A stretch of 64,000 nt of DNA, taken from contig JAFIEI010000008.1 of NCBI GenBank assembly GCA_020832565.1, positions 1 to 64,000 on the forward strand, written 5' to 3'. Positions 1 through 64,000 of the stretch are shown here, one piece after another. The translations under genes were made by a program, and so were the position numbers. The notes beneath the pieces were generated by a model. The model saw only the letters and a list, made by a program, of their open reading frames with translations, did no database searches and was not told the origin of the DNA. The stretch is from Salinarimonas sp. GTDB taxonomy: Bacteria > Pseudomonadota > Alphaproteobacteria > Rhizobiales > Beijerinckiaceae. How positions within the stretch are numbered: position 1 is the first letter of the stretch; each line of letters starts with the position of its first letter.

Positions 1-73
1 CGAGGCATTGCCCGATCCGGTCTTCGCAGCGGAAGCAGCCTGCGCCTGACGCGTGTGGAAGCTGCACGCGCTC

Positions 74-1723
74 TCACTCTCGCCCGCCCTTGTCGAGGAG
101 CGCCAGCAGGGTGTCGATCACATCCGCCTCGGCTGCGGGCTTGTCCCAGCGGATGCGGTGGATGCGCGGAAAGCGCATGGCGATGCCCGATTTGTGGCGC
201 GGGGAGCGCTGCAGCCCCTCAAAGGCAATCTCCAGCACGAGTCCCTCATCCGTGCCATGGGCGACTTCGCGCACCGGGCCGTAGCGCGCGCGGGTATTGG
301 CGCGCACATGCCGGTCGAGCTGGCCGAGTTCGGAATCGGTGAAACCGAAATAGGCCTTGCCGACGGGTACCAGCCGCCATCCCTCGTCTTCTTCGCGCCA
401 GATCCCGAAGGTGAAATCCGAATAGAAGGACGAGCGCTTGCCATGGCCGCGCTGGGCGTACATCAAAACGGCATCGACGAGATGCGGGTCGCGCTTCCAC
501 TTGAACCACTGCCCCTTCGGCCGGCCCGGAAGATAGGGGCTTTCCGCGCGCTTGAGCATCAGCCCCTCCACCGCCGCCGCATCCGCCCCGGCACCCGCTG
601 TTTCCGGATCGGCGCGAGCTGATGCCAGCGCCTGCCAATCGGTGAAGGGGACGGGCGGCGACAGGTCGATACGCGTGTCGCGCCAACCCGCTGCAGTTTC
701 TTCCAGTGCGGCGCGGCGTTCCCGGAAGGGCAGGGGGCGCAGATCCTCGCCGGCGCGCGCGAGCAGATCATAAGCGCGGATATGGGCGGGATATTCCGTC
801 ATCAGCTTGCGCGAGACGCTCTTGCGGTTGAGCCGCTGCTGGAGGACGTTGAAGCTCTGCACGCGCCCATCGCGCAGGATCAGCAATTCCCCGTCGATGA
901 CGCAGTCCTCCGGCAGCGCCTCGAGCAGATCGGGGAAGGCGAGCGAGATATCCTCGCCGGTGCGTGAATAGATCCGCCGCACCAGGCGCCCCTCGGCATC
1001 GCGGGCACAGGCCGCCTGCACGCGAATCCCGTCCCACTTCCATTCTGCGACGAAATCCGCAGGATCGAGGGCATCAACGCCATCCGCGTCGAGGGGATGG
1101 GCCAGCATGGGCGGGCGGAAAGGGACCGGGTCGCGGCTTTCAGGCCGCGGCGCCGTGCCTTGCGCCCAGGCGAAGAGCGCTTCATAGGGCGGCTCCAGCC
1201 CGTGCCAGACTTCCTCGATATCATCCGGCTCCAGCGGACCGAGTTCCGCAAGCGCGACCTTGGCGAGCCGCGCCGAAACGCCGACGCGCAACCCCCCGGT
1301 GATCAGCTTGAGCAATGCCCAGCGGCCATTCTCGTCGAGCCGGTCGAGCCAACTCGCAAGCAGTGCGGGCAATCCGGCCTTGCCGGTCTGCGACAGGCCA
1401 GTCACCACTTCCGACAGGGTCGGTTGCGGCTCGTCGTCGGCGCCGGGTTCAGGCTGCGGCCAGAGCAGCGCCACCGTCTCGGCCAGATCGCCGACATAAT
1501 TATAGGACATCTCGAACAGGACCGGATCGACCCGCTCGGTGATCAATGCGCGGATGAGCCCCGCCTTGGCCTCGCGGAAAGCCAGGCCTCCCGTCAGTGC
1601 CGCCAGCGCATAGCCGCGTTCGGGGTCCGGGCGGCGGGTGAAATGATCGGCGAGCAGGCGGATCTTGGCGTTGCGCCCGGATTCGAAGGCGAGCCGGTCG
1701 AGCAGGGCGGCGAAATCCTGCAT
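74..1723 (-). CDS. ATP-dependent DNA ligase (ligase-associated DNA repair type)
   Basis: Seals nicks in duplex DNA using ATP. The 549-residue product has an N-terminal ligase domain, then the adenylation domain with the motif EWKWDGIR, whose lysine (about residue 229) is the expected AMP-accepting residue, then a C-terminal OB-fold region ending near the stop. The frame is open further upstream, but the ATG at 1723 (MQDFAALLDRL) lies 37 bp after the exonuclease stop and behind a GGGGAG-like site, so it is preferred. The exonuclease gene is directly upstream. In many bacteria these two belong to a cluster with an Lhr-type helicase and a phosphoesterase; those partners would lie beyond the left edge and cannot be seen. 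Family assignment is secure; the repair role is inferred from the family. Confidence 0.93.
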   Translation of the reverse strand: MQDFAALLDRLAFESGRNAKIRLLADHFTRRPDPERGYALAALTGGLAFREAKAGLIRALITERVDPVLFEMSYNYVGDLAETVALLWPQPEPGADDEPQPTLSEVVTGLSQTGKAGLPALLASWLDRLDENGRWALLKLITGGLRVGVSARLAKVALAELGPLEPDDIEEVWHGLEPPYEALFAWAQGTAPRPESRDPVPFRPPMLAHPLDADGVDALDPADFVAEWKWDGIRVQAACARDAEGRLVRRIYSRTGEDISLAFPDLLEALPEDCVIDGELLILRDGRVQSFNVLQQRLNRKSVSRKLMTEYPAHIRAYDLLARAGEDLRPLPFRERRAALEETAAGWRDTRIDLSPPVPFTDWQALASARADPETAGAGADAAAVEGLMLKRAESPYLPGRPKGQWFKWKRDPHLVDAVLMYAQRGHGKRSSFYSDFTFGIWREEDEGWRLVPVGKAYFGFTDSELGQLDRHVRANTRARYGPVREVAHGTDEGLVLEIAFEGLQRSPRHKSGIAMRFPRIHRIRWDKPAAEADVIDTLLALLDKGGRE

Positions 1724-1760
1724 CAGCGGGGCTCCCCGAGGCGATGCGAGCGGCGCGGCA

Positions 1761-2777
1761 TCATGACTGCGCCTCCTCCTCGCCATAGCCGAGCAGGTTG
1801 AGCGGGCGGGCCGCGATTCCCTCGCCCGCACACCAATGCGCCAGCGCATCCGCCTCGCCATGGGTGAGCCAGACCTCGCCGGCCCCGGTCTCGCGGATGG
1901 TGGCGATCAGATCGTCCCAATCGGCGTGATCGGAGACGACCAGCGGCAGTTCGACGCCTTTCTGGCGGGCGCGGGCGCGCACCCGCATCCAGCCGCTGGC
2001 AAAGCATGCGATCGGATCGGGAAACTTGCGCGACCAGCGATCCTGCATGGCCGATGGCGGGCAGATCACGATCTCGCCGGCGAGCTTTGCACGATCTTCT
2101 GCGGCGACCTTGCACAGGGGGCCGAGATCGATGCCTTGCGCTATGTAATAATCGCTGAGCTTTTCCAGCGCCCCGTGCAGCCAGATCGGGCGGTCATAGC
2201 CCTGCGCACGCAACAGCGCGATCATGCGCTGCGCCTTGCCGAGCGCATAGGCGCCCACGAGATGGGCGCGATCGGGAAACAGCCGGGTCGAGGCGATCAG
2301 CTTGCCGATTTCCTCGCGGATCGGGGGATGACGGAAGACGGGCAGGCCGAAAGTGGCTTCGCTGACGAAGACATCGCAGGGCACGCATTCGAAGGCAGCG
2401 CAGGTCGGATCCTCGCCGCGCTTGTAATCACCGGTAATGACGAGCCGCAGCCCGCCGCGCTCGATGACGATCTGGGCGGAACCCAGCACATGGCCGGCGG
2501 GGACGAAGCGCAGATCGACATCGCCGATGCGAAGCACCTCGCCATAGGAAGCGCGCTGCGTCGTCTGCGCGAAATTCTCGCCATAGCGCAGGGCCATGAT
2601 GTCGAGGGTCTCGGCGGTGGCGAGCACATGGGTGTGGCCCGGGCGGGCGTGATCGGCATGGCCGTGCGTCACGACCGCCCGCGATACCGGGCGCAACGGG
2701 TCGATATGAAAATCGCCCGGCGGGCAATACAGCCCCTGCGGTGTCAGCGTGATCAGTTCCTCGGCGCGTGGCGTCAT
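1761..2777 (-). CDS. Ligase-associated DNA exonuclease (metallo-beta-lactamase fold)
   Basis: A 338-residue metallo-beta-lactamase/beta-CASP-like nuclease. The metal-binding motif THGHADH lies at residues 37-43, followed by further conserved histidines (for example GHVLGSAQ). Its length matches the family of exonucleases encoded beside ATP-dependent ligases, and the ligase follows 37 bp downstream on the same strand, which supports an operon and a shared repair job. The ATG at 2777 (MTPRAEELI) was chosen over one 20 codons upstream because family members begin close to the LTPQGLYCP segment. The biochemical direction and substrate are known only by analogy. Confidence 0.9.
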   Translation of the reverse strand: MTPRAEELITLTPQGLYCPPGDFHIDPLRPVSRAVVTHGHADHARPGHTHVLATAETLDIMALRYGENFAQTTQRASYGEVLRIGDVDLRFVPAGHVLGSAQIVIERGGLRLVITGDYKRGEDPTCAAFECVPCDVFVSEATFGLPVFRHPPIREEIGKLIASTRLFPDRAHLVGAYALGKAQRMIALLRAQGYDRPIWLHGALEKLSDYYIAQGIDLGPLCKVAAEDRAKLAGEIVICPPSAMQDRWSRKFPDPIACFASGWMRVRARARQKGVELPLVVSDHADWDDLIATIRETGAGEVWLTHGEADALAHWCAGEGIAARPLNLLGYGEEEAQS

Positions 2778-2927
2778 GGCTTGCTTTATAGCGCGGTGGC
2801 GGGCAAGCGACAGTACCGGCGACGGCGGGCTGTTCATCGCTGCAAGCGGGATCGGGCATTCCTTGCGGTTGTCTCAACGGTGTCGCTTGTCCAATTTATA
2901 GCCGAAACCATCCGGAGCTGACGCATT

Positions 2928-5297
2928 ATGAACAAGCCGCTCGATCTCGATGCCATCGCCACGATGAAATTCGGTGTGGGCCAAAGCGTCCCGCGCAAGG
3001 AGGATCCCGTCCTCGTCAGAGGCGAGGGACAGTATTCCGACGATGTCAATCTCGACGGCCAGCTCTACGCGGCGCTCGTGCGCAGCCAGTATCCGCACGG
3101 CAAAATCCGCAGCGTCGATACCAGCGCAGCGCTCGCCATGGAGGGCGTCGTCGCGGTGATCACCGGGCAGGATCTCGCCGAAGCCGGCTATGGCCCGATT
3201 GTTTCCACGCTCGGCTTCAAGAATCGCGACGGCTCGCCGATGGGCAATGTCGCGCGCGCCGCCTTCGCCACCGACAAGGTGCGCTATATCGGCGACCCGA
3301 TCGCCATGGTCGTGGCACATACGCCCGAACAGGCCCGCGATGCGGTCGAGGCGGTGGAGGTGGATGTCGATCCGCTCGACGCCGTGGTCGAGCCCTCGCA
3401 GGCGATGAGCCCTGATGCGCCGCAGATCTATGACGACATTCCGCAAAACCGGGTGGTCGATTTCCATTACGGTGACGCGGATGCGGTTGCGCAGGCCTTC
3501 ACCTACGCCGCCCATGTGACGCGCCTTCCGATCGTCTCCAACCGCGTCATCGTCGCGGCGATGGAGCCGCGTTCGGCGATTGCGGAATATGACGCCGAGG
3601 GCGGGCGCTGGACCATGCATATGGGCAGCCAGGGCGTGTTCGGCATGCGCGCGCTCCTCGCCAAGCAGGTGCTCGGCGTCGAGACCGACAAGCTGCGCAT
3701 CCGCACCCGCCATGTCGGTGGTTCGTTCGGCATGAAATCGGCGGTCTATCCGGAATATGTCGGGCTGTTGCATGCTGCGCGGCTGCTCGGACGCCCGGTG
3801 AAATGGACCGATACGCGTTCGGAGAGCTTCGTCTCCGATACGCATGGCCGCGCCATCGAACTCGAAGCCGCGCTGGCCCTCGACGAGAAGGGACGTTTTC
3901 TCGCGGTGAGGCTCGAAGGCTTTGCCGATATGGGCGCCTATCTGTGCCACGTCTCGCCGATGTTCTCGACGCTCAACCTCGCCAAGAACGTGGTCAGCGT
4001 CTATCGCACCAAGCTCGTCGAGGTTGATGTCGCGGCGGTGCTCACCAATACCTCGCCGATGGGCCCCTATCGCGGGGCGGGGCGGCCGGATGCCAATTAC
4101 GTCATGGAACGGCTGATCGATACGGCGGCGGTCGAGATGGGAATCGACCGGGCGGTCATGCGCCGGCGCAACCATATCAAACCCTCGCAGATGCCCTATG
4201 CGACCCCGGCCGAGACGCTCTATGACAGTGGCGAATTCACGGCCCTGCTCGACAAGGCTCTGGAAGCTTCCGACTGGAAGGGCTTTCGCAAACGCCGCCG
4301 CGAGAGCGAGAAGAAGGGAATGCTGCGCGGCATCGGCATCGGCCAGTATCTCGAGGTCACCGCCCCGCCGGTCAACGAGATGGGCGGTATCCGCTTCGAG
4401 AAGGACGGCACGGTGACGATCATCACCGGCACGCTCGATTATGGCCAGGGCCATGCCTCGGCCTTCGCCCAGGTGCTCACCAGCCGGCTCGGCGTGCCCT
4501 TCGACAAGATCAACCTGCTCCAGGGCGACAGCGACGAGCTGGTCGCCGGTGGCGGGACGGGCGGGTCGAAATCGATCATGGCGAGCGGCGCGGCCATCCT
4601 GGAAGCGAGCGACAAGGTGATCGAGAAGGGGCGTGCCATTGCCGCCCATGTGCTAGAAGCCGCCGCCGCCGATATCGAATTCAGCGATGGCGGCTTCGCC
4701 ATTGTCGGCACCGACCGTACAATCGGCATCATGGAACTCGCTGCGAAGCTGCGCGAGGGGATGGCGCTGCCCGAAGGCGTTCCCGACAGCCTCGATGTCA
4801 GCCATATCCATGAAAGTGCGCCCTCGGCTTATCCCAACGGCTGCCATGTGGCCGAGGTCGAGATCGATCCGGAGACCGGGATGGTGCGCATCGACCGCTA
4901 TGTCGCGGTCAATGATTTCGGCACCATCGTCAATCCGATGCTGGTCACGGGCCAGCTGCATGGCGGCATCGTGCAGGGCTTCGGCCAGGCGGTGATGGAG
5001 CGCGTCGTCTATGACGAGAGCGGCCAGTTCGTCACCGGCTCCTTCATGGATTACGCCCTGCCGCGCGCCGAAGATGTGCCGTTCTTCGATTTCGACAGCC
5101 ATTCCGTGCCCGCCACCACTAACCTGCTCGGCGCCAAGGGTTGCGGCGAGGCGGGCTGTGCGGGTTCGCTGCCGTCGATCATGAACGCCATCGTCGATGC
5201 CCTGCGCCCGCTCGGCATCAACCACGTCAACATGCCGGCCACGCCGCAGGTGCTGTGGAAGCTGATCCGCGGCGCGCGCGCGGCGGGCCGCAGCTGA
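2928..5297 (+). CDS. Xanthine dehydrogenase/CO dehydrogenase family molybdopterin-binding subunit (CoxL-like, orphan)
   Basis: A 789-residue large catalytic subunit of the molybdenum hydroxylase family. It has the N-terminal ald_Xan_dh_C domain (about residues 20-135) and then the long molybdopterin-binding region. The active-site loop reads PYRGAGR, as in form II CoxL proteins, not the CSFR signature of true form I CO dehydrogenase. The C-terminal KGCGEAGCAG segment contains the usual catalytic glutamate. Normal enzymes also need FAD-binding (CoxM) and 2Fe-2S (CoxS) subunits; neither is adjacent. The substrate cannot be told from sequence and is unlikely to be CO. The gene appears to be a single transcription unit between divergent exonuclease and co-directional hrcA. 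Confidence 0.88.
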   Translation: MNKPLDLDAIATMKFGVGQSVPRKEDPVLVRGEGQYSDDVNLDGQLYAALVRSQYPHGKIRSVDTSAALAMEGVVAVITGQDLAEAGYGPIVSTLGFKNRDGSPMGNVARAAFATDKVRYIGDPIAMVVAHTPEQARDAVEAVEVDVDPLDAVVEPSQAMSPDAPQIYDDIPQNRVVDFHYGDADAVAQAFTYAAHVTRLPIVSNRVIVAAMEPRSAIAEYDAEGGRWTMHMGSQGVFGMRALLAKQVLGVETDKLRIRTRHVGGSFGMKSAVYPEYVGLLHAARLLGRPVKWTDTRSESFVSDTHGRAIELEAALALDEKGRFLAVRLEGFADMGAYLCHVSPMFSTLNLAKNVVSVYRTKLVEVDVAAVLTNTSPMGPYRGAGRPDANYVMERLIDTAAVEMGIDRAVMRRRNHIKPSQMPYATPAETLYDSGEFTALLDKALEASDWKGFRKRRRESEKKGMLRGIGIGQYLEVTAPPVNEMGGIRFEKDGTVTIITGTLDYGQGHASAFAQVLTSRLGVPFDKINLLQGDSDELVAGGGTGGSKSIMASGAAILEASDKVIEKGRAIAAHVLEAAAADIEFSDGGFAIVGTDRTIGIMELAAKLREGMALPEGVPDSLDVSHIHESAPSAYPNGCHVAEVEIDPETGMVRIDRYVAVNDFGTIVNPMLVTGQLHGGIVQGFGQAVMERVVYDESGQFVTGSFMDYALPRAEDVPFFDFDSHSVPATTNLLGAKGCGEAGCAGSLPSIMNAIVDALRPLGINHVNMPATPQVLWKLIRGARAAGRS

Positions 5298-5404
5298 TCG
5301 GTCCGCATGCGCGGGCAGGATGCGGAATTGTTGGCGCTGTCGGTGGTGCGGTGTAAGCTGCGGGCGCTTTTCGCTTTTTCGCATGCAAGGTAACAGCCCG
5401 GGCC

Positions 5405-6502
5405 ATGGTCTATGACAACAACGATTCACGTATCGGTCTCGCGCGTGCCCAGACGCTGAGTGATCTCAACGAGCGCTCCCGCGAGATCTTCCGGCAGATC
5501 GTCGAGAATTATCTCGCCTCGGGCGAACCGCTCGGTTCGCGCAACATTTCGCGCCTGCTCTCCGTCTCGCTCTCCCCGGCGAGCGTGCGCAACGTGATGG
5601 CGGATCTCGAGCAGGCCGGCCTGATCTACGCGCCCCATACCAGCGCCGGGCGCCTGCCGACGGAGAGCGGCTTGCGCTTCTTCGTCGATGCCATGCTGGA
5701 GATCGGCGATCTCGATCGTTCGGAGCGTGAACGCATCGAGGTGGAGATGCGGGCCGCGGCCATGGAGCAGAATTTCGAAGGCGCGCTGGCTCAGGCCTCG
5801 GCCATGCTTTCGGGCCTGTCGCGCGGGGCCGGCGTGGTGGCGACGACGAAGCAGGACGTGCCGCTCAAACATATCGAATTCGTACGCCTCGACCCGGCGC
5901 GCGCCCTCGTCGTCCTCGTCTCCGAGGACGGCTCGGTGGAAAACCGCCTGCTCGACCTACCGCCGGGCCTGCCCGCCTCGGCGCTGGTCGAGGCCGGGAA
6001 TTTCCTCAATGCCCGCATTCGCGGCAAGACTCTCGCCGATATCAAGCGCGAGGCGCAGGTCATGCGCGAGTCGATGGAGCAGGAACTCGACACCCTTACC
6101 GCACGACTGATCGAGGCGGGCGTGGCCATGCCGGCGCAAAGCGGCGAGGCACGGCATCTGATCGTGCGCGGCCAGGCCAATCTTCTGGAGGATCTCAAGG
6201 CGCTGGAGGATCTCGAACGCATCCGGCTGCTCTTCGACGATCTCGAGACCCAGACCGATGTCGTCGAATTGCTCACCCGTGCCGAACACGGCGAGGGGGT
6301 GCGCATTTTCATCGGCTCGGAAAACAAGCTGTTCTCGCTCTCGGGCTCCTCACTGATCGCCGCGCCCTTTCACGATCCCCAGCAGAAGATCGTCGGCGTG
6401 CTCGGCGTGATCGGCCCGACGCGGCTGAACTACGCCAAGATCGTCCCCATGGTCGACTATACCGCACGCGTGCTCTCGCGCATCATCCAGGAGGGGCGTT
6501 GA
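5405..6502 (+). CDS. hrcA: Heat-inducible transcription repressor HrcA
   Basis: Represses groESL/dnaK-type heat-shock operons by binding CIRCE elements; GroEL is its known co-regulator in other bacteria. The 365-residue product begins with a winged-helix domain ([20 protein letters not shown], then the [21 protein letters not shown] helix region), followed by the GAF-like HrcA core with IFIGSENK and the C-terminal [17 protein letters not shown] motif. Length fits the family. In many alphaproteobacteria grpE follows hrcA; here the next gene is a convergent XRE regulator, so hrcA stands alone. No CIRCE inverted repeat was seen in front of it. A weak AAGG site lies about 14 nt before the ATG. 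Confidence 0.95.
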
Positions 6503-6559
6503 GCGGGGGCATTTACGAGGGTCGTTGAAGCAGAAGGGACGGGTTCAGCCCACCCAGTC

Positions 6560-7003
6560 TCAATACGCCAGATCGTGCAGCGTGATACCGAGCGCATCGG
6601 CCAGGGCACGGAGGGTGGCGACGGAGTCCTGTTTGCGTCCGGTTTCGATCTCGGCGATGTTGACGCGGTTCACGGCGGCCTTTTCGGCCAGCGCAGCCTG
6701 GGTCGGGCCGCGCAGATTGCGATAAACCCGGAACGGGTTTCCCCTGGGGCTTTCGCCATCGAGCAGGCGGTCGAGATACGCTGCGGGGATCAGTTCGTCA
6801 GCGCCGGCGGCCAGGTTCGCCTTGCTGCGATCATTGGCCTGAAGCACTTCCATACCTTCGGCTGCCGCGCAAAGCCGCTCGTATTCGGCAATCGGGAGCG
6901 TGACCGTTTCGCGCACCGCAAGTGCTGTCCTCTTCTTCTTGCTTTTTTGTCGTTTTGCCAACCCGGACATTGCCCGGCAATCCGATGACAACGCTGCGTT
7001 CAT
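6560..7003 (-). CDS. XRE-family helix-turn-helix protein (antitoxin-like)
   Basis: A 147-residue protein with a basic N-terminus (KRQKSKKKR), a middle segment resembling the linker of Phd/HigA-like antitoxins (ETVTLPIAEYERL), and a C-terminal HTH of the Cro/CI type (about residues 95-145, QAALAEKAAVNRVNIAEIETGRK). No toxin gene sits beside it, so it is either a solitary regulator or an orphan antitoxin. The start is uncertain: the ATG at 7003 lacks a clear ribosome site, and the ATG at 6970 (MSGLAKRQ) is an equally good candidate. Confidence 0.75.
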   Translation of the reverse strand: MNAALSSDCRAMSGLAKRQKSKKKRTALAVRETVTLPIAEYERLCAAAEGMEVLQANDRSKANLAAGADELIPAAYLDRLLDGESPRGNPFRVYRNLRGPTQAALAEKAAVNRVNIAEIETGRKQDSVATLRALADALGITLHDLAY

Positions 7004-7198
7004 TCACTGACCCGCAGATGACACCTCGACCGTATCCGCTTGCAAGTCACCGCCCGAGCCGACACACTCTTTCTGCGAACGGTCCGGGTTGGCAGCGCTC
7101 ATTTCGCGGCTTATGTTTCGGGTAGTAGCGAAACGCAATCAACTGCCGTTCGCAGACAAGACCGCAGAATGCGGCGCAAATGGAGGGAGAGGGCGAGC

Positions 7199-8257
7199 AT
7201 GTTGTCGTCGGACATCGATTTCACTCGCGGCCAGGACCGTGACGCCACCGCTCCGCTGATCGACCCGTTCGGGCGCGCCATCAGCTATCTGCGAGTCTCG
7301 GTGACGGATCGTTGCGATTTCCGCTGCGTCTATTGCATGTCCGAGGACATGACCTTCCTGCCCAAGCGCGATCTTTTGACGCTGGAAGAGCTCGACCGGC
7401 TCTGCACCGTCTTCGTCAATCAGGGCGTGAAGAAGCTGCGCATCACCGGCGGCGAGCCGCTCGTGCGGCGCAACATCATGAGCTTTTTCGAGGGCATGAC
7501 CCGCCATCTCGAGAGCGGCGCGCTGGAAGAGCTGACGGTGACCACCAACGGCTCCCAGCTCGCGCGCCACGCGCAGCACCTCGCTGATTGCGGCGTCAAG
7601 CGCATCAACGTGTCGATGGATACGCTCGATCCCGACAAGTTCCGCCACATCACCCGCTGGGGCGATCTCGGCAAGGTGCTGGCGGGGATCGACGCGGCGC
7701 AGGCGGCGGGGCTCAAGGTCAAGATCAATGCCGTGGCGCTCAAGGATTTCAACGAGGACGAGATCGTCCCGATGATCGAATGGGCGCACGGGCGCGGTAT
7801 GGATCTCACCCTGATCGAGGTGATGCCGCTGGGCGAGATCGAGACCGACCGCGCCGACCAGTTCCTCTCGCTCAGGCAGGTGCGCGCCTCGCTGCTCGAC
7901 CGCTACACCCTGACCGACCTGCCCGATCGCACCGGCGGGCCGGCGCGCTATGTCCGCATCGAGGAGACGGGCGGGCGGCTCGGCTTCATCACGCCGCTGA
8001 CGCATAATTTCTGCGAGAGCTGCAACCGGGTGCGCCTCACCTGCACGGGCACGCTCTATATGTGTCTCGGCCAGGAGGATGCGTCCGATTTGCGCGAGCC
8101 CTTGCGCGCCTCGGAGAGCGACGAGCCCGTTGCAGCAGCGATCCGCAACGCGATCGCGCGCAAGCCCAAGGGGCATGATTTCGTCATCGAACGCGCGAAA
8201 CACGGCGACAGGCAGAACCCGGCAGTGGGGCGCCACATGAGCGTGACCGGCGGCTGA
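7199..8257 (+). CDS. moaA: GTP 3',8-cyclase MoaA
   Basis: First enzyme of molybdenum cofactor synthesis, a radical SAM protein that rearranges GTP to 3',8-cyclo-GTP. The 352-residue product shows the radical SAM cluster C39-x3-C43-x2-C46 ([10 protein letters not shown]), the GGEPL motif, and the second C-terminal cluster [11 protein letters not shown]. It ends in the conserved Gly-Gly dipeptide needed for activity in characterised MoaA. The ATG at 7199 is preceded by a good GGAGGGAGAGG site, which decides it over an upstream in-frame start at 7040. Other moa/mob genes are not in the window. A molybdenum hydroxylase subunit lies at 2.9-5.3 kb and would need this cofactor. Confidence 0.95.
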
Positions 8258-8322
8258 GCCGGGGCGAATCCGGGGGATACTCTTTTTCTCTCGCATTTTG
8301 CGTGAATTGCGATAAAACACGC

Positions 8323-8338
8323 TCAAACATGTGTTTGA
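8323..8338. promoter_or_regulatory. 7-bp inverted repeat just upstream of cysK
   Basis: TCAAACA-TG-TGTTTGA, a perfect 7-bp inverted repeat with a 2-bp spacer, ends 16 bp before the cysK start codon and just before its ribosome site. It could be an operator for a sulfur-responsive regulator or a leader hairpin; the sequence does not say which. Confidence 0.4.
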
Positions 8339-8354
8339 CGTAAAGGACACCCCC

Positions 8355-9392
8355 ATGGCCGCGCATATCAAGAACGGCATCATCGAAGCGATCGGCAACA
8401 CGCCGCTCATCCGTCTGAAGAAAGCCTCCGAGATCACCGGCTGCACCATTCTCGGCAAGGCCGAGTTCATGAACCCGGGCCAATCCGTGAAGGATCGCGC
8501 GGCGCTCGCCATCATCCGCGACGCGGAGCGGCGTGGCACATTGCGCCCCGGCGGTGTGATCGTGGAGGGCACTGCCGGCAATACCGGGATCGGGCTCTCC
8601 CTCGTCGGCAACGCGCTGGGCTATCGCACGGTGATCGTGATCCCGGAAACGCAGAGCCAGGAGAAGAAGGACATGCTGCGGCTCGCCGGCGCCGAGCTCG
8701 TCGAGGTTCCCGCCGTCGCCTATGCCAATCCCAACAATTACGTGAAGGTCTCCGGGCGCCTGGCCGAGCGACTGGCCGCGAGCGAGCCCAACGGCGCCAT
8801 CTGGGCCAACCAGTTCGACAATGTCGCCAACCGCCAGGGTCATTACGAAACCACTGGGCCGGAGGTGTTCGACCAGACCGAGGGCAAGGTCGACGGCTTC
8901 ATCTGCGCGGTGGGCAGCGGCGGCACGCTCGCCGGTGTCGGCATGGCGCTCAAGGAGCGCAACGCGAATATCCGCATCGGGCTCGCCGATCCGATGGGGG
9001 CGGCGCTCTATTCGTTCTATACTACGGGCGAGCTGAAATCTTCGGGCACCTCGATCAGCGAGGGGATCGGCCAGGGCCGCATCACCGCCAATCTCGAGGG
9101 CGCGCCGGTGGACCACGCCTATCAGATCTCCGACGAGGAGGCCTTGCCGATCGTCTTCGACCTCCTGCGCGAGGAGGGCCTGTGCATGGGCGGCTCGACC
9201 GGTATCAACATCGCCGGTGCGATCCGGCTCGCCCGCGAACTCGGGCCGGGCAAGACCATCGTCACCATTCTGTGCGACTACGGCACCCGCTACCAGTCCA
9301 AGCTCTACAATCCCGCCTTCCTGCGCGAGAAGGGGTTGCCGGTGCCGGAATGGCTGGAGCGCGAGAACAATATCGATCCGGGGCTGGTCTGA
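8355..9392 (+). CDS. cysK: Cysteine synthase A (O-acetylserine sulfhydrylase)
   Basis: PLP enzyme that makes cysteine from O-acetylserine and sulfide. The 345-residue product has the PLP lysine K46 in NPGQSVKDRAA, the phosphate-binding TAGNTGIG loop and the GSGGTLAGV loop. It is somewhat longer than E. coli CysK, with a C-terminal extension seen in related alphaproteobacterial enzymes. The ATG at 8355 has an AAGGA site at 8343; the ATG at 8331 lies inside an inverted repeat and has no such site. The gene is followed by a 350-bp gap with hairpins. Confidence 0.92.
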   Translation: MAAHIKNGIIEAIGNTPLIRLKKASEITGCTILGKAEFMNPGQSVKDRAALAIIRDAERRGTLRPGGVIVEGTAGNTGIGLSLVGNALGYRTVIVIPETQSQEKKDMLRLAGAELVEVPAVAYANPNNYVKVSGRLAERLAASEPNGAIWANQFDNVANRQGHYETTGPEVFDQTEGKVDGFICAVGSGGTLAGVGMALKERNANIRIGLADPMGAALYSFYTTGELKSSGTSISEGIGQGRITANLEGAPVDHAYQISDEEALPIVFDLLREEGLCMGGSTGINIAGAIRLARELGPGKTIVTILCDYGTRYQSKLYNPAFLREKGLPVPEWLERENNIDPGLV

Positions 9393-9744
9393 TCAACCGG
9401 GTTTTCGACAGCGCCCGCGCATAATGAAGGGCTGTGACCGCTCTCCCTCCCCTAAGGGGTGGGATTAAGGGTGGGGTGAACCCGCGTGCAGATTCATCAA
9501 GCCGGAGCATGTCACGCAGCGCTCTCCCCCATCCTCGTCCCCTCCCCGCCGGTTAGGGAGGTCCCTGCATGAAGAGCGGTGAAGAATAAGGTCACCGACG
9601 CCTGCAGGCCGCGGATGCACAGCGTCTTTACCCCACCTACAGCAAACCCATGCTGGTATGAGCGCTTGAATCGCCGAGGCGAGGCGGGCGAATTGCCTGC
9701 GACGACGGCTCACGGCGATGCATATACGGATGTAGGGGACGGGT
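9393..9744. other. Intergenic gap with C/T-rich hairpin repeats
   Basis: No gene recognised. It holds a hairpin at 9444-9464 (TCCCTCCCC-TAA-GGGGTGGGA, one T-T mismatch), which may end cysK transcription, and a second weaker one at 9541-9561 (CCTCCC / GGGAGG). The CCCTCCCC/GGGAGG style resembles dispersed intergenic repeats common in GC-rich proteobacteria; a similar element lies at 30177-30200. Confidence 0.5.
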
Positions 9745-9999
9745 ATGAACAAACGGCGAGCGGTACATCGGTTTCTCGTGGAATACGAGTGGGTGCATAT
9801 CAGCATCGGGGTCGTCGGCAACGCCACCTTCTTCATCGGCTCGATCTTCTTCCTGCCCGCCTTCGGTGCCTGGATGACCTTCGGGGTCTGGCTGTTCATT
9901 ACCGGCTCGCTGCTGATGCTGTTCGGTGCGATCGGCGATGGCCTCAAGAAATACTGGACCGGGCGCTACGGCGATCCGCGCGAGGCGGCGGCGCGATAG
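9745..9999 (+). CDS. YrhK-domain small membrane protein
   Basis: An 84-residue protein resembling the YrhK family. It has a charged start (MNKRRAVHRFLVEYEWVHI) and two predicted membrane helices (about residues 20-40 and 44-65), then a short cytoplasmic-type tail. No enzymatic motif is visible and the function is unknown. A GGGGAC-like site precedes the ATG. It converges with proX across a shared hairpin. Confidence 0.7.
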   Translation: MNKRRAVHRFLVEYEWVHISIGVVGNATFFIGSIFFLPAFGAWMTFGVWLFITGSLLMLFGAIGDGLKKYWTGRYGDPREAAAR

Positions 10000-10003
10000 A
10001 AAA

Positions 10004-10030
10004 CGGGCGGCGCCCCGATGGCACCGCCCG
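10004..10030. terminator. Bidirectional terminator-like hairpin between yrhK-like gene and proX
   Basis: Stem of 11 pairs with one C-A mismatch (10004-10014 with 10020-10030), loop CCGAT, followed on the plus strand by CTATTTT. It sits between two convergent genes, so it probably serves both. Confidence 0.65.
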
Positions 10031-10076
10031 CTATTTTCCACGCTAGGCGTGTATGGCTTTCAGCCGATGAGCGCGT

Positions 10077-11087
10077 TTACTCGACCTGGCGCGCTTCCGC
10101 GACCCAGCTCTCGAACGCATCGGCATTTTCCTCGATCCATTCATCCACGTGACCCTGGATGTCGGACATGGAATCCTCACCGTCACGCATCAGCAGGTTC
10201 TGCGCCGAGACGTCGTTGATGTCGATCTCGGCCAGTTCGAGGAAGCGCGCGGCAGCCGGATTGGCTTCGGCCCAGTCGCGGTTGGCGAGCACGCGGATAT
10301 CATCCACGGCGAAGCCGAGGTTGCGGCCATCGGCGGAGGTTTCCTCCTCGGTGGCGTCTTCACCGCCCGGAAGCGAGGTATACGGCACTTCGAGCCACTC
10401 GACATCCTCACCCGGGACGAGCACGCCCGAGACCCAGAGCGGCGTCCAGGTGTAGTAGAGGATCGGCTCGCCCTGCTCGTAGCGTGCGATCGTATCGGCC
10501 ATCAGCGCGAAATAGCTGCCCTGGTTGTGGCGGACCGTATCGGTGAGGCCGTATTCCGGCAGATGATGCTCGATCACGAGTTCGCAACCCCAGCCGGGAT
10601 TGCAGCCTGTCAGATCGGCCATGCCGTCGCCGCTGGCATCGAAGATCGCGGCGATTTCCGGATCCTGCAGCTGCTCGAGGTTGGTGATGCCGTGCTCTTC
10701 GGCGGTCGCCTTGTCGATCAGGTAGCCCTGCAGCACATCGGCGATGAGGTTGCCCATCTTCACCAGCGACGCATCGCCACCGGCATTCTGGTAGAATTCC
10801 TCGTGCAGCAGGTTCCAGTGCACGCCGGTAAAGTCCGCGTCACCCTGGCCGAGAGCGACATGCATCACGGCATACTCGGATTCGAGCGGGTCCTGCACGT
10901 CATAGCCGAGGCGACGAAGACCCTCGAACAGGATCTCGTGCTGGAAGATCTCTTCGGCGATGCCGGAGGTGATCGGCTGGACGCTCACGCCTTCGCCGGG
11001 CATGTGCTCATCGGCGAGGCCGGGGGTGGAAAAGCCGATTGCCGCGGCAATGGCCATCGCGCTGGCTGTGCGGAAATGCTTGGTCAT
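10077..11087 (-). CDS. proX: Glycine betaine/L-proline ABC transporter, periplasmic binding protein ProX
   Basis: Captures glycine betaine or proline betaine in the periplasm for import during osmotic stress. The 336-residue product starts with a signal peptide (cleavage near STPGLADEH) and aligns along its length with E. coli ProX, including GDADFTGVHW, DLTGCNPGWGCE, YYTWTPLWVS and the C-terminal SDIQGHVDEWI. Several tryptophans expected to form the betaine cage are present. The ATG at 11087 has an AGGGAG site. It is the last gene of proV-proW-proX, 118 bp after proW. Substrate preference (betaine, choline or proline) is inferred from similarity. Confidence 0.93.
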   Translation of the reverse strand: MTKHFRTASAMAIAAAIGFSTPGLADEHMPGEGVSVQPITSGIAEEIFQHEILFEGLRRLGYDVQDPLESEYAVMHVALGQGDADFTGVHWNLLHEEFYQNAGGDASLVKMGNLIADVLQGYLIDKATAEEHGITNLEQLQDPEIAAIFDASGDGMADLTGCNPGWGCELVIEHHLPEYGLTDTVRHNQGSYFALMADTIARYEQGEPILYYTWTPLWVSGVLVPGEDVEWLEVPYTSLPGGEDATEEETSADGRNLGFAVDDIRVLANRDWAEANPAAARFLELAEIDINDVSAQNLLMRDGEDSMSDIQGHVDEWIEENADAFESWVAEARQVE

Positions 11088-11205
11088 TGATGACTCCCTG
11101 GTTTCTGATTGGTTTCGGTTATGGCGGATGCCCGCCGCGGCCTTGGCTGCGGCAAAACCGGCATCCGGGGCACGCATCACGCGCAGGCGATGCGCGCCAA
11201 AGGAC

Positions 11206-12198
11206 TCAGGCGGCTGCGTCGCTGCGGGCGGGGGCCGTGTTCGGCTGTGCCGCGGAGGCCTGCTCCGCGCCCTTGCCGCGTGCGGCGAGCCGGCGCATGA
11301 GCCCGATCGGCCCGCGATCCAGCATCCGCTGACCGCCGCGTTCGCGCTCGCTCTGGGCCAGCGCCTGGGTCATGCGGTCGAGGATGATCGCAAGCACGAC
11401 GATCCCGATGCCGCCGATCACGGCGAGCCCCATATCGAGGCGACCGATGCCGCGCAGCACCATCTGGCCGAGACCGCCGACGGAAATCATCGAGGCGATC
11501 ACCACCATGGACAATGCGAGCATCAGCGATTGGTTCACGCCCGCCATGATGGTCTTCGTCGCCAGCGGCATCTGCACGCGCCACAGGAGCTGGCGTGGCG
11601 AGGCGCCGAAGGCGAGTGCGGCTTCGATCACGTCCTTGGGGACCTGTCGGATACCCAGATTGGTCAGGCGGATCAGCGGCGCCACGGCGAAGATGATCGT
11701 GACGATCACGCCCGGTACGTTGCCGATGCCGAACAGCACCACGATCGGCACGAGATAGACGAAGGCGGGCGTGGTCTGCATCGTGTCGAGCACCGGTCGC
11801 AGCCCCTGCTCGAAGCGATCGCTGCGCGAGGCGAGAATGCCCAGTGGTATCCCGATTGCAGCGCAGAAGGCGACGGCGGTGAGCACCAGCGCCAGCGTGG
11901 TCATGGTCTGCGGATAGGCGCCGATCATGCCCACGAAGAGCAGGCTCAGGAATGATCCGATCGCCAGTCGCGGCCCGACCAGCTGCCAGGCGATCAGCGC
12001 GATGACGACGATCATCAGCCCCGGCGGCAGCGCCTGGAGGATGCCCTCGACGCTGTCGAGGACCCAGTCCACCGGCTGGCGGATGGCGCGGAAGAAGCTG
12101 CGGGCTCCGGAAATCCAGTTGAAGAAGTCGCGCACCCACTCGTTGAAGGGCAGTTGCAGCGTATCAAAGGGCTGGAGCGGGTTGAAACGGGCGTTCAT
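11206..12198 (-). CDS. proW: Glycine betaine/proline ABC transporter permease ProW
   Basis: Inner-membrane channel subunit of the betaine importer. The 330-residue product has a periplasmic/linker N-terminus with [14 protein letters not shown], then about six membrane helices, with the EAA-type loop that contacts ProV ([22 protein letters not shown]). The ATG at 12198 follows the proV stop after a single base, which points to translational coupling. The C-terminal tail of about 45 residues is hydrophilic and Ala/Arg-rich. Confidence 0.93.
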
Positions 12199-12199
12199 G

Positions 12200-13465
12200 T
12201 CACACGCCCTCCCGGGCTTCGGTTGGTGCCGCATCGGTCGAGGCGCCCGAAGGCTTTTCGTCGCCGATCACGTTGTCGAGGGCCTGAAGCAGGGCCGAGC
12301 GCGATACGGCACCGGCATAGCGGCCGTCCTCGTCGACGACCGGAACGGCATAGGGGGTGGTTGCGACCACGTTCATGAGTTCGCCCAGATGCGTTTCCGG
12401 GGTGATGGTCGGGCAATCGGGCAGGAGCGCCTTTTCGAGGGCTGCATCGGCCTTGCGAGCCTCGTCGAGGCTGGCGAGACTTGCCACGCCGAGGAAGCGG
12501 CGGTTGCGCCCGATCACGTAGCCGTATTCGCGATCATGGGTCTCCAGCATCCGGATCGCCGCGCGCGGGCCCTGTTCGGGCTTGTCGATCAGCGTCACCT
12601 GCGTGCGCCGCGCGATGTCGCGGGCAGTGAGCACCTTGGAGACGTCGACGCCGCGGAAGAAGGAGCGCACATAATCATTGGCCGGGTTTTTCAGAATCTC
12701 GTCCGGCGTGCCCACCTGCACCACGACGCCGCCCTGCATGATGGCGATGCGGTCGCCGATGCGCATGGCCTCGTCGAGATCATGGCTGATGAAGATGATG
12801 GTGCGCTGCTTCTCCTCCTGGAGCATCAGCAGCTCATCCTGCATCTCCGAGCGGATCAGCGGGTCGAGGGCGGAAAAGGCCTCGTCCATCAGGAGGATGG
12901 GCGGGTCGGCGCATAAGGCACGGGCGAGCCCGACTCGCTGCTGCATGCCGCCGGAGAGCTCATCCGGGTAGCTCTCGGCATTGGCGGCGAGACCGACCTG
13001 TTCGAGGGCGTGCAGGGCGCGCTGGTGGCGTTCCTCGCGGGAGATGCCGCCGAGCTCGAGGCCGAAAGCGACGTTGTCGATCACCTTCATGTGGGGCATC
13101 AGCGCGAAGGACTGGAAGACCATGCTGACGGTATCGCGCCGCAGCTTGCGCAGGCCCTCGTCATTGAGCCGGGTGATGTCCTCGCCATCGATCTCGATGG
13201 AGCCGGAGGTCGGCTCATAGAGGCGGTTGAACATGCGCACCATGGTGGACTTGCCGGAACCCGACAGCCCCATGATCACGAAGATCTCGCCCTCGCGGAT
13301 GTTGAAATTCGCATCGACGACGCCGACGGTCTGGCCGGTCTGCGCGAAGATCTCATCCTTGTCGCGCCCTTCGCGGACCAGCCTCATCCCTTCCTGGGGG
13401 CGATCGCCGAAGACCTTGTAGAGGTTGCGCACGACGATCTTGTCGCGTTTTGGCGTATCGGTCAT
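12200..13465 (-). CDS. proV: Glycine betaine/proline ABC transporter ATP-binding protein ProV
   Basis: ATPase that drives betaine import. The 421-residue product has Walker A (GLSGSGKST, residues 66-74), the signature [15 protein letters not shown] and Walker [14 protein letters not shown]. Two C-terminal CBS domains (about residues 270-400) are the elements that sense ionic strength in related OpuA-type systems. The ATG at 13465 is chosen because of an AAGGGAT site; an upstream in-frame ATG at 13564 adds a poor N-terminus. First gene of the operon, with a leader of about 160 nt behind a TATAAT box. Confidence 0.94.
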
Positions 13466-13858
13466 TGGATCCCTTGTTTTGCTGCAACAGATAAAGTCCG
13501 ATCCCGGCAAGTCATGCTCGGGTCGGTGCTGCAGCCTCAATGATTTTTGCAGATAGTCACTCAAACCGATATTGGCAATGGCGTGTCTAAAGATTGTCTG
13601 AAAAATGCCTCAAACGCTCCATCAGGCGCATTATATTACATCGTACATGCCGGAAACGAGAATGATTGTGTTTTATACGATTCTCTTATTATGAAATCTC
13701 CGGTGTAATTTGTTCGGTGAAGCCACTTCGCACAGGGGCGTCGCCCGTGCTTGCGCATGAGCCTGTGTGGAAAAGCGGCTTGAAGCGGGGCCGGTGCCTC
13801 GCGATCATGCCGGCAATATCCGCGCTATCGGCGCGAGGGCACCGCTGGGAGAACGATC
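13466..13858. other. Divergent regulatory gap, proV / class II aldolase
   Basis: No gene seen. The central part (about 13600-13715) is markedly AT-rich for this genome and probably holds promoters for both directions. No clear osmoregulatory operator could be recognised. Confidence 0.55.
13630..13635 (-). promoter_or_regulatory. Candidate -10 box for proVWX
   Basis: A perfect TATAAT on the minus strand in an AT-rich stretch about 165 bp before the proV start. The matching -35 region is weak, so this is tentative. Confidence 0.35.
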
Positions 13859-14650
13859 ATGGCTCATGAATTCAAGGCAAAGGGCAACAGTCCCGCCATC
13901 CTGCGCAACAGCGCCATCGACGAGGAGGCCTTGCAGGCTGCGCGCGTCGATCTCGCCGCGTGTTTCCGCATGGCCGCGCGGCTCGGAATGAGCGAGGGCA
14001 TCTGCAACCATTTCTCAGCGATCGTGCCGGGGCGCGACGATCTCTTCATCGTCAATCCCTACGGCCTCTCCTTCTCGCAGGTGACGGCATCGAGCCTGCT
14101 CGTCTGCGATTATGACGGCAACGTCATCTCCGGCGAGGGCCAGCCGGAAGCCACGGCCTTCTACATCCACGGGCGCCTGCATATGCGCCTGCCGCGGGCG
14201 CGCGTGGCCTTCCACACGCATATGCCGTATGCGACCGCGCTTTCCATGGTCGAGGGGGATCCGCTGGTCTGGGCCGGGCAGACGGCGCTCAAATTCTATG
14301 GCCGCACGGCGATCGACCGCGATTATAACGGCCTCGCCCTCGACGAAGCCGAAGGCGACCGCATCGCCGGCGCCATGGGGGATGCCGATATCGTCTTCAT
14401 GAAGAATCACGGCGTCATGGTCATCGGCCCCACCATCGGCGAAGCCTGGGACGACCTGTATTATCTGGAACGAGCCTGCGAGGTGCAGGTTCTCGCCATG
14501 AGCACCGGTCGCAAGCTCACCCCCGTCGAGCCCGATATCGCCCAGAAGACCTATGACCAGATGCGCGAGGGCGATTCCGAGAGCGCGCGGCTGCACCTGG
14601 AGAGCGTGAAGCGGGTGCTGATGCGCGAGGAGCCCGAATTCGCGGGGTGA
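13859..14650 (+). CDS. Class II aldolase/adducin-family protein
   Basis: A 263-residue zinc-dependent aldolase-fold protein. The metal site histidines appear in FHTHMPYATALS and the later KNHGVMVIG segment; an early SEGICNHFS motif matches the substrate-binding loop of the family. Known relatives include fuculose-1-phosphate and ribulose-5-phosphate enzymes as well as decarboxylases, so the substrate is open. A GGGAGAAC ribosome site precedes the ATG. It is followed 197 bp downstream, same strand, by a huge FAD/Fe-S oxidoreductase, which may act on a related hydroxy acid (inference). Confidence 0.85.
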   Translation: MAHEFKAKGNSPAILRNSAIDEEALQAARVDLAACFRMAARLGMSEGICNHFSAIVPGRDDLFIVNPYGLSFSQVTASSLLVCDYDGNVISGEGQPEATAFYIHGRLHMRLPRARVAFHTHMPYATALSMVEGDPLVWAGQTALKFYGRTAIDRDYNGLALDEAEGDRIAGAMGDADIVFMKNHGVMVIGPTIGEAWDDLYYLERACEVQVLAMSTGRKLTPVEPDIAQKTYDQMREGDSESARLHLESVKRVLMREEPEFAG

Positions 14651-14847
14651 CGCCTCCGCCCGAACCCCTCGCCATGTGAGCGTAGGATCCGCTCCTGGTC
14701 CCTCACTTCGGGCCTCGCGGCGGATCGTCCCGCGACACGACGATACCAGCCGCCCCAAAACCGGCATGCGCGTCGCCGCGCTCGCCTCCGACCCGCTCGG
14801 CGGGTATGCAGGGAAATCGGCGATGCGCGACAGATGAGGAATTGGTC

Positions 14848-17778
14848 ATGGCGGTGGCAGCGGCGAAGGGGACGAGCCGGGATATCGGACTGGAACGCAA
14901 GCTGAGAAACGCGGTCGAGGGCGAGGTGCGCTTCGACGCCTTCACGCGCGGGCGCTACGCCACCGATGCCTCGATCTACCAGATCATACCGATGGGCGTG
15001 GTCATGCCGAAAACCGCCGATGATCTCGAAGCCGCGCTGATCATCGCCCGCGATGCCGGTATACCGGTGATCGCGCGCGGCGGCGGCACATCGCAGAACG
15101 GGCAGCCGATCGGGGAGGGGCTCGTCATCGATTGCGCGCGCTATCTCGACCGGGTGCTCGAATATGACCCGCAGGCGCGCACGATCCGCGTCGAGCCGGG
15201 CATGGTGCTGGAGCGGTTGAATGCGCGGCTGAAGGCGGATGGCCTGTTCTTTCCCGTCGAACCCTCCACCGCCTCGCGCTGCACCATCGGCGGCATGACC
15301 GGCAACAATTCCTGCGGCGCGCGCTCGATCCACTACGGCAAGATGGTCGACAACGTGCTCGCCGTCGACGGCTGGTTCCACCATGGTGAGACCTTCCGCT
15401 ACGCCTCGATGGCAGGCGATGATGGCGGCGTGACCGGTTCGCCGGATGCGCGCAAGCTCGCCACCTCGCTGGTCGGGCTCGCCCATGCCGAGCGTGCCGA
15501 GATCGAGGCGCGTTTTCCGCAGGTGCAGCGCCGCGTGGGCGGCTATAATCTCGATGCGCTGGTCGAACCCGTGCCCAATCTCGCCCACCTGCTCGTCGGT
15601 TCCGAGGGCACGCTCGCGATTTCGCGCGCGGTAACGCTCGCGCTCTCACCCCTGCCGCAGCACCGCGTCATGGGGGTGTGCCATTTCCCGAGCTTTCGCG
15701 CGGCGATGGAGACGACGCGCCATCTCGTTGATCTCGGGCCGGTGGCGGTCGAGCTCGTCGATCGCAACGTGCTCGAACTCGGCGCCGATATCGACATCTT
15801 CCGCCGCACTCTGGCGCAGATCACCAAGGGGCAGCCCGATTGCCTGCTGCTGGTGGAATTCGCCGGCGAGAGCGCAGATGCCCTCCGCGATGATCTCAAA
15901 CGTCTCGACCAGTGCATGGCCGATCACGGCTATCCGGATGCGGTGGTGGAGGTGATCGCGCCGGCGGCCCAGAAACAGGTCTGGGGCGTGCGCGAGGCCT
16001 GCCTGAATATCATGATGTCGATGAAGGGCGACGGCAAACCGGTCTCCTTCATCGAGGATTGCGCGGTGCCGCTGGAGCATCTGGCGGAATATACCGACCG
16101 CGTCACGGCTATCTTCGAAAAGCATGGCACGCGCGGCACCTGGTACGCGCATGCCTCGGTCGGCTGCCTGCATGTGCGCCCGATCCTCAACATGAAGACC
16201 GAGGACGGTGTACGCGCCATGCGCGCCATCGCCGAGGAAACCTTCGAGGAGGTGCGCCGGTTCAAGGGCTCGCATTCGGGCGAGCATGGGGACGGAATCT
16301 CGCGCTCGGAATTTCACGAGACGATGTTCGGCACGCGGATGGTGCGCGCCTTCGAGGCGGTGAAGAGCGCCTTCGATCCGCAGGGGCGCCTCAATCCCGG
16401 CAAGATCGTGCGCCCGCTCCACTTCGATGATCGCACGCTGATGCGCTACGCCCCCGATTACGCGCAGGCCGCGCCACGGGAGACGGCGCTGGACTGGAGC
16501 GACCACGGCGGCATGCTCGGCGCGGTGGAGATGTGCAACAATAACGGCACCTGCCGCAAACGCGCCGGCGGCGCCATGTGCCCGAGCTTTCGCGTCACCG
16601 GATCGGAAATGCATGTCACGCGCGGGCGCGCCAATACCTTGCGCCTCGCCATGACCGGCCAGCTCGGCGAGGACGCCTTCACCGATCCCGCCATGAAGGC
16701 GACCATGGATCTGTGCGTTTCCTGCAAGGCTTGTCGCCACGAATGCCCGACCGGCGTCGACATGGCGCGGATGAAGATCGAATTCCTCAGCCATTTTCAC
16801 GCCCGCCACGGCCTGCCGCTGAAGGAGCGCCTCGTTGCATGGCTGCCGCGTTATGCGCCTTATGCGGCGCGCCTGCGCGGGCTCGTCAATCTGCGTGACC
16901 GGGTGCCGGGGCTCGCGGCTCTCTCGGAGAAGCTGGCAGGGTTCTCGGCGCGGCGCTCGCTACCCGTCTGGCGCAAGCCCTGGGCCGAGGCGGGCGCGCC
17001 GGCGACGCCTGAGGCGGTGATCGGGGATGGGCGGGACGTGGTGCTCTTCGGTGATACCTTCAACCGCTATTTCGAGCCGGAGAACCTTGCCGCCGCAGCG
17101 CGGGTGCTGGAGCGCGCGGGCTATCGCCTGCACCGGGTCGCGCCGGTGGATACGGGACGCCCGCTCTGTTGCGGGCGCACGTTCCTCTCCGCCGGGCAGG
17201 TCGACGAGGCGCGTTTGGAAGCGCAGCGCACACGTGATGCGCTGATCCCGTTCGTCGAACGGGGTGCGCGCGTCATCGGGCTCGAACCCTCATGCCTGCT
17301 GACGCTGCGCGACGAGTTCCACGCGCTCCTTCCCGACGAGGCGACGCAGGCCTTGTCGGACGCCGCCTTCCTCTTCGAAGAGGCGCTCGCCGCCGATCTC
17401 GATGCAGGGGTGGTCGGCCTCGCCTTCGCCGATCAGGGCGGGCGCAAGGCCTATCTGCACGGGCATTGTCATCAGAAGAGCTTCGAGGCGCTCGGCCCGG
17501 TCGAGACCCTGCTCGGCGCCGTGCCGGGGCTCACGCTCGAGACCATCGAATCGAGTTGCTGCGGCATGGCCGGCGCCTTCGGCTACGACGCGCGCACCAT
17601 CGATACCTCGCTCGCCATGGGGGAGCTGACGCTGTTCCCCGCGCTCCGCGCAGCCGAGCCGGACGCCGTCATCCTCGCCGACGGCACATCCTGCCGCCAC
17701 CAGATCGGCGACGGCGTATCGCGCGAGGCGACGCATGTGGCGCGGTTCCTGGATGGAGCGCTTATCGGACGATCCTGA
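14848..17778 (+). CDS. FAD-binding and Fe-S-binding oxidoreductase (fused D-lactate/2-hydroxyacid dehydrogenase type)
   Basis: A 976-residue fusion of a glycolate-oxidase-like FAD domain (about residues 1-530, with VIARGGGTSQNGQPIG as the FAD-binding loop) and a GlcF-like iron-sulfur half. The latter shows a classic CxxCxxCxxxCP cluster (CVSCKACRHECP), a preceding less regular CNNNGTC...CP cluster, and two CCG motifs (LCCGRTF and SSCCGMAGAFG). The family oxidises D-lactate or D-2-hydroxyglutarate-type acids and passes electrons to the respiratory chain. The ATG at 14848 has an AGGA site, better than the upstream start. Its 3' end overlaps the convergent TadG-like gene by 17 bp. The exact substrate is not known. 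Confidence 0.88.
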   Translation: MAVAAAKGTSRDIGLERKLRNAVEGEVRFDAFTRGRYATDASIYQIIPMGVVMPKTADDLEAALIIARDAGIPVIARGGGTSQNGQPIGEGLVIDCARYLDRVLEYDPQARTIRVEPGMVLERLNARLKADGLFFPVEPSTASRCTIGGMTGNNSCGARSIHYGKMVDNVLAVDGWFHHGETFRYASMAGDDGGVTGSPDARKLATSLVGLAHAERAEIEARFPQVQRRVGGYNLDALVEPVPNLAHLLVGSEGTLAISRAVTLALSPLPQHRVMGVCHFPSFRAAMETTRHLVDLGPVAVELVDRNVLELGADIDIFRRTLAQITKGQPDCLLLVEFAGESADALRDDLKRLDQCMADHGYPDAVVEVIAPAAQKQVWGVREACLNIMMSMKGDGKPVSFIEDCAVPLEHLAEYTDRVTAIFEKHGTRGTWYAHASVGCLHVRPILNMKTEDGVRAMRAIAEETFEEVRRFKGSHSGEHGDGISRSEFHETMFGTRMVRAFEAVKSAFDPQGRLNPGKIVRPLHFDDRTLMRYAPDYAQAAPRETALDWSDHGGMLGAVEMCNNNGTCRKRAGGAMCPSFRVTGSEMHVTRGRANTLRLAMTGQLGEDAFTDPAMKATMDLCVSCKACRHECPTGVDMARMKIEFLSHFHARHGLPLKERLVAWLPRYAPYAARLRGLVNLRDRVPGLAALSEKLAGFSARRSLPVWRKPWAEAGAPATPEAVIGDGRDVVLFGDTFNRYFEPENLAAAARVLERAGYRLHRVAPVDTGRPLCCGRTFLSAGQVDEARLEAQRTRDALIPFVERGARVIGLEPSCLLTLRDEFHALLPDEATQALSDAAFLFEEALAADLDAGVVGLAFADQGGRKAYLHGHCHQKSFEALGPVETLLGAVPGLTLETIESSCCGMAGAFGYDARTIDTSLAMGELTLFPALRAAEPDAVILADGTSCRHQIGDGVSREATHVARFLDGALIGRS

Positions 17779-18880
17779 CGTTACGCGAGCCGATTTCGCC
17801 GGTATCCGGGCATTTCATGACGATGCGGATATCGTCATAGCTGCGGTCGGTCCAGCCGGGCTGCAGCCAGTTATGGTCGGGGCCCGGTTGATCGGGCGGG
17901 CGGTCTTCCCAGCCGTAATACATGTATGAACCCGGTGTGCAGCCGCGATCCTCGACCTGGGGCGTACGGTTCGTGCCCTCGGGAATTATGCCGCCGTCGC
18001 TCTCGCCGACGCATTCCGCAAGACTTTCGCAGCGCACGGTTTCGAGCATCTCGAAACCCTGGTCGATCTGACCGGGGCGGAACCATTGGTTCCACGCGCC
18101 GGGAATGTCCTCGGCAACCCGGATGATATCGAAGATCTCGCGCCCGTTCACGATCCGCGTATCGGTGAAATATTCGAAGACCGGCGCGAAGGGCGGTCGG
18201 TTGGGATTGCGCAGTAGCTCGGGGTGCGACCGCACATGCCTCTGATTGCGCATCTTGAAGCTCAGCGATTCCCCTTCCGCGCAACGCGGCCATTCGAAAT
18301 CGTATTCGGTGCCCTCGTTGTCGGCGATCAGGGTCATCTGGCTGCGGAACTTGTCGCGCCCATGCGGATCTTCCGGATTGGCTGATTTGTAATCGTAGCA
18401 ATAGGCGAAGAGCTGATTGTAATCCCCCGCATCAGGGTTGAGATAGGTCATTTCCGGCGGTTCGTACTGCGTCGTCTCGGCATCGATATGCACGTCCGTC
18501 CTGACGCTGACATGCATCGATTCGGCGATTCCGGGAACGACATGCGCCATGACCGTGCGCAAATCGCCCGAAAGCTCAAGCGAGAAGGTGTTCTCGTTGA
18601 TCCAGTCGCCATTGGAATCGATCCCGTGAAGGTGATCGGCTCCGCGATCCTGCTCGGACATCTGCGCGAGGTATGCATCGATGACCTGTTGGGGATTGTC
18701 GCGGTTTTCCGAATTCGCGACATGCAGGGCCAGGCTGTCGGAAATCGCCTGGAGCTGCGAACGGGCGTCTGTCGCGCGGCTATAGTCGAGTGCGATGCCG
18801 GCGACACCGACGATCGGGATCGCTGACAATGCAAAGATCATCGCGACGCCTCCGCGCCTGTCTTGGCAAAAGTCGAGCAT
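17762..18880 (-). CDS. TadE/TadG-like pilus-assembly or surface protein
   Basis: A 372-residue protein with the N-terminal Flp-pilus TadE/G-like segment: QDRRGGVAMIFALSAIPIVG, where the hydrophobic stretch (about residues 10-30) is a membrane anchor preceded by a short charged tail, then ALDYSRATDARSQLQAISDSLAL. The remaining part is extracytoplasmic, acidic and contains several cysteines. A perfect AGGAGGT site fixes the ATG at 18880. No other tad genes are near, so the protein may be a stand-alone secreted or envelope protein. Its last 17 bp overlap the opposite-strand oxidoreductase gene. Confidence 0.78.
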   Translation of the reverse strand: MLDFCQDRRGGVAMIFALSAIPIVGVAGIALDYSRATDARSQLQAISDSLALHVANSENRDNPQQVIDAYLAQMSEQDRGADHLHGIDSNGDWINENTFSLELSGDLRTVMAHVVPGIAESMHVSVRTDVHIDAETTQYEPPEMTYLNPDAGDYNQLFAYCYDYKSANPEDPHGRDKFRSQMTLIADNEGTEYDFEWPRCAEGESLSFKMRNQRHVRSHPELLRNPNRPPFAPVFEYFTDTRIVNGREIFDIIRVAEDIPGAWNQWFRPGQIDQGFEMLETVRCESLAECVGESDGGIIPEGTNRTPQVEDRGCTPGSYMYYGWEDRPPDQPGPDHNWLQPGWTDRSYDDIRIVMKCPDTGEIGSRNVRIVR

Positions 18881-19388
18881 TGCACCTCCTGAATTCACCA
18901 ACGCAAAACCACGGCGTTGGATTCTTACATAACGAAAATAGCTCAAATTGAACTGAACGCAGACCGCTTCCTCTGCGTAAAGTTAATGAAGAGTATTTCC
19001 AGATGCACAGTAGTTTGGTTTGACAGTTTCCAATGTCAGTAGTTTCATTCTTGCTTTCGATCAAAATAGATTTTTGATGGCGCGAATGTAATTGCAACCA
19101 AGTCGGATATCGCGACCAAATACATCGCGGGGCTCATAATTCTTGAAATTTATTTCTGAGATAATGCAATTTTAAATTGGCATGACATTGTGCCGCCCCT
19201 TGCGGGGACTTGCTGTCACGATGCGGGGAAACGGGTCGCGGAAGCTGCCGAGGCTATCGCCGAACGGCTCCGTTAACCGGGATCGATCGCGCTTGTCGGT
19301 CCGGCTCGTGGATCGGGCGGGCGTCGCGCGCAGATCGGGGCCGGTCGCGCAAAGCGCTTCCCTTGGTCATGTCTCATGAAGGAAAAAC
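18881..19388. other. AT-rich intergenic stretch between TadG-like gene and tRNA-Gln
   Basis: No gene recognised. The first 300 bp (about 18890-19190) are clearly poorer in GC than the flanks and full of short stops in all frames; the rest returns to normal composition. The tadG-like promoter should lie here, but no convincing -35/-10 pair was picked. Confidence 0.5.
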
Positions 19389-19462
19389 TGGCTGGGGGAC
19401 CTGGATTCGAACCAGGACTAGCGGAGTCAGAGTCCGCGGTTCTACCGTTAAACTATCCCCCA
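19389..19462 (-). tRNA. tRNA-Gln (anticodon CTG)
   Basis: Read on the minus strand it forms a full cloverleaf: acceptor stem TGGGGGA / TCCCCCA, a D arm, anticodon stem GCGGA/TCCGC with loop CTCTGAC (anticodon CTG, reads CAG), and a T arm with GGTTCGAATCC. The discriminator is G and the 3' CCA is encoded. Length is 74 nt including CCA. Confidence 0.96.
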
Positions 19463-19590
19463 GCAATCGCGGTGAACCATCCGCGAGGGGCGAGCCGGCG
19501 CGAGGCGCCGTTCGATGGCGCGTGTTTAGCGAGGGTGAGCCGGCTTGTCCAGTCCTTTGACGTATCGAAATGCGGCTATCGGGGCGGGAA

Positions 19591-20358
19591 TTATTGTGCC
19601 GTCCAGCCACCATCGACGAGCAGCGACGTGCCGGTGACGAGGCGCGAGGCATCGCCGGCGAGGAAGACCACGGCGCCCATCAGATCCTCGGCTTCGCCGA
19701 CGCGTCCCAGTGCGATCCTGGAGACGACACTGCGCTCGAATTCGGGATCGGCCAGCATGCCGGCGGTCATCGGCGTGCGGATGAAGGTCGGGCACAGGGT
19801 GTTGACGCGGATACCGTGCGTGCCGACTTCCCAGGCGAGCGCCTTGGTAAAGCCCTCCATCGCGTGTTTGGTGGCGCAATAGACGGTGCGGTTGGCGCCG
19901 CCGACATGTCCCATCTGCGAGGACATGTTGATGACCGAGCCGCCCTTGCCGGCCGCGATCATGCCCTTCACCACCGCCTGCATCAGGAAATAGGCGGCGC
20001 GCACGTTGAGATCCGTCACCGCGTCGTAATCGGCGGGCGTCATATCCGTCAGCGGGGCGGGGCGGTTCATGCCGGCATTGTTGACGAGGATGTCATAGGG
20101 GCCGTTCTCCGCCACGAAAGCGGCGCTCGCATCGATATCGGTGACGTCGAGGGCATGGGCGCGCGCCGTGTGGCCATCCTTGCCGAGCGCTTCGGCAAGC
20201 GCCGTGATCTCGTCGGTGCTGCGCGCGACGAGATCAACCGCCGCGCCGGCCTGGGCGAGGGCGCAGGCGGCCGCAAGGCCGATGCCGCGCCCGGCGCCCG
20301 TCACCAGGGCACGTCTGCCGTCGAGTGCGAAGGAGGGAGTGCGGGGCAATGTGCTCAT
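19591..20358 (-). CDS. SDR-family oxidoreductase (last gene of SDR-cupin-SDR operon)
   Basis: A 255-residue classical short-chain dehydrogenase. The nucleotide loop is TGAGRGIG, the NNAG motif is present, and the catalytic set is Ser (INMSSQMG) with YCATK. A C-terminal VDGGWTAQ is typical of 3-oxoacyl-ACP-reductase-like or gluconate-5-dehydrogenase-like SDRs. An AAGGAGAC ribosome site precedes the ATG. It follows the cupin gene by about 40 bp on the same strand. The substrate is unknown; context suggests a small sugar-acid or hydroxy-keto compound. Confidence 0.85.
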   Translation of the reverse strand: MSTLPRTPSFALDGRRALVTGAGRGIGLAAACALAQAGAAVDLVARSTDEITALAEALGKDGHTARAHALDVTDIDASAAFVAENGPYDILVNNAGMNRPAPLTDMTPADYDAVTDLNVRAAYFLMQAVVKGMIAAGKGGSVINMSSQMGHVGGANRTVYCATKHAMEGFTKALAWEVGTHGIRVNTLCPTFIRTPMTAGMLADPEFERSVVSRIALGRVGEAEDLMGAVVFLAGDASRLVTGTSLLVDGGWTAQ

Positions 20359-20397
20359 GACGGGTCTCCTTTCGGGATCGGCGGCGTTTCGCGACGA

Positions 20398-20907
20398 TCA
20401 GCGGATGAACTGGTCGATATACTCGGCGCCGAGGCCGTTCTGCGCATAATAGGCGCGGCACTTGTCGAGCCGGGTGAAGACGTCGTCATAGCCCGTGACA
20501 TTGCCGTCGGGATCGACATAGATCATCGCGCCGTTCACTTGGAACAGCGTGATCATCTCCTCGACATGCGGATCGACCACGAGCGTATGGGTCTCGCCGG
20601 GCGCCTCATAGACATAGCCGCTCTCTTTGGCCACCCAGTCATGCTCGAGATAGCGCCATTCGCCGCGCAGCACGAAACCATGTACCGGCTGGGGATGGCG
20701 GTGGCGCGAGAGCACGCCGGATTTGCGCACGCGCAACAGGTTCATCCAGTAGCCGCGGGTGACGCTCAGGCAGAGCGGGCGGAACCAGACATTCTCCTCC
20801 ACCGGCACCCAGACGCGCTCATCCGTGGGGATGGCATCGGGCACGATCAGCTCCGGCGGTGATTCGGCGGGCTGGGGATGGCGATAGGGGGTCCATTTGT
20901 CGTTCAT
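20398..20907 (-). CDS. Cupin-domain protein, 2,4'-dihydroxyacetophenone dioxygenase-like
   Basis: A 169-residue single-domain cupin with metal-ligand motif RHRHPQPVHGFVLRGE and a later GETHTLVVD histidine. It resembles proteins annotated as 2,4'-dihydroxyacetophenone dioxygenase or ChrR-like cupins. The ATG at 20907 has a GGAGGAAA site; an ATG 18 bp upstream overlaps the stop of the preceding SDR gene. It lies between two SDR genes in one operon, so it likely acts on the same compound. Dioxygenase activity is not proven by sequence. Confidence 0.78.
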   Translation of the reverse strand: MNDKWTPYRHPQPAESPPELIVPDAIPTDERVWVPVEENVWFRPLCLSVTRGYWMNLLRVRKSGVLSRHRHPQPVHGFVLRGEWRYLEHDWVAKESGYVYEAPGETHTLVVDPHVEEMITLFQVNGAMIYVDPDGNVTGYDDVFTRLDKCRAYYAQNGLGAEYIDQFIR

Positions 20908-20924
20908 TGCGTTTCCTCCAATCA

Positions 20925-21689
20925 TCAGACGCCGGAATAGCCGCCATCGACGGGCAGGATCGCGCCCGTGACGAAGCCGGCTGCGGGGGATGCCAGAAAC
21001 AGGGCGGCGGCGGCGATCTCCTCGGGCGTGCCGAAACGCGCCATCGGCGTGCGCGCGAGGATCGGACCGGCGCGGGCGGGATCATCCTGCAGGGCCTGCG
21101 TCAGCGGCGTGGCGATCCAGCCGGGCGCGAGCGCATTGACGCGCACGCCCTGCGGGGCCCAGGCGGCGGCGAGGCTGCGGGTGAGCTGCGCGATGCCGCC
21201 CTTCGAGGCGGAATAACCGGGCACGCGCGGCCCGCCGAAGAAGCTCAGCATCGAAGCCAGATTGATGATGCAGCCGCCACCCGCCGTCAGCCGGTCGAGC
21301 GCGGCCGTGCTGACGCGCATGCTGCCGTTGAGATTGATGTCGATCACCTGCGCGAACACCTCCGGGTCGTGCTCTGCATCGCGCCGGATGATTCCGGCGG
21401 CGTTGACCAGGACGGCGAGCCGTTCCGGCAACATCGCCATGCAGGCGGCGATCGCGGCGGGGTCGCGCACGTCGAGATCGATGAACCGGATGCCGGCATT
21501 GGCCGGATCGCGCGACGCCATCTCCGGCGCGGGATCACCGACACCGCCAGCGACGACCTGCGCGCCGTGGTCGCGAAAGGCGCGTGCACATGCAAGCCCG
21601 ATCCCGCTGGTCCCGCCGGAGACGAGCACATGCTGCCCGGCGAAGAGATCGCCTGTGAAGGTGCGGTTGGTCTGGGGCGTCGCGGTCAT
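20925..21689 (-). CDS. SDR-family oxidoreductase (first gene of SDR-cupin-SDR operon)
   Basis: A 254-residue short-chain dehydrogenase with SGGTSGIG cofactor loop, NAAG motif (VLVNAAGII), catalytic serine in NLASMLSFF and the YSASK tetrad residues, ending VDGGYSGV. It is the first gene of a leftward operon and divergent from the diaminopropionate ammonia-lyase-like gene. The reaction is unknown; the two SDRs of the operon are clearly different from each other, so they probably catalyse successive steps. Confidence 0.85.
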   Translation of the reverse strand: MTATPQTNRTFTGDLFAGQHVLVSGGTSGIGLACARAFRDHGAQVVAGGVGDPAPEMASRDPANAGIRFIDLDVRDPAAIAACMAMLPERLAVLVNAAGIIRRDAEHDPEVFAQVIDINLNGSMRVSTAALDRLTAGGGCIINLASMLSFFGGPRVPGYSASKGGIAQLTRSLAAAWAPQGVRVNALAPGWIATPLTQALQDDPARAGPILARTPMARFGTPEEIAAAALFLASPAAGFVTGAILPVDGGYSGV

Positions 21690-21885
21690 GGCGTTTTCTT
21701 CTCGGAATGGTTTTGCCGATCCCGGTCGAATCCCGGCTCATCGTGCCCGTGCGGGGCGTGTGGGTACCGACTATCGTTGCGTCAGAGGGGCCGATCAATG
21801 GGGCGTTTCGCGCATGTGCGTGTTGAGCGATCCCGGAAGTGCGACGGGGCGGATCGCCAGCGGCTGCTTCCGAGGGCTATGCTTT

Positions 21886-21925
21886 GCGGGATCTATCCGA
21901 GAGCGGCGGGATCTATCCGAGAACG
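21886..21925. repeat. 20-bp tandem duplication upstream of PLP enzyme gene
   Basis: Two head-to-tail 20-bp units, GCGGGATCTATCCGAGAGCG and the same with one change (A for G at position 18). Each contains the short inverted repeat GGAT-CT-ATCC. The array ends 26 bp before the ATG of the next gene, so it may act as operator or leader structure. Confidence 0.7.
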
Positions 21926-21951
21926 AAACGCGGCAGGGGAGCGCTCAGGCC

Positions 21952-22998
21952 ATGCAAGACATCCTGCAAAATCCATGGCGCGGCGCGGGGCTCGCCCTCG
22001 ATGCGCCTGATCCCGCGAGCGATGCTCGCGCGGTCGCTGAATTGCTCGCCCTGTGCCCGGCCCATGCGGTCACCCCGTTGCGCGAAGTAACCGAACTGGC
22101 AGAGCGCGCCGGGGTCGCGCGGGTTTTCGTCAAGGACGAGCGCGCGCGGATGGGGCTCGGCAGTTTCAAGGCGCTGGGTGCGGCTTACGCGATCGCGCGC
22201 GAGGCGGCGCAGCAGGTCGTCGGGAATGATTGGGCGCGCGCGCTGCAAGGGCGGATCTATGTCACCGCGAGTGCCGGCAATCACGGTCTCTCCGTTGCCG
22301 CCGGGGCGCGGCTGTTCGGGGCGCAGGCGGTGATCTATCTGGCCGAAACGGTGCCCGAGGCCTTCGCCGCCCGGCTTGAGGCGAAGGGAGCGCAGGTGGT
22401 GCGCGTGGGCGCGACATACGAGGAGAGCATGGCGGCTGCCGAAGAGGCGGCGCGCGCGCCGGGCCGCACGCTTCTGTCGGACAGTTCCTGGCCGGGCTAT
22501 AGCGAATTGCCGCTGCGGGTCATGGAGGGCTATCTGCAACTCGCCGCCGAGGCTGCCGGGCAGATCGACGCGCCGCCGACGCATATCCTGCTGCAGGCTG
22601 GTGTCGGCGGGCTGGCAGCCGCCGTGGCCGCCCATGCCCGGGCCGTCTGGGGGGATGCGCCGCAGATCGTCGTGGTCGAGCCCGCCGCTGCGCCTGCGCT
22701 GATCGAAAGTATCCGCGCCGGGCGCCTCGTCACGACGCAGGGGCCGGTCTCCGCAATGGGGCGCCTTGATTGTAAGACACCCTCGTTGATCGCGCTCGAG
22801 GGGCTTTCGCGCGATGCCGATCGGTTCGTCACCATCAGCGAAGAGGAAGCCGCGCCGGCCGTGGCATTGCTCACGGAGGCAGGCCTCGCCACGACGCCGT
22901 CGGGTGGAGCCGGCATCGCCGCGCTTCTGGCGGGGCTCGCTTGCGGGCCGGATGCGCGGGTGATGGCGATCATCAGCGAGGGGCCGGAGGCGGCGTAG
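21952..22998 (+). CDS. PLP-dependent ammonia-lyase, diaminopropionate ammonia-lyase-like
   Basis: A 348-residue fold-type II PLP enzyme. The PLP lysine is in VKDERARMGLGSFKALGAAYA, closely like the matching stretch of diaminopropionate ammonia-lyase; the glycine-rich loops ASAGNHG and LLQAGVGGLAAAV follow, with TPSGGAGIAAL near the end. It is about 50 residues shorter than E. coli DpaL, so threonine/serine dehydratase-like alternatives are possible. The start at 21952 was chosen because upstream sequence reads as shadow of the opposite SDR gene; a GGGGAG lies 14 nt before it. It faces the convergent phnM across 6 bp. Confidence 0.75.
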   Translation: MQDILQNPWRGAGLALDAPDPASDARAVAELLALCPAHAVTPLREVTELAERAGVARVFVKDERARMGLGSFKALGAAYAIAREAAQQVVGNDWARALQGRIYVTASAGNHGLSVAAGARLFGAQAVIYLAETVPEAFAARLEAKGAQVVRVGATYEESMAAAEEAARAPGRTLLSDSSWPGYSELPLRVMEGYLQLAAEAAGQIDAPPTHILLQAGVGGLAAAVAAHARAVWGDAPQIVVVEPAAAPALIESIRAGRLVTTQGPVSAMGRLDCKTPSLIALEGLSRDADRFVTISEEEAAPAVALLTEAGLATTPSGGAGIAALLAGLACGPDARVMAIISEGPEAA

Positions 22999-23004
22999 AG
23001 CGCC

Positions 23005-24165
23005 TCACGCCACCCGCTTTCCCTTCACCCATGTCCCGCGTACGACGGGGGTGCCGTTCACCTCGCGAAAGCGGATCACGTCGGCGCGCAGGCCCGGTTC
23101 GAGCGCGCCGCGATCGGTCAGGCCCGTGGCGCGGGCGGCGTTGCGCGTCACCGTGGCGATGCCCGCGGGCAGGTCGTCGCTCTGGCGAGCCAGCGCCATG
23201 GCACCCATCAGCAGCGATGCAGGGATGTAATCGGAGGAGATGATGTCGAGCAGCCCGGCCTGTGCGGCCTCCGCAGCCGAGACGTTGCCGGAATGCGAGC
23301 CGCCCCGAATCAGGTTGGGTCCGCCCATCATGATTGCGATTGCGTGGTTGCGGCAGGCACGGGCGGCTTCCAGCGTGGTGGGGAATTCCGCGAGGCCCGC
23401 GCCATGGGCGGCAGATGCCGCGACATGGGCTTCGGTCGTATCGTCATGGCTGGCGAGGACGGCGCCGAGGCGCCGTGCACCCGCGACGGCTGCGGTTTCA
23501 TGGGCATCGCGGACACGATTCCCCAGCGCCTGACGATCCGCGATATAGGTCTCGAAATCCGTCGGCGCGATGCCGTGCTTGCCGACCATGTAGGTGCGCA
23601 GGCGATCGAGATCGGCGAATTGCCGCTGGCCGGGCGTGTGATCCATCATGCTGACGATGCCGACGCGGTCATCGGGGGTAAATTCCGCGAGTTCGGCGAC
23701 GAGCGTGTCCGAGCAGATCTCTGCGCGCAGATGCAGGTAGTGGCTGATGCGCAGCGCGTCGTTCGCGGCCATGTCGAGGATCTCGTTGGCCATGCCGCGT
23801 GCATAGGGTTTGTAGCCGGCACGCACCCGCGGCGCCTTGTGCTCGGAGCCGATGCGAAGCGCGTCGAAGACGGTGGTGATGCCCACGCCGGCGAGTTCTG
23901 CATCATGGGCGATGATCGCGTTCATATGCGGCCAGTCGACACCCGGGCGCGGGGTCATGTGGCGCTCGAGATTGTCGGTATGCAGCTCGATCAGCCCGGG
24001 CGCGACGTGATCGCCCTCGCAATCGATCATGCCGGCGACCGCCGTGGTGCCGGGATCGATCGCCGCGATCTTTCCGTCGCGGATGACGAGGCTGCCGGTG
24101 ACGACCTCCTCGGGCAGGATCAGGCGGGCATTGCCGAGAACGGTTTCTTGCGTGGGTTTTTGCAC
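23005..24165 (-). CDS. phnM: Alpha-D-ribose 1-methylphosphonate 5-triphosphate diphosphatase PhnM (3' half of a phnN-phnM reading frame)
   Basis: Removes pyrophosphate from ribose 1-alkylphosphonate 5-triphosphate in the C-P lyase pathway. It has the amidohydrolase fold with the LHTDNLERHMTPRPGVDWP metal motif and later DHTPGQRQ and SHDDTTEAH segments; 386 residues from the GTG at 24165, matching PhnM length. That GTG has an AGGAG site 7 nt upstream, but there is no stop codon between it and phnN, so PhnM could be made alone by internal initiation, as a fusion with PhnN, or both. See the phnN entry. Confidence 0.9.
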   Translation of the reverse strand: MQKPTQETVLGNARLILPEEVVTGSLVIRDGKIAAIDPGTTAVAGMIDCEGDHVAPGLIELHTDNLERHMTPRPGVDWPHMNAIIAHDAELAGVGITTVFDALRIGSEHKAPRVRAGYKPYARGMANEILDMAANDALRISHYLHLRAEICSDTLVAELAEFTPDDRVGIVSMMDHTPGQRQFADLDRLRTYMVGKHGIAPTDFETYIADRQALGNRVRDAHETAAVAGARRLGAVLASHDDTTEAHVAASAAHGAGLAEFPTTLEAARACRNHAIAIMMGGPNLIRGGSHSGNVSAAEAAQAGLLDIISSDYIPASLLMGAMALARQSDDLPAGIATVTRNAARATGLTDRGALEPGLRADVIRFREVNGTPVVRGTWVKGKRVA

Positions 24166-24777
24166 GGGGGATCTCCTGGTCGCGCTCTTTTCGGCGCTGG
24201 TGCGGGTCGCGTTCGTGGTGATCGCGTCCAATACGGCGAGGAATTGCGCCACACCGGTATCGAGATCACCGTCATTTTCCACGATATGGGCGCCCGGAGG
24301 CGCCGTGAGCCGTCCGCGCGCGAGGCGCGCGGCGATCTCGACGGGTGTCTCGCGTCCACGGGCGGAGAGGCGCGCGGCGCGGGTGTCGTCGCGCGCGATG
24401 ATCATCACCACCGCGAGTTCCCGATCATGCGCCTGTGCCGCCGCCAGGGCCGCACGCGAGCCGTTGAAGATGACCGTCCGGCCCGCCTCGCGGGCGGCGA
24501 GAGCCGCATGCGGTATCGCATAGGACAGGCCATGCGCGTGCCAGTGGAAGGCGAATTCGCCACCCGTCAGCCGCCGCTCGAATTCGGCTGCGTCGACAGC
24601 CTCGTGATCCTCGCCGCCCGCATCGGCAGGACGCGTGATGACACGGCGGACCCGGGCCAGATCGGGGCGCGCTGCGAGAGCAGCACTGATCAGCGCATCC
24701 TTGCCGGCCCCGGAAGGTCCGACCACGGCGACGAGGCATCCATTGCCCGGATCACGATCATGCTTCGATGCAATCAT
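23005..24777 (-). CDS. phnN: PhnN-PhnM continuous frame: ribose 1,5-bisphosphokinase fused to PhnM
   Basis: The frame starts at ATG 24777 (MIASKHDRDPGNG) and runs 590 codons without a stop. Residues 1 to about 195 are PhnN, which phosphorylates ribose 1,5-bisphosphate to PRPP: Walker A GPSGAGKD, then RRVITRPADAGGEDHEAV, and FHWHAHGLSYAIP. A short Thr/Ala/Arg-rich stretch (about residues 190-208) leads straight into PhnM. PhnN is normally a separate protein of about 185-200 residues. The start overlaps the phnL stop as ATGA. A fused product would join the PRPP-forming step to the diphosphatase step that comes before ring opening; whether the fusion is made is unproven. Confidence 0.85.
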   Translation of the reverse strand: MIASKHDRDPGNGCLVAVVGPSGAGKDALISAALAARPDLARVRRVITRPADAGGEDHEAVDAAEFERRLTGGEFAFHWHAHGLSYAIPHAALAAREAGRTVIFNGSRAALAAAQAHDRELAVVMIIARDDTRAARLSARGRETPVEIAARLARGRLTAPPGAHIVENDGDLDTGVAQFLAVLDAITTNATRTSAEKSATRRSPVQKPTQETVLGNARLILPEEVVTGSLVIRDGKIAAIDPGTTAVAGMIDCEGDHVAPGLIELHTDNLERHMTPRPGVDWPHMNAIIAHDAELAGVGITTVFDALRIGSEHKAPRVRAGYKPYARGMANEILDMAANDALRISHYLHLRAEICSDTLVAELAEFTPDDRVGIVSMMDHTPGQRQFADLDRLRTYMVGKHGIAPTDFETYIADRQALGNRVRDAHETAAVAGARRLGAVLASHDDTTEAHVAASAAHGAGLAEFPTTLEAARACRNHAIAIMMGGPNLIRGGSHSGNVSAAEAAQAGLLDIISSDYIPASLLMGAMALARQSDDLPAGIATVTRNAARATGLTDRGALEPGLRADVIRFREVNGTPVVRGTWVKGKRVA

Positions 24778-25445
24778 GGCGTAAAGGCTCCCACATCGAT
24801 CTCCCGGTCGCAGACCCGCGCGCGGGCATCCGCATCGTGGAAGATCCCGAGGATCGCCGCGCCGCGGGCCTTCGCCTCGCTGATCAGTTCGAGCACGGTC
24901 TCGCGATTGGTCGGGTCGAGGCTGGCCGTCGGCTCGTCGAGCAGGAGCGCGGGCCAGGGATGCACGAAGCCGCGTGCGATATTGACGCGCTGCTGTTCGC
25001 CGCCGGAGAACGTGGCGGGAGCAAGCCTCCACAGGGTCTGCGGGATACGCAGGCGCGCAAGCAGCGCCCCGGCGCGTGCCTGCGCCGTCGCGGCATCCAC
25101 GCCCAGCATTCGCAAGGGCTCTGCCGCCACCTCGATGGTGGGTACGCGCGGCACGGCGCGCAGAAACTGGCTGACATGGCCGAGGGTGTTCCGGCGCAGC
25201 GCGAGGATGGCGCGGGGGCGATCGGAATCGAGCACTTCGTCGCCGATGCGGATCGCGCCCGATTCGATGCGGTAATTGCCGTAGATCATCCGCATCAGGG
25301 TAGATTTCCCGGCCCCCGAGGCGCCCGTCAACGCGACGCATTCGCCCGGCTCCACGCGCATGCTCACGCCGCGCATCACGCCGATACGGGTGCCGCCCTG
25401 ATTGTGCAGGGTGAAGGCTTTGGAGACGTTCTCGACGCTGATCAT
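24774..25445 (-). CDS. phnL: C-P lyase system ABC-type ATP-binding protein PhnL
   Basis: A 223-residue ABC ATPase of the C-P lyase pathway, required in E. coli for making ribose 1-methylphosphonate 5-triphosphate with PhnGHI. It has Walker A TGASGAGKST, the signature FSGGEQQRVNIARG and Walker B ALLLDEPTASLDP. Despite the ABC fold it has no transporter partner. It starts 10 bp after the phnK stop and ends by ATGA overlap with phnN. Confidence 0.95.
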   Translation of the reverse strand: MISVENVSKAFTLHNQGGTRIGVMRGVSMRVEPGECVALTGASGAGKSTLMRMIYGNYRIESGAIRIGDEVLDSDRPRAILALRRNTLGHVSQFLRAVPRVPTIEVAAEPLRMLGVDAATAQARAGALLARLRIPQTLWRLAPATFSGGEQQRVNIARGFVHPWPALLLDEPTASLDPTNRETVLELISEAKARGAAILGIFHDADARARVCDREIDVGAFTP

Positions 25446-25455
25446 GCACTGTCTC

Positions 25456-26229
25456 CTAAACCTGCAGAACCGAACTGACGAGCAATTGTGTGTAGGCGTG
25501 TTGCGGATCGTCGAGAACCTGGTCGGTCAATCCGCTCTCCACCACGTATCCGCCCTGCATCACCATCAGTCTGTCGGCGAGAAGCCGCACCACCGCGAGA
25601 TCATGCGTCACGATCACAGCGGAGAGGCCGAGATCGCGCACCAGCCCGCGCAGCAGATCGAGCAGCCGCGCCTGGACGCTGACATCGAGCCCGCCCGTCG
25701 GCTCGTCCATGAAGACGAGGCGGGGGCCGTTGACGAGGCTGCGCGCGATCTGCAGGCGCTGCTGCATACCGCCGGAAAAGTCGCGCGGGACGTCGTCGAT
25801 GCGGTCTTGCGCGATCTCGACCCGCTCCAGCCAGTCGAGGGCTGCTGCACGGATATCGCCGAAATGGCGCTGCCCGCGCGCCATCAGCGGTTCGCCCACA
25901 TTGCCGCCGGCGCTGACGCCCATGCGCAGGCCGTCGCGCGGATTCTGATGCACATAGGCCCATTCCTCGCGCGCGAGCCGTCTGCGTCCGGCCTCCGAGA
26001 GGTTTGCCACCGCATGGGCATGGCCGCTGCGATCCCGGTAGAGGATCTGCCCGCCATCGCTCGCGAGATGCCCGGCGAGGCAGGAGAGCAGCGTCGATTT
26101 ACCCGAACCGCTTTCGCCGACGATCCCCATCACCTCCCCCGGCCAAAGCGTGAAGGAGACCTCGGCGCAGCCGATGCGCCGGCCATAATGCTTGCGCAGA
26201 CCATCGACTTCGAGAAGCGGCGCGCTCAT
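25456..26229 (-). CDS. phnK: C-P lyase system ABC-type ATP-binding protein PhnK
   Basis: A 257-residue ABC ATPase that docks on the PhnGHIJ core complex in E. coli. Walker A GESGSGKST, signature FSGGMQQRLQIARSL and Walker B LVFMDEPTGGLD are present, and the C-terminus (DDPQHAYTQLLVSSVLQV) is typical. The ATG at 26229 overlaps the phnJ stop as ATGA, so translation is coupled. An open frame upstream of this ATG is the out-of-frame shadow of phnJ. Confidence 0.95.
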   Translation of the reverse strand: MSAPLLEVDGLRKHYGRRIGCAEVSFTLWPGEVMGIVGESGSGKSTLLSCLAGHLASDGGQILYRDRSGHAHAVANLSEAGRRRLAREEWAYVHQNPRDGLRMGVSAGGNVGEPLMARGQRHFGDIRAAALDWLERVEIAQDRIDDVPRDFSGGMQQRLQIARSLVNGPRLVFMDEPTGGLDVSVQARLLDLLRGLVRDLGLSAVIVTHDLAVVRLLADRLMVMQGGYVVESGLTDQVLDDPQHAYTQLLVSSVLQV

Positions 26230-27098
26230 TCGGGCATCTCCTCGAAAGGTGCCGCCATCTCCCCGCGATGGCCGGCGGCGCGACGGTCGTTGCAATAATC
26301 GGTATCGGAGCAGACGAACATGCGCCCGCCCGCATCGTCGATGACCACCTCGTCGAGATAGCTGTCGCGCGCCCCGCACAGGGCGCAGGGGTGATCCGGC
26401 CGGGACGCCTTGAAGGGATAGTCCTCGAAATCGAGGCTCTCCACCCGCGTATAGGGCGGCAGGGCATAGATGCGCTGTTCGCGCCCGGCCCCGAAGAGCT
26501 GCAGGGCGGGACAGTCGTCGAGCTTGGGATTGTCGAATTTCGGGATCGGCGAGGGATCCATCACGTAGCGCCCCTCCACCCTGACCGGATAGGCGTAGGA
26601 TTTGGCGATCTCGCCATGGCGGGCGATATCCTCGTAGAGGCGCACATGCATCAGGCCGTATTCCTCCAGCGCATGCATCTTGCGGGTCTCGGTCTCGCGC
26701 GGCTCCAGAAAACGCAGGGGCTCGGGAATCGGGACCTGGAAGACCAGGATCTGGTCCTCGCGCAGGGGCGCTTCCGGGATGCGGTGGCGGGTCTGGATGA
26801 CGCTGGCATCGCGGGTGTGTTCCGTGGTGGCGATATCGGCGACGCGGGCGAAGAAGGCGCGGATCGACACGGCATTCGTCGTATCATCCGCGCCCTGATC
26901 GATCACCTTGAGCGTGTCTTCGGGGACGAGGCAGGCGGCTGTCACCTGCACGCCGCCGGTGCCCCAGCCATAGGGCATCGGCATCTCGCGCGAGGCGAAC
27001 GGCACCTGGTAGCCGGGGATCGCCACCGCCTTGAGCAGGGCGCGGCGGATCATGCGCTTGGTCTGTTCGTCGAGATAGGCGAAGTTATAGCCGCTCAT
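26226..27098 (-). CDS. phnJ: Alpha-D-ribose 1-methylphosphonate 5-phosphate C-P lyase PhnJ
   Basis: Radical SAM enzyme that breaks the carbon-phosphorus bond. The 290-residue product matches E. coli PhnJ closely (SGYNFAYLDEQTKRMIRRA at the start). The unusual Fe-S cluster motif CX2CX21CX5C is intact at residues 238, 241, 263 and 269; the glycine that forms the glycyl radical (Gly32 in E. coli) corresponds to G29 in AIPGY. All residues expected for activity are therefore present. The start overlaps the phnI stop as ATGA and the end overlaps the phnK start. Confidence 0.97.
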   Translation of the reverse strand: MSGYNFAYLDEQTKRMIRRALLKAVAIPGYQVPFASREMPMPYGWGTGGVQVTAACLVPEDTLKVIDQGADDTTNAVSIRAFFARVADIATTEHTRDASVIQTRHRIPEAPLREDQILVFQVPIPEPLRFLEPRETETRKMHALEEYGLMHVRLYEDIARHGEIAKSYAYPVRVEGRYVMDPSPIPKFDNPKLDDCPALQLFGAGREQRIYALPPYTRVESLDFEDYPFKASRPDHPCALCGARDSYLDEVVIDDAGGRMFVCSDTDYCNDRRAAGHRGEMAAPFEEMPE

Positions 27099-28186
27099 GC
27101 GTCCGCTCCCAGATGTGCGAGCGCCTCGGAGCGCAGCTTGCGGATCAGTTCGAGCTCGGCCTGGAAATCCACGTAATGCGGCAGCTTGATATGCTCGAGA
27201 AAGCCGCTCGCCTGGATGTTGTCGGCATGGGCGAGGACGAATTCCTCGTCCTGGGCCGGCGCGCCGGTATTCTCCTCGCCCAGCTCCTTCCAGCGCAGAG
27301 CACGATCGACGAGCGCCATGGAGATCGCCTTGCGCTCGCCGCGCCCGAAGACGAGCCCGTAGCCGCGCGTGAACTGGGCGGGCTGCGTCTTCGAGCCGGT
27401 GAACTGGTTCACGCTCTCGCATTCGCTGACGACAATCTCGCCGATCTCGACGGCAAAGCCGAGTTCCGGAATCTCCATCTCGACCGCGACCGTGCCGACG
27501 CGCAATTCGCCCACGAAGGGGTGGTTGCGCCCGTAGCCGCGCTGGGTCGAATAAGCCAGCGACAATAGGAAACCCTCATCGCCGCGGGCCAGCGCCTGCA
27601 GGCGCAGGGCGCGGCTCGCGGGAAGCGATAGCGGTGCGCGCGTGAGGTCCGGCGGGGTATCGACTTCGTCGTGTTCGGATTCGGCCTGGATGAGATCCTC
27701 GCGGGCGAGAATCTCGGTGACATGCGGCTTCGCGGCGTCGCGGGGCTCGCTCTGCGGCGCGGATGAGGGCGCCTCGCCCCCGGCCATCAGCGCGAAGTCC
27801 AGCAGCCGATGCGTATAGTCGAAGGTGGGGCCGAGCACCTGCCCGCCCGGTGCATCCTTGAAGATTGCGCTGATGCGCCGCTCGCAGGCCATCGCCCCGG
27901 TCGCAATCGGAATCGAGGCGCCGAAGCGGGGCAGGGTCGTGCGATAGGCCCGGATCAGGAAGATCGCCTCGATCGCGTCACCGCGCGCCTGCTTCAGGGC
28001 CAGCGCGGCGAGGTCGGGATCGTAGAGCGAGCCCTCCGCCATGACGCGATCGACGGCGAGCGTCATCTGCGTGCGGATCTGGTCGGTGCCGAGTTCCGGT
28101 ATCGCCGGATCGCCGCGCCGCTCCTCGTCGAGCCAGCCATGCGCCGCCGCGATGGCCCGCTCGCCGCCCTTGACCGCCACATACAT
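27095..28186 (-). CDS. phnI: C-P lyase core complex subunit PhnI
   Basis: A 363-residue subunit of the PhnGHIJ core, thought to carry the nucleosidase step that swaps adenine for methylphosphonate on ATP ribose. It has the conserved start YVAVKGGERAIAAAH, the LPRFGASIP segment and the C-terminal ALVDRALRW region. The start ATG shares one base with the phnH stop (TGATG), and its end overlaps phnJ, so the genes are tightly coupled. Confidence 0.95.
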   Translation of the reverse strand: MYVAVKGGERAIAAAHGWLDEERRGDPAIPELGTDQIRTQMTLAVDRVMAEGSLYDPDLAALALKQARGDAIEAIFLIRAYRTTLPRFGASIPIATGAMACERRISAIFKDAPGGQVLGPTFDYTHRLLDFALMAGGEAPSSAPQSEPRDAAKPHVTEILAREDLIQAESEHDEVDTPPDLTRAPLSLPASRALRLQALARGDEGFLLSLAYSTQRGYGRNHPFVGELRVGTVAVEMEIPELGFAVEIGEIVVSECESVNQFTGSKTQPAQFTRGYGLVFGRGERKAISMALVDRALRWKELGEENTGAPAQDEEFVLAHADNIQASGFLEHIKLPHYVDFQAELELIRKLRSEALAHLGADA

Positions 28187-28755
28187 CAGCGCGCCCCCAC
28201 AATCGTCGTGCGCGGCAGAGCCGCAATCGCATCACCGCTGGTGAAGATGAAATCGAGCCCGCGCGGAAACAGACGCCTGTTCTCCCGGAACGGTGCGATC
28301 TCGGGGAGGGAGAGGTAGGCCTCGTCACGAATTCCGGGGCCGGTGAGCCGCGCGCCGGTGGCGGCAAGCGCCGGCATTTCGACGATCAGCGTGGCGGCGT
28401 GGTCCGGATATTCGTCGCTGCCGAAGGGATAATCGATGATCGGGACAAGCGCTTCCCAGGGGCCGATCGCGAAGGCGGCCCGGCCGCGTGCCGCGACCGG
28501 CGCACCCGTGTGGAAGCGCAGGTAGTCGCGGATGATTGCGGTGTCGCAGGGCCCGGCGAGATGGACCGGCGTGGTGTCGTCGGCCAGCGTCAGCAACACG
28601 GCGGCTGCGGCCGGGGAAAGGCCGGGCGGCGGCCCGACTCCGGAAATCCGGGCAATCCGGCCCGGTCGTGCCATGGCCTGCAGCACCTCGCGAAACACGC
28701 GGGCCGAATCGATGGCGGGATTGGCAAAGCCGCCTGAGAGCGCTGCGGCATCCAT
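28186..28755 (-). CDS. phnH: C-P lyase core complex subunit PhnH
   Basis: A 189-residue structural subunit of the C-P lyase core. It shows the family start GGFANPAIDSARVFREVLQAMARPG and the end RGLDFIFTSGDAIAALPRTT. A GTG at 28761 overlaps the phnG stop (GTGA), but the GGGGGGAG ribosome site lies directly against it, whereas it is spaced correctly for the ATG at 28755; the latter is preferred. Confidence 0.94.
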   Translation of the reverse strand: MDAAALSGGFANPAIDSARVFREVLQAMARPGRIARISGVGPPPGLSPAAAAVLLTLADDTTPVHLAGPCDTAIIRDYLRFHTGAPVAARGRAAFAIGPWEALVPIIDYPFGSDEYPDHAATLIVEMPALAATGARLTGPGIRDEAYLSLPEIAPFRENRRLFPRGLDFIFTSGDAIAALPRTTIVGAR

Positions 28756-28757
28756 GT

Positions 28758-29225
28758 TCACTCCCCCCGGACCATGGTGAAGAAATCGACCTGCGTGGCC
28801 GCGGCTCGCGATGCGCGCGCCGTGCGCGCTTCGGTTTCAATCGTAGCAAGCGGCGCCAATATCGCCTTGCGGGCATGGTCGGCGTGCGGGCCGGCCATCA
28901 GGGCATCGACGAGCGCGGCGATGCGCGCCTTCTCCCGGTCGCGGCCCTGCACATAGGCATGGCCGACCGCGCCGCAGGGCAGGCGCAGGGAGGCGCGGGT
29001 CACGGTCATCTCGCCGAGATTGAAAGCCTCGCCCACCGCCCCGGCGCGACCGCGCACCATGACGGTGCCGGTTTCGGGCTTGCGCAGCCAGGTGATGGCC
29101 GCTTCCTCCAGCCCCGCGCGGTTGCACGTAAAATCCCGCCAGAGCGCGGCGAGGGTCTCGGGCCGGCTACGCGCCAGCAGGCCCATCCAGTTCCGGCGCT
29201 GATTCGGATCGCCCTGATTGCTCAT
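28758..29225 (-). CDS. phnG: C-P lyase core complex subunit PhnG
   Basis: A 155-residue small subunit of the C-P lyase core and first gene of the operon. Typical features are RNWMGLLARSRPETL, the VMVRGRAGAVGEAFNLGEMTVTRA block cited here only in part, and GHAYVQGRDREKA near the middle. It diverges from phnF across 135 bp that hold four tandem 8-bp repeats. The ribosome site is weak. Confidence 0.94.
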   Translation of the reverse strand: MSNQGDPNQRRNWMGLLARSRPETLAALWRDFTCNRAGLEEAAITWLRKPETGTVMVRGRAGAVGEAFNLGEMTVTRASLRLPCGAVGHAYVQGRDREKARIAALVDALMAGPHADHARKAILAPLATIETEARTARASRAAATQVDFFTMVRGE

Positions 29226-29275
29226 GCTGAACCCGCATACCGCGCCATGCGCGGATCCTCTTGTCGTTCGGGGTG

Positions 29276-29307
29276 CTCGACAACTCGATAACTAGACAAC
29301 TCGACAA
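29276..29307. promoter_or_regulatory. Four tandem 8-bp repeats in the phnG-phnF intergenic region
   Basis: On the plus strand: CTCGACAA, CTCGATAA, CTAGACAA, CTCGACAA, directly abutting (32 bp). The first and last units are identical and the middle ones differ by one base each. The array sits midway between the divergent phnG and phnF genes and is a strong candidate binding site for PhnF or another regulator. It does not match the 11-bp spacing of Pho boxes. Confidence 0.7.
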
Positions 29308-29360
29308 GTATCACTCTCTATGCTCTTCCCGCAAGTGCCCAGATATGAAACTTTCACGAC

Positions 29361-30083
29361 ATGGATGAGACGGAGAATCGGAGCGCCCTGTGGGCCACCA
29401 TTCGCGATGCGCTCGAGGCGGATCTCGCGGGCGGGCTCTATGCGCCCGGCGACAAGCTTCCCAGCGAGGCGCAGCTCGCCGCACGCTTCTGCGTGAACCG
29501 GCACACGGTGCGCCGGGCGCTCGCGGCTCTGGCGGAGGCCGGGATCGTCCATGCGCGCCGGGGTGCAGGCGTCTTCGTCACGGCACGTCCGACGACCTAC
29601 CGGATCGGGCGCCGGACCCGTTTCCACCAGAACCTGCATGAGGCGGGCCTGCATCCGGAGAAGCGGCATGTCAGGCTGGAGACGCGGGCGGCGGATGCGC
29701 GCGAGGCCGGGGCGCTGGAGCTGACACCCGGTGCAGCGGTTCATGTCTGGGAGGGGGTGAGCGTCGCGGACGGAACGCCGATCGCGCTGTTTCGCTCGGT
29801 CTTCTGCGCGACCCGCTTTCCTGCCCTGAAGGAGGCGCTGGAGGAGACGCATTCCGTGACTGCCGCGCTCGCGCGATGCGGCCTCGACGATTATACCCGC
29901 CGCGAGACCCGGTTCTCGGTCACCGTTGCCGACGCCATCAAGGCGCGGCATCTGCTGCTGCCGCCTGGTGCGCCGCTCCTGCGCACGGTCGCAGTGAATG
30001 TCGATGCGCAGGCCCGGCCCGTGGAATACGGGCGGACATGGTTCGCCGGCGAGCGCGTCGAGCTCGTGGTCGCGGATGAGTGA
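29361..30083 (+). CDS. phnF: Phosphonate metabolism transcriptional regulator PhnF (GntR/HutC family)
   Basis: A 240-residue regulator with an N-terminal GntR winged helix (about residues 8-76: APGDKLPSEAQLAARFCVN, then RHTVRRALAALAEAGIV) and a C-terminal UTRA ligand domain of the HutC type (about residues 95-235). It is divergent from the phn operon, which is the usual place for phnF. It probably represses phnG onward and itself through the 8-bp repeat array. The inducer is not known. No strong ribosome site is seen before the ATG. Confidence 0.92.
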   Translation: MDETENRSALWATIRDALEADLAGGLYAPGDKLPSEAQLAARFCVNRHTVRRALAALAEAGIVHARRGAGVFVTARPTTYRIGRRTRFHQNLHEAGLHPEKRHVRLETRAADAREAGALELTPGAAVHVWEGVSVADGTPIALFRSVFCATRFPALKEALEETHSVTAALARCGLDDYTRRETRFSVTVADAIKARHLLLPPGAPLLRTVAVNVDAQARPVEYGRTWFAGERVELVVADE

Positions 30084-30176
30084 TCGCCTTGCGGCTCGAG
30101 CGCTTCAGCGCCGAGATTCCTTTTCGCTGCTGTCGTCCGTGGTACAGGGCGCGCCATCAGCGCCCCTCACCCCCGG

Positions 30177-30200
30177 CCCCTCTCCTCGGAGGGAGAGGGG
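30177..30200. terminator. Hairpin between convergent phnF and glcB
   Basis: A 9-bp perfect stem (CCCCTCTCC with GGAGAGGGG, loop TCGGAG) without a strong T-tract. It could act as a weak terminator for either gene; it also resembles dispersed C/T-rich intergenic repeats. Confidence 0.45.
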
Positions 30201-30230
30201 AGCATAAACTGCATTATCCGCGTGCCCTCT

Positions 30231-32408
30231 TCACGCGCCCTTCGCTTCCAGCCGGCGCGCATGCAAGACGGGCTCGGTATAGCCGGAGGGCTGCACGCGG
30301 CCCTCGAAGACGAGGTCGCAGGCGGCCTTGAAGGCGGGGCCGTCGAAGCCGGGTGCCATGGGCGTATAGGCCGGATCGCCGGCATTCTGCTGATCGACCA
30401 CCTTCGCCATGCGCTCCATCACCTCCATCACCTGGTCGCGGCTGACCACGCCGTGATGCAGCCAGTTGGCGAGGTGCTGGGAGGAGATGCGGCAGGTGGC
30501 GCGGTCCTCCATCAGGCCGACATCGTTGATATCGGGCACCTTGGAGCAGCCCACGCCCTGATCGACCCAGCGCACGACATAGCCCAGAATCCCCTGCGCG
30601 TTGTTCTCGATCTCGGCGCGCACCTCTTCATCGGACCAGTTGGGGCGGTCCGCCAGCGGAATGGTGAGGATGTCGTCGAGGCTCGCGCGTTCGCGGGTCG
30701 CGAGCTCGCCCTGGCGCGCCTTGACGTCGATCTGATGGTAATGCGTGGCATGCAGCACCGCGGCGGTGGGGGAGGGGACCCAGGCGCAATTAGCGCCGGC
30801 TTTCGGATGGCCGATCTTCTGCTCGAGCATCGCCGCCATCAGATCCGGCATCGCCCACATGCCCTTGCCGATCTGCGCGCGCCCGCGCAGGCCGCAGGCC
30901 AGCCCGATATCGACGTTCCAGTCCTCATAAGCCTTGATCCAGGCCTGGCCCTTCATATCCGCCTTGCGCACCATCGGCCCGGCTTCCATGGAGGTGTGGA
31001 TCTCGTCGCCGGTGCGGTCGAGGAAGCCGGTATTGATGAAGCACACGCGCGCCTTCGCGGCCCGGATGCACTCCTTGAGATTGACGGTGGTGCGCCGCTC
31101 CTCGTCCATGATGCCGACCTTGAGCGTGTTCGCCGGCAGCCCGAGCACGCTCTCGACATGGCTGAAAATGGCGTCGGTGAAGGCGACCTCCTCGGGGCCG
31201 TGCATCTTCGGCTTGACGATATAGACCGAGCCCGCGCGCGAATTGCCGGGCCGGCCCGCATCGCGCTTCAGATCGTGAATCGCGATCATCCCCGTGATCA
31301 TGGCGTCGAGCAGGCCTTCGGGGGCCTCGTTGCCGTCGCGGTCGAGGATGGCCGGATTGGTCATCAGATGCCCGACATTGCGCACCAGCATCAGCGAGCG
31401 GCCATGCAGGGTCAGGGCCGAGCCGTCCGGCGCGGTGTAGCTGCGATCCGGATTGAGGCGGCGGGTGAAGCTCTTGCCGCCCTTCGCCACCTCCTCGGTG
31501 AGATCGCCCTTCATCAGGCCGAGCCAGTTACGATAGGCCACGACCTTGTCCTGCGCATCGACGGCGGCGATGGAATCCTCGCAATCCATGATCGTCGAGA
31601 CGGCGGCCTCCATCATCACATCCGCGATGCCGGCCGCGTCGGTCTTGCCGATGGCATGGCCGCGATCGATGACGATTTCCGCATGCAGGCCGTTATGGCG
31701 CAGGAGCACGCCTGTCGGTGCGCCGGCATCACCCGCATGACCCGCAAATTGGGCGGGATCCTTCAACCCGGTGGTCGCGCCGTCGGCGAGCGCGACGGCG
31801 AGCGCGCCGCTCTCGATGCGATAGGCCTTGGCATCCGCATGCGAGCCGGCGGCCAGCGGGAAGCTGTCATCGAGGAATTTGCGCGCCCAGGCGATGACGC
31901 GGGCGCCGCGCGCCGGATCGTAGCCCGAACCCTGCGGCAGGTCGCCCATCGCATCGGTGCCGTAGAGCGCATCATAAAGCGAGCCCCAGCGCGCATTGGC
32001 GGCGTTGAGTGCATAGCGCGCATTCATCACCGGAACCACGAGCTGGGGGCCGGGAATATCGGCGATTTCCGGATCGACATTGCCCGTCTCGACCGCGAAA
32101 TCTGGCCCTTCCGGCACGAGATAGCCGATCTCTGCGAGAAAAGCCTTGTAGGCGGCCAGATCGAAGGGCTTGCCGCGCCGCTCGCGGTGCCAGTCGTCGA
32201 TCTGCTTTTGCAGCGCCGCGCGCTTTTCCAGAAGCGTGCGGTTGCGCGGGGCAAAATCGTGGATCAGGGCCGAGAGGCCGGTCCAGAACGCGTCCGGCGT
32301 CACGCCGGTGCCGGGCAGGGCCTCGTTCTCGATGAAGGCGTCGAGGGTCGTGTCGACGGCGAGGCCGTTGCGGTCGATCCTGTTGCCGGTGCTGGTCTGC
32401 GCGCTCAT
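30231..32408 (-). CDS. glcB: Malate synthase G
   Basis: Condenses glyoxylate with acetyl-CoA to malate, the second step of the glyoxylate bypass and of glycolate use. The 725-residue product has the length of the monomeric G form. Recognisable segments include [26 protein letters not shown], the [17 protein letters not shown] active-site stretch and [13 protein letters not shown]. The ATG at 32408 has a GGGGAG site. No isocitrate lyase or glycolate oxidase genes lie beside it. It diverges from the MAPEG gene. Confidence 0.95.
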
Positions 32409-32492
32409 GGCGATCTCCCCGTGGAATTGCCGCCGTGACCGGGTCACGGCTGAATTTCCGAGAGGATAGCGCGTCGTACACCTGCCGCAATT

Positions 32493-32509
32493 TCAAAGAT
32501 TGACTTTGA
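32493..32509. promoter_or_regulatory. Inverted repeat in the glcB / MAPEG divergent gap
   Basis: TCAAAG-ATTGA-CTTTGA, a 6-bp inverted repeat with 5-bp spacer in the AT-rich centre of the divergent promoter region. Possible operator; no family assigned. Confidence 0.3.
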
Positions 32510-32577
32510 TTTTTTCGAAATCAGAAAGAAAGCACGCCGGCCTTGTCAGAATCACTGCTGCGCGCCAGTTTCGAACC

Positions 32578-33009
32578 ATGTCGCATGCCACGCTCCTCGC
32601 CCCCGTCTTCGCCCAGGTCGTCCTGACCTTCTTCCTGCTCTTCTGGATGGGGCGCGAGCGTTACGCCGCCGTCTTCCGCAAGGAGGTGGATGTCGAGGAT
32701 GTCGTTTATGGCGACGGCAAATGGCCGAAGAAGACGCGTCAGGTCGCGGCCTCCTTCCATAACCAGCTCGAAATGCCGCCGTTGTTCTATCTCGTGAGCG
32801 TGCTTGCGCTGGTCACCGAGGCGGCAGGGCCCGTCTTCGTCGCCCTCGCCTGGGCCTTCGTGATCAGCCGCATCGGCCATGCGGCGGTGCATGTCACCTC
32901 CAACGACGTGAAGCTGCGCGGCCCGGCTTACATCGTCGGTATCTTCATCCTGATGGCCATGTGGGTGATTCTGGCGTATGGGCTGGTGACGGCGCCCGCA
33001 GCCGCCTGA
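32578..33009 (+). CDS. MAPEG-family membrane protein
   Basis: A 143-residue integral membrane protein with four hydrophobic segments, as in the MAPEG (eicosanoid/glutathione metabolism) superfamily. The stretch VAASFHNQLEMPPLFYLVSVLAL followed by the SRIGHAAVHVTSN region fits bacterial MAPEG members; only short parts are quoted. Its physiological role is unknown. It is followed 25 bp later by the rsmB-like gene on the same strand. The ATG at 32578 begins the first membrane helix; the upstream extension is poor. Confidence 0.75.
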   Translation: MSHATLLAPVFAQVVLTFFLLFWMGRERYAAVFRKEVDVEDVVYGDGKWPKKTRQVAASFHNQLEMPPLFYLVSVLALVTEAAGPVFVALAWAFVISRIGHAAVHVTSNDVKLRGPAYIVGIFILMAMWVILAYGLVTAPAAA

Positions 33010-33034
33010 AATTCCCTGACGCAGGTAAGTCCCC

Positions 33035-34333
33035 ATGACCCCCGCCGCACGGCTTTCCGCCGCCATGGAGATCCTCGCCGATCTCGCCACGCGCCGCCGC
33101 CCCGCCTCCGAGGCTCTCAAGGATTGGGGGCTGTCGCATCGTTTTGCCGGATCGAAGGATCGGGCGGCCATCGCATCGCTCGTGCACGATACCCTGCGCC
33201 GGCGTGCGAGCGCGGCCTGGCTGATGGGGGACGACGCGCCGCGCAGCATGGTGCTGGGCATGCTCGCCCTGATGCGCGGGCAGGATGTCGATGCGATCGC
33301 CGCGCTGTGCGACGGTGGCCGCTTCGCGCCTGCGCCGCTCAGCGACGCGGAGCGGGAGCGGCTGGCGAAGCCCGGCATCCTCGCCGATGCCCCCGCGGCA
33401 GTGGCCGGCGATTATCCCGATTGGCTCGACGATGCCCTCGCTGAGGCGTTCGGGGCCGATCGCGCGGCGGAAATGCAGGCGCTGGCGACGCGCGCGCCGG
33501 TGGATATCCGCGCCAATACGCTCAAGATCGAGCGCGCCGCGCTTCAGGACATGCTGGTGCATCTCGCACCGGTGGAGACGCCGCATGCGCCGTACGGCTT
33601 GCGGATCCTGCCGGGGCCGGACGGGCGCGGGCCGGCGCTGCAGAGCGAGCCGGAATTCATCAAGGGATTGTTCGAGATTCAGGACGAGGGTTCCCAGCTT
33701 GCCGCTCTGGCGAGTGCGGTTGCGCCCGGCGAGCAGGTGGTCGATCTCTGCGCGGGTGGCGGCGGCAAGACGCTGGCCATGGCCGCTATGATGGACAATC
33801 GCGGTCAGATCTTCGCTACCGATTCCGACAAGCGCCGCCTCGCGCCGATCCATGACCGCCTCGCCCGGGCCGGGATCCGCAACGTACAAGTGCGCACGCC
33901 GCGTGGAACCGAGGATCCGCTGGCCGATCTCGCCGGGAGCGCGGATTGCGTGCTGGTCGATGCGCCCTGCACCGGAACGGGGACATGGCGGCGTAACCCG
34001 GATGCGAAGTGGCGCCTGCGCCCCGGCAGCCTCTCCGGGCGTATCAGCGAGCAGGAAAAGGTGCTCGATCGCGCCGCCGCCCTTGTCAAGCCGGGCGGGC
34101 GGCTCGTTTACGTGACCTGCTCGATCCTGCCGGCGGAGAATGACGAAGCAATCGCGGGGCTGCTGGCCCGCGATCCGCGTTTCACACCGGTTCCCGATGC
34201 GCAATGGCTGGGCGATGCCGGGATGGACGCGCTGTCGGAGGTGACGCGCGCCACGCGTTTCGGTCGTCAGCTGACGCCGTTGCGCACCGGTACTGACGGG
34301 TTCTTCATCGCGCTCCTGAACCGCAACGCCTGA
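33035..34333 (+). CDS. RsmB/NOP-family RNA (cytosine-5) methyltransferase
   Basis: A 432-residue SAM-dependent rRNA methyltransferase. An N-terminal NusB-like helical region (about residues 1-130) is followed by the Rossmann methyltransferase domain: DLCAGGGGKTLAMAAMM for SAM binding, DAPCTGTGTWRRNPD with one catalytic cysteine and VTCSILPAEND with the nucleophilic cysteine. It likely makes m5C in 16S rRNA (RsmB-like), though the exact site is not certain from sequence. It is probably cotranscribed with the MAPEG gene. Confidence 0.9.
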   Translation: MTPAARLSAAMEILADLATRRRPASEALKDWGLSHRFAGSKDRAAIASLVHDTLRRRASAAWLMGDDAPRSMVLGMLALMRGQDVDAIAALCDGGRFAPAPLSDAERERLAKPGILADAPAAVAGDYPDWLDDALAEAFGADRAAEMQALATRAPVDIRANTLKIERAALQDMLVHLAPVETPHAPYGLRILPGPDGRGPALQSEPEFIKGLFEIQDEGSQLAALASAVAPGEQVVDLCAGGGGKTLAMAAMMDNRGQIFATDSDKRRLAPIHDRLARAGIRNVQVRTPRGTEDPLADLAGSADCVLVDAPCTGTGTWRRNPDAKWRLRPGSLSGRISEQEKVLDRAAALVKPGGRLVYVTCSILPAENDEAIAGLLARDPRFTPVPDAQWLGDAGMDALSEVTRATRFGRQLTPLRTGTDGFFIALLNRNA

Positions 34334-34366
34334 GCCGGGTCCGTTCTCCCACAACCATCAGAAAAA

Positions 34367-34399
34367 ATGGCGGCGCGGGTTGAAACACCGCGCCGCCAT
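34367..34399 (-). terminator. Rho-independent terminator of the TRAP transporter operon
   Basis: Perfect 12-bp stem (ATGGCGGCGCGG with CCGCGCCGCCAT, 9-nt loop) followed on the minus strand by TTTTTTC. It lies 52 bp after the DctM stop codon. Confidence 0.85.
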
Positions 34400-34450
34400 C
34401 GGCGTATCGATCGGGGTCCTGTGTTCAGGGCCCATTCTCAAGAATCTCCG

Positions 34451-36043
34451 CTACCCGACGAGATCTGGCAGCCACAATGCGATCTGGGGGAAGTACCAGA
34501 TCAATGCCAATGCCAGGAGCTGGATCAGCACGAAGGGGATGATGCCCTTGTAGATATCCATCGTGGTGACGCTCGCCGGAGCCACGCCGCGCAGATAGAA
34601 CAGCGCAAAGCCGAATGGCGGTGTCAGGAAGCTCATCTGCAGGTTGATCGACATCATCACGCCGAGCCAGACCGGATCGACGCCCATCATCAACAGGATC
34701 GGCGCGACGATCGGCACGACCACGAAGATGATCTCGATGTAATCCAGGAAGAAGCCCAGGAAGAACATCAGCGCCATCACCGCGAGCACGGCGCCGACGG
34801 TTCCGCCGGGCAGGTTGTTGAGCACCTCCGTGACGATCTCCTCGCCGCCCAGCGAGCGGAAGACCAGCGCGAAGACCGAGGCGCCGAGCAGGATGACGAA
34901 GACCATCACGGTGATCTGCATCGACGAGCGCATCACCTCGACGAGAATGCCCGTCCGGTACGTGCGCCAGAACGCTACCACGATGCCGTAGACCAGGATT
35001 GCGACGGCAACCGTGATGGCGGCCACTGCCAGCCAGGTCGAAAAGGCGACCACGCTGCGCTGGAAGTTGAGATTGAAGAACAAACGCGCGATCACGATGA
35101 AGACGACGGCGAAACCCGCCGCGTAGATCGGCCAGGGTGAATTGTCCTTGTTGGCGATGGCGAGGCCCGCCAACAGCACGGCACCGACGGCACCGACGGC
35201 CGCGGCTTCGGTGGGCGGGGCGGCGCCGACGAGGATCGAGCCGAGCACGGCCAGGATAAGCACGGCGGGTGGCACCAGGACCTTCAGCACTTTCTTGCGC
35301 AGTTCCCGCTTGTCGATATTGACCGGGATCGGCGGGCAGGCATTGGGCCGGATGGCGGCGATGAGCATGACATAGGCCATGTACATGCCCACCAGCATCA
35401 GACCGGGCATCAAGGCGCCGGCGAAGAGATCGAGCACGTTCACGGGCCGCACCACCACGTCCCACTGGCCCTGCGCCATCAGCGTATTGCGGGCCTGTGA
35501 GGCGGCGCCCTGGAGAATGTCGCCGAGTAGAACCAGCACGATAGAGGGCGGGATGATCTGCCCGAGCGTGCCCGAAGCGCAGATCACGCCGGTGGCGAGC
35601 TTCTTGTCGTAGCCGTTGTTGATCATCACCGGCAGGCTGAGCAGCCCCATGGTGATGACGGTCGCGCCGACGATGCCGGTAGAGGCGGCGAGCAGCATGC
35701 CCACCAATACCACGGCCACGCCGAGGCCGCCGCGCAGCGTCCCGAACAGCTGCCCCATCGTCTCCAGAAGGCTCTCGGCGATGCGCGAGCGCTCGAGCAT
35801 GACGCCCATGAAGACGAAGAGCGGCACGGCGACGAGGATATAATTCGTCATCGTTCCGAAATAGCGGTTCGGCAGGGCGCCGAGGTCACTCAGACGGACG
35901 ATGTCGAAGCTGTAGCCGATGGCGAAGAAGAACAAGGCGACGCCGGCGAGCGTGAAGGCGACGGGAAAACCCATCAGCAGAACAACACAGGCAGTCGCGA
36001 ACATCAGGAGACTGAGGATCTCCCCGAGAAGTACAGGATCCAT
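34451..36043 (-). CDS. TRAP transporter large permease (DctM)
   Basis: Sodium-coupled importer channel of the TRAP type, 530 residues with about 12-14 predicted membrane helices. Conserved elements are GFPVAFTLAGVALFF, VAVPLFVFMGVML, the GASTG-like LLAASTGIVGATVITMG loop and GTLGQIIPPSIVLVLLG, then LQMSFLTPPFGFALFYLRG. It is larger than C4-dicarboxylate DctM (about 425) because of an extra region in the middle, as in the longer TRAP permeases. It begins 5 bp after the small-permease gene. The periplasmic binding protein is not in the window, so the substrate is unknown. Confidence 0.92.
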   Translation of the reverse strand: MDPVLLGEILSLLMFATACVVLLMGFPVAFTLAGVALFFFAIGYSFDIVRLSDLGALPNRYFGTMTNYILVAVPLFVFMGVMLERSRIAESLLETMGQLFGTLRGGLGVAVVLVGMLLAASTGIVGATVITMGLLSLPVMINNGYDKKLATGVICASGTLGQIIPPSIVLVLLGDILQGAASQARNTLMAQGQWDVVVRPVNVLDLFAGALMPGLMLVGMYMAYVMLIAAIRPNACPPIPVNIDKRELRKKVLKVLVPPAVLILAVLGSILVGAAPPTEAAAVGAVGAVLLAGLAIANKDNSPWPIYAAGFAVVFIVIARLFFNLNFQRSVVAFSTWLAVAAITVAVAILVYGIVVAFWRTYRTGILVEVMRSSMQITVMVFVILLGASVFALVFRSLGGEEIVTEVLNNLPGGTVGAVLAVMALMFFLGFFLDYIEIIFVVVPIVAPILLMMGVDPVWLGVMMSINLQMSFLTPPFGFALFYLRGVAPASVTTMDIYKGIIPFVLIQLLALALIWYFPQIALWLPDLVG

Positions 36044-36048
36044 GTTCG

Positions 36049-36597
36049 TCAGACCACTTCGTGAGATTCTTCTTGGGATGACGCGTAGCGCATGTCGCCC
36101 TTGAGGACGAGGAGACTACGGGCGATGAGCGAGATGCCTTGCAGCAGCATCAGGATGCAGAAGATCGGAATGACCGTCTTGAGCAGGAACAGGCCCGGCA
36201 GACCGCCGGCCTCGCTCGAGCCCTCGAAACGGGCCCATGAACGGCTCACGAAGCCCTGGCTGTAGAACAGCACCACCAGGACCGTCGGGATCAGCAGGAA
36301 GATCGTGCCAAAGAGATTGATCATCGCCTTGGTACGCGCCGAGGCGGGCCGGTAGAACACGTCGACGCGCACATGGCCGTCGTGCAGAAGCGTATAGGCC
36401 GCGCCCATCATGAAGACGGTGCCGTGCAGCCAGACGAACGATTCCTGCAGGGCGACCCAGCCCAGCCCGTAGACGTAACGCAGGAGCACGACGACGAAGG
36501 CGATCAGCACCATAAGCACCATCAGCCACGCCGTTGCGCGCCCCACATACTCGTTGATGGCATCAATGATGCGCACCGAACCTCTGAGAAACGCCAT
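36049..36597 (-). CDS. TRAP transporter small permease (DctQ)
   Basis: A 182-residue membrane subunit with four helices and the DctQ pattern: RYVYGLGWVALQESFVWLH, then DGHVRVDVFY and a last helix near IPIFCILMLLQG. It assembles with DctM. The ATG at 36597 has a GGGGGGAA site. First gene of a two-gene operon with dctM. A TRAP system normally also has DctP; none is seen on either side. Confidence 0.9.
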   Translation of the reverse strand: MAFLRGSVRIIDAINEYVGRATAWLMVLMVLIAFVVVLLRYVYGLGWVALQESFVWLHGTVFMMGAAYTLLHDGHVRVDVFYRPASARTKAMINLFGTIFLLIPTVLVVLFYSQGFVSRSWARFEGSSEAGGLPGLFLLKTVIPIFCILMLLQGISLIARSLLVLKGDMRYASSQEESHEVV

Positions 36598-36997
36598 GTT
36601 CCCCCCGTCATCTGGAAGTGACGACCGTGCCGGGATCTTTCCGCCCCGCACAAGGCGACCGCACTGTCGCGGCCTATCGAAACCCGTTTCATCCACCGCT
36701 CGCCACTACGCCGGTATCAGCGCATGTCCGAATTGGCAAAAAGGCGAACGTATTTTCACGCAGTCGCTATGCCCAGTTCGTGGGCAATGTGCAAGACCTT
36801 GTTTGCGTATTTTTGCTCTTATTATCGGCAAATGCTGCGCAATGAAACGGCTCGGTCCGCCGACATATGGGGGTGGCAAAGGCGCAGCCTTAAGGTGCGT
36901 ATCAACGATTTTATGGTATTCGGGATTGCGCCCGGCGCTTGTCCGGGCGTGACCGATCGCCGCGCCCGGACCCGTTTTTCATCTCCTTCGCGACGCC
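36598..36997. other. Intergenic gap between TRAP operon and M20 peptidase
   Basis: No gene recognised. The part around 36810-36925 is AT-rich and may carry the TRAP promoter. A hairpin at 36941-36971 (GTCCGGGCG / CGCCCGGAC) is followed on the plus strand by CCGTTTTT; nothing on that strand reads into it, so its role is unclear. Confidence 0.45.
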
Positions 36998-38395
36998 TCA
37001 GGCGGCCTGCGGTCCGGGTATGCCGTTCTCGCCGAGATCCCAGTACAACCCTGCCATGATCGCGAGCCCCTCGCGGGCGATCGCTGCGGGCATGTGCTCG
37101 TTGGGCGCATGTTGAGAGCAGCCCGGATAGGAATGCGGCACCCAGATCGTCGGCAGTTCAAGGATATCGGCGAAGATGTCATTGGGCAGCGAGCCGCCGA
37201 GATTGGGCAGGATCGCAGGCTTGCCGCCGGTCGTCCGCGTGATCGAATCCACAGCCCAATGCACCCAGGGGTGGTCCGGATCGAGCCGTGTTGCGGCGAA
37301 GACCTCGTCACGCGCCTTGGCGATCTGCACCCGCTCGAAGCCATGCGCATCGAGGTGACGGCGAAGGGCCGGGAGCACCTCGTCAGGATCGACACCCACC
37401 ACGAAGCGCAACTGACCGCGCGCCCAGGCGCTGGGCGGCACCGCATTCACGGGCCCTTCCGGATTGCCGCATTTGAAGGCAAGGATCTGGAAGGACGACC
37501 AGCCATAAACTTTCTCGGCCATGGTCAGATCCTGCTCGCCCCACCACGGATCGAGCTCGGGCCCGCCCGGATCGGCCTTCACCTCGATCTCGGCCAGGAC
37601 GCGTTTTACCGAATCGGGGATCGTCCCGGGCGTCCATTCGGGGATGCGGATATCGCCTTTCGGGCCGGTAATGCAGGCGATGGCATGGGCGAGCTCGATG
37701 CCGGGATTCGATAGAAGCCCGCCGAAATTGCCGGAATGATGCCCGCCTTCGCGCGCATCGATCCAGATATCCATGGGATAGGCCCCGCGCGCGCCGAGGA
37801 AGATGGTCGGACGCGATAGCGACAGGCGCGGCCCGTCGGAGGCGATCAGCACGTCGGCGCGGAATTTCTCGCGATGCGCGGCGCAGAGTTCGCGCAGTCC
37901 CGGCGAGCCGACCTCCTCGCCCATCTCGATGATGTATTTGGCGTTGAAGCCGAGCTTGCCGCGCTCCTCCAGAACGGCGCGCAGGCCGGCGATGTTGATG
38001 GAATGCTGCCCCTTGTTGTCGACGGTGCCGCGCCCGTACCAGAGTCCGTCGCGCTCCACCAGTTCCCAGGGCGAGAGCCCCTCCTTCCAGGAATCGTCCA
38101 GGCCGCGAATGGCGTCGCCATGGCCATAGCCCAGCACGGTGACGAGGGCGGGGTCCTCGATGCGCTCGGCATAGAGGAAAGGTCCCTTTCCGGGTGGCTG
38201 ATGCAGGATTTCGCAGGTAAAGCCCATATCTTCCAGCGTCGGGCGCATCTCCTCCTCGACATAGCGGGCGAGATCGGCGGCGCGTTCCGGGTTCTGGCTC
38301 TCCGTGGGGATCGCCACGCGGCGGGCGAGATCGGCCTTGAAGGCACCGGTATCGAAATGCGCCTCGGCGCGGGCAACGGCCTTGTCGCGGGACAT
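36998..38395 (-). CDS. M20-family metallopeptidase (dipeptidase-like)
   Basis: A 465-residue zinc peptidase. Metal and catalytic motifs are GYGHGD (His and catalytic Asp), YGRGTVDNKGQ (bridging Asp) and EMGEEVGSPG (catalytic Glu pair), with a dimerisation domain in the middle (about residues 190-330) and a late histidine in HAPNEHMP. The family hydrolyses dipeptides or N-acyl amino acids. A GGAGGATCC-type site precedes the ATG. It lies upstream on the same strand of the TRAP operon, 400 bp away, so a link to uptake is possible but not shown. Confidence 0.9.
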   Translation of the reverse strand: MSRDKAVARAEAHFDTGAFKADLARRVAIPTESQNPERAADLARYVEEEMRPTLEDMGFTCEILHQPPGKGPFLYAERIEDPALVTVLGYGHGDAIRGLDDSWKEGLSPWELVERDGLWYGRGTVDNKGQHSINIAGLRAVLEERGKLGFNAKYIIEMGEEVGSPGLRELCAAHREKFRADVLIASDGPRLSLSRPTIFLGARGAYPMDIWIDAREGGHHSGNFGGLLSNPGIELAHAIACITGPKGDIRIPEWTPGTIPDSVKRVLAEIEVKADPGGPELDPWWGEQDLTMAEKVYGWSSFQILAFKCGNPEGPVNAVPPSAWARGQLRFVVGVDPDEVLPALRRHLDAHGFERVQIAKARDEVFAATRLDPDHPWVHWAVDSITRTTGGKPAILPNLGGSLPNDIFADILELPTIWVPHSYPGCSQHAPNEHMPAAIAREGLAIMAGLYWDLGENGIPGPQAA

Positions 38396-38586
38396 CGGAT
38401 CCTCCGTCGATGCGCCCCTCGGGGCGGGGTTTGTTCGCGATGAGGGTTAAGGCCTCTACGGGCGGAATCAATGGGCAAGCGCGCCGGATGGGTTTCGCCC
38501 GCGCGGTGATACATGCGCGGGAATCGCAAGAATGCGCGTTCCGGCGCGGTTGAGAGCGTGTAGGTTGGCGCGCCGAGGGGAGAGCG

Positions 38587-40068
38587 ATGATTACGCATGC
38601 GCCGGCAAGTCCGGATGATTCAAGTCCGGATAATCAGCCGACGGCCCCAAGCGCGTGGATGCTCTGGCGGCGCGAGATCCTCGCAACGCTCGCGCTCGCC
38701 TGGCCGATGATCGCCATCAACCTCTCGCAGACGGGGCTGGGCGCCACCGACGTGGTGATGCTGGCCTGGCTCGGACCGGAGGTGCTCGCCGCCGGCTCGC
38801 TCGGCTTCAACCTGTATTTCGTCTCCTTCATCGGCGGTCTCGGGCTGATCAGTGCCATCTCGGCGATGATCGCCGCCGAGCGCGGGCGTAACCGTCATGC
38901 CGTACGCGAAGTGCGCCGCTCCTTCCGCCAGGGCCTGTGGAGCGCGGTGGCGCTTTCGGTGCCGATCTGGATCGCCCTGTGGAATGCCGAGGCGATCCTG
39001 ATCGGGCTCGGACAGGAACCGGCTCTCGCGGCGCAGGCGGCGGAGTATCTGCGTTACAAGCAATGGGCGCTGTTGCCGATGCTGGGCTTCGTCGCCCTGC
39101 GTTTTTTTCTGGCGGGGATGGAGCGGCCCTTCCTCGCGCTGGTCGTTTCGCTGTGCGGGCTCGCTGTCAACGCGCTGGCGAATTACGCGCTGATCTTCGG
39201 CAATTTCGGCGCGCCTGAAATGGGGCTGAACGGTGCGGGAATCGCCACGACGCTGACGGCGAGCTTCATGTTCGTGATGCTCACGCTCATCGCCCGGCGC
39301 GACCGGCGTTTCCGGCGCTATGCGCTGTTCGGGCGCTTCTGGCGCGCCGACTGGCCGCGTTTCCTGGAACTCTGGCGGCTCGGCGTGCCGATCTCGGCGA
39401 TGATCCTGTTCGAAGTGATGATCTTCTCCGCAGCGCTCTTCCTGATGGGGATGATTTCGACTCAGGCGCTGGCGGCCCACACCATCGCCATCCAGATCGC
39501 CTCGCTCGCCTTTATGGTGCCGCTTGGGCTCGGCCAGGCGGTGACGGTGCGCGTCGGCGTGGCCTATGGCGCGCGCGATCACGCGGCGATCACCCGGGCG
39601 GGATGGAGCGCCTTCGGCATCGCAATGGTCTTCATGAGTATCGCCGCGCTCGTGATGATCAGCGTGCCGCATCTTTTGATCAGCGCGTTTCTCACCCTCG
39701 ACGATCCGGAAAACGCACGCGTCATTGCGCTTGCCGTCTCGTTTCTGGCCATGGCCGCGATTTTCCAGATCGTCGATGGCGCGCAGGCCGTAGGCGCGGG
39801 GATGCTGCGCGGCTTACAGGATACGCGCATCCCGATGCTCTATGCCGGGTTCGGCTACTGGCTGATCGGCATGCCGATCGCCGTCGGATTCGGGCTCTAT
39901 TCGCCGCTCGCCGGTGTCGGCGTCTGGATGGGGCTGGCCGGCGGGCTCACCGTCGTCGCTGTCATGCTGATGTGGCGCTGGCGGCGGCGCGACAGGCTCG
40001 GGCTCCTGCCCGATACCCGCCGCCCGGCGGCAGTGATGCGCGTCCGCAGGGCCGTACCGGCGCCCTGA
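38587..40068 (+). CDS. MATE-family multidrug efflux transporter (NorM-like)
   Basis: A 493-residue inner-membrane exporter with 12 predicted helices in two repeats. The first repeat begins LAWPMIAINLSQTGLGATDVVML, a typical MATE start quoted only in outline, and the second begins near FLELWRLGVPISAMILFE. It would exchange Na+ or H+ for cationic drugs or metabolites; the real substrate is unknown. GGGGAGAG lies just before the ATG. It ends 5 bp from the convergent ackA stop. Confidence 0.92.
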   Translation: MITHAPASPDDSSPDNQPTAPSAWMLWRREILATLALAWPMIAINLSQTGLGATDVVMLAWLGPEVLAAGSLGFNLYFVSFIGGLGLISAISAMIAAERGRNRHAVREVRRSFRQGLWSAVALSVPIWIALWNAEAILIGLGQEPALAAQAAEYLRYKQWALLPMLGFVALRFFLAGMERPFLALVVSLCGLAVNALANYALIFGNFGAPEMGLNGAGIATTLTASFMFVMLTLIARRDRRFRRYALFGRFWRADWPRFLELWRLGVPISAMILFEVMIFSAALFLMGMISTQALAAHTIAIQIASLAFMVPLGLGQAVTVRVGVAYGARDHAAITRAGWSAFGIAMVFMSIAALVMISVPHLLISAFLTLDDPENARVIALAVSFLAMAAIFQIVDGAQAVGAGMLRGLQDTRIPMLYAGFGYWLIGMPIAVGFGLYSPLAGVGVWMGLAGGLTVVAVMLMWRWRRRDRLGLLPDTRRPAAVMRVRRAVPAP

Positions 40069-40073
40069 GGCGC

Positions 40074-41240
40074 TCAGATCAGCGCACGCAGTGAATCGCG
40101 GATCTCGGCTTCCTCGTCGGTGGGGATCACCGCTGCGGCGATACGGCTCCCGGTTCGCGAGATGATCGGGCCGTTTGCGGCATTGGCGGCCTCGTCGGGA
40201 GCGAGGCCGAGCCAGGCGAGGCCTTGCATCACGCGCAGCCGCAAGGGTGCATCGTGCTCGCCGATTCCGGCGGTGAAGACGAGGGCGTCGAGGCCGCCGA
40301 GATCGGCCGCGAGCGCACCGATGTGATGCACGATCGAGGCGGCAAACAGCGCGATCGCCTCCCCGGCCTGCGGTGCATCGCTGGCGGAAAGGGCGCGCAT
40401 GTCGTTGCTGATGCCGGACACGCCGAGCAGCCCCGATTGCTTGCCGAGCAGCGTCTCCAGCCCGTCCGCATCAAGGCCTTTCTCGCGCATCAGATGGATC
40501 AGCACGCCGGGATCGATCTGTCCGCAGCGCGTGCCCATCATCACCCCGTCAAGCGCCGTAAAGCCCATCGTGGTGGAGACACTTCGGCCCCCCTCCATGC
40601 CGCACAGGCTCACACCGCTGCCCAGATGCGCGACAATGACTTTGCCCGCAGCCGTCTCCGCGTCGAAGGCCGCAGGCAGAAGCCGCGCGATATGGGCATA
40701 GGACAGGCCGTGGAAGCCGTAGCGCAGGATGCCCTCGTCGCTGAGCGCGCGGGGCAGGGCGAAGAGCTTCGACAGGCGCGGGCGGGCATGATGGAAGGCG
40801 GTGTCGAAACAGGCGACCTGCGGGATGCCGGGCCAGAGTTCCTGTGCGGCGCGAATCCCGGCGAGATTATGCGGCTGGTGCTGCGGTGCGAGCGGTGTCA
40901 GGCGGTCGAGTGCATCGAGAATCTCGGACGTTACCAGCAAGGGCTCGGCGAAATCCGGCCCGCCATGCACAACGCGATGGCCGATCCCGGTGATCTGCCG
41001 GTCTTTGAAGCGCGCGGCGAGGGTTTCCAGAAGCCAGATCGTCAGATCACGGATTTGCGGCTTGTCATGTGGCGGCCTGGCGCCCTCGAGGGCATCGCCC
41101 CCCTCGCTGATGATCAGCGCCGGCTCATGCCCGACATCCTCGATGCGCCCGCGCGCGATCACGCCGCGCCCCTCCTGCGGGTAGAGGGCGAACTTGATGG
41201 TCGAGGAGCCGATATTCAGGACGAGCAAAGCCGCGCTCAT
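40074..41240 (-). CDS. ackA: Acetate/propionate kinase
   Basis: Interconverts acetyl phosphate + ADP and acetate + ATP. The 388-residue product has the NIGSSTIKF phosphate loop near the N-terminus, HRVVHGG, AHLGSGVSLCGMEGGRS and FTAGIGEHD motifs. The start overlaps the stop of the fused phosphotransacetylase gene as ATGA, giving a coupled Pta-AckA pathway in one operon with fabI. Direction in the cell (acetate use or overflow) cannot be told. Confidence 0.95.
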   Translation of the reverse strand: MSAALLVLNIGSSTIKFALYPQEGRGVIARGRIEDVGHEPALIISEGGDALEGARPPHDKPQIRDLTIWLLETLAARFKDRQITGIGHRVVHGGPDFAEPLLVTSEILDALDRLTPLAPQHQPHNLAGIRAAQELWPGIPQVACFDTAFHHARPRLSKLFALPRALSDEGILRYGFHGLSYAHIARLLPAAFDAETAAGKVIVAHLGSGVSLCGMEGGRSVSTTMGFTALDGVMMGTRCGQIDPGVLIHLMREKGLDADGLETLLGKQSGLLGVSGISNDMRALSASDAPQAGEAIALFAASIVHHIGALAADLGGLDALVFTAGIGEHDAPLRLRVMQGLAWLGLAPDEAANAANGPIISRTGSRIAAAVIPTDEEAEIRDSLRALI

Positions 41241-42640
41241 TGCGCCGCTTCCTTCAGCCCCGCGTTGCGGCGCGCATAAAGCTGGGCCAGGGCTGCGGAA
41301 GCCAGCCGTGAATCCGCATTGTCGGCGCGCGAGGTCAGCATGATCGGCACCCGTGCGCCGATCACGATCCCCGCCGATTCGGCGCCAGCGAGATAGATCA
41401 GCTGCTTGGCGATCATGTTGCCGCTCTCCAGATTGGGCGCGACGAGGATATCCGCCTGGCCGGCAACCGCCGATACGATCCCTTTGGCCTTCACGGCGGC
41501 GGGCGAGATGGCGTTGTCGAAGGCGAGCGGCCCGTCGATCAGCCCGCCGGTGATCTGGCCGCGATCATGCATCTTGCAGAGCGCCGCCGCGACGAGCGTC
41601 GAGGGCAGGCGGCCCGTGACGGTCTCGACCGCCGAGAGCAGGGCGGCGCGTGGCATGTCGGTGCCCAGCGCCCGGCACAGATCGATGGCGTTCTGGACGA
41701 TGTCGCGCAGTGCCTCGAGATCCGGGGCGATGTTGATCGCGGCATCGGTGACGAAGAGCGTGCGCGGATAGCTCGGCACGTCCAGGGCGAAGATGTGGCT
41801 GAGACGCCTGTCCGTGCGCAGGCCCTTCGTGCGGCTGACCACGGCGCCGAGCAATTCGTCCGTATGCAGCTTGCCCTTCATCAACGCCTCGGCCCGGCCC
41901 TCGCGCACGAGTTCGGCAGCCCGTTCGGCTGCGGCGTGGGAATGGGGCGTGTCGATGATCTCGAACGCGCCGATATCGAGATCCGCCTCCTGCGCCGCCG
42001 CGCGGATCTTCGCCGACGGTCCTACCAGTATCGGCGTGATGATCTTCTCGCGCGCCGCCCGCACGGCCCCGTCGAGGCTGACCGCGTCGCAGGGATGCAC
42101 CACGGCGGTGACCAGCGGATCGTGCGTGCGGGTCTGTTCGATCAGAGCCTTGAAGCGCGCGCTCGGTGCATGCAGCGTCACTTCCGGCAGGATGGCGCGC
42201 GGGCGGCGCACCTTCTCGCGCGGCGCGAGCACTTTCGCCTCGCCGGATATCACCTGTTCGCCCTTCTGGTTGACGCAGCGGCACGAGAGCGTGACATGGC
42301 CCTTTCCGGCCTCCTTGGCGGTGACCGTGACGCTGCTCGTGATAGTATCGCCGACACCGACCGGTCCGTCGAAATGCAGGGACTGGTCGAGATAGATCGT
42401 CCCCGGCCCGGGAAGCCGCGTGCCTAGCACGGCGGAAATCAGCGCGCCGCCCCACATGCCATGGGCGATGACGCGGTGGAAATGGCCGCTTTGCGCGTAA
42501 TCATCATCGAGATGGGCCGGATTCACGTCGCCCGACATTACCGCGAAGAGGTCGATATCCTGCCGGGTCAGCGTGCGCGTGATCTCGGCGCTGTCGCCGA
42601 CATTGATCTCGTCGAAGGTGCGGTTTTCGATATATTCCAT
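41237..42640 (-). CDS. Bifunctional MaoC-like enoyl-CoA hydratase / phosphate acetyltransferase
   Basis: A 467-residue fusion. Residues 1 to about 150 form a MaoC (R)-hydratase hot-dog domain with DIDLFAVMSGDVNPAHLDDDYA and the GMWGGALIS helix; residues 160-467 are a phosphotransacetylase/phosphotransbutyrylase domain (VHPCDAVSLDGAV, LMKGKLHTDELLGAV, LVAPNLESGNMIAKQL). The ATG at 42640 is chosen behind a GAGGC site. It lies between fabI and ackA. The hydratase could link CoA-thioester metabolism (for example polyhydroxyalkanoate or beta-oxidation intermediates) with acyl phosphate formation; that link is inference. Confidence 0.92.
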   Translation of the reverse strand: MEYIENRTFDEINVGDSAEITRTLTRQDIDLFAVMSGDVNPAHLDDDYAQSGHFHRVIAHGMWGGALISAVLGTRLPGPGTIYLDQSLHFDGPVGVGDTITSSVTVTAKEAGKGHVTLSCRCVNQKGEQVISGEAKVLAPREKVRRPRAILPEVTLHAPSARFKALIEQTRTHDPLVTAVVHPCDAVSLDGAVRAAREKIITPILVGPSAKIRAAAQEADLDIGAFEIIDTPHSHAAAERAAELVREGRAEALMKGKLHTDELLGAVVSRTKGLRTDRRLSHIFALDVPSYPRTLFVTDAAINIAPDLEALRDIVQNAIDLCRALGTDMPRAALLSAVETVTGRLPSTLVAAALCKMHDRGQITGGLIDGPLAFDNAISPAAVKAKGIVSAVAGQADILVAPNLESGNMIAKQLIYLAGAESAGIVIGARVPIMLTSRADNADSRLASAALAQLYARRNAGLKEAAQ

Positions 42641-42686
42641 GCCTGTTGCCTCGTTCGGGACGGGATGCGCGTGGGCGCAATCGGCT

Positions 42687-43481
42687 CTACATGCGTATAT
42701 TGCGACCGGCATCGACATAGACGACGTTGCCCGTCATCCCCGCCGCGCCGTCGCTCGCGAGGAAGCGGGCAGCGGCGCCGACTTCCTCGATGGTGACGAG
42801 GCGCCCCTTGGCCGAGCGGGCGCGGGCATCGTCGATCAGCGCATCGAAATGCGAAATCCCCGAGGCGGCGCGCGTGGCGATGGGCCCGGGGGAGAGGGCG
42901 TTGACGCGGATGTTCGCCCCGCCGAGTTCGGCGGCCATGTAGCGGGTCGCGGCTTCGAGCGCGGCCTTGACCGGGCCCATGATGTTGTAGTGGTCGACAA
43001 CCTTCTCCGCGCCGTAATAGCTCACCGTCATGATGCTGCCACCCGCACGCATCAGCGGCTCGGCGGCGCGGGCCATGCGGATGAAGGAATGGCAGGAAAT
43101 GTCCATGGCCTGGGCAAAGCCGTCGCGCGAGCAATCGACGACGCGCCCATGCAGGTCCTCGCGCGGGCAGAAGGCAACGGAATGCAGCAGAAAATCGAGC
43201 CGGCCCCAGCGATTGTTGATCGCATCGAACACGGCTTCGAGCCGGGCATCATCGGCGAGATCGAGCGGCAGCAGGAGCTTTGCACCCAGCGCTTCGGCGA
43301 CGGGTGCCACATGGGGCTTCGCCTTCGGGTCGAGATAGGTGATCGCGAGTTCGGCCCCGGCCTCCGAGAATGCCCGTGCACAGCCGGCGGCAATGGACTT
43401 GTCGTTGGCGATACCGACGACGAGCCCGACTTTTCCGGCGAGTTCGCCACTTGTCGCGTCACGCGAGGCGCTGTCGCTCAT
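42687..43481 (-). CDS. fabI: Enoyl-[acyl-carrier-protein] reductase FabI
   Basis: NADH-dependent last reduction of the fatty-acid elongation cycle. The 264-residue product has the FabI-type cofactor region VGLVVGIANDKSIAAG, HSVAF, the catalytic YYGAEKVVDHYNIMGPVK with Tyr-x6-Lys, and LSPGPIATRAASGI. The ATG at 43481 has an AAGGA site. It is first in a leftward operon with the fused MaoC-Pta gene (46 bp gap) and ackA. Such operon copies of fabI are often second copies besides a housekeeping one; this cannot be checked here. Confidence 0.93.
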   Translation of the reverse strand: MSDSASRDATSGELAGKVGLVVGIANDKSIAAGCARAFSEAGAELAITYLDPKAKPHVAPVAEALGAKLLLPLDLADDARLEAVFDAINNRWGRLDFLLHSVAFCPREDLHGRVVDCSRDGFAQAMDISCHSFIRMARAAEPLMRAGGSIMTVSYYGAEKVVDHYNIMGPVKAALEAATRYMAAELGGANIRVNALSPGPIATRAASGISHFDALIDDARARSAKGRLVTIEEVGAAARFLASDGAAGMTGNVVYVDAGRNIRM

Positions 43482-43677
43482 GAGCCGTCCTTTTTGCAGT
43501 GCACATAGATGACATGTATCAAATCCGGAGGGGCCTGCCATCCGGATAAGGCTTAGGCGATCCGCTCGATCGGGGCATCAGGGCGACACGCAATTCATTA
43601 AGTCTGCCGACCTTCCTTGCTTGCCATGTGGTTCACCATGGGTAATGTCGCGGCTCCGTTGGGGGAGCCTGGAAATC

Positions 43678-44190
43678 ATGAAAAACGTGTTGTTGCTCGC
43701 AATCGTCGCGATCGGTCTGTCCGCCTGTCAGACGACGCAGGAAGTCGCGCAGGAAATGCGCGGGGTATGGATCGGCCAGCCGGTCGATTCATTTTTCGTG
43801 ATGCACGGCCCGCCGGTCTCGGAATACGCGCTTGCGGGCGGCGGAAAGATCTATACCTGGCGCGGCGGCGAAGACAGCTACACGCGCCCCGCCCAGATCC
43901 GCAGCACGACAATGGGCGGGCAGCGGATCGGTTCCTCGACCACCCGCTCGCGCACGACCCACCCCTCGGCGGGAACGACGGTGACGCGCTCGACGACGAC
44001 CTCCGCCTCTTTCGGCCTGCCGGCCATCACGCAGGACGTCGTGGTGCGGCCCGCCGAGCGGGTCGAGCTGTTGTGCGAGGCGCAGCTCTCCGTGGATGCG
44101 CAGGGTATCATCGAGCAGGTGCGCATCAGCCGCGACACCGAGGGCCGCGGCTTCTCGCTGTCGCGCTGCGCCGAAGTGTTCGGCTCCTGA
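43678..44190 (+). CDS. Hypothetical lipoprotein
   Basis: A 170-residue protein of unknown function. The N-terminus MKNVLLLAIVAIGLSAC has a clear lipobox LSAC with the lipidated cysteine at residue 17. The mature part includes GVWIGQPVDSFFVMHGPP and a Ser/Thr-rich stretch (about residues 80-118), then a conserved-looking C-terminal domain with two cysteines (LLCEAQLSV and SRCAEVFGS). Probably attached to the outer membrane. A GGGGGAG site precedes the ATG. It stands alone between fabI and the DUF4160/DUF2442 pair. Confidence 0.75.
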   Translation: MKNVLLLAIVAIGLSACQTTQEVAQEMRGVWIGQPVDSFFVMHGPPVSEYALAGGGKIYTWRGGEDSYTRPAQIRSTTMGGQRIGSSTTRSRTTHPSAGTTVTRSTTTSASFGLPAITQDVVVRPAERVELLCEAQLSVDAQGIIEQVRISRDTEGRGFSLSRCAEVFGS

Positions 44191-44279
44191 GTTATACCGG
44201 GCGCGGTCGCGCGCTGTCTTGGAGGCAATGCGGGACGCCAAGCCTTGAGAAAACCGATCTGTTAGGTTAACATGAGCGC

Positions 44280-44527
44280 ATGGTCGTCATCCACCGTGCC
44301 CACGGCTTCAGGTTCGTGATCTACACGGCAAATCATGAGCCGGCGCATATCCATATTACGGGCCCGGGCAGGCAAAGATCAATTTGGTCGGTGCCAGCGC
44401 CAAACCCGAACTGGTCTGGTTTGCGGGCATCAAGCATGCGCAGATGCGTCGGCTGATGAGCGAGGTCGAAGCGCGGCGCGATGAATTTCTGGCAGAATGG
44501 GAGCGGATCCATGGCAAAGCCGACTGA
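44280..44527 (+). pseudogene. DUF4160-family gene with a frameshift
   Basis: Translation from ATG 44280 gives MVVIHRAHGFRFVIYTANHE then PAHIHITGPG, the start of a DUF4160 protein. The rest of the family sequence (AKINLVGASAKPELVWFAG, then the C-terminal RRDEFLAEWERIHGKAD) continues in another frame, from about 44370 to the TGA at 44525-44527. Loss of one base near 44369-44373, in a run of G and C, explains it. It could be a true mutation or a sequencing error. The gene normally pairs with DUF2442, which overlaps its end. Confidence 0.75.
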
Positions 44528-44930
44528 CGCCCGGCTCGAGGCTGCCGAAGCTCAAGGCCGTGCCATGCTGGAGAGCGAGCCGCGCGCGGTATCCGCACGC
44601 TACGATCACGCGAGTTCACGGGTCACCGTCGAACTGATGAATGGCTGCGCTTATGTCTTTCCGGTTAAACTCGTTCAGGATCTTGCACGGGCGACCGCCG
44701 ATGAACTCGCCGTGATCGAGGTCGACGGAATGGGCTTCAACCTCAATTGGCCGAGGGTCGACGTGGATCTTTATGTTCCGGCCCTCGTCGCGGGTATTTT
44801 CGGCACCCGTGACTGGATGACGAAGGCTCTCGCCCGCGAGGCCGGACGCAGAACCTCCGCCGCCAAGGCTTCTGCGGCCCGTGCCAATGGCGCGAAGGGT
44901 GGCAGGCCACGCAAGGCAGCCATGCCGTGA
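44511..44930 (+). CDS. DUF2442-domain protein
   Basis: A 139-residue protein with a DUF2442 domain (about residues 25-85: VSARYDHASSRVTVELMNG, then FNLNWPRVDVDLYVPALVAGIFG in part) and a basic Ala/Arg-rich tail with AANGAKGGRPRKA-like sequence that may bind nucleic acid. DUF4160-DUF2442 pairs occur widely and have been suspected of being toxin-antitoxin-like, but no function is established. The start lies inside the 3' end of the broken DUF4160 gene (17-bp overlap). Confidence 0.8.
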   Translation: MAKPTDARLEAAEAQGRAMLESEPRAVSARYDHASSRVTVELMNGCAYVFPVKLVQDLARATADELAVIEVDGMGFNLNWPRVDVDLYVPALVAGIFGTRDWMTKALAREAGRRTSAAKASAARANGAKGGRPRKAAMP

Positions 44931-44991
44931 CGTTTGCATCCCACCAACATGACGGCCCGACCGACGGTCCGGGCCGCCACGCTGGCCCGCC

Positions 44992-45501
44992 TCAGCCGCG
45001 CTTCATGGTGACGTTGAGCGCGGGCTTGGTGTTGATCGTCTGGAACACGACGCAGTAGCGCTCGGTCAGTTTGAGCAACTGGTCGAGCTGTTCCTGTTCG
45101 GCATCGGTATCGACGTCGAAGGTCAGGTTGATTTCGCGAAAACCGACCGGGGCTTCCTTGTCGACGCCGAGCGTGCCGCGAAAATCGAGCACGCCTTCGG
45201 CATGCACGTCACCGCGTCGGAGTTCGATGCCGAGCGCGGTGGCGACCGCTTTCAGCGTCACGCCGGCACAGGCGACGAGGGCTTCGAGCAGCATGTCGCC
45301 CGAACACAGTTCCGCGCCGCTGCCGCCGGTTGCCGGGTGCAGGCCGGCGACGGCCAGGGCGCGGCCCGTATCGACCTTGCAGGCGATGCCCTCGGCATCG
45401 ATCGAGCCTTTCGCGGAGAGCGTGATCAGCGCGGCATCGGAATCGTCGCGATATTGCTGCTTGAGCGGCGCTTGCAGCGCGCGCAGGGCCTGTCCGTCCA
45501 T
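44992..45501 (-). CDS. OsmC-family protein
   Basis: A 169-residue OsmC/Ohr-type protein. The two redox cysteines of the family appear in LVACAGVTLKAVA and RYCVVFQT, so peroxidase-like activity toward organic hydroperoxides is plausible. The N-terminal beta-sheet portion carries the usual ATGGSGAELCSGDMLLEAL substrate-side loop. The ATG at 45501 has an AAGGAAC site. It is the neighbour, same strand, of the sulfonate transporter genes, 52 bp downstream. Confidence 0.88.
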   Translation of the reverse strand: MDGQALRALQAPLKQQYRDDSDAALITLSAKGSIDAEGIACKVDTGRALAVAGLHPATGGSGAELCSGDMLLEALVACAGVTLKAVATALGIELRRGDVHAEGVLDFRGTLGVDKEAPVGFREINLTFDVDTDAEQEQLDQLLKLTERYCVVFQTINTKPALNVTMKRG

Positions 45502-45553
45502 GGTGCGTTCCTTTCTTGTGCTTTCTTGGGAATAGGCGGATTCGCCGCGCGCG

Positions 45554-46330
45554 TCACCACCAGTGGCCGGCGGCCTGTGCGGCGCGCTCTGTCTGGGGCG
45601 GTTGGCGGGCTTCGTCGAGAGCTTCCAGCAGGCGCCGGACATCCTGTTCGAAACCCGTGCTCGTCTGCACGCGCGGGCGGGCCAGTGTGATCGGCAGTTC
45701 GTCGTGGATGCGCCCGGGGCGGGCGCGCATCACGAAGGCGCGATCGGCCAGCGTCACCGCTTCGGAGACGTCGTGGGTGACCATCAGCACGATCGGGCGC
45801 ACATCCTCCCACAGGTCGAGCAGGGCACCGTGCAGGCTGGCGCGGGTGAAGGCGTCGAGCGCCGAGAAGGGCTCGTCGAGCAGGAGCAGCTTGGGACGCG
45901 TTACAAGCGCACGGGCGATGGCGACGCGCTGCTGCTGGCCGCCGGAGAGATCGCGCGGCCAGCGCCCGGCATGCTCGGCGAGGCCGATGCGCGCCAGCGC
46001 GTGCTCGATGCGCGATTCGCGCTCGTTGCGCGGCAGGTGGTCGATGCCGAAGCCGACATTGTCGGCGACGGTGAGCCAGGGCAGCAGGCGCGGTTCCTGG
46101 AAGACGACCGCGACGGCGGGATGCGGGCCGGTGATCCGCTCGCCATCCAGGCTGATCGTGCCGCCGGTGGCGTGGTCGAGACCGGCGGCGAGGCGCAACA
46201 GCGTGGTCTTGCCGCAACCCGACCCGCCGATCAGCGCAGCGATCTCGCCGGCGCGGGCCTCGAGATTGATGTTGGACAGGGCCTGCGTGCCGTCCGCATA
46301 GGTCTTGCCGAGATGGGAAAGGGTCAGCAT
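45554..46330 (-). CDS. Aliphatic sulfonate/nitrate-type ABC transporter ATP-binding protein (SsuB-like)
   Basis: A 258-residue ATPase with Walker A GGSGCGKTT, signature LSGGQQQRVAIARAL, Walker B LLLLDEPFSALD and H-loop VTHDVSEA. It belongs to the SsuB/TauB/NrtD group. The ATG shares one base with the permease stop (TAATG). The longer open frame upstream is an out-of-frame shadow of the permease. No sulfonate monooxygenase gene is adjacent, so the substrate (sulfonate, taurine or another small anion) is inferred. Confidence 0.88.
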   Translation of the reverse strand: MLTLSHLGKTYADGTQALSNINLEARAGEIAALIGGSGCGKTTLLRLAAGLDHATGGTISLDGERITGPHPAVAVVFQEPRLLPWLTVADNVGFGIDHLPRNERESRIEHALARIGLAEHAGRWPRDLSGGQQQRVAIARALVTRPKLLLLDEPFSALDAFTRASLHGALLDLWEDVRPIVLMVTHDVSEAVTLADRAFVMRARPGRIHDELPITLARPRVQTSTGFEQDVRRLLEALDEARQPPQTERAAQAAGHWW

Positions 46331-47232
46331 TACAGGCGCTCCCTGACGGTATCCTGCCAGCGTATCAGCGGGCTGGTGAGGGTGACGAGCAGCCAGTCGG
46401 CGGCCTTGCCGAGCAGGGCGAAGGCGATGATGGCGGCGACGATCTGATCCGTGAGCCCCATCTGCTGGCCATCGACGAGGAGATAGCCGAGGCCCTCCGA
46501 GGCGCCCATGAATTCGGCCGCGACGACGAACATGAAGCCGAGCCCGAGCCCCGAGCGCAGGGCAGTCAGCGTCTCCGGAAGAATCGCCGGAAGCAGGATG
46601 CGCCGCGCCATCGCCAGACGCGACAGCCGGAAGGCGCGCCCGACCTCGACGAGCTTGCGGTCGATCGAGAGAATGCCCTGCGCCACGCCGAGATAGACCG
46701 GAAAGAACACGCCGACCGCGATCAGCATGACCTTGGAGGTCTCGAAGATGCCGAACCACAGAATGAACAGCGGAATCCACGCGATCGAGGGCACCGAGCG
46801 CAGCGCCTGCAGGGTCGGATCGAGCAAGTTGCGGATCAGCCCGCTGGCGCCGGAGATCGCGCCGAGCGCAATGCCGGCAACGGCACCCAGCGCGAATCCG
46901 ACCAGAACCCTCCACAGCGTCGCCCAGACATGCAGCCAGAGATCTCCATAGAGCGCGAGGTCCTGGAAGGTGCTTGCGATACGGCTCGGCGGCGGCATCA
47001 GCCGTCCCTCGGCATAGCCGAAGCTGACGGCTGCCTCCCAGCCGATGGCGAGCCCGAGCGGCAGGATCAGTGCGAGCGCGAGATGCTCGCCGAACCAGCC
47101 CTTGCCGGAAGCTGGGGAAGCTGTCACCGGTGTGGGCTCCACGCCCGTTGCGGCAGGCTCGTGTGAGCCTGCCGCAGTCGCGGTGTCGTCATGGGTGTCT
47201 GCGGCTCTCGGCAGAGAATTCGGCAGTGCCAT
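46330..47232 (-). CDS. Aliphatic sulfonate-type ABC transporter permease (SsuC-like)
   Basis: A 300-residue membrane protein with a long hydrophilic, Ala/Thr-rich N-terminus (about residues 1-45) and then six helices. The coupling loop is VEVGRAFRLSRLAMARRILLP, quoted in part, and SVPSIAWIPLFILWFG is characteristic of SsuC/TauC permeases. A GAGGAG site precedes the ATG. It lies between the binding-protein and ATPase genes. Confidence 0.9.
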   Translation of the reverse strand: MALPNSLPRAADTHDDTATAAGSHEPAATGVEPTPVTASPASGKGWFGEHLALALILPLGLAIGWEAAVSFGYAEGRLMPPPSRIASTFQDLALYGDLWLHVWATLWRVLVGFALGAVAGIALGAISGASGLIRNLLDPTLQALRSVPSIAWIPLFILWFGIFETSKVMLIAVGVFFPVYLGVAQGILSIDRKLVEVGRAFRLSRLAMARRILLPAILPETLTALRSGLGLGFMFVVAAEFMGASEGLGYLLVDGQQMGLTDQIVAAIIAFALLGKAADWLLVTLTSPLIRWQDTVRERL

Positions 47233-47272
47233 GCTCGTCTCCTCGCGGTACTTCGCGCGTTGTGCGCCTCGC

Positions 47273-48250
47273 TTATTGCGTTGAGGCCGGGTTGAAGCGC
47301 GTATCGATCAGCGCATCGAGATGCGTCTCGACCTCGACATTGCCTCGGATCACCCCGGCTTCCTGGAGCGCCAGACCGGCCTGCAGGATGGTCTCGCGCT
47401 GGGCATCGCCAATGGCGGAATGCGTGAGATCCGTGCGCTCGAACTGGCGTTCGACCACGTTTGCGGGCAGGCGGGTGAATTCCTGGAACAGGGCCTGGAT
47501 TGTCTCGGGATCGGCCAGGGCCTCTTCACGGGCGCGCTCGTAAGCGGCGATGACGCGCTCGACCAGTTCGGGATGCTCTTCCGCAAAGGCGGTGCGCACG
47601 TTGAGAATGCCCCAGCTATTGGCATCCGCGTCGCGGTAGAACAGCCGCGCATCGCTCTCGAGCCCGGATGCCGCCATCATCGGGTCGAGCCCGGCCCAGG
47701 CCTGCACGTCGCCACGCTCCAGCGCCAGACGGCCATCGGCATGCTGGAGCAGCACGAGGCGCACGTCACGCTCGGTCAGGCCGGCGGAGGCGAGGGCACG
47801 CACCAGGAAGATATGCGGGTCAGTGCCGCGCGTGACCGCGACGGCCTTGCCGGCGAGATCCTCGACGCTTTCGATATCGCTGTCGGCCTGGGTGACGAGC
47901 GCGGTCCATTCGGGTTGGGAATAGACATAGATCGCGTTGATCGGATTGCCGTTGATGCGCCCGATCAGGGCGGCGGCACCGGCGGTCGAGCCGAAATCGA
48001 GCGAACCGGCATTGAGGAATTCGAGCGCCCGGTTGGAGCCGTGCGACTGCACCCAGCGGACATCGATCCCGTCTTCGGCCAGCGCTTCCTCGAGATAGCC
48101 GCGCTCCTTCAGGAGCAGGCTCACCGGGTTGTAGGTGGCATAATCGAGGCGGATTTCGCTGGGCGTCTGGGCCGATACGTTCGTCAAGCCGAACGCTGCG
48201 AGGGCGACGAAGCCTGCGAGGACCTTCCTGAATCGCGTGAATTGGCGCAT
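47273..48250 (-). CDS. Aliphatic sulfonate-type ABC transporter substrate-binding protein (SsuA-like)
   Basis: A 325-residue periplasmic binding protein with signal peptide (cleavage near NVSAQTPSE). It has the SsuA/TauA core: YNPVSLLLKERGYLEEAL, SHGSNRALEFLNAGSLDFG, and VTRGTDPHIFLVRALASAG, each given in part. The ATG at 48250 has a GGAAGGGAAAG site. First gene of the transporter operon, with a candidate TTGACA promoter about 110-140 bp upstream. Confidence 0.88.
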   Translation of the reverse strand: MRQFTRFRKVLAGFVALAAFGLTNVSAQTPSEIRLDYATYNPVSLLLKERGYLEEALAEDGIDVRWVQSHGSNRALEFLNAGSLDFGSTAGAAALIGRINGNPINAIYVYSQPEWTALVTQADSDIESVEDLAGKAVAVTRGTDPHIFLVRALASAGLTERDVRLVLLQHADGRLALERGDVQAWAGLDPMMAASGLESDARLFYRDADANSWGILNVRTAFAEEHPELVERVIAAYERAREEALADPETIQALFQEFTRLPANVVERQFERTDLTHSAIGDAQRETILQAGLALQEAGVIRGNVEVETHLDALIDTRFNPASTQ

Positions 48251-48599
48251 ATCTTTCCCTTCCATCATATATCAGAAATCAAAACCCGGTTTCGGATCCG
48301 CAGCGAAGCTGATCGGCGGCGCAGGCCGTCTCCGCCAGATATGGTCATTGCGTTCGGTTTGTAGAACGATGCTTCTTAATTTGTCAATTGCGCCTGTTTT
48401 GAAAAATTAAATCCGAACAAGAAATGTGAAATCGAATCTGGTGACCACGCGGCGAGAGCGGATCTTGACAGCCCGCCCCGAGGCGGTACGTCGCAAGGGC
48501 GCGTCGTGCATATGGAAACGTGTGCGTCGCGCGTAGGGATAAAGGGCGCTTGCGCGCAGGGACATGCCCGGCAGGGCGCAGATGCAGGAGGTTCTCAGG
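48251..48599. other. Divergent promoter gap, ssu operon / sugar dehydrogenase
   Basis: No gene seen. The part around 48365-48440 is AT-rich and holds the candidate ssu promoter; the right part has a GC-rich leader of the dehydrogenase gene. Confidence 0.5.
48358..48387 (-). promoter_or_regulatory. Candidate sigma-70-type promoter for the ssu operon
   Basis: On the minus strand, a perfect -35 TTGACA (48382-48387), an 18-bp spacer and a -10-like TACAAA (48358-48363), about 108 bp before the ssuA-like start codon. Confidence 0.5.
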
Positions 48600-49802
48600 A
48601 TGGTGGCCCGGATGAATCGACCCCGCCTTTCATCGTCGCGCGGGAGCCGTCGCTTGACCGTCATGCTCGGCGGAGCGCTTGCGCTGATCGTAGGCGGGGT
48701 GGCCCACTGGCCAGCCCAGGCCCAGACGGCGCCCACCCATGAGCGCATCGCCACGCAGGATTACGAACTCCTCGTCGAGACCGTCGCCTCGGGGCTCCGC
48801 CATCCCTGGAGCCTTGCCTTCCTGCCGGACGGCGCCATGCTCGTCACCGAGCGCCCCGGCGCGATCCGGCTCGTCACCCGCGACGGCCGCGTCTCCGATC
48901 CGCTGGCGGGTACGCCGCCGGTGGCCGCCGTGAATCAGGCCGGCATGCTCGACATCGCCCTCGATCCCGATTTCGACGAGAACGGCCTCGTCTACATGGC
49001 CTATGCCGAAGAGCGCGACGGCGGTATCGCGCTGAGCGTGGCGCGGGCCGCTTTCGACCGCGAGGCCGGGGCTTTCGCTGAGCCGGACGTCATCTTCCGC
49101 CAGCTTCCCGCCGTATCCGGCGGGCGTCATCTCGGCGCGCGGCTCGCCTTCCATCCCGACGGCACGCTCTTCGTCACTGCCGGCGATCGCGGCGGCTATT
49201 CGGACGAATCGCAGGAAGCGGGCAACCATATCGGCGCGATCATGCGCATCAATCCCGACGGCTCGATCCCGGCGGGCAATCCGCACGAGACCATGGAAGG
49301 CTGGGCGCCCGAGGTCTGGTCGATCGGTCATCGCAACGTGCAGGGGGCGACCATGCGCCCGGGCACGGAGCAGTTCTGGACGCATGAGCACGGCGCACGC
49401 GGCGGCGACGAGGTCAATCTGATCGAGCCGGGCCTGAACTACGGCTGGCCGGTCATCGCCTATGGCACGCATTATACCGGCGGAGAGATCGGCGTCGGCA
49501 CCCACAAGGAAGGCATGGAGCAGCCGGTCTATTACTGGGATCCGGCGCTCGCACCATCCGGCATGGCCTTCTATGACGGTGACGCCTTCCCGCAATGGCA
49601 GGGTGATCTGTTCATCGGGGGGCTGGTCAGCCGCGTCGTCTCGCGCCTGACGCTCTCGGGTGATTCCGTGGTCGCGGAAGAGCGTATCCTCGGTGCGCTC
49701 GGTGAGCGTATCCGCGACGTGCGCAACGGCCCCGACGGCGCGCTCTATCTACTCTCCGATGCCGAGAACGGGCGTATCCTGCGCCTCGTGCCGGTTCCCT
49801 GA
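48600..49802 (+). CDS. PQQ-dependent sugar dehydrogenase family protein
   Basis: A 400-residue secreted beta-propeller protein of the soluble glucose dehydrogenase/aldose sugar dehydrogenase (Ylii-like) family. A signal peptide ends near WPAQAQT. Typical segments: LRHPWSLAFLPDGAMLVTER, GGRHLGARLAFHPDGTLFVT, then EVWSIGHRNVQG and WTHEHGARGGDEVN, each in part. The GGAGG site 8 nt upstream fixes the ATG at 48600. Whether it binds PQQ or acts on sugars is not known for many members. No pqq genes are in the window. Confidence 0.88.
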   Translation: MVARMNRPRLSSSRGSRRLTVMLGGALALIVGGVAHWPAQAQTAPTHERIATQDYELLVETVASGLRHPWSLAFLPDGAMLVTERPGAIRLVTRDGRVSDPLAGTPPVAAVNQAGMLDIALDPDFDENGLVYMAYAEERDGGIALSVARAAFDREAGAFAEPDVIFRQLPAVSGGRHLGARLAFHPDGTLFVTAGDRGGYSDESQEAGNHIGAIMRINPDGSIPAGNPHETMEGWAPEVWSIGHRNVQGATMRPGTEQFWTHEHGARGGDEVNLIEPGLNYGWPVIAYGTHYTGGEIGVGTHKEGMEQPVYYWDPALAPSGMAFYDGDAFPQWQGDLFIGGLVSRVVSRLTLSGDSVVAEERILGALGERIRDVRNGPDGALYLLSDAENGRILRLVPVP

Positions 49803-49834
49803 ACCAGCGCGGCGACGCGCCAGAAAGCAACACG

Positions 49835-50926
49835 ATGGATCCTGTCACCCATATGGCGCTCGGCGCCGCCGTCGGGCATTTCGTCGGCGGGCGCCGGCTC
49901 GGCTGGATCGCGCCGGTGGCGGGGGCGGCTGCCGCGCTCGTGCCCGATCTCGACATCTTCTGGCCGCTGCCGGAGCGGTCCGTCGATTATTACAACGTGC
50001 ATCGCGGCATCACGCATTCGCTGTTCTTCGGGCCGGTCGTCGGCGGCGTGATCGGCTATGGGGCGGCGCGGATCCATCGCGCGGTGCGCAGCCGGCGTGG
50101 ACAGCCGTTCGGAGAAACGGACGCGCAAGCGGTGACGCGGACCTGGATCGCGATCGTCATCCTCGCCATGGTCACGCATGTGCTCAACGACGCCTTCACC
50201 GTCTACGGCACCCAGCTCTTTGCTCCCTTCAGCAATCGTCAATTCGGCCTGCCGGCGGTGCCGGTGATCGATCCGGCCTATACGCTGATCCTGATCGGCG
50301 GGCTCATTCTCGCCTGGCGCAGCGGCTGGGCGCGGCCACGGGCGCGCGGCATGACCCTCGGCGCGCTCGTGCTCTCCACCGGCTATCTCCTGCTCGCGCT
50401 TGCCCAGAACGAGCGCGCCCGTGATCTCGTCTTTGCCGATCCGGGCGCGCAGGAGCGCATCGTTACCGATTACGAGGTGACGACGACGATGTTCTCGCCC
50501 TGGCTGCGGCGGATCGTGACGCAGGAATCTGACAGCCTGCATATCGGCTTCGTCTCGACGCTGCGCCCGCGTGAAATCAACTGGATGCGCATCGATCGCG
50601 AGCCGCAGGCCGAGGCGCTTGCGGATGCCGCGTTCGCCACGCCGGAGGGGGAGATCTATCGCCGGTTCGCGCGCGGCATCATTCACCCGCATATCGTCGA
50701 AGGCCATGACGGGGGGCTCGTCCTGCGCATCGGCGACATGCGCTACGCCTCGCCCGGAGCGGCCGAGCGGGGCATGTGGGGCGTGGAATGGCCGCTGGCA
50801 CAGGGCGATGACGGGCTCGAAATAGGCGGCGAGGGCCTGCGCTTCACCCAGCGCTCGGAGGCGAATGCGCATGTGCTGCGCGCGCTGTTCCAGGCCAAGG
50901 CGGGCCAGGAGAACGACGTGTTCTGA
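49835..50926 (+). CDS. YdjM-like membrane-bound metal-dependent hydrolase
   Basis: A 363-residue membrane protein of the YdjM/inner-membrane hydrolase family. The N-terminus MDPVTHMALGAAVGHF and the motif VHRGITHSLFFG carry the histidines and aspartates (LVPDLDIF) that may bind metal. About five membrane helices fill the first 190 residues; a C-terminal soluble domain of about 170 residues follows. It begins 32 bp after the sugar dehydrogenase stop, same strand, so it is probably cotranscribed. The substrate is unknown. Confidence 0.85.
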   Translation: MDPVTHMALGAAVGHFVGGRRLGWIAPVAGAAAALVPDLDIFWPLPERSVDYYNVHRGITHSLFFGPVVGGVIGYGAARIHRAVRSRRGQPFGETDAQAVTRTWIAIVILAMVTHVLNDAFTVYGTQLFAPFSNRQFGLPAVPVIDPAYTLILIGGLILAWRSGWARPRARGMTLGALVLSTGYLLLALAQNERARDLVFADPGAQERIVTDYEVTTTMFSPWLRRIVTQESDSLHIGFVSTLRPREINWMRIDREPQAEALADAAFATPEGEIYRRFARGIIHPHIVEGHDGGLVLRIGDMRYASPGAAERGMWGVEWPLAQGDDGLEIGGEGLRFTQRSEANAHVLRALFQAKAGQENDVF

Positions 50927-50948
50927 CGCGCGGCGCGATGGTTATGAC

Positions 50949-51413
50949 TCAGCCCGCCTCGCGCGCGATCGCTTGCGCGACCTTGTCCTCCAGCTCCTGC
51001 GCGACGGCCAGCGCAACCGGGTCCTGCGGATCCGCATCGGGTCGGCTTGCGGCGCGCAGGGCCGCGATATGGGCCTCGACCAGGGCGGCGGGCGGCTTTG
51101 CGACGAAACCGAGCAGGCGCGAGAGCGAGCCGGCGATACGCCCGACCAGCGGAGCGCCGAGATCGGTGGCTGAGCCCCGCAGATCATGCGCGGCGCGGTG
51201 CAGCCGTGCCTGCGCTGCCTCGGCTGAAGGGTGCGCGCGCCAGGCCGCGTGATATTCCGTGAGCCAGGAGATCGCTTCCGGCAATTGCGCGCGATGCTGA
51301 CGGCGAAACTGTTCGAGTGCGCGCTCGGCGCGGCTCACGGCGGGATCGGCCGCGCCGTCATAGTCGCTGTCCATGACGAGCGCCTTGCGCGCGAGGCGGT
51401 TGGGATTGGCCAC
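50949..51413 (-). CDS. Hpt-domain phosphotransfer protein (start disrupted by an amber codon)
   Basis: A 154-residue helical protein, from GTG 51413, with the histidine phosphotransfer motif AAHDLRGSATDLGAP, phosphorylatable His about residue 76. The frame extends in phase to an ATG at 51506 that overlaps the response-regulator stop (ATGA) and has a GGAGGAG site, but codon 18 from there is TAG (51453-51455). So either the gene starts at the GTG, with a GGAG only a few bases away, or a nonsense mutation has removed the natural N-terminus. It is the last gene of nadK-REC-Hpt. Confidence 0.75.
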   Translation of the reverse strand: MANPNRLARKALVMDSDYDGAADPAVSRAERALEQFRRQHRAQLPEAISWLTEYHAAWRAHPSAEAAQARLHRAAHDLRGSATDLGAPLVGRIAGSLSRLLGFVAKPPAALVEAHIAALRAASRPDADPQDPVALAVAQELEDKVAQAIAREAG

Positions 51414-51502
51414 GATCTCCGCTTCGTCACGCGGGCGGTCCTGCTTGCCGTCCTACTTGCCTTGATGATTGCCTTGGCGCTTCCCCGGAGGCGGGATGAT
51501 CT

Positions 51503-52009
51503 TCATGAGCGCTCCTCCGAGGATCCGTCCGCACCGGTATCCGGTGTCGTCGCTCGTGGCACCGGTACGCCCGGGCGCTGGGGGCCGAAATAACCCGGCG
51601 CGGCGACGAAGGGGCGCTGATCGACGGCGAGCCCGAGAAGCTTGTCGTAAAGCACGCGTGGCGTGACCGGCTTGACGAGGTAATCGTTTATTCCGGCATC
51701 GCGCGCCTCCAGGACCCGCGCGCGTTCGGCATGGGCGGAGATCATGAGGATCGGCACGAAGGGGTCCGGGCTGGTCTCGCGATCCCGCATCCTGCGTGCG
51801 ACGGAAAGCCCGTCGCGCTGCGGCATTTCCCAGTCGAGCAGGACGACATCCGGGCGCTCCTCGGCAAACAGCGCGAGCGCGGATTCTCCGTCCTGCGCCT
51901 GGTGGATGACCTGCGCGCCGAAGGCTTCGAGCATCGCCACCAGGGCCGCGCGCATATAGGCGTTGTCCTCGGCGACCAGAAAGCAGAGGCGTTCGAATTC
52001 GAGGCGCAT
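51503..52009 (-). CDS. Single-domain CheY-like response regulator
   Basis: A 168-residue protein with one receiver domain (about residues 5-128). The phosphoacceptor is D59 in VVLLDWEMP; acidic pair E14-D15, the ISAHAE threonine/serine position and Lys in DYLVKPV are present. The C-terminal 35 residues are Pro/Thr-rich and unstructured; no output domain exists. It follows nadK by 12 bp and overlaps the Hpt frame, so it probably forms a phosphorelay with that Hpt protein. Confidence 0.9.
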   Translation of the reverse strand: MRLEFERLCFLVAEDNAYMRAALVAMLEAFGAQVIHQAQDGESALALFAEERPDVVLLDWEMPQRDGLSVARRMRDRETSPDPFVPILMISAHAERARVLEARDAGINDYLVKPVTPRVLYDKLLGLAVDQRPFVAAPGYFGPQRPGVPVPRATTPDTGADGSSEERS

Positions 52010-52021
52010 GGCAGCCTCCCC

Positions 52022-52792
52022 TCAGACCCCGAACTGCTCGCGCAGGATGCGCTCGTCCAGGGAGTGGCCGGGATCGTGCAGCATGACCAGATCGAGCGAG
52101 CGATCCATCGAGATTTCCACATGGGTAACGTCGCGAAACTCGGTATGGTCGGCCACCGCCGCGACAGCACGGTGACGCGGCTCGATGATTTCCACCGCGA
52201 CATCGGCGTAGTTGGGCAGGAGCGCGCCACGCCAGCGCCGGGGCCGAAAGGCCGAGATCGGCATCAGGGTGAGCAGGGGCGCGTTCAGCGGCAGGATCGG
52301 CCCGCCGACGGAGAGATTATACGCGGTCGAGCCCGCCGGTGTGGCCACGAGAAGCCCGTCGGCGACAAGTTCCCCGAGGCGCTCCTTGCCATCGATGGTG
52401 ATGGCGAGCTTCGCCGCCTGGTGGGTCTCGCGCAGCATCGAGACCTCGTTGATGGCCCGTGCCGTATGGGTTTCGCCGTGGATGTCGCGGACATTGAGCA
52501 GGAGCGGATGCACGACGGAACGCTCGGCTGCGGCGAGACGCTCCATCAGGTCGGTTTCGCTGAAATCGTTCATCAGGAAACCCACCGAACCGCGGTTCAT
52601 GCCGTAGATCGGCTTGGCGGTTCCCATGAAGCGGTGCAGCGTCTGCAGCATCAGGCCGTCACCGCCGAGCGCGACGATGATATCCGCCTCCTCGGGCGAG
52701 ACATGGGGATAGCGATCGCTCAGCCGCGCCAGCGCCTGTGCCGCCTCCTTGGAGGAGCTTGCCACGAAGGCGATGGTGGCGTCGCGTTGCAT
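52022..52792 (-). CDS. nadK: NAD kinase
   Basis: Makes NADP+ from NAD+ and ATP. The 256-residue product has the GGDG motif (residues 43-46, [10 protein letters not shown]), the [12 protein letters not shown] stretch and the [18 protein letters not shown] motif. The ATG at 52792 has a GGGGAAAC site. First gene of an operon with a response regulator and an Hpt protein, which is an unexpected setting for a housekeeping enzyme. Confidence 0.95.
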
Positions 52793-52980
52793 TGTGTTTC
52801 CCCATCCCCCACCCGAACGCGCCATTGCGGCACGGCGAAGTCACCAGCCCTGCGACGGGTCCTCCCGCTCGCAGTGCGTGCCCGCAACCGGACCACCCGC
52901 AACGGGGGTTGCTCGTGGCCGGGAGGCCTGTTTTCATTTTCGCGCAGCCGAGCCGGGCTGCGATTCGCCAGAGGCATCAT

Positions 52981-53304
52981 ATGGATCAGCCGCGCTTCGT
53001 CTACACCACCTTTCCCGATGAGGAGACCGCGCGCCGTATCGCGGGGATTCTCGTGCAGGAGAGCCTGTGCGCCTGCGTCAACCTGCTGCCCGGCATGCGT
53101 GCGATCTACCGGTATGAGGGCGCTGTCGCCGAGGACGGCGAGGTCGCCGCCATCGTCAAAACGCGGACAGGACTCGCCGATGCGGTCGAGGCACGAATCC
53201 GGGCCGAGCATCCCTACAATACGCCCGTATTCTTCCATATCGACATCGCCGCTACCGATGCGGCGACGCGCGCCTGGCTCATGACCGAGACCGGGGCGGG
53301 TTGA
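52981..53304 (+). CDS. cutA: Divalent-cation tolerance protein CutA
   Basis: A 107-residue trimeric small protein with the CutA signature: YTTFPDEETARRIAGILVQE, CVNLLPGMRAIYRYEG and EAVVKTR-like AAIVKTRTGL, then HPYNTPVFFHIDI, each in part. Role in metal tolerance was named from E. coli; the molecular function is not settled. AGAGG lies before the ATG. Confidence 0.93.
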   Translation: MDQPRFVYTTFPDEETARRIAGILVQESLCACVNLLPGMRAIYRYEGAVAEDGEVAAIVKTRTGLADAVEARIRAEHPYNTPVFFHIDIAATDAATRAWLMTETGAG

Positions 53305-53336
53305 GGCCCGGCGCCCGGCGCCGGTGCCCCGTGACA

Positions 53337-54377
53337 TCAGCGCCCGCCCTCGAAACCGGCGAGGAAGGCCGAGAGATTGTCGGGCAGGGCGTCGCAGAGA
53401 TAGCCGCCCTCCTGGATCAGCGCCGTCGGCAAGCCGGTCGAGCCGATGAGCCCCGCTGCCTGCTCGAAACCCCGCGTCGTCACCCTGAGCGCCCCGATCG
53501 GGTCGTGCTCCGAAGCGTCGAGCCCGAGCGCAACCACCAGCGCGTCCGGCGCATAGGCCGCGATCCGCTCCAGGCCTTTTTCGATCGCGCGGTGAAAAGC
53601 GCTGTCGCCCTCGCCATGGGGGAGGGGGAGATTCAGATTGTATCCAACCCCCGCGCCGGCTCCGGTTTCCTCTGCGTAACCTGCATAATAGGGGAAATAA
53701 TCGGCCGGATCCGCATGCACGGAAATGGTGAGAATGTCGTCGGCCTCGTAGAAGATGCCCTGCGTTCCGTTGCCGTGATGCACGTCGATATCGAGGATCG
53801 CGACCCTTGCCGGGCGCCCCTCGCGCGCAGCGACGTTCGCCTGCATCCGGCGCGCGGCGATGCCGGAATTGTTGAGGAAACAGAAGCCACCGGCGGAATC
53901 GGCATAGGCATGATGGCCCGGCGGGCGGCACAAGGCGTAAGCGACGCCCTCGCCGAGCGCGGTATCGGCAGTATCGACGGCAATCTGGGCGCCGGCATGG
54001 ATTGCAGCCCAGGTGCCGGCACGGATCGGCGTCGACGTATCTGCGGTGTAATAGCCGATCAGGCCGAGCAGACCCTCGGGGCGCTTCGACATGTGCGGGC
54101 GCGAGAAATGGCCCGACAGGACTTCGTCGTCGACGCCCGGCAATTCGTGGCGCCGCTCCCAAGTATCGCGCAGAAAGGCGACATAACCCGCATCATGCAC
54201 GGCGAGGATCGGTTCGATCCCATGATCGCCGGCCTGCGTGACCGCATGCGCGCCGCTCACGGCTTGATGCAGGATGGCGTAGCGATCAGCCTGCTCGGGA
54301 TGGGTGACCATGGTGCCGCGCCGGAAATACAGGGCGGGGTCATGAAGGGCGGAGGCGGGGCTGTGGAAGACGCGCAT
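53337..54377 (-). CDS. Histone deacetylase family protein (acetylpolyamine amidohydrolase-like)
   Basis: A 346-residue zinc hydrolase of the class II HDAC/AcuC/APAH family. The catalytic motifs RPPGHHA and DIDVHHGNGTQ, the HADPADYFPYYAG loop and the late QEGGYLCDALPDN motif are complete. Bacterial members deacetylate acetylpolyamines or small acetylated molecules; protein targets are not excluded. It converges with cutA. The ribosome site is weak. Confidence 0.92.
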   Translation of the reverse strand: MRVFHSPASALHDPALYFRRGTMVTHPEQADRYAILHQAVSGAHAVTQAGDHGIEPILAVHDAGYVAFLRDTWERRHELPGVDDEVLSGHFSRPHMSKRPEGLLGLIGYYTADTSTPIRAGTWAAIHAGAQIAVDTADTALGEGVAYALCRPPGHHAYADSAGGFCFLNNSGIAARRMQANVAAREGRPARVAILDIDVHHGNGTQGIFYEADDILTISVHADPADYFPYYAGYAEETGAGAGVGYNLNLPLPHGEGDSAFHRAIEKGLERIAAYAPDALVVALGLDASEHDPIGALRVTTRGFEQAAGLIGSTGLPTALIQEGGYLCDALPDNLSAFLAGFEGGR

Positions 54378-54579
54378 GGTTTGTCGGCACCGTGGTTCGG
54401 CAGAGGCCGAGCCGACCGGCGAAAGGTGCCGGCCCCTCGCCTCCGCGTGGCGGAAGAATGAGCAACGACAAAAAAGATCGCCGGGCAGGACCCGGCGATC
54501 AATCGGAATTTATGCAAGATTGTCGAGGCTCTGCCGTCAGGCGGCGCCCGAACCCGAAGGCTGCGGTGCGCGACACCTG

Positions 54580-54984
54580 TCAGTCGGCCCGCTTCGACAT
54601 GCTCTCGGCCGATTCGGTGCTCGCGAAGGTCTCGGCGATCTGCGCGAGATTATCGAGCAGCTTGCGTGACTTGATCTTGGAGGCCGAGACGATGAGGCGT
54701 TGGACGCCGTCATCGGCGAGGATGTCCTGGCGACCGGTTTCGCGCGGCTCGACATCTTCTGAGAAGCTGAAGAAGAACTCGATCGGCTGATCGGTCGAGA
54801 GCGAAACCTGATGCAGTCGGCCGGCGCCGATGCGATCCGTGCCGTTCTCATACTTCTGGATCTGCTGGTACGTCACGCCAATCATCTCGCCGAGCTTCTG
54901 TTGGCTCATCTTGGCGATACGGCGAGCGAGACGCACCCGTTGTCCGACGAAGCGGTCGATATCTGTGGGGCAACGCGTTGTCAT
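54580..54984 (-). CDS. XRE-family helix-turn-helix transcriptional regulator
   Basis: A 134-residue regulator. The HTH is at residues 10-65 (MSQQKLGEMIGVTYQQIQKYENGTDRIGAGRL, in part) and the C-terminal half (about 85-134) is helical and may dimerise. This type is frequent in alphaproteobacteria. The promoter region upstream is AT-rich with a TGTATACA palindrome that could be an autoregulatory site. Targets unknown. Confidence 0.88.
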   Translation of the reverse strand: MTTRCPTDIDRFVGQRVRLARRIAKMSQQKLGEMIGVTYQQIQKYENGTDRIGAGRLHQVSLSTDQPIEFFFSFSEDVEPRETGRQDILADDGVQRLIVSASKIKSRKLLDNLAQIAETFASTESAESMSKRAD

Positions 54985-55471
54985 GTTTGCATCATCTTCT
55001 GGTTGAGAGTGGTATTGTATACATAAGCCTGAAACTCACGAATGTAAATGCTCTATGCATACATTTTGATGCAATGCACGGAAACGCTGGATTGGTAGAC
55101 CAGTACACCAGTGCCTTCGGGCAATCACGTGACTCGACTTGAATGGATGATTTTGCCTGCAACTTCAGTCGGATATGTGACATTGCGGAGATTGCATACA
55201 GCCGAATCGTCAATAAATTGAAACCAAAGGTAAGGCGAATTCCGCTTTTGCATGTGCGTTTTTTCGCATGGTCAAGGGCGCCCGCAGACTCAGTCACATC
55301 GGGGAGTTGAGTGTCGTTTGCGCGAATCACTATCAACGGGCGTATCGATGATTGTGCCGAAGGTTATTTTCGTCAGATGCCGACTGACGCGTGCGCCGGC
55401 TTTCCTTTCGTAAGTGGCGTTGAGCTAAAACCCTTGGAGTATTTTTCCCGAGGGTAATTTCCCGTGTTCGT
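54985..55471. other. AT-rich non-coding gap between XRE gene and mrp
   Basis: No convincing gene. Composition is much richer in A+T than the flanks over about 55000-55450. On the XRE strand a -10-like TACAAT (55014-55019) lies beside the perfect palindrome TGTATACA (55016-55023). A minus-strand open frame at 54992-55336 has no ribosome site or family features and looks accidental. Confidence 0.5.
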
Positions 55472-56620
55472 CTATTCGAAGACGATTGCCGGCGCTTCAC
55501 GGCGGAAGCCGCCGGTTTCGAGATTCTCCCATAGGGCACGTGCAATGCCACGATAGACGATAGCGAATGGGCTATCGGGTTCGGTCGCCGTGACGGGCCG
55601 CCCCGCATCCGAGGTTTCGCGGATGGCCATGTTGAGCGGCACTTCGCCGAGGAAGGGGACACCCAGCTTCACCGCCTCGTCGCGGGCGCCGCCATGGCCG
55701 AAAATATGCTCCACATGCCCGCAATTGGGGCAGATGTAGGTGGCCATGTTCTCCACGATCCCGAGCACCGGGATCTCGGTGCGCTGGAACATGGCGACGC
55801 CGCGCCGCGCGTCGAGGAGGGCGAGGTCCTGGGGCGTCGAGACGATGACGGCGCCGGAAAGCGGGGTCGCCTGCGCCATGGTGAGCTGCGCATCGCCGGT
55901 GCCGGGCGGCATGTCGACGATCATCACGTCGAGCTCGCCCCAGTTCACCTCCCGCAGCATCTGCGTGATCGCCGACATCACCATCGGCCCGCGCCAGATC
56001 ATCGGCGTTTCCTCGTCGACCATGAAGCCGATCGACATGACCTTGACGCCGTAATTCTCCAGCGGAATGATCTTGCGGTCCGGCCCCGCCTTCGGCTTGC
56101 CCGAGAGGCCGAAGAGCTTGGGCATGGAGGGGCCGTAGATATCGGCATCCATGACGCCGACCTTCAGCCCGAGCGCGGCGAGACCGAGCGCGATGTTGCA
56201 GGCCGTGGTGGATTTGCCGACGCCGCCCTTGCCCGAGGCGACGGCGACGACGTGTTTCACGCCTTCGATCTTCTGGGCGCGCGCATTGGGCGAAGGCGTC
56301 TTGCGGGTGCCGGGTTCGCGCAGGGGCTGCGCCGGCGCAGCTCCGGGGCTGCCGCCACCCGCCTCGCCTGACGGGCGGTCCGCCGTGAGGCTGACCAGCG
56401 CCCGGCTGATACCGGGCATCGCCTCGACGCATTGCTGCGCCGCCTCGCGCACGGAGGCCATGGCTTGCGCTTCGGTCGGATCAATGGCGATGGCGAAGGC
56501 GACGCGCTCGCCCTCGATCACGATCTGCGACAGCCGCCCGGAATCCGGCAGGCTCTGGCCTCCGGCGGGCAGGCGGATTGCGGTGAGGGCTTCGCGGATG
56601 TCGTCGGGCGTGACCGGCAC
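55472..56620 (-). CDS. mrp: Iron-sulfur cluster carrier ATPase Mrp/ApbC
   Basis: A 382-residue P-loop NTPase that carries [4Fe-4S] clusters to target enzymes. An N-terminal MIP18-like domain (about residues 1-90) is followed by a basic/Pro linker and the ATPase with deviant Walker A GKGGVGKST, and the CXXC pair YICPNCGH that ligates the cluster at the dimer interface. The start is GTG at 56620 with an AAGGGAG site. It stands as a single gene. Confidence 0.94.
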   Translation of the reverse strand: MPVTPDDIREALTAIRLPAGGQSLPDSGRLSQIVIEGERVAFAIAIDPTEAQAMASVREAAQQCVEAMPGISRALVSLTADRPSGEAGGGSPGAAPAQPLREPGTRKTPSPNARAQKIEGVKHVVAVASGKGGVGKSTTACNIALGLAALGLKVGVMDADIYGPSMPKLFGLSGKPKAGPDRKIIPLENYGVKVMSIGFMVDEETPMIWRGPMVMSAITQMLREVNWGELDVMIVDMPPGTGDAQLTMAQATPLSGAVIVSTPQDLALLDARRGVAMFQRTEIPVLGIVENMATYICPNCGHVEHIFGHGGARDEAVKLGVPFLGEVPLNMAIRETSDAGRPVTATEPDSPFAIVYRGIARALWENLETGGFRREAPAIVFE

Positions 56621-56739
56621 GGGTTGCTCCCTTGTCTCTTTCTGACATTGTCTCTTGCAGACATTGTCCCTTGCTGAACAGACTTAGCCTCGCAAGGCCG
56701 GGTCGGTAAGGATCACCGTCCGGTTTTTCGCGCCGGTCA

Positions 56740-57648
56740 TTACGGCTCCGGCGTGCGATGGGCCAATTTCTGGCCGCGGAAGAAGATGAACAGCCCCGCG
56801 CCAACAATGATCGCGGCACCGGCCAGCATGGCGATGCGCGGCACGTCGCCGAAGACGAAATAGCCGAAGATCACCGCCCAGAACAGCAGGGTATACTGGA
56901 ACGGCGCGACCGTGGCGGCATCCGCGAGCTTCAAGGCCCGGTTGATGCACATATGCGCAAACATCGCCACGACGCCGAGCAGCGCCAGCAGCATGAAATC
57001 GAATCCGTCGGGCGTCACCCAGGTGACCGGCGCGAGAAAGAGCCCGAGCAGCAGCGCGCCGATGGTCTGCCAGAAGACGAGGGTAATGTCGGGCGTCGCC
57101 CTCAGCGAGCGTCCGGTCAGCATCATGAAGGCGAAGGCGAAGCTGCCCGCGATCGCGACGAAGGCGGGCATGGTCATGGTCGCGGCCGAAGGCTGCAGCG
57201 CGACCATCACGCCGATGAAGCCGATGACGATTGCCGTCCAGCGCCGCCAGCCGACATGCTCGCCCAGGAAGAACGGCGAGAGCGCCGCCACATAGATCGG
57301 CGCGGCAAGCCAGAAGGTCATGACATCCGCCAGCGGCAGATAGATCACCGCCGTGTAGAAACAGAATACCTCGAATGTCGAGAAGGCGACGCGCGTCGCC
57401 TGCATGCGCGGCTGCTCGACGCGGAAAAGCGGGGCGATCCCCGTGCGCCAGATCAGCGGGACGAGAATGACGAGGGCGGCGGCAGAGCGGATCAGCAGCA
57501 CCTGTCCGACGGAATAGGTGGCGACGAGCCATTTGCCGAGGGTATCGTTGACGACGAAAAGGAATATCCCGAAAAGCATCACCGCGATGCCCAGAGCCGC
57601 ACTCGGCGTCGCCAGCGCCGTGCGCAACCGCAGCAATGCCCCCGTCAT
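56740..57648 (-). CDS. EamA/DMT-family transporter
   Basis: A 302-residue membrane protein with ten predicted helices in two EamA repeats (about residues 15-145 and 155-290). It probably exports a small metabolite. Typical sequence includes IRSAAALVILVPL and the second-repeat INRALKLADAATVAPFQYT. An AGGAAG site precedes the ATG. Substrate cannot be told. Confidence 0.9.
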   Translation of the reverse strand: MTGALLRLRTALATPSAALGIAVMLFGIFLFVVNDTLGKWLVATYSVGQVLLIRSAAALVILVPLIWRTGIAPLFRVEQPRMQATRVAFSTFEVFCFYTAVIYLPLADVMTFWLAAPIYVAALSPFFLGEHVGWRRWTAIVIGFIGVMVALQPSAATMTMPAFVAIAGSFAFAFMMLTGRSLRATPDITLVFWQTIGALLLGLFLAPVTWVTPDGFDFMLLALLGVVAMFAHMCINRALKLADAATVAPFQYTLLFWAVIFGYFVFGDVPRIAMLAGAAIIVGAGLFIFFRGQKLAHRTPEP

Positions 57649-57795
57649 CTCACGCTTCCTCGTCTGCGCACCGGACCGATGCCGGCTGCGCTGTGTTTTG
57701 CGCGACTTTGCCGGGAAACGGGCCGGAAGGGAATGGGCATGGCGCGCAAGCCCTGATGGGGGCCGTGCGCCTGTGCCGGACCGGCGTGATCCGGT

Positions 57796-58740
57796 TCAGC
57801 CCTTCTGGTCGAGCAGCGATTTGGCCAGCATGCAGTGCACGCCCTTGTTGCCGTTGACCACCTGCGTGATGCGCAGATCCGCCGCGAGGCTGCACAGGGT
57901 ATAGGCGTCCTCGCGCGACAGGCCCGTGCGGGCCGTGATCTCGACGATCATCTGACGCAGGGCGATCACGACGCAATCATCGAGATCGGGATCGAACGCC
58001 ATGGTGATCAGATGTGTCGGGGTCTCCGCCATCGGCCAGTCGAGCTGCATGTCGGCGCGGGCGGTGAGGGTGAAGCTGCCGATCAGGCCGGTCTCGATCG
58101 CGGTGATGCAGACCTCGCCGTCACCCTGCGCGCCATGGCCGTCCCCAACCGAGAAATTGCCGCCATCGACGAAGACGGGGAGGTAGAGCGTGGTGCCCGC
58201 CACCAGTTCCTTGTTGTCGAGATTGCCGCCATTGCGCCGGGGCGGCAGGGTCGAAAGCGCGCCCCAGGCCGGTGGGGGCGCCACCGCCATCACGCCGAAG
58301 AACGGTGCGAGCGGAAGATCGAGGCCCCAGGGCAGGCGCCCGACCATGCGCTCGCGATCGAGCGGGATATGCATCAGGCGATTCTCGGTGAAATCATCCG
58401 GCAGCGCGCCCTTCAGGGGGCCGACCGTGTTGTAGCCCCAGTCGTAATGCAGGTCGATCGCATCGATCTGCACTTCGAGAACCTGGCCCGCACGCAACCC
58501 CTCCACCGCGACGGGGCCGGTGCAGATATGGCCCGGCAGGCGCGGGGTCATCGCGGCATGGATCGCGGGCAGGGCGTCGGGAATGGTGAACCCCTCGCCC
58601 GGCATCACCTCCGGCGGGCCGGAGACCGTCGAAATGGTGATGCTCTCTCCGCTCTTGACCGTATGACACGGCGCGAGCCCTGCATCGAAATAGCCCCAGT
58701 GGACGGTCTCGGGTGCTGCTTCCAGACGATGTCGTGCCAT
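57796..58740 (-). CDS. Acetamidase/formamidase family protein
   Basis: A 314-residue amidohydrolase that would release ammonia from formamide or acetamide. Conserved regions: HWGYFDAGLAPCHTVKSGE, PGHICTGPVAVEGLRAGQVLEV, GGNLDNKELVAGTTLYLPV and DGHGAQGDGEVC, each in part. A GAGGTGAG site fixes the ATG at 58740. It lies 40 bp after aat on the same strand. Substrate range in this family is not well predicted. Confidence 0.9.
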   Translation of the reverse strand: MARHRLEAAPETVHWGYFDAGLAPCHTVKSGESITISTVSGPPEVMPGEGFTIPDALPAIHAAMTPRLPGHICTGPVAVEGLRAGQVLEVQIDAIDLHYDWGYNTVGPLKGALPDDFTENRLMHIPLDRERMVGRLPWGLDLPLAPFFGVMAVAPPPAWGALSTLPPRRNGGNLDNKELVAGTTLYLPVFVDGGNFSVGDGHGAQGDGEVCITAIETGLIGSFTLTARADMQLDWPMAETPTHLITMAFDPDLDDCVVIALRQMIVEITARTGLSREDAYTLCSLAADLRITQVVNGNKGVHCMLAKSLLDQKG

Positions 58741-58781
58741 GATCTCACCTCGCAAGTTCGCCACCGCAGCCTGCCTGCGGA

Positions 58782-59480
58782 TCAGTCCTGCGGCTGCGCC
58801 GGCCCTTTGTCGCCGCCGGCCATGCTCTCGGCGATGACGGCCAGCGCCGTGGCTCCGGGGATCGGTCCCGAAGGCAGCGCATGCCAATGACCATCTTCCG
58901 TGAGCGCATCCGCAAGCATGGCTTTGTAGGCCCTGCGCGGGACTTCGTGAGCCCCGAATTGCGCCAGATGCGGTGTGACGAATTGCGTATCGAGCAGGCG
59001 GTAGCGCCCCTTGAGCAGTCGGGCGACGAGGTGGACGAGCGCGACTTTCGAGGCGTCGCGCATGCGGTGGAACATGCTCTCGCCAAAAAAGGCACCGCCG
59101 AGATCGACGCCGTAGAGCCCGCCGACGAGGTCGTCCCCGTGATAGACCTCGACAGTGTGGCAATAGCCGAGATCGAACAATTCGCCGAACAGGCTGCGGA
59201 TACGGTGGTTGATCCAGGTCTTCTCGCGGTCGGGTGCGGGTTCGGCGCAGCCGGCGATCACCGCATCGAAATCATGATCGACGCGCACGGTGAAGACATC
59301 CGCGCGCACGGTGCGCGCGAGCCGGCGCGAGATCCTGAAATCATGGAGCGGGATGATGCCGCGCTCATGCGGCTCGACCCAGAACAGGCCCGGATCATCC
59401 GCGCCTTCGGCCATCGGGAAGATCCCGGCCGCATAGGCCTGCAGAACGATTTCAGGCGTGATCTCGACGATGCCGCTCAT
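58782..59480 (-). CDS. aat: Leucyl/phenylalanyl-tRNA--protein transferase
   Basis: Adds Leu or Phe to N-terminal Arg/Lys of proteins to mark them for ClpAP degradation (N-end rule). The 232-residue product has [49 protein letters not shown] in part and [21 protein letters not shown] in part. Complete and of normal length, with a hydrophilic C-terminal extension. It follows accC by 65 bp on the same strand. Confidence 0.95.
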
Positions 59481-59545
59481 GGTTCGGCCCTGTCTCCCCA
59501 GCCCGATTGCAAGGCCTGTTTGACGCCGGACGCATCCGGCGCGGC

Positions 59546-60901
<1,356 letters not shown>

Positions 60902-60907
60902 GTCGCC

Positions 60908-61381
60908 TCACTCGATGATGAGCAGGGGTTCGCCGTATTCGACCGGCTGCCCGTCCTCGAACAGGATGGCAGTGACCGTGCCGGCATGCGGCGCGACGAT
61001 GTCGTTGAAGGTCTTCATCGCCTCGACGAGAAGGAGCTTGTCGCCGACGTTCACGCGGCTGCCGATCTCGATGAAGGGCTTGGTATCCGGCGAGGAGCGC
61101 CGATAGGCGGTGCCGACCATCGGCGAGGGGACCATCCCGGGATTGTCCTTCGGATTGAGGGCGGCCACCGGGGCCGGTTCCGGCTTCGCCTCGACCCTGG
61201 CTCCGGCGGGCTGCGCGGGCGCCGGTGCGGCGGCGGGAACATGGACCGTCTGCGTGATCTGACGCGCCACGCGAATGCGCAGATCCCCTTTCTCGACCTC
61301 GATCTCGGTCAGATCGGTTTCCGAAATCAATCCGGCGAGCTCTCGCACGAGTTCGGGATCGAAGGGGTTTTTCGTGGCCAT
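60908..61381 (-). CDS. accB: Acetyl-CoA carboxylase biotin carboxyl carrier protein
   Basis: A 157-residue carrier with an N-terminal helix region, an Ala/Pro-rich linker (about residues 45-75) and a biotinyl domain with the biotin-accepting lysine in [10 protein letters not shown]. The ATG at 61381 has an AGAGGT site; an in-frame TTG three codons upstream is less likely. Confidence 0.96.
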
Positions 61382-61440
61382 ACTATTCAAACCTCTGTTT
61401 TGACCGCGTCTCAGATTGCGTTCGGCCGCGTCCCGGACGT

Positions 61441-61896
61441 TCAGGCCGATGGCGGGCCGGCAAGGGCGACGAGGGCGACGAGGGCATCGAAACCCAGAAT
61501 GTAGCCGGTCTTGCCGAAGCCGCAGATCACCCCCCGGCAGACGGGCGCGATCAGCGATTTGTGCCGGAATTCCTCCCGGGCATATACATTGGACAGATGG
61601 ATTTCCACCACATTCGCACCGCTGCCGGCGATGGCGTCACGCAGCGCGACGGATGTGTGGGTATAGGCGCCCGCATTCAGGAGCACGCCCGCACCCGCAA
61701 GACCCGCCTCCTGGATCCAGCTCACGAGCTCTCCCTCATGGTTGGATTGGCGGCAGGTGAGCGCGACCCCACGCTGGCCGGCATGGGCCTGGAGCATCGC
61801 CTCGATATCGGCCAGCGTGTCGCCGCCGTAGATCTGCGGCTCGCGGCGACCGAGCAGGTTCAGATTGGGGCCGTTGAGTAGATGGATGGAGGTCAT
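61441..61896 (-). CDS. aroQ: 3-dehydroquinate dehydratase, type II
   Basis: Third step of the shikimate pathway. The 151-residue product has [16 protein letters not shown] with the catalytic tyrosine and arginine, [14 protein letters not shown] and [29 protein letters not shown]. The start at 61896 gives family length; no strong ribosome site is seen. Upstream of accB with a 59-bp gap, as in other alphaproteobacteria. The C-terminal [15 protein letters not shown] repeats a short Val-Ala-Leu motif. Confidence 0.95.
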
Positions 61897-62102
61897 GCTG
61901 GCGGTAGGGGCTCCGGGGATGGCGGCGCGCCTTGTAGGGCGCGACAACCTGCGCGCCTTGCATAACCCCTGAAGGAGTTCGGGAAAAGGGTTTTTCGCGG
62001 ACTTCCCGTGCATTCGCGCACGCGACCCGTCATTTCATATGGGTCCGCTGCGGTCGTGGTCACATCCGCGGGTGGCGGTGTCGCTGGTGGCGAAGCGACC
62101 CG

Positions 62103-62384
62103 TCAGCGCTTGATTTCGATCTCGACGAAGACGATCGGCGCGTTCGAATTGTTCACGATGTTGTGTTCGATACCGCAACTTCGCGCGTAGCTCTCGCCGG
62201 TCCGGATCGGATAATCGCGCTCGCCTTCATCGTCCACCACCGTCAAAATACCGCCCTGAACGGGCACCACGGCGTAGGGATAGGGATGGCGGTGCCAGCC
62301 TGTTTCCGTTGCGGGCGCGAAGGTCCAGCGCGTGATGCGCATCTTTTCGTCCTCGGCCTGAATTTCCGAAACTGCCTTGTTCAC
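62103..62384 (-). CDS. Small cupin-domain protein
   Basis: A 93-residue single cupin: WHRHPYPYAVVPVQGG supplies the metal-binding histidines and CGIEHNIVN the last one. It begins with GTG at 62384 behind a perfect AGGAGG site. Function unknown; such proteins may bind metals or act as small sensors or isomerases. It is divergent from the HtrA protease gene. Confidence 0.85.
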   Translation of the reverse strand: MNKAVSEIQAEDEKMRITRWTFAPATETGWHRHPYPYAVVPVQGGILTVVDDEGERDYPIRTGESYARSCGIEHNIVNNSNAPIVFVEIEIKR

Positions 62385-62563
62385 GGTGCTTCCTCCTGAT
62401 CCGCCGGCCTCCGGATTCCGCGCTTGGCCGCAGCATGTCGGGCTCGTTGGCGAACGCCGCAGATTACCAAAAGTTCATGCACCGGTGAAACCCGCGTAAG
62501 CCGCCATACGTAGATTGCAGGAAAGCGAAATTCAGCAGATCCACGGAAACGGAGTCACACCGT

Positions 62564-63820
62564 ATGCAGATCAGGACAATCACCCGCAAGAGCCTGCGCC
62601 GGACCACCGCCATTGCCGGTGCCGTCGCGCTCGGCGCCCTCGTGGCCGGGTCGGGAATCGGTATTGTGGGCACCTATTCACAGGCCGATGCCGAGCCGTT
62701 GCGCCTCGAACAGCCCGTGCAGATGCCGTCCTTCGCCGATGTCGTCGAGCGCGTCAGCCCGGCCGTCGTCTCGGTGCGCGTCACCATAGAGCGTGACGAG
62801 GCCGAACGCAGCGAGACCCAGCGCGGCCGGCGCGGCGGACAACCCGGCGGGCCGGGCCAGCAATTCGGCATGCCCGATATCGAGCCGGATCATCCGCTCT
62901 ACGAGTTCTTCCGCCGCTTCGAGGAATTCGGCTTCGGCTTCGGCCCGGGCCAGCGCGGCGAGGAGCCGGCTCCGCAACGTCCGCCGCGCCGCGCGGCCTC
63001 GCAAGGGTCGGGTTTCTTCATCTCGGAAGACGGTTATGTCGTGACCAACCATCACGTCGTGCGCAATGCCACCACCGTCGAAGTCAGCCTTGGCGACGGC
63101 GAGACCTTCGAGGCGGAAGTGGTGGGCAACGACCCGCGCACGGATCTCGCGCTGCTCAAGATCGACGCGCCCGATCACGAATTCCCCTATGTCGCTCTCG
63201 CCGACGATCGCAGCCGCATCGGTGACTGGGTCGTGGCGATCGGTAATCCGTTCGGCCTCGGCGGAACGGTCACTGCGGGCATCATCTCTGCGGAGGCGCG
63301 CGATATCGGTGCGGGACCCTATGACGAGTTCCTGCAGATCGATGCGCCAATCAACCGGGGCAATTCCGGCGGCCCGACCTTCAACCTTTCCGGCGAGGTC
63401 GTCGGCGTGAACACGGCGATCTTCTCGCCCTCGGGCGGCAATGTCGGCATCGCCTTCGCCATCCCGGCCCATGTCACGAGCAATGTCGTCGCCGCGCTCA
63501 TGGAACAGGGTGAGGTGATCCGGGGTTATCTCGGTGTGCAGATCCAGCCGGTATCGGAGGATATTGCGGAAGCGATGGGGCGCGACAATACACGCGGTGC
63601 CCTCGTCGCGCAGCCACAGCCGGACAGCCCCGCCGCTGATGCGGGTCTGGAATCCGGTGACATCATCCTCTCGGTCGATGGCGAGTCCATTGCCGATCAC
63701 AGGGCGCTGTCGCGGCGAATCGCGGATATCCCGCCGGGTACGACGATCCTTCTGGAAGTCGTGCGGCGTGGCGAGGTGCAGGAAATCAGTGTCGAGATCG
63801 GGCGTCTCACCGACGCCTGA
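62564..63820 (+). CDS. HtrA/Do-like serine protease with a single PDZ domain
   Basis: A 418-residue periplasmic protease and likely chaperone. After a signal peptide/anchor (about residues 14-40) and a Gly/Arg/Pro-rich loop (about 80-145), the trypsin-like domain has H164 (TNHHVV), D194 (PRTDLALLK) and S268 (GNSGGP). One PDZ domain follows (about 310-415). Most alphaproteobacterial Do proteases have two PDZ domains and about 500 residues, so this one is short, like DegS; nothing in the 110 bp after the stop codes for a lost domain. A response regulator follows. Confidence 0.93.
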   Translation: MQIRTITRKSLRRTTAIAGAVALGALVAGSGIGIVGTYSQADAEPLRLEQPVQMPSFADVVERVSPAVVSVRVTIERDEAERSETQRGRRGGQPGGPGQQFGMPDIEPDHPLYEFFRRFEEFGFGFGPGQRGEEPAPQRPPRRAASQGSGFFISEDGYVVTNHHVVRNATTVEVSLGDGETFEAEVVGNDPRTDLALLKIDAPDHEFPYVALADDRSRIGDWVVAIGNPFGLGGTVTAGIISAEARDIGAGPYDEFLQIDAPINRGNSGGPTFNLSGEVVGVNTAIFSPSGGNVGIAFAIPAHVTSNVVAALMEQGEVIRGYLGVQIQPVSEDIAEAMGRDNTRGALVAQPQPDSPAADAGLESGDIILSVDGESIADHRALSRRIADIPPGTTILLEVVRRGEVQEISVEIGRLTDA

Positions 63821-63931
63821 TCCGAGGAGGTCGGGTTGCAAGCCGGGGCAACGCCCCCCGCGCTCCGGTGCGCGGCCCGACCTCGCATTTCGCGCGCTCG
63901 CCAAAGGCCGCGCTTGCGTTACAATCACGCC

Positions 63932-64000
63932 ATGAAGATTCTGATCATTGAAGACGATCGCGAGGCTGCGGCCTATCTCGCGAAGGGCCTGCGCGAAGCC
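63932..64000 (+). CDS. Response regulator, receiver domain start (partial, cut by window edge)
   Basis: The last 69 bp encode MKILIIEDDREAAAYLAKG and four more residues, the start of a receiver domain with its acidic pair (EDD). Directly downstream of the htrA-like gene, so probably an OmpR-type regulator of a two-component system that responds to envelope stress. The rest lies beyond the window. Confidence 0.88.
   Translation, partial: MKILIIEDDREAAAYLAKGLREA

Follow-up and report, generated by a model that had tools for sequence, protein, structure and literature searches.

In-frame fusion of phnN and phnM, with a retained start motif for PhnM, in a C-P lyase operon of Salinarimonas

The kinase PhnN and the diphosphatase PhnM share one uninterrupted reading frame in the DNA of Salinarimonas sp. 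analyzed here (positions 1 to 64,000 of contig JAFIEI010000008.1; this whole stretch of 64,000 nucleotides is hereafter called the window). Judged from the sequence, complete PhnN and complete PhnM are truly fused in frame in this gene, and the fusion is conserved; both enzymes are known, and the fusion is what is new. As the best explanation, we consider it fairly probable that this is a true translational fusion giving a bifunctional chain and free PhnM, in an operon gained by transfer, and that it originated through the loss or relocation of a DUF1045 gene.

The fused gene and its operon

The fused frame (23005..24777, reverse strand) comprises 590 codons and a TGA, and it is kept in two other genomes of the genus, G001 and G002. 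Its translation from ATG 24777 to TGA 23005 gave 590 residues and a terminal stop with no internal stop, as the preliminary description of this DNA had reported. The listed open reading frame is longer (23005-25449), the frame being open further upstream of ATG 24777 because it runs through the same-strand phnL in another phase. That a full PhnN and a full PhnM are covered, which the same description had claimed, was confirmed with curated NCBIfam profiles, both families scoring above their cut-offs.

The Walker A consensus is GxxGxGK. The PhnN (ribose 1,5-bisphosphokinase) domain occupies residues 13-184 (24226..24741, reverse strand), as delimited by alignment with Escherichia coli PhnN and by TIGR02322, which scored 172.1 bits against a cut-off of 156 over profile positions 1-177 of 179. 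Its P-loop, GPSGAGKD, aligns with GPSGSGKD of E. coli PhnN, and on this profile and motif the half is assigned as a putative kinase converting ribose 1,5-bisphosphate to PRPP. The PhnM (RPnTP diphosphatase) domain spans residues 210-590 (23008..24150, reverse strand) and aligns with E. coli PhnM; it scored 529.1 bits with NF011984 (cut-off 260) and 439 bits with TIGR02318 (cut-off 390.55). The motifs HTD, MDH, ASHDD, and SDY of an amidohydrolase-like site are common to E. coli PhnM and invariant across the 36 rows of our alignment A3, and we take these His/Asp motifs to be metal-binding. From the profiles and motifs, this half is assigned as a predicted RPnTP diphosphatase, removing pyrophosphate from RPnTP. 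Between the two domains lies a linker of variable length (residues 185-209; 24151..24225, reverse strand).

Pfam found nothing at E 1e-3 on the whole fused chain; on the separate halves, Amidohydro_3 was above its cut-off and Guanylate_kin was weak and below it. In a sequence search of the PDB, only the PhnN part had matches, which were guanylate kinases. Elsewhere in the window's genome, neither a PhnN nor a PhnM copy was found, the sole other match having 33% identity over a part of PhnM (E 6.8e-4).

The AF2 model, computed from A3 (3 fused and 33 PhnM rows, so that the PhnN half is backed by 3 rows only), predicts two ordered domains with a mean pLDDT of 85.9 and a pTM of 0.66. Alignments A1 and A2, which included PhnN-only rows, were dropped because those rows fell on the PhnM part. 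Residues 198-207, a stretch that includes residue 205, the candidate internal start discussed below, have a pLDDT below 50. A helix is drawn over residues 172-199, and the end of PhnN may extend into the linker in this model. Foldseek on the model listed amidohydrolases among its best 50 matches, with modest TM-scores.

The fused gene is the last of a C-P lyase operon of order phnG-H-I-J-K-L-(NM) on the reverse strand. Directly upstream, the stop of phnL (24774..25445; TIGR02324, 303.2 bits) overlaps the ATG of the fused gene (ATGA). It is preceded by phnK (25456..26229; TIGR02323, 373.9 bits), whose ATG 26229 is inferred from an ATGA overlap with the phnJ stop (26228-26226), and by phnJ itself (26226..27098; PF06007, 486.2 bits at 26277-27092). 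Further upstream are phnI (27095..28186), assigned from position and syntenic relatives only, with no NCBIfam match at 1e-20, phnH (28186..28761; TIGR03292, 146.2 bits), and phnG (28758..29225; TIGR03293, 159 bits). A phnF regulator gene is divergent (29361..30083, forward strand; TIGR02325, 224.3 bits).

On the other side, a diaminopropionate ammonia-lyase-like gene (21835-22998; 259.8 bits against a cut-off of 276) stands tail to tail with the fused gene, 6 nt apart. Antisense to the fused gene and phnL is a 660-codon open frame (23293-25275, forward strand), with a 668-codon counterpart in G001, which is probably a by-product of codon bias.

Conservation of the join and a candidate internal start for PhnM

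Three of the four genomes of the genus carry the fusion, with 84% identity to the window's protein in G001 and 82% in G002, where the fused protein ends with the contig at residue 550. The G002 stretch is the public record PXAW01000191.1, from a Hyphomicrobiales metagenome assembly, with the same junction. The fourth genome, G003, gave no match at 1e-30 with the fused protein and no PhnJ match. The linker of G001 is 2 residues shorter than that of the window and the linker of G002 is 6 residues longer, both whole-codon differences, and no stop was found in any of the three linkers. Conservation of the join in related genomes, which the preliminary description had proposed to check, is observed in G001 and G002, and the stop or frameshift in close relatives that it had named as contrary evidence was looked for and found in neither. 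A sequencing or assembly error hiding a stop or frameshift could be suspected, the window's genome being a draft in 110 contigs, but the open join is common to three assemblies of different species, two of them at 82-84% identity to the window. Such an error has a negligible probability and is excluded in practice by these relatives.

Across the three genus pairs, both domains had a dN/dS of 0.12-0.16, against 0.55-0.95 for the linker, which is weakly constrained: its letters are nearly free while the frame is kept. An open linker alone is unremarkable because the DNA is GC-rich and neutral linkers usually stay open. Indeed, in simulations with 0.3-1 substitutions per site and lineage, 65-91% of neutral linkers kept an open frame, and after this simulation we rejected frame openness as proof of selection. 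By our own reckoning, the chance that at least two linker indels are in frame is about 1/9. What is beyond chance is that both full families share a frame, and do so in three species and also in the two additional genomes described below.

Between the window and G001, silent divergence within this same gene reached 1.15 over the PhnN part, more than in any other phn gene compared and about twice that of the PhnM part (0.47-0.50). The lower PhnM value would fit more translation of PhnM, though other causes are possible.

A second start may lie inside the frame. A Shine-Dalgarno-like AGGAG (24173..24177, reverse strand) is followed, after 7 nt, by a GTG (24163..24165, reverse strand) at the expected start of PhnM, and direct reading (AGGAG 24177-24173, GTG 24165-24163) agreed with what had first been noted at this site. 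The arrangement GGAG-7 nt-GTG is kept in all three fused genomes of the genus. At the same place, the two further fusions carry CAGGAG and ATG (G1301) or GAGG and ATG (G1194), so that a Shine-Dalgarno-like core stands 4-10 nt upstream of the PhnM ATG or GTG in all five fused genes. Such cores precede 3-9% of other ATG, GTG, or TTG codons in any frame and 4-17% of those in frame. Multiplied over three separate lineages, these frequencies give about 2e-4 (0.03 x 0.09 x 0.07), a value to be read with the cores, four 4-base motifs, having been chosen after the sites had been seen. At the internal site, the anti-Shine-Dalgarno duplexes have energies of -7.4, -6.6, and -5.6, none of which passes the 5th percentile (-7.6) for the full set of 20-nt stretches in the window's gene. 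The motif was probably inherited from a once separate gene, and it shows retention, not gain.

This retained start motif supports, and does not prove, a plausible internal initiation at GTG 24165. The free PhnM that the preliminary description had proposed is thus strengthened as far as its start is concerned, by a core and start codon in five of five fused genes, while the product itself stays at the level of a plausible prediction. The same retention, together with the weakly constrained linker, also favors another account, which we hold to be unlikely: the phnN stop would have been lost incidentally, most PhnM would come from its own internal start, the PhnN part and its read-through tail being tolerated, and the fused chain would be minor or cleaved, with no function of its own. 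Against it, three species of the genus have preserved the frame despite in-frame indels.

Distribution and origin of the fusions

The wide searches used the window's protein as query and scored up to three candidates per genome, a design in which phnM-phnN fusions would not show. In the genus's own family, 171 of 397 genomes matched at 1e-20, and among the matches listed only the three genomes of this genus join both parts. No other fusion was found in the order (86 of 397 genomes matching at 1e-100) or in the class (13 of 385 at 1e-105). The family f74, with 173 of 394 genomes matching at 1e-138, yielded two more among the matches listed, G1301 and G1194; its assignment to Rhodobacterales comes from one member, G1245, whose match coincides in coordinates with that of a plasmid of Qingshengfaniella alkalisoli. 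Both genomes encode an in-frame PhnN-PhnM with both families above cut-off and with phnG-L relatives upstream, and they answer to the further fusions for which a database search had been suggested with the first description. The fusion was not seen in the six other genomes of G1301's genus, and the one genus mate of G1194 gave no match at 1e-100.

A survey of contigs kept 80 loci of 118 relatives. In 29 of them, the PhnM strand showed no PhnN, and one of the other 51 is fused, being the same contig as G002. Among plasmids, 237 records matched, and the sole one-piece match among the best 40 was that of Q. alkalisoli. A check of 33 loci for reverse-order phnM-phnN fusions revealed none. Several candidates were ruled out: five Devosia loci as phnM-phnN fusions (a stop follows phnM), G061, whose match reaches residue 153 (PhnN follows PhnM in another frame), and G1275 (PhnN lies upstream in another frame). 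The G061 and G1275 matches both extend into the PhnN part with no stop. Searches of an open-access library, which contains few subscription papers, turned up no report of a PhnN-PhnM fusion. Databases list PhnN fused to other enzymes.

Outside this genus, the fusion is sporadic within what was searched. In five genomes (G1243, G1268, G1505, G1245, and G1478), phnN and phnM are in frame and separated by just one stop, so that the fusion is one mutation away. Both observations add to the case for an incidental loss of the stop.

The fusion occurs in at least three lineages and seems to have had more than one origin. In an 86-row PhnM tree, the fused label must change at least three times to agree with the well supported branches. 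This tree left out duplicates (L032, L161, L163-L165, L171, and L175-L180), L160, L162, and L166, matches below 150 bits, rows shorter than 300 aa, and, six named loci excepted, rows below 51% identity to the window's PhnM; a first tree had left out L032 (same contig as L004), matches below 150 bits, and rows shorter than 300 aa. The genus clade (100/100) groups with G1453 and G1498 of f74 (98/95) inside a Rhodobacterales-type clade, and the G1301 and G1194 fusions occupy separate places. The sampled loci of the genus's own family and most of the order fall in another clade, many with the order phnM-phnN. The operon was probably gained by transfer and is of Rhodobacterales type; the tree, rooted at its midpoint, suggests the direction of transfer. 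Within the same order, family f22 (L112-L114 and L130) also carries a Rhodobacterales-type PhnM, which suggests a further transfer.

The nearest unfused relatives point to how the two genes may have met. The order in G1498 is N-M, in another frame, and that in G1453 is N-x-M, the intervening gene being an antisense DUF1045. Of 12 loci tested, 7, including that of G1453, contain DUF1045, always on the opposite strand and placed between phnN and phnM (for example L182 7436-8032, L041 10519-11190, and L189 2690-3202), and phnM in these unfused relatives does not, therefore, simply follow phnN. The other five loci, which include three fused operons and G1498, gave no DUF1045 match. In the genus of G1301, PhnN lies about 720 nt before PhnM in four of the six other genomes, G1545 has a partial PhnN further off in another frame, and G1546 has no PhnN in the stretch searched; DUF1045 was antisense in all three loci tested (L189, L192, and L193). 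Loss of DUF1045 from this place followed by in-frame joining is a likely route to the fusion.

The window's genome keeps a DUF1045 gene outside the phn operon (L160, G000:C32, 9578-10363), with PF06299 above cut-off and TIGR03223 below it (219.6 bits, cut-off 248.95); its neighbor is presumably gamma-glutamyltransferase-like. No PhnP above cut-off was found in this genome. We take DUF1045 to be the rcsF/2H phosphodiesterase family, and by analogy the C32 protein may do the step of PhnP. An rcsF/2H phosphodiesterase has been proposed for that step in PMC10574752 and PMC3840354.

Pathway position and comparison with known systems

In a true translational fusion with two products, ribosomes would begin at ATG 24777, where the ATGA overlap probably couples translation to that of phnL, and the resulting chain would carry the PhnN kinase and the PhnM diphosphatase joined by a flexible linker of about 20 residues under weak constraint. 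A second start, at GTG 24165, would probably also be used and give free PhnM; with two starts, there would be more PhnM than PhnN in the cell. We infer that both products are made and that both domains are active. As to its origin, a Rhodobacterales-type operon was probably gained by transfer, as the tree and gene order suggest, the antisense DUF1045 gene would have been lost or relocated so that phnN and phnM became adjacent, and an in-frame loss of the phnN stop would have fused them.

According to PMC10574752 and PMC3840354, PhnM acts before PhnJ and PhnN after PhnP. Direct channelling is unlikely because these are not consecutive steps, and the idea of the preliminary description that the fusion joins two steps is not supported if consecutive chemistry is meant. 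This order also weighs against a selected fusion, in which PhnM and PhnN together would improve flux or assembly, for example with both at the C-P lyase complex. The three or more changes of the fused label and the conservation within the genus speak for such selection, but the linker varies in length and sequence and fusions are rare in what was searched, and we find it quite improbable. A further, more elaborate reading can be offered only tentatively, being possible and rather doubtful: a nested bifunctional gene, evolved at least three times from the order phnN-phnM, whose chain and free PhnM would set a fixed PhnN:PhnM ratio and tether the PRPP-forming kinase to the machinery of C-P lyase.

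The natural fusion offers a ready way of asking if PhnM and PhnN act side by side, and it is a neat case of a change in gene order leading to adjacency and then to fusion, with the start site of the second gene kept.

In E. coli, phnM (b4095) and phnN (b4094) encode the same enzyme families with the same key motifs as the fused gene. There they are two unfused genes in the order phnM-phnN, as the preliminary description had stated of their separateness, whereas the window has PhnN-PhnM in one chain. Some C-P lyase clusters lack PhnN or have a replacement for it (PMC10574752). The same paper describes another chain with two phosphonate enzymes, PhoF, a fungal PhnY-PhnZ fusion, although it belongs to an oxidative pathway and its enzymes differ from PhnN and PhnM.

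Further parallels come from f74, the family that holds the match of Q. alkalisoli. The plasmid of that species (NZ_CP042265.1) has the order phnG-H-I-J-K-L-N-M, as in the window, with phnN and phnM in the same frame; however, one TGA and a short gap separate them, they are annotated as two proteins, and, unlike in the window, phnI and phnJ have a HAD phosphatase gene between them. A threonine ammonia-lyase is annotated after its phnM. The genes of G1301 and G1194 are like that of the window, each a single frame with a Shine-Dalgarno-like core and an ATG at the PhnM start, but their linkers are shorter and each fusion occurs in one genome only.
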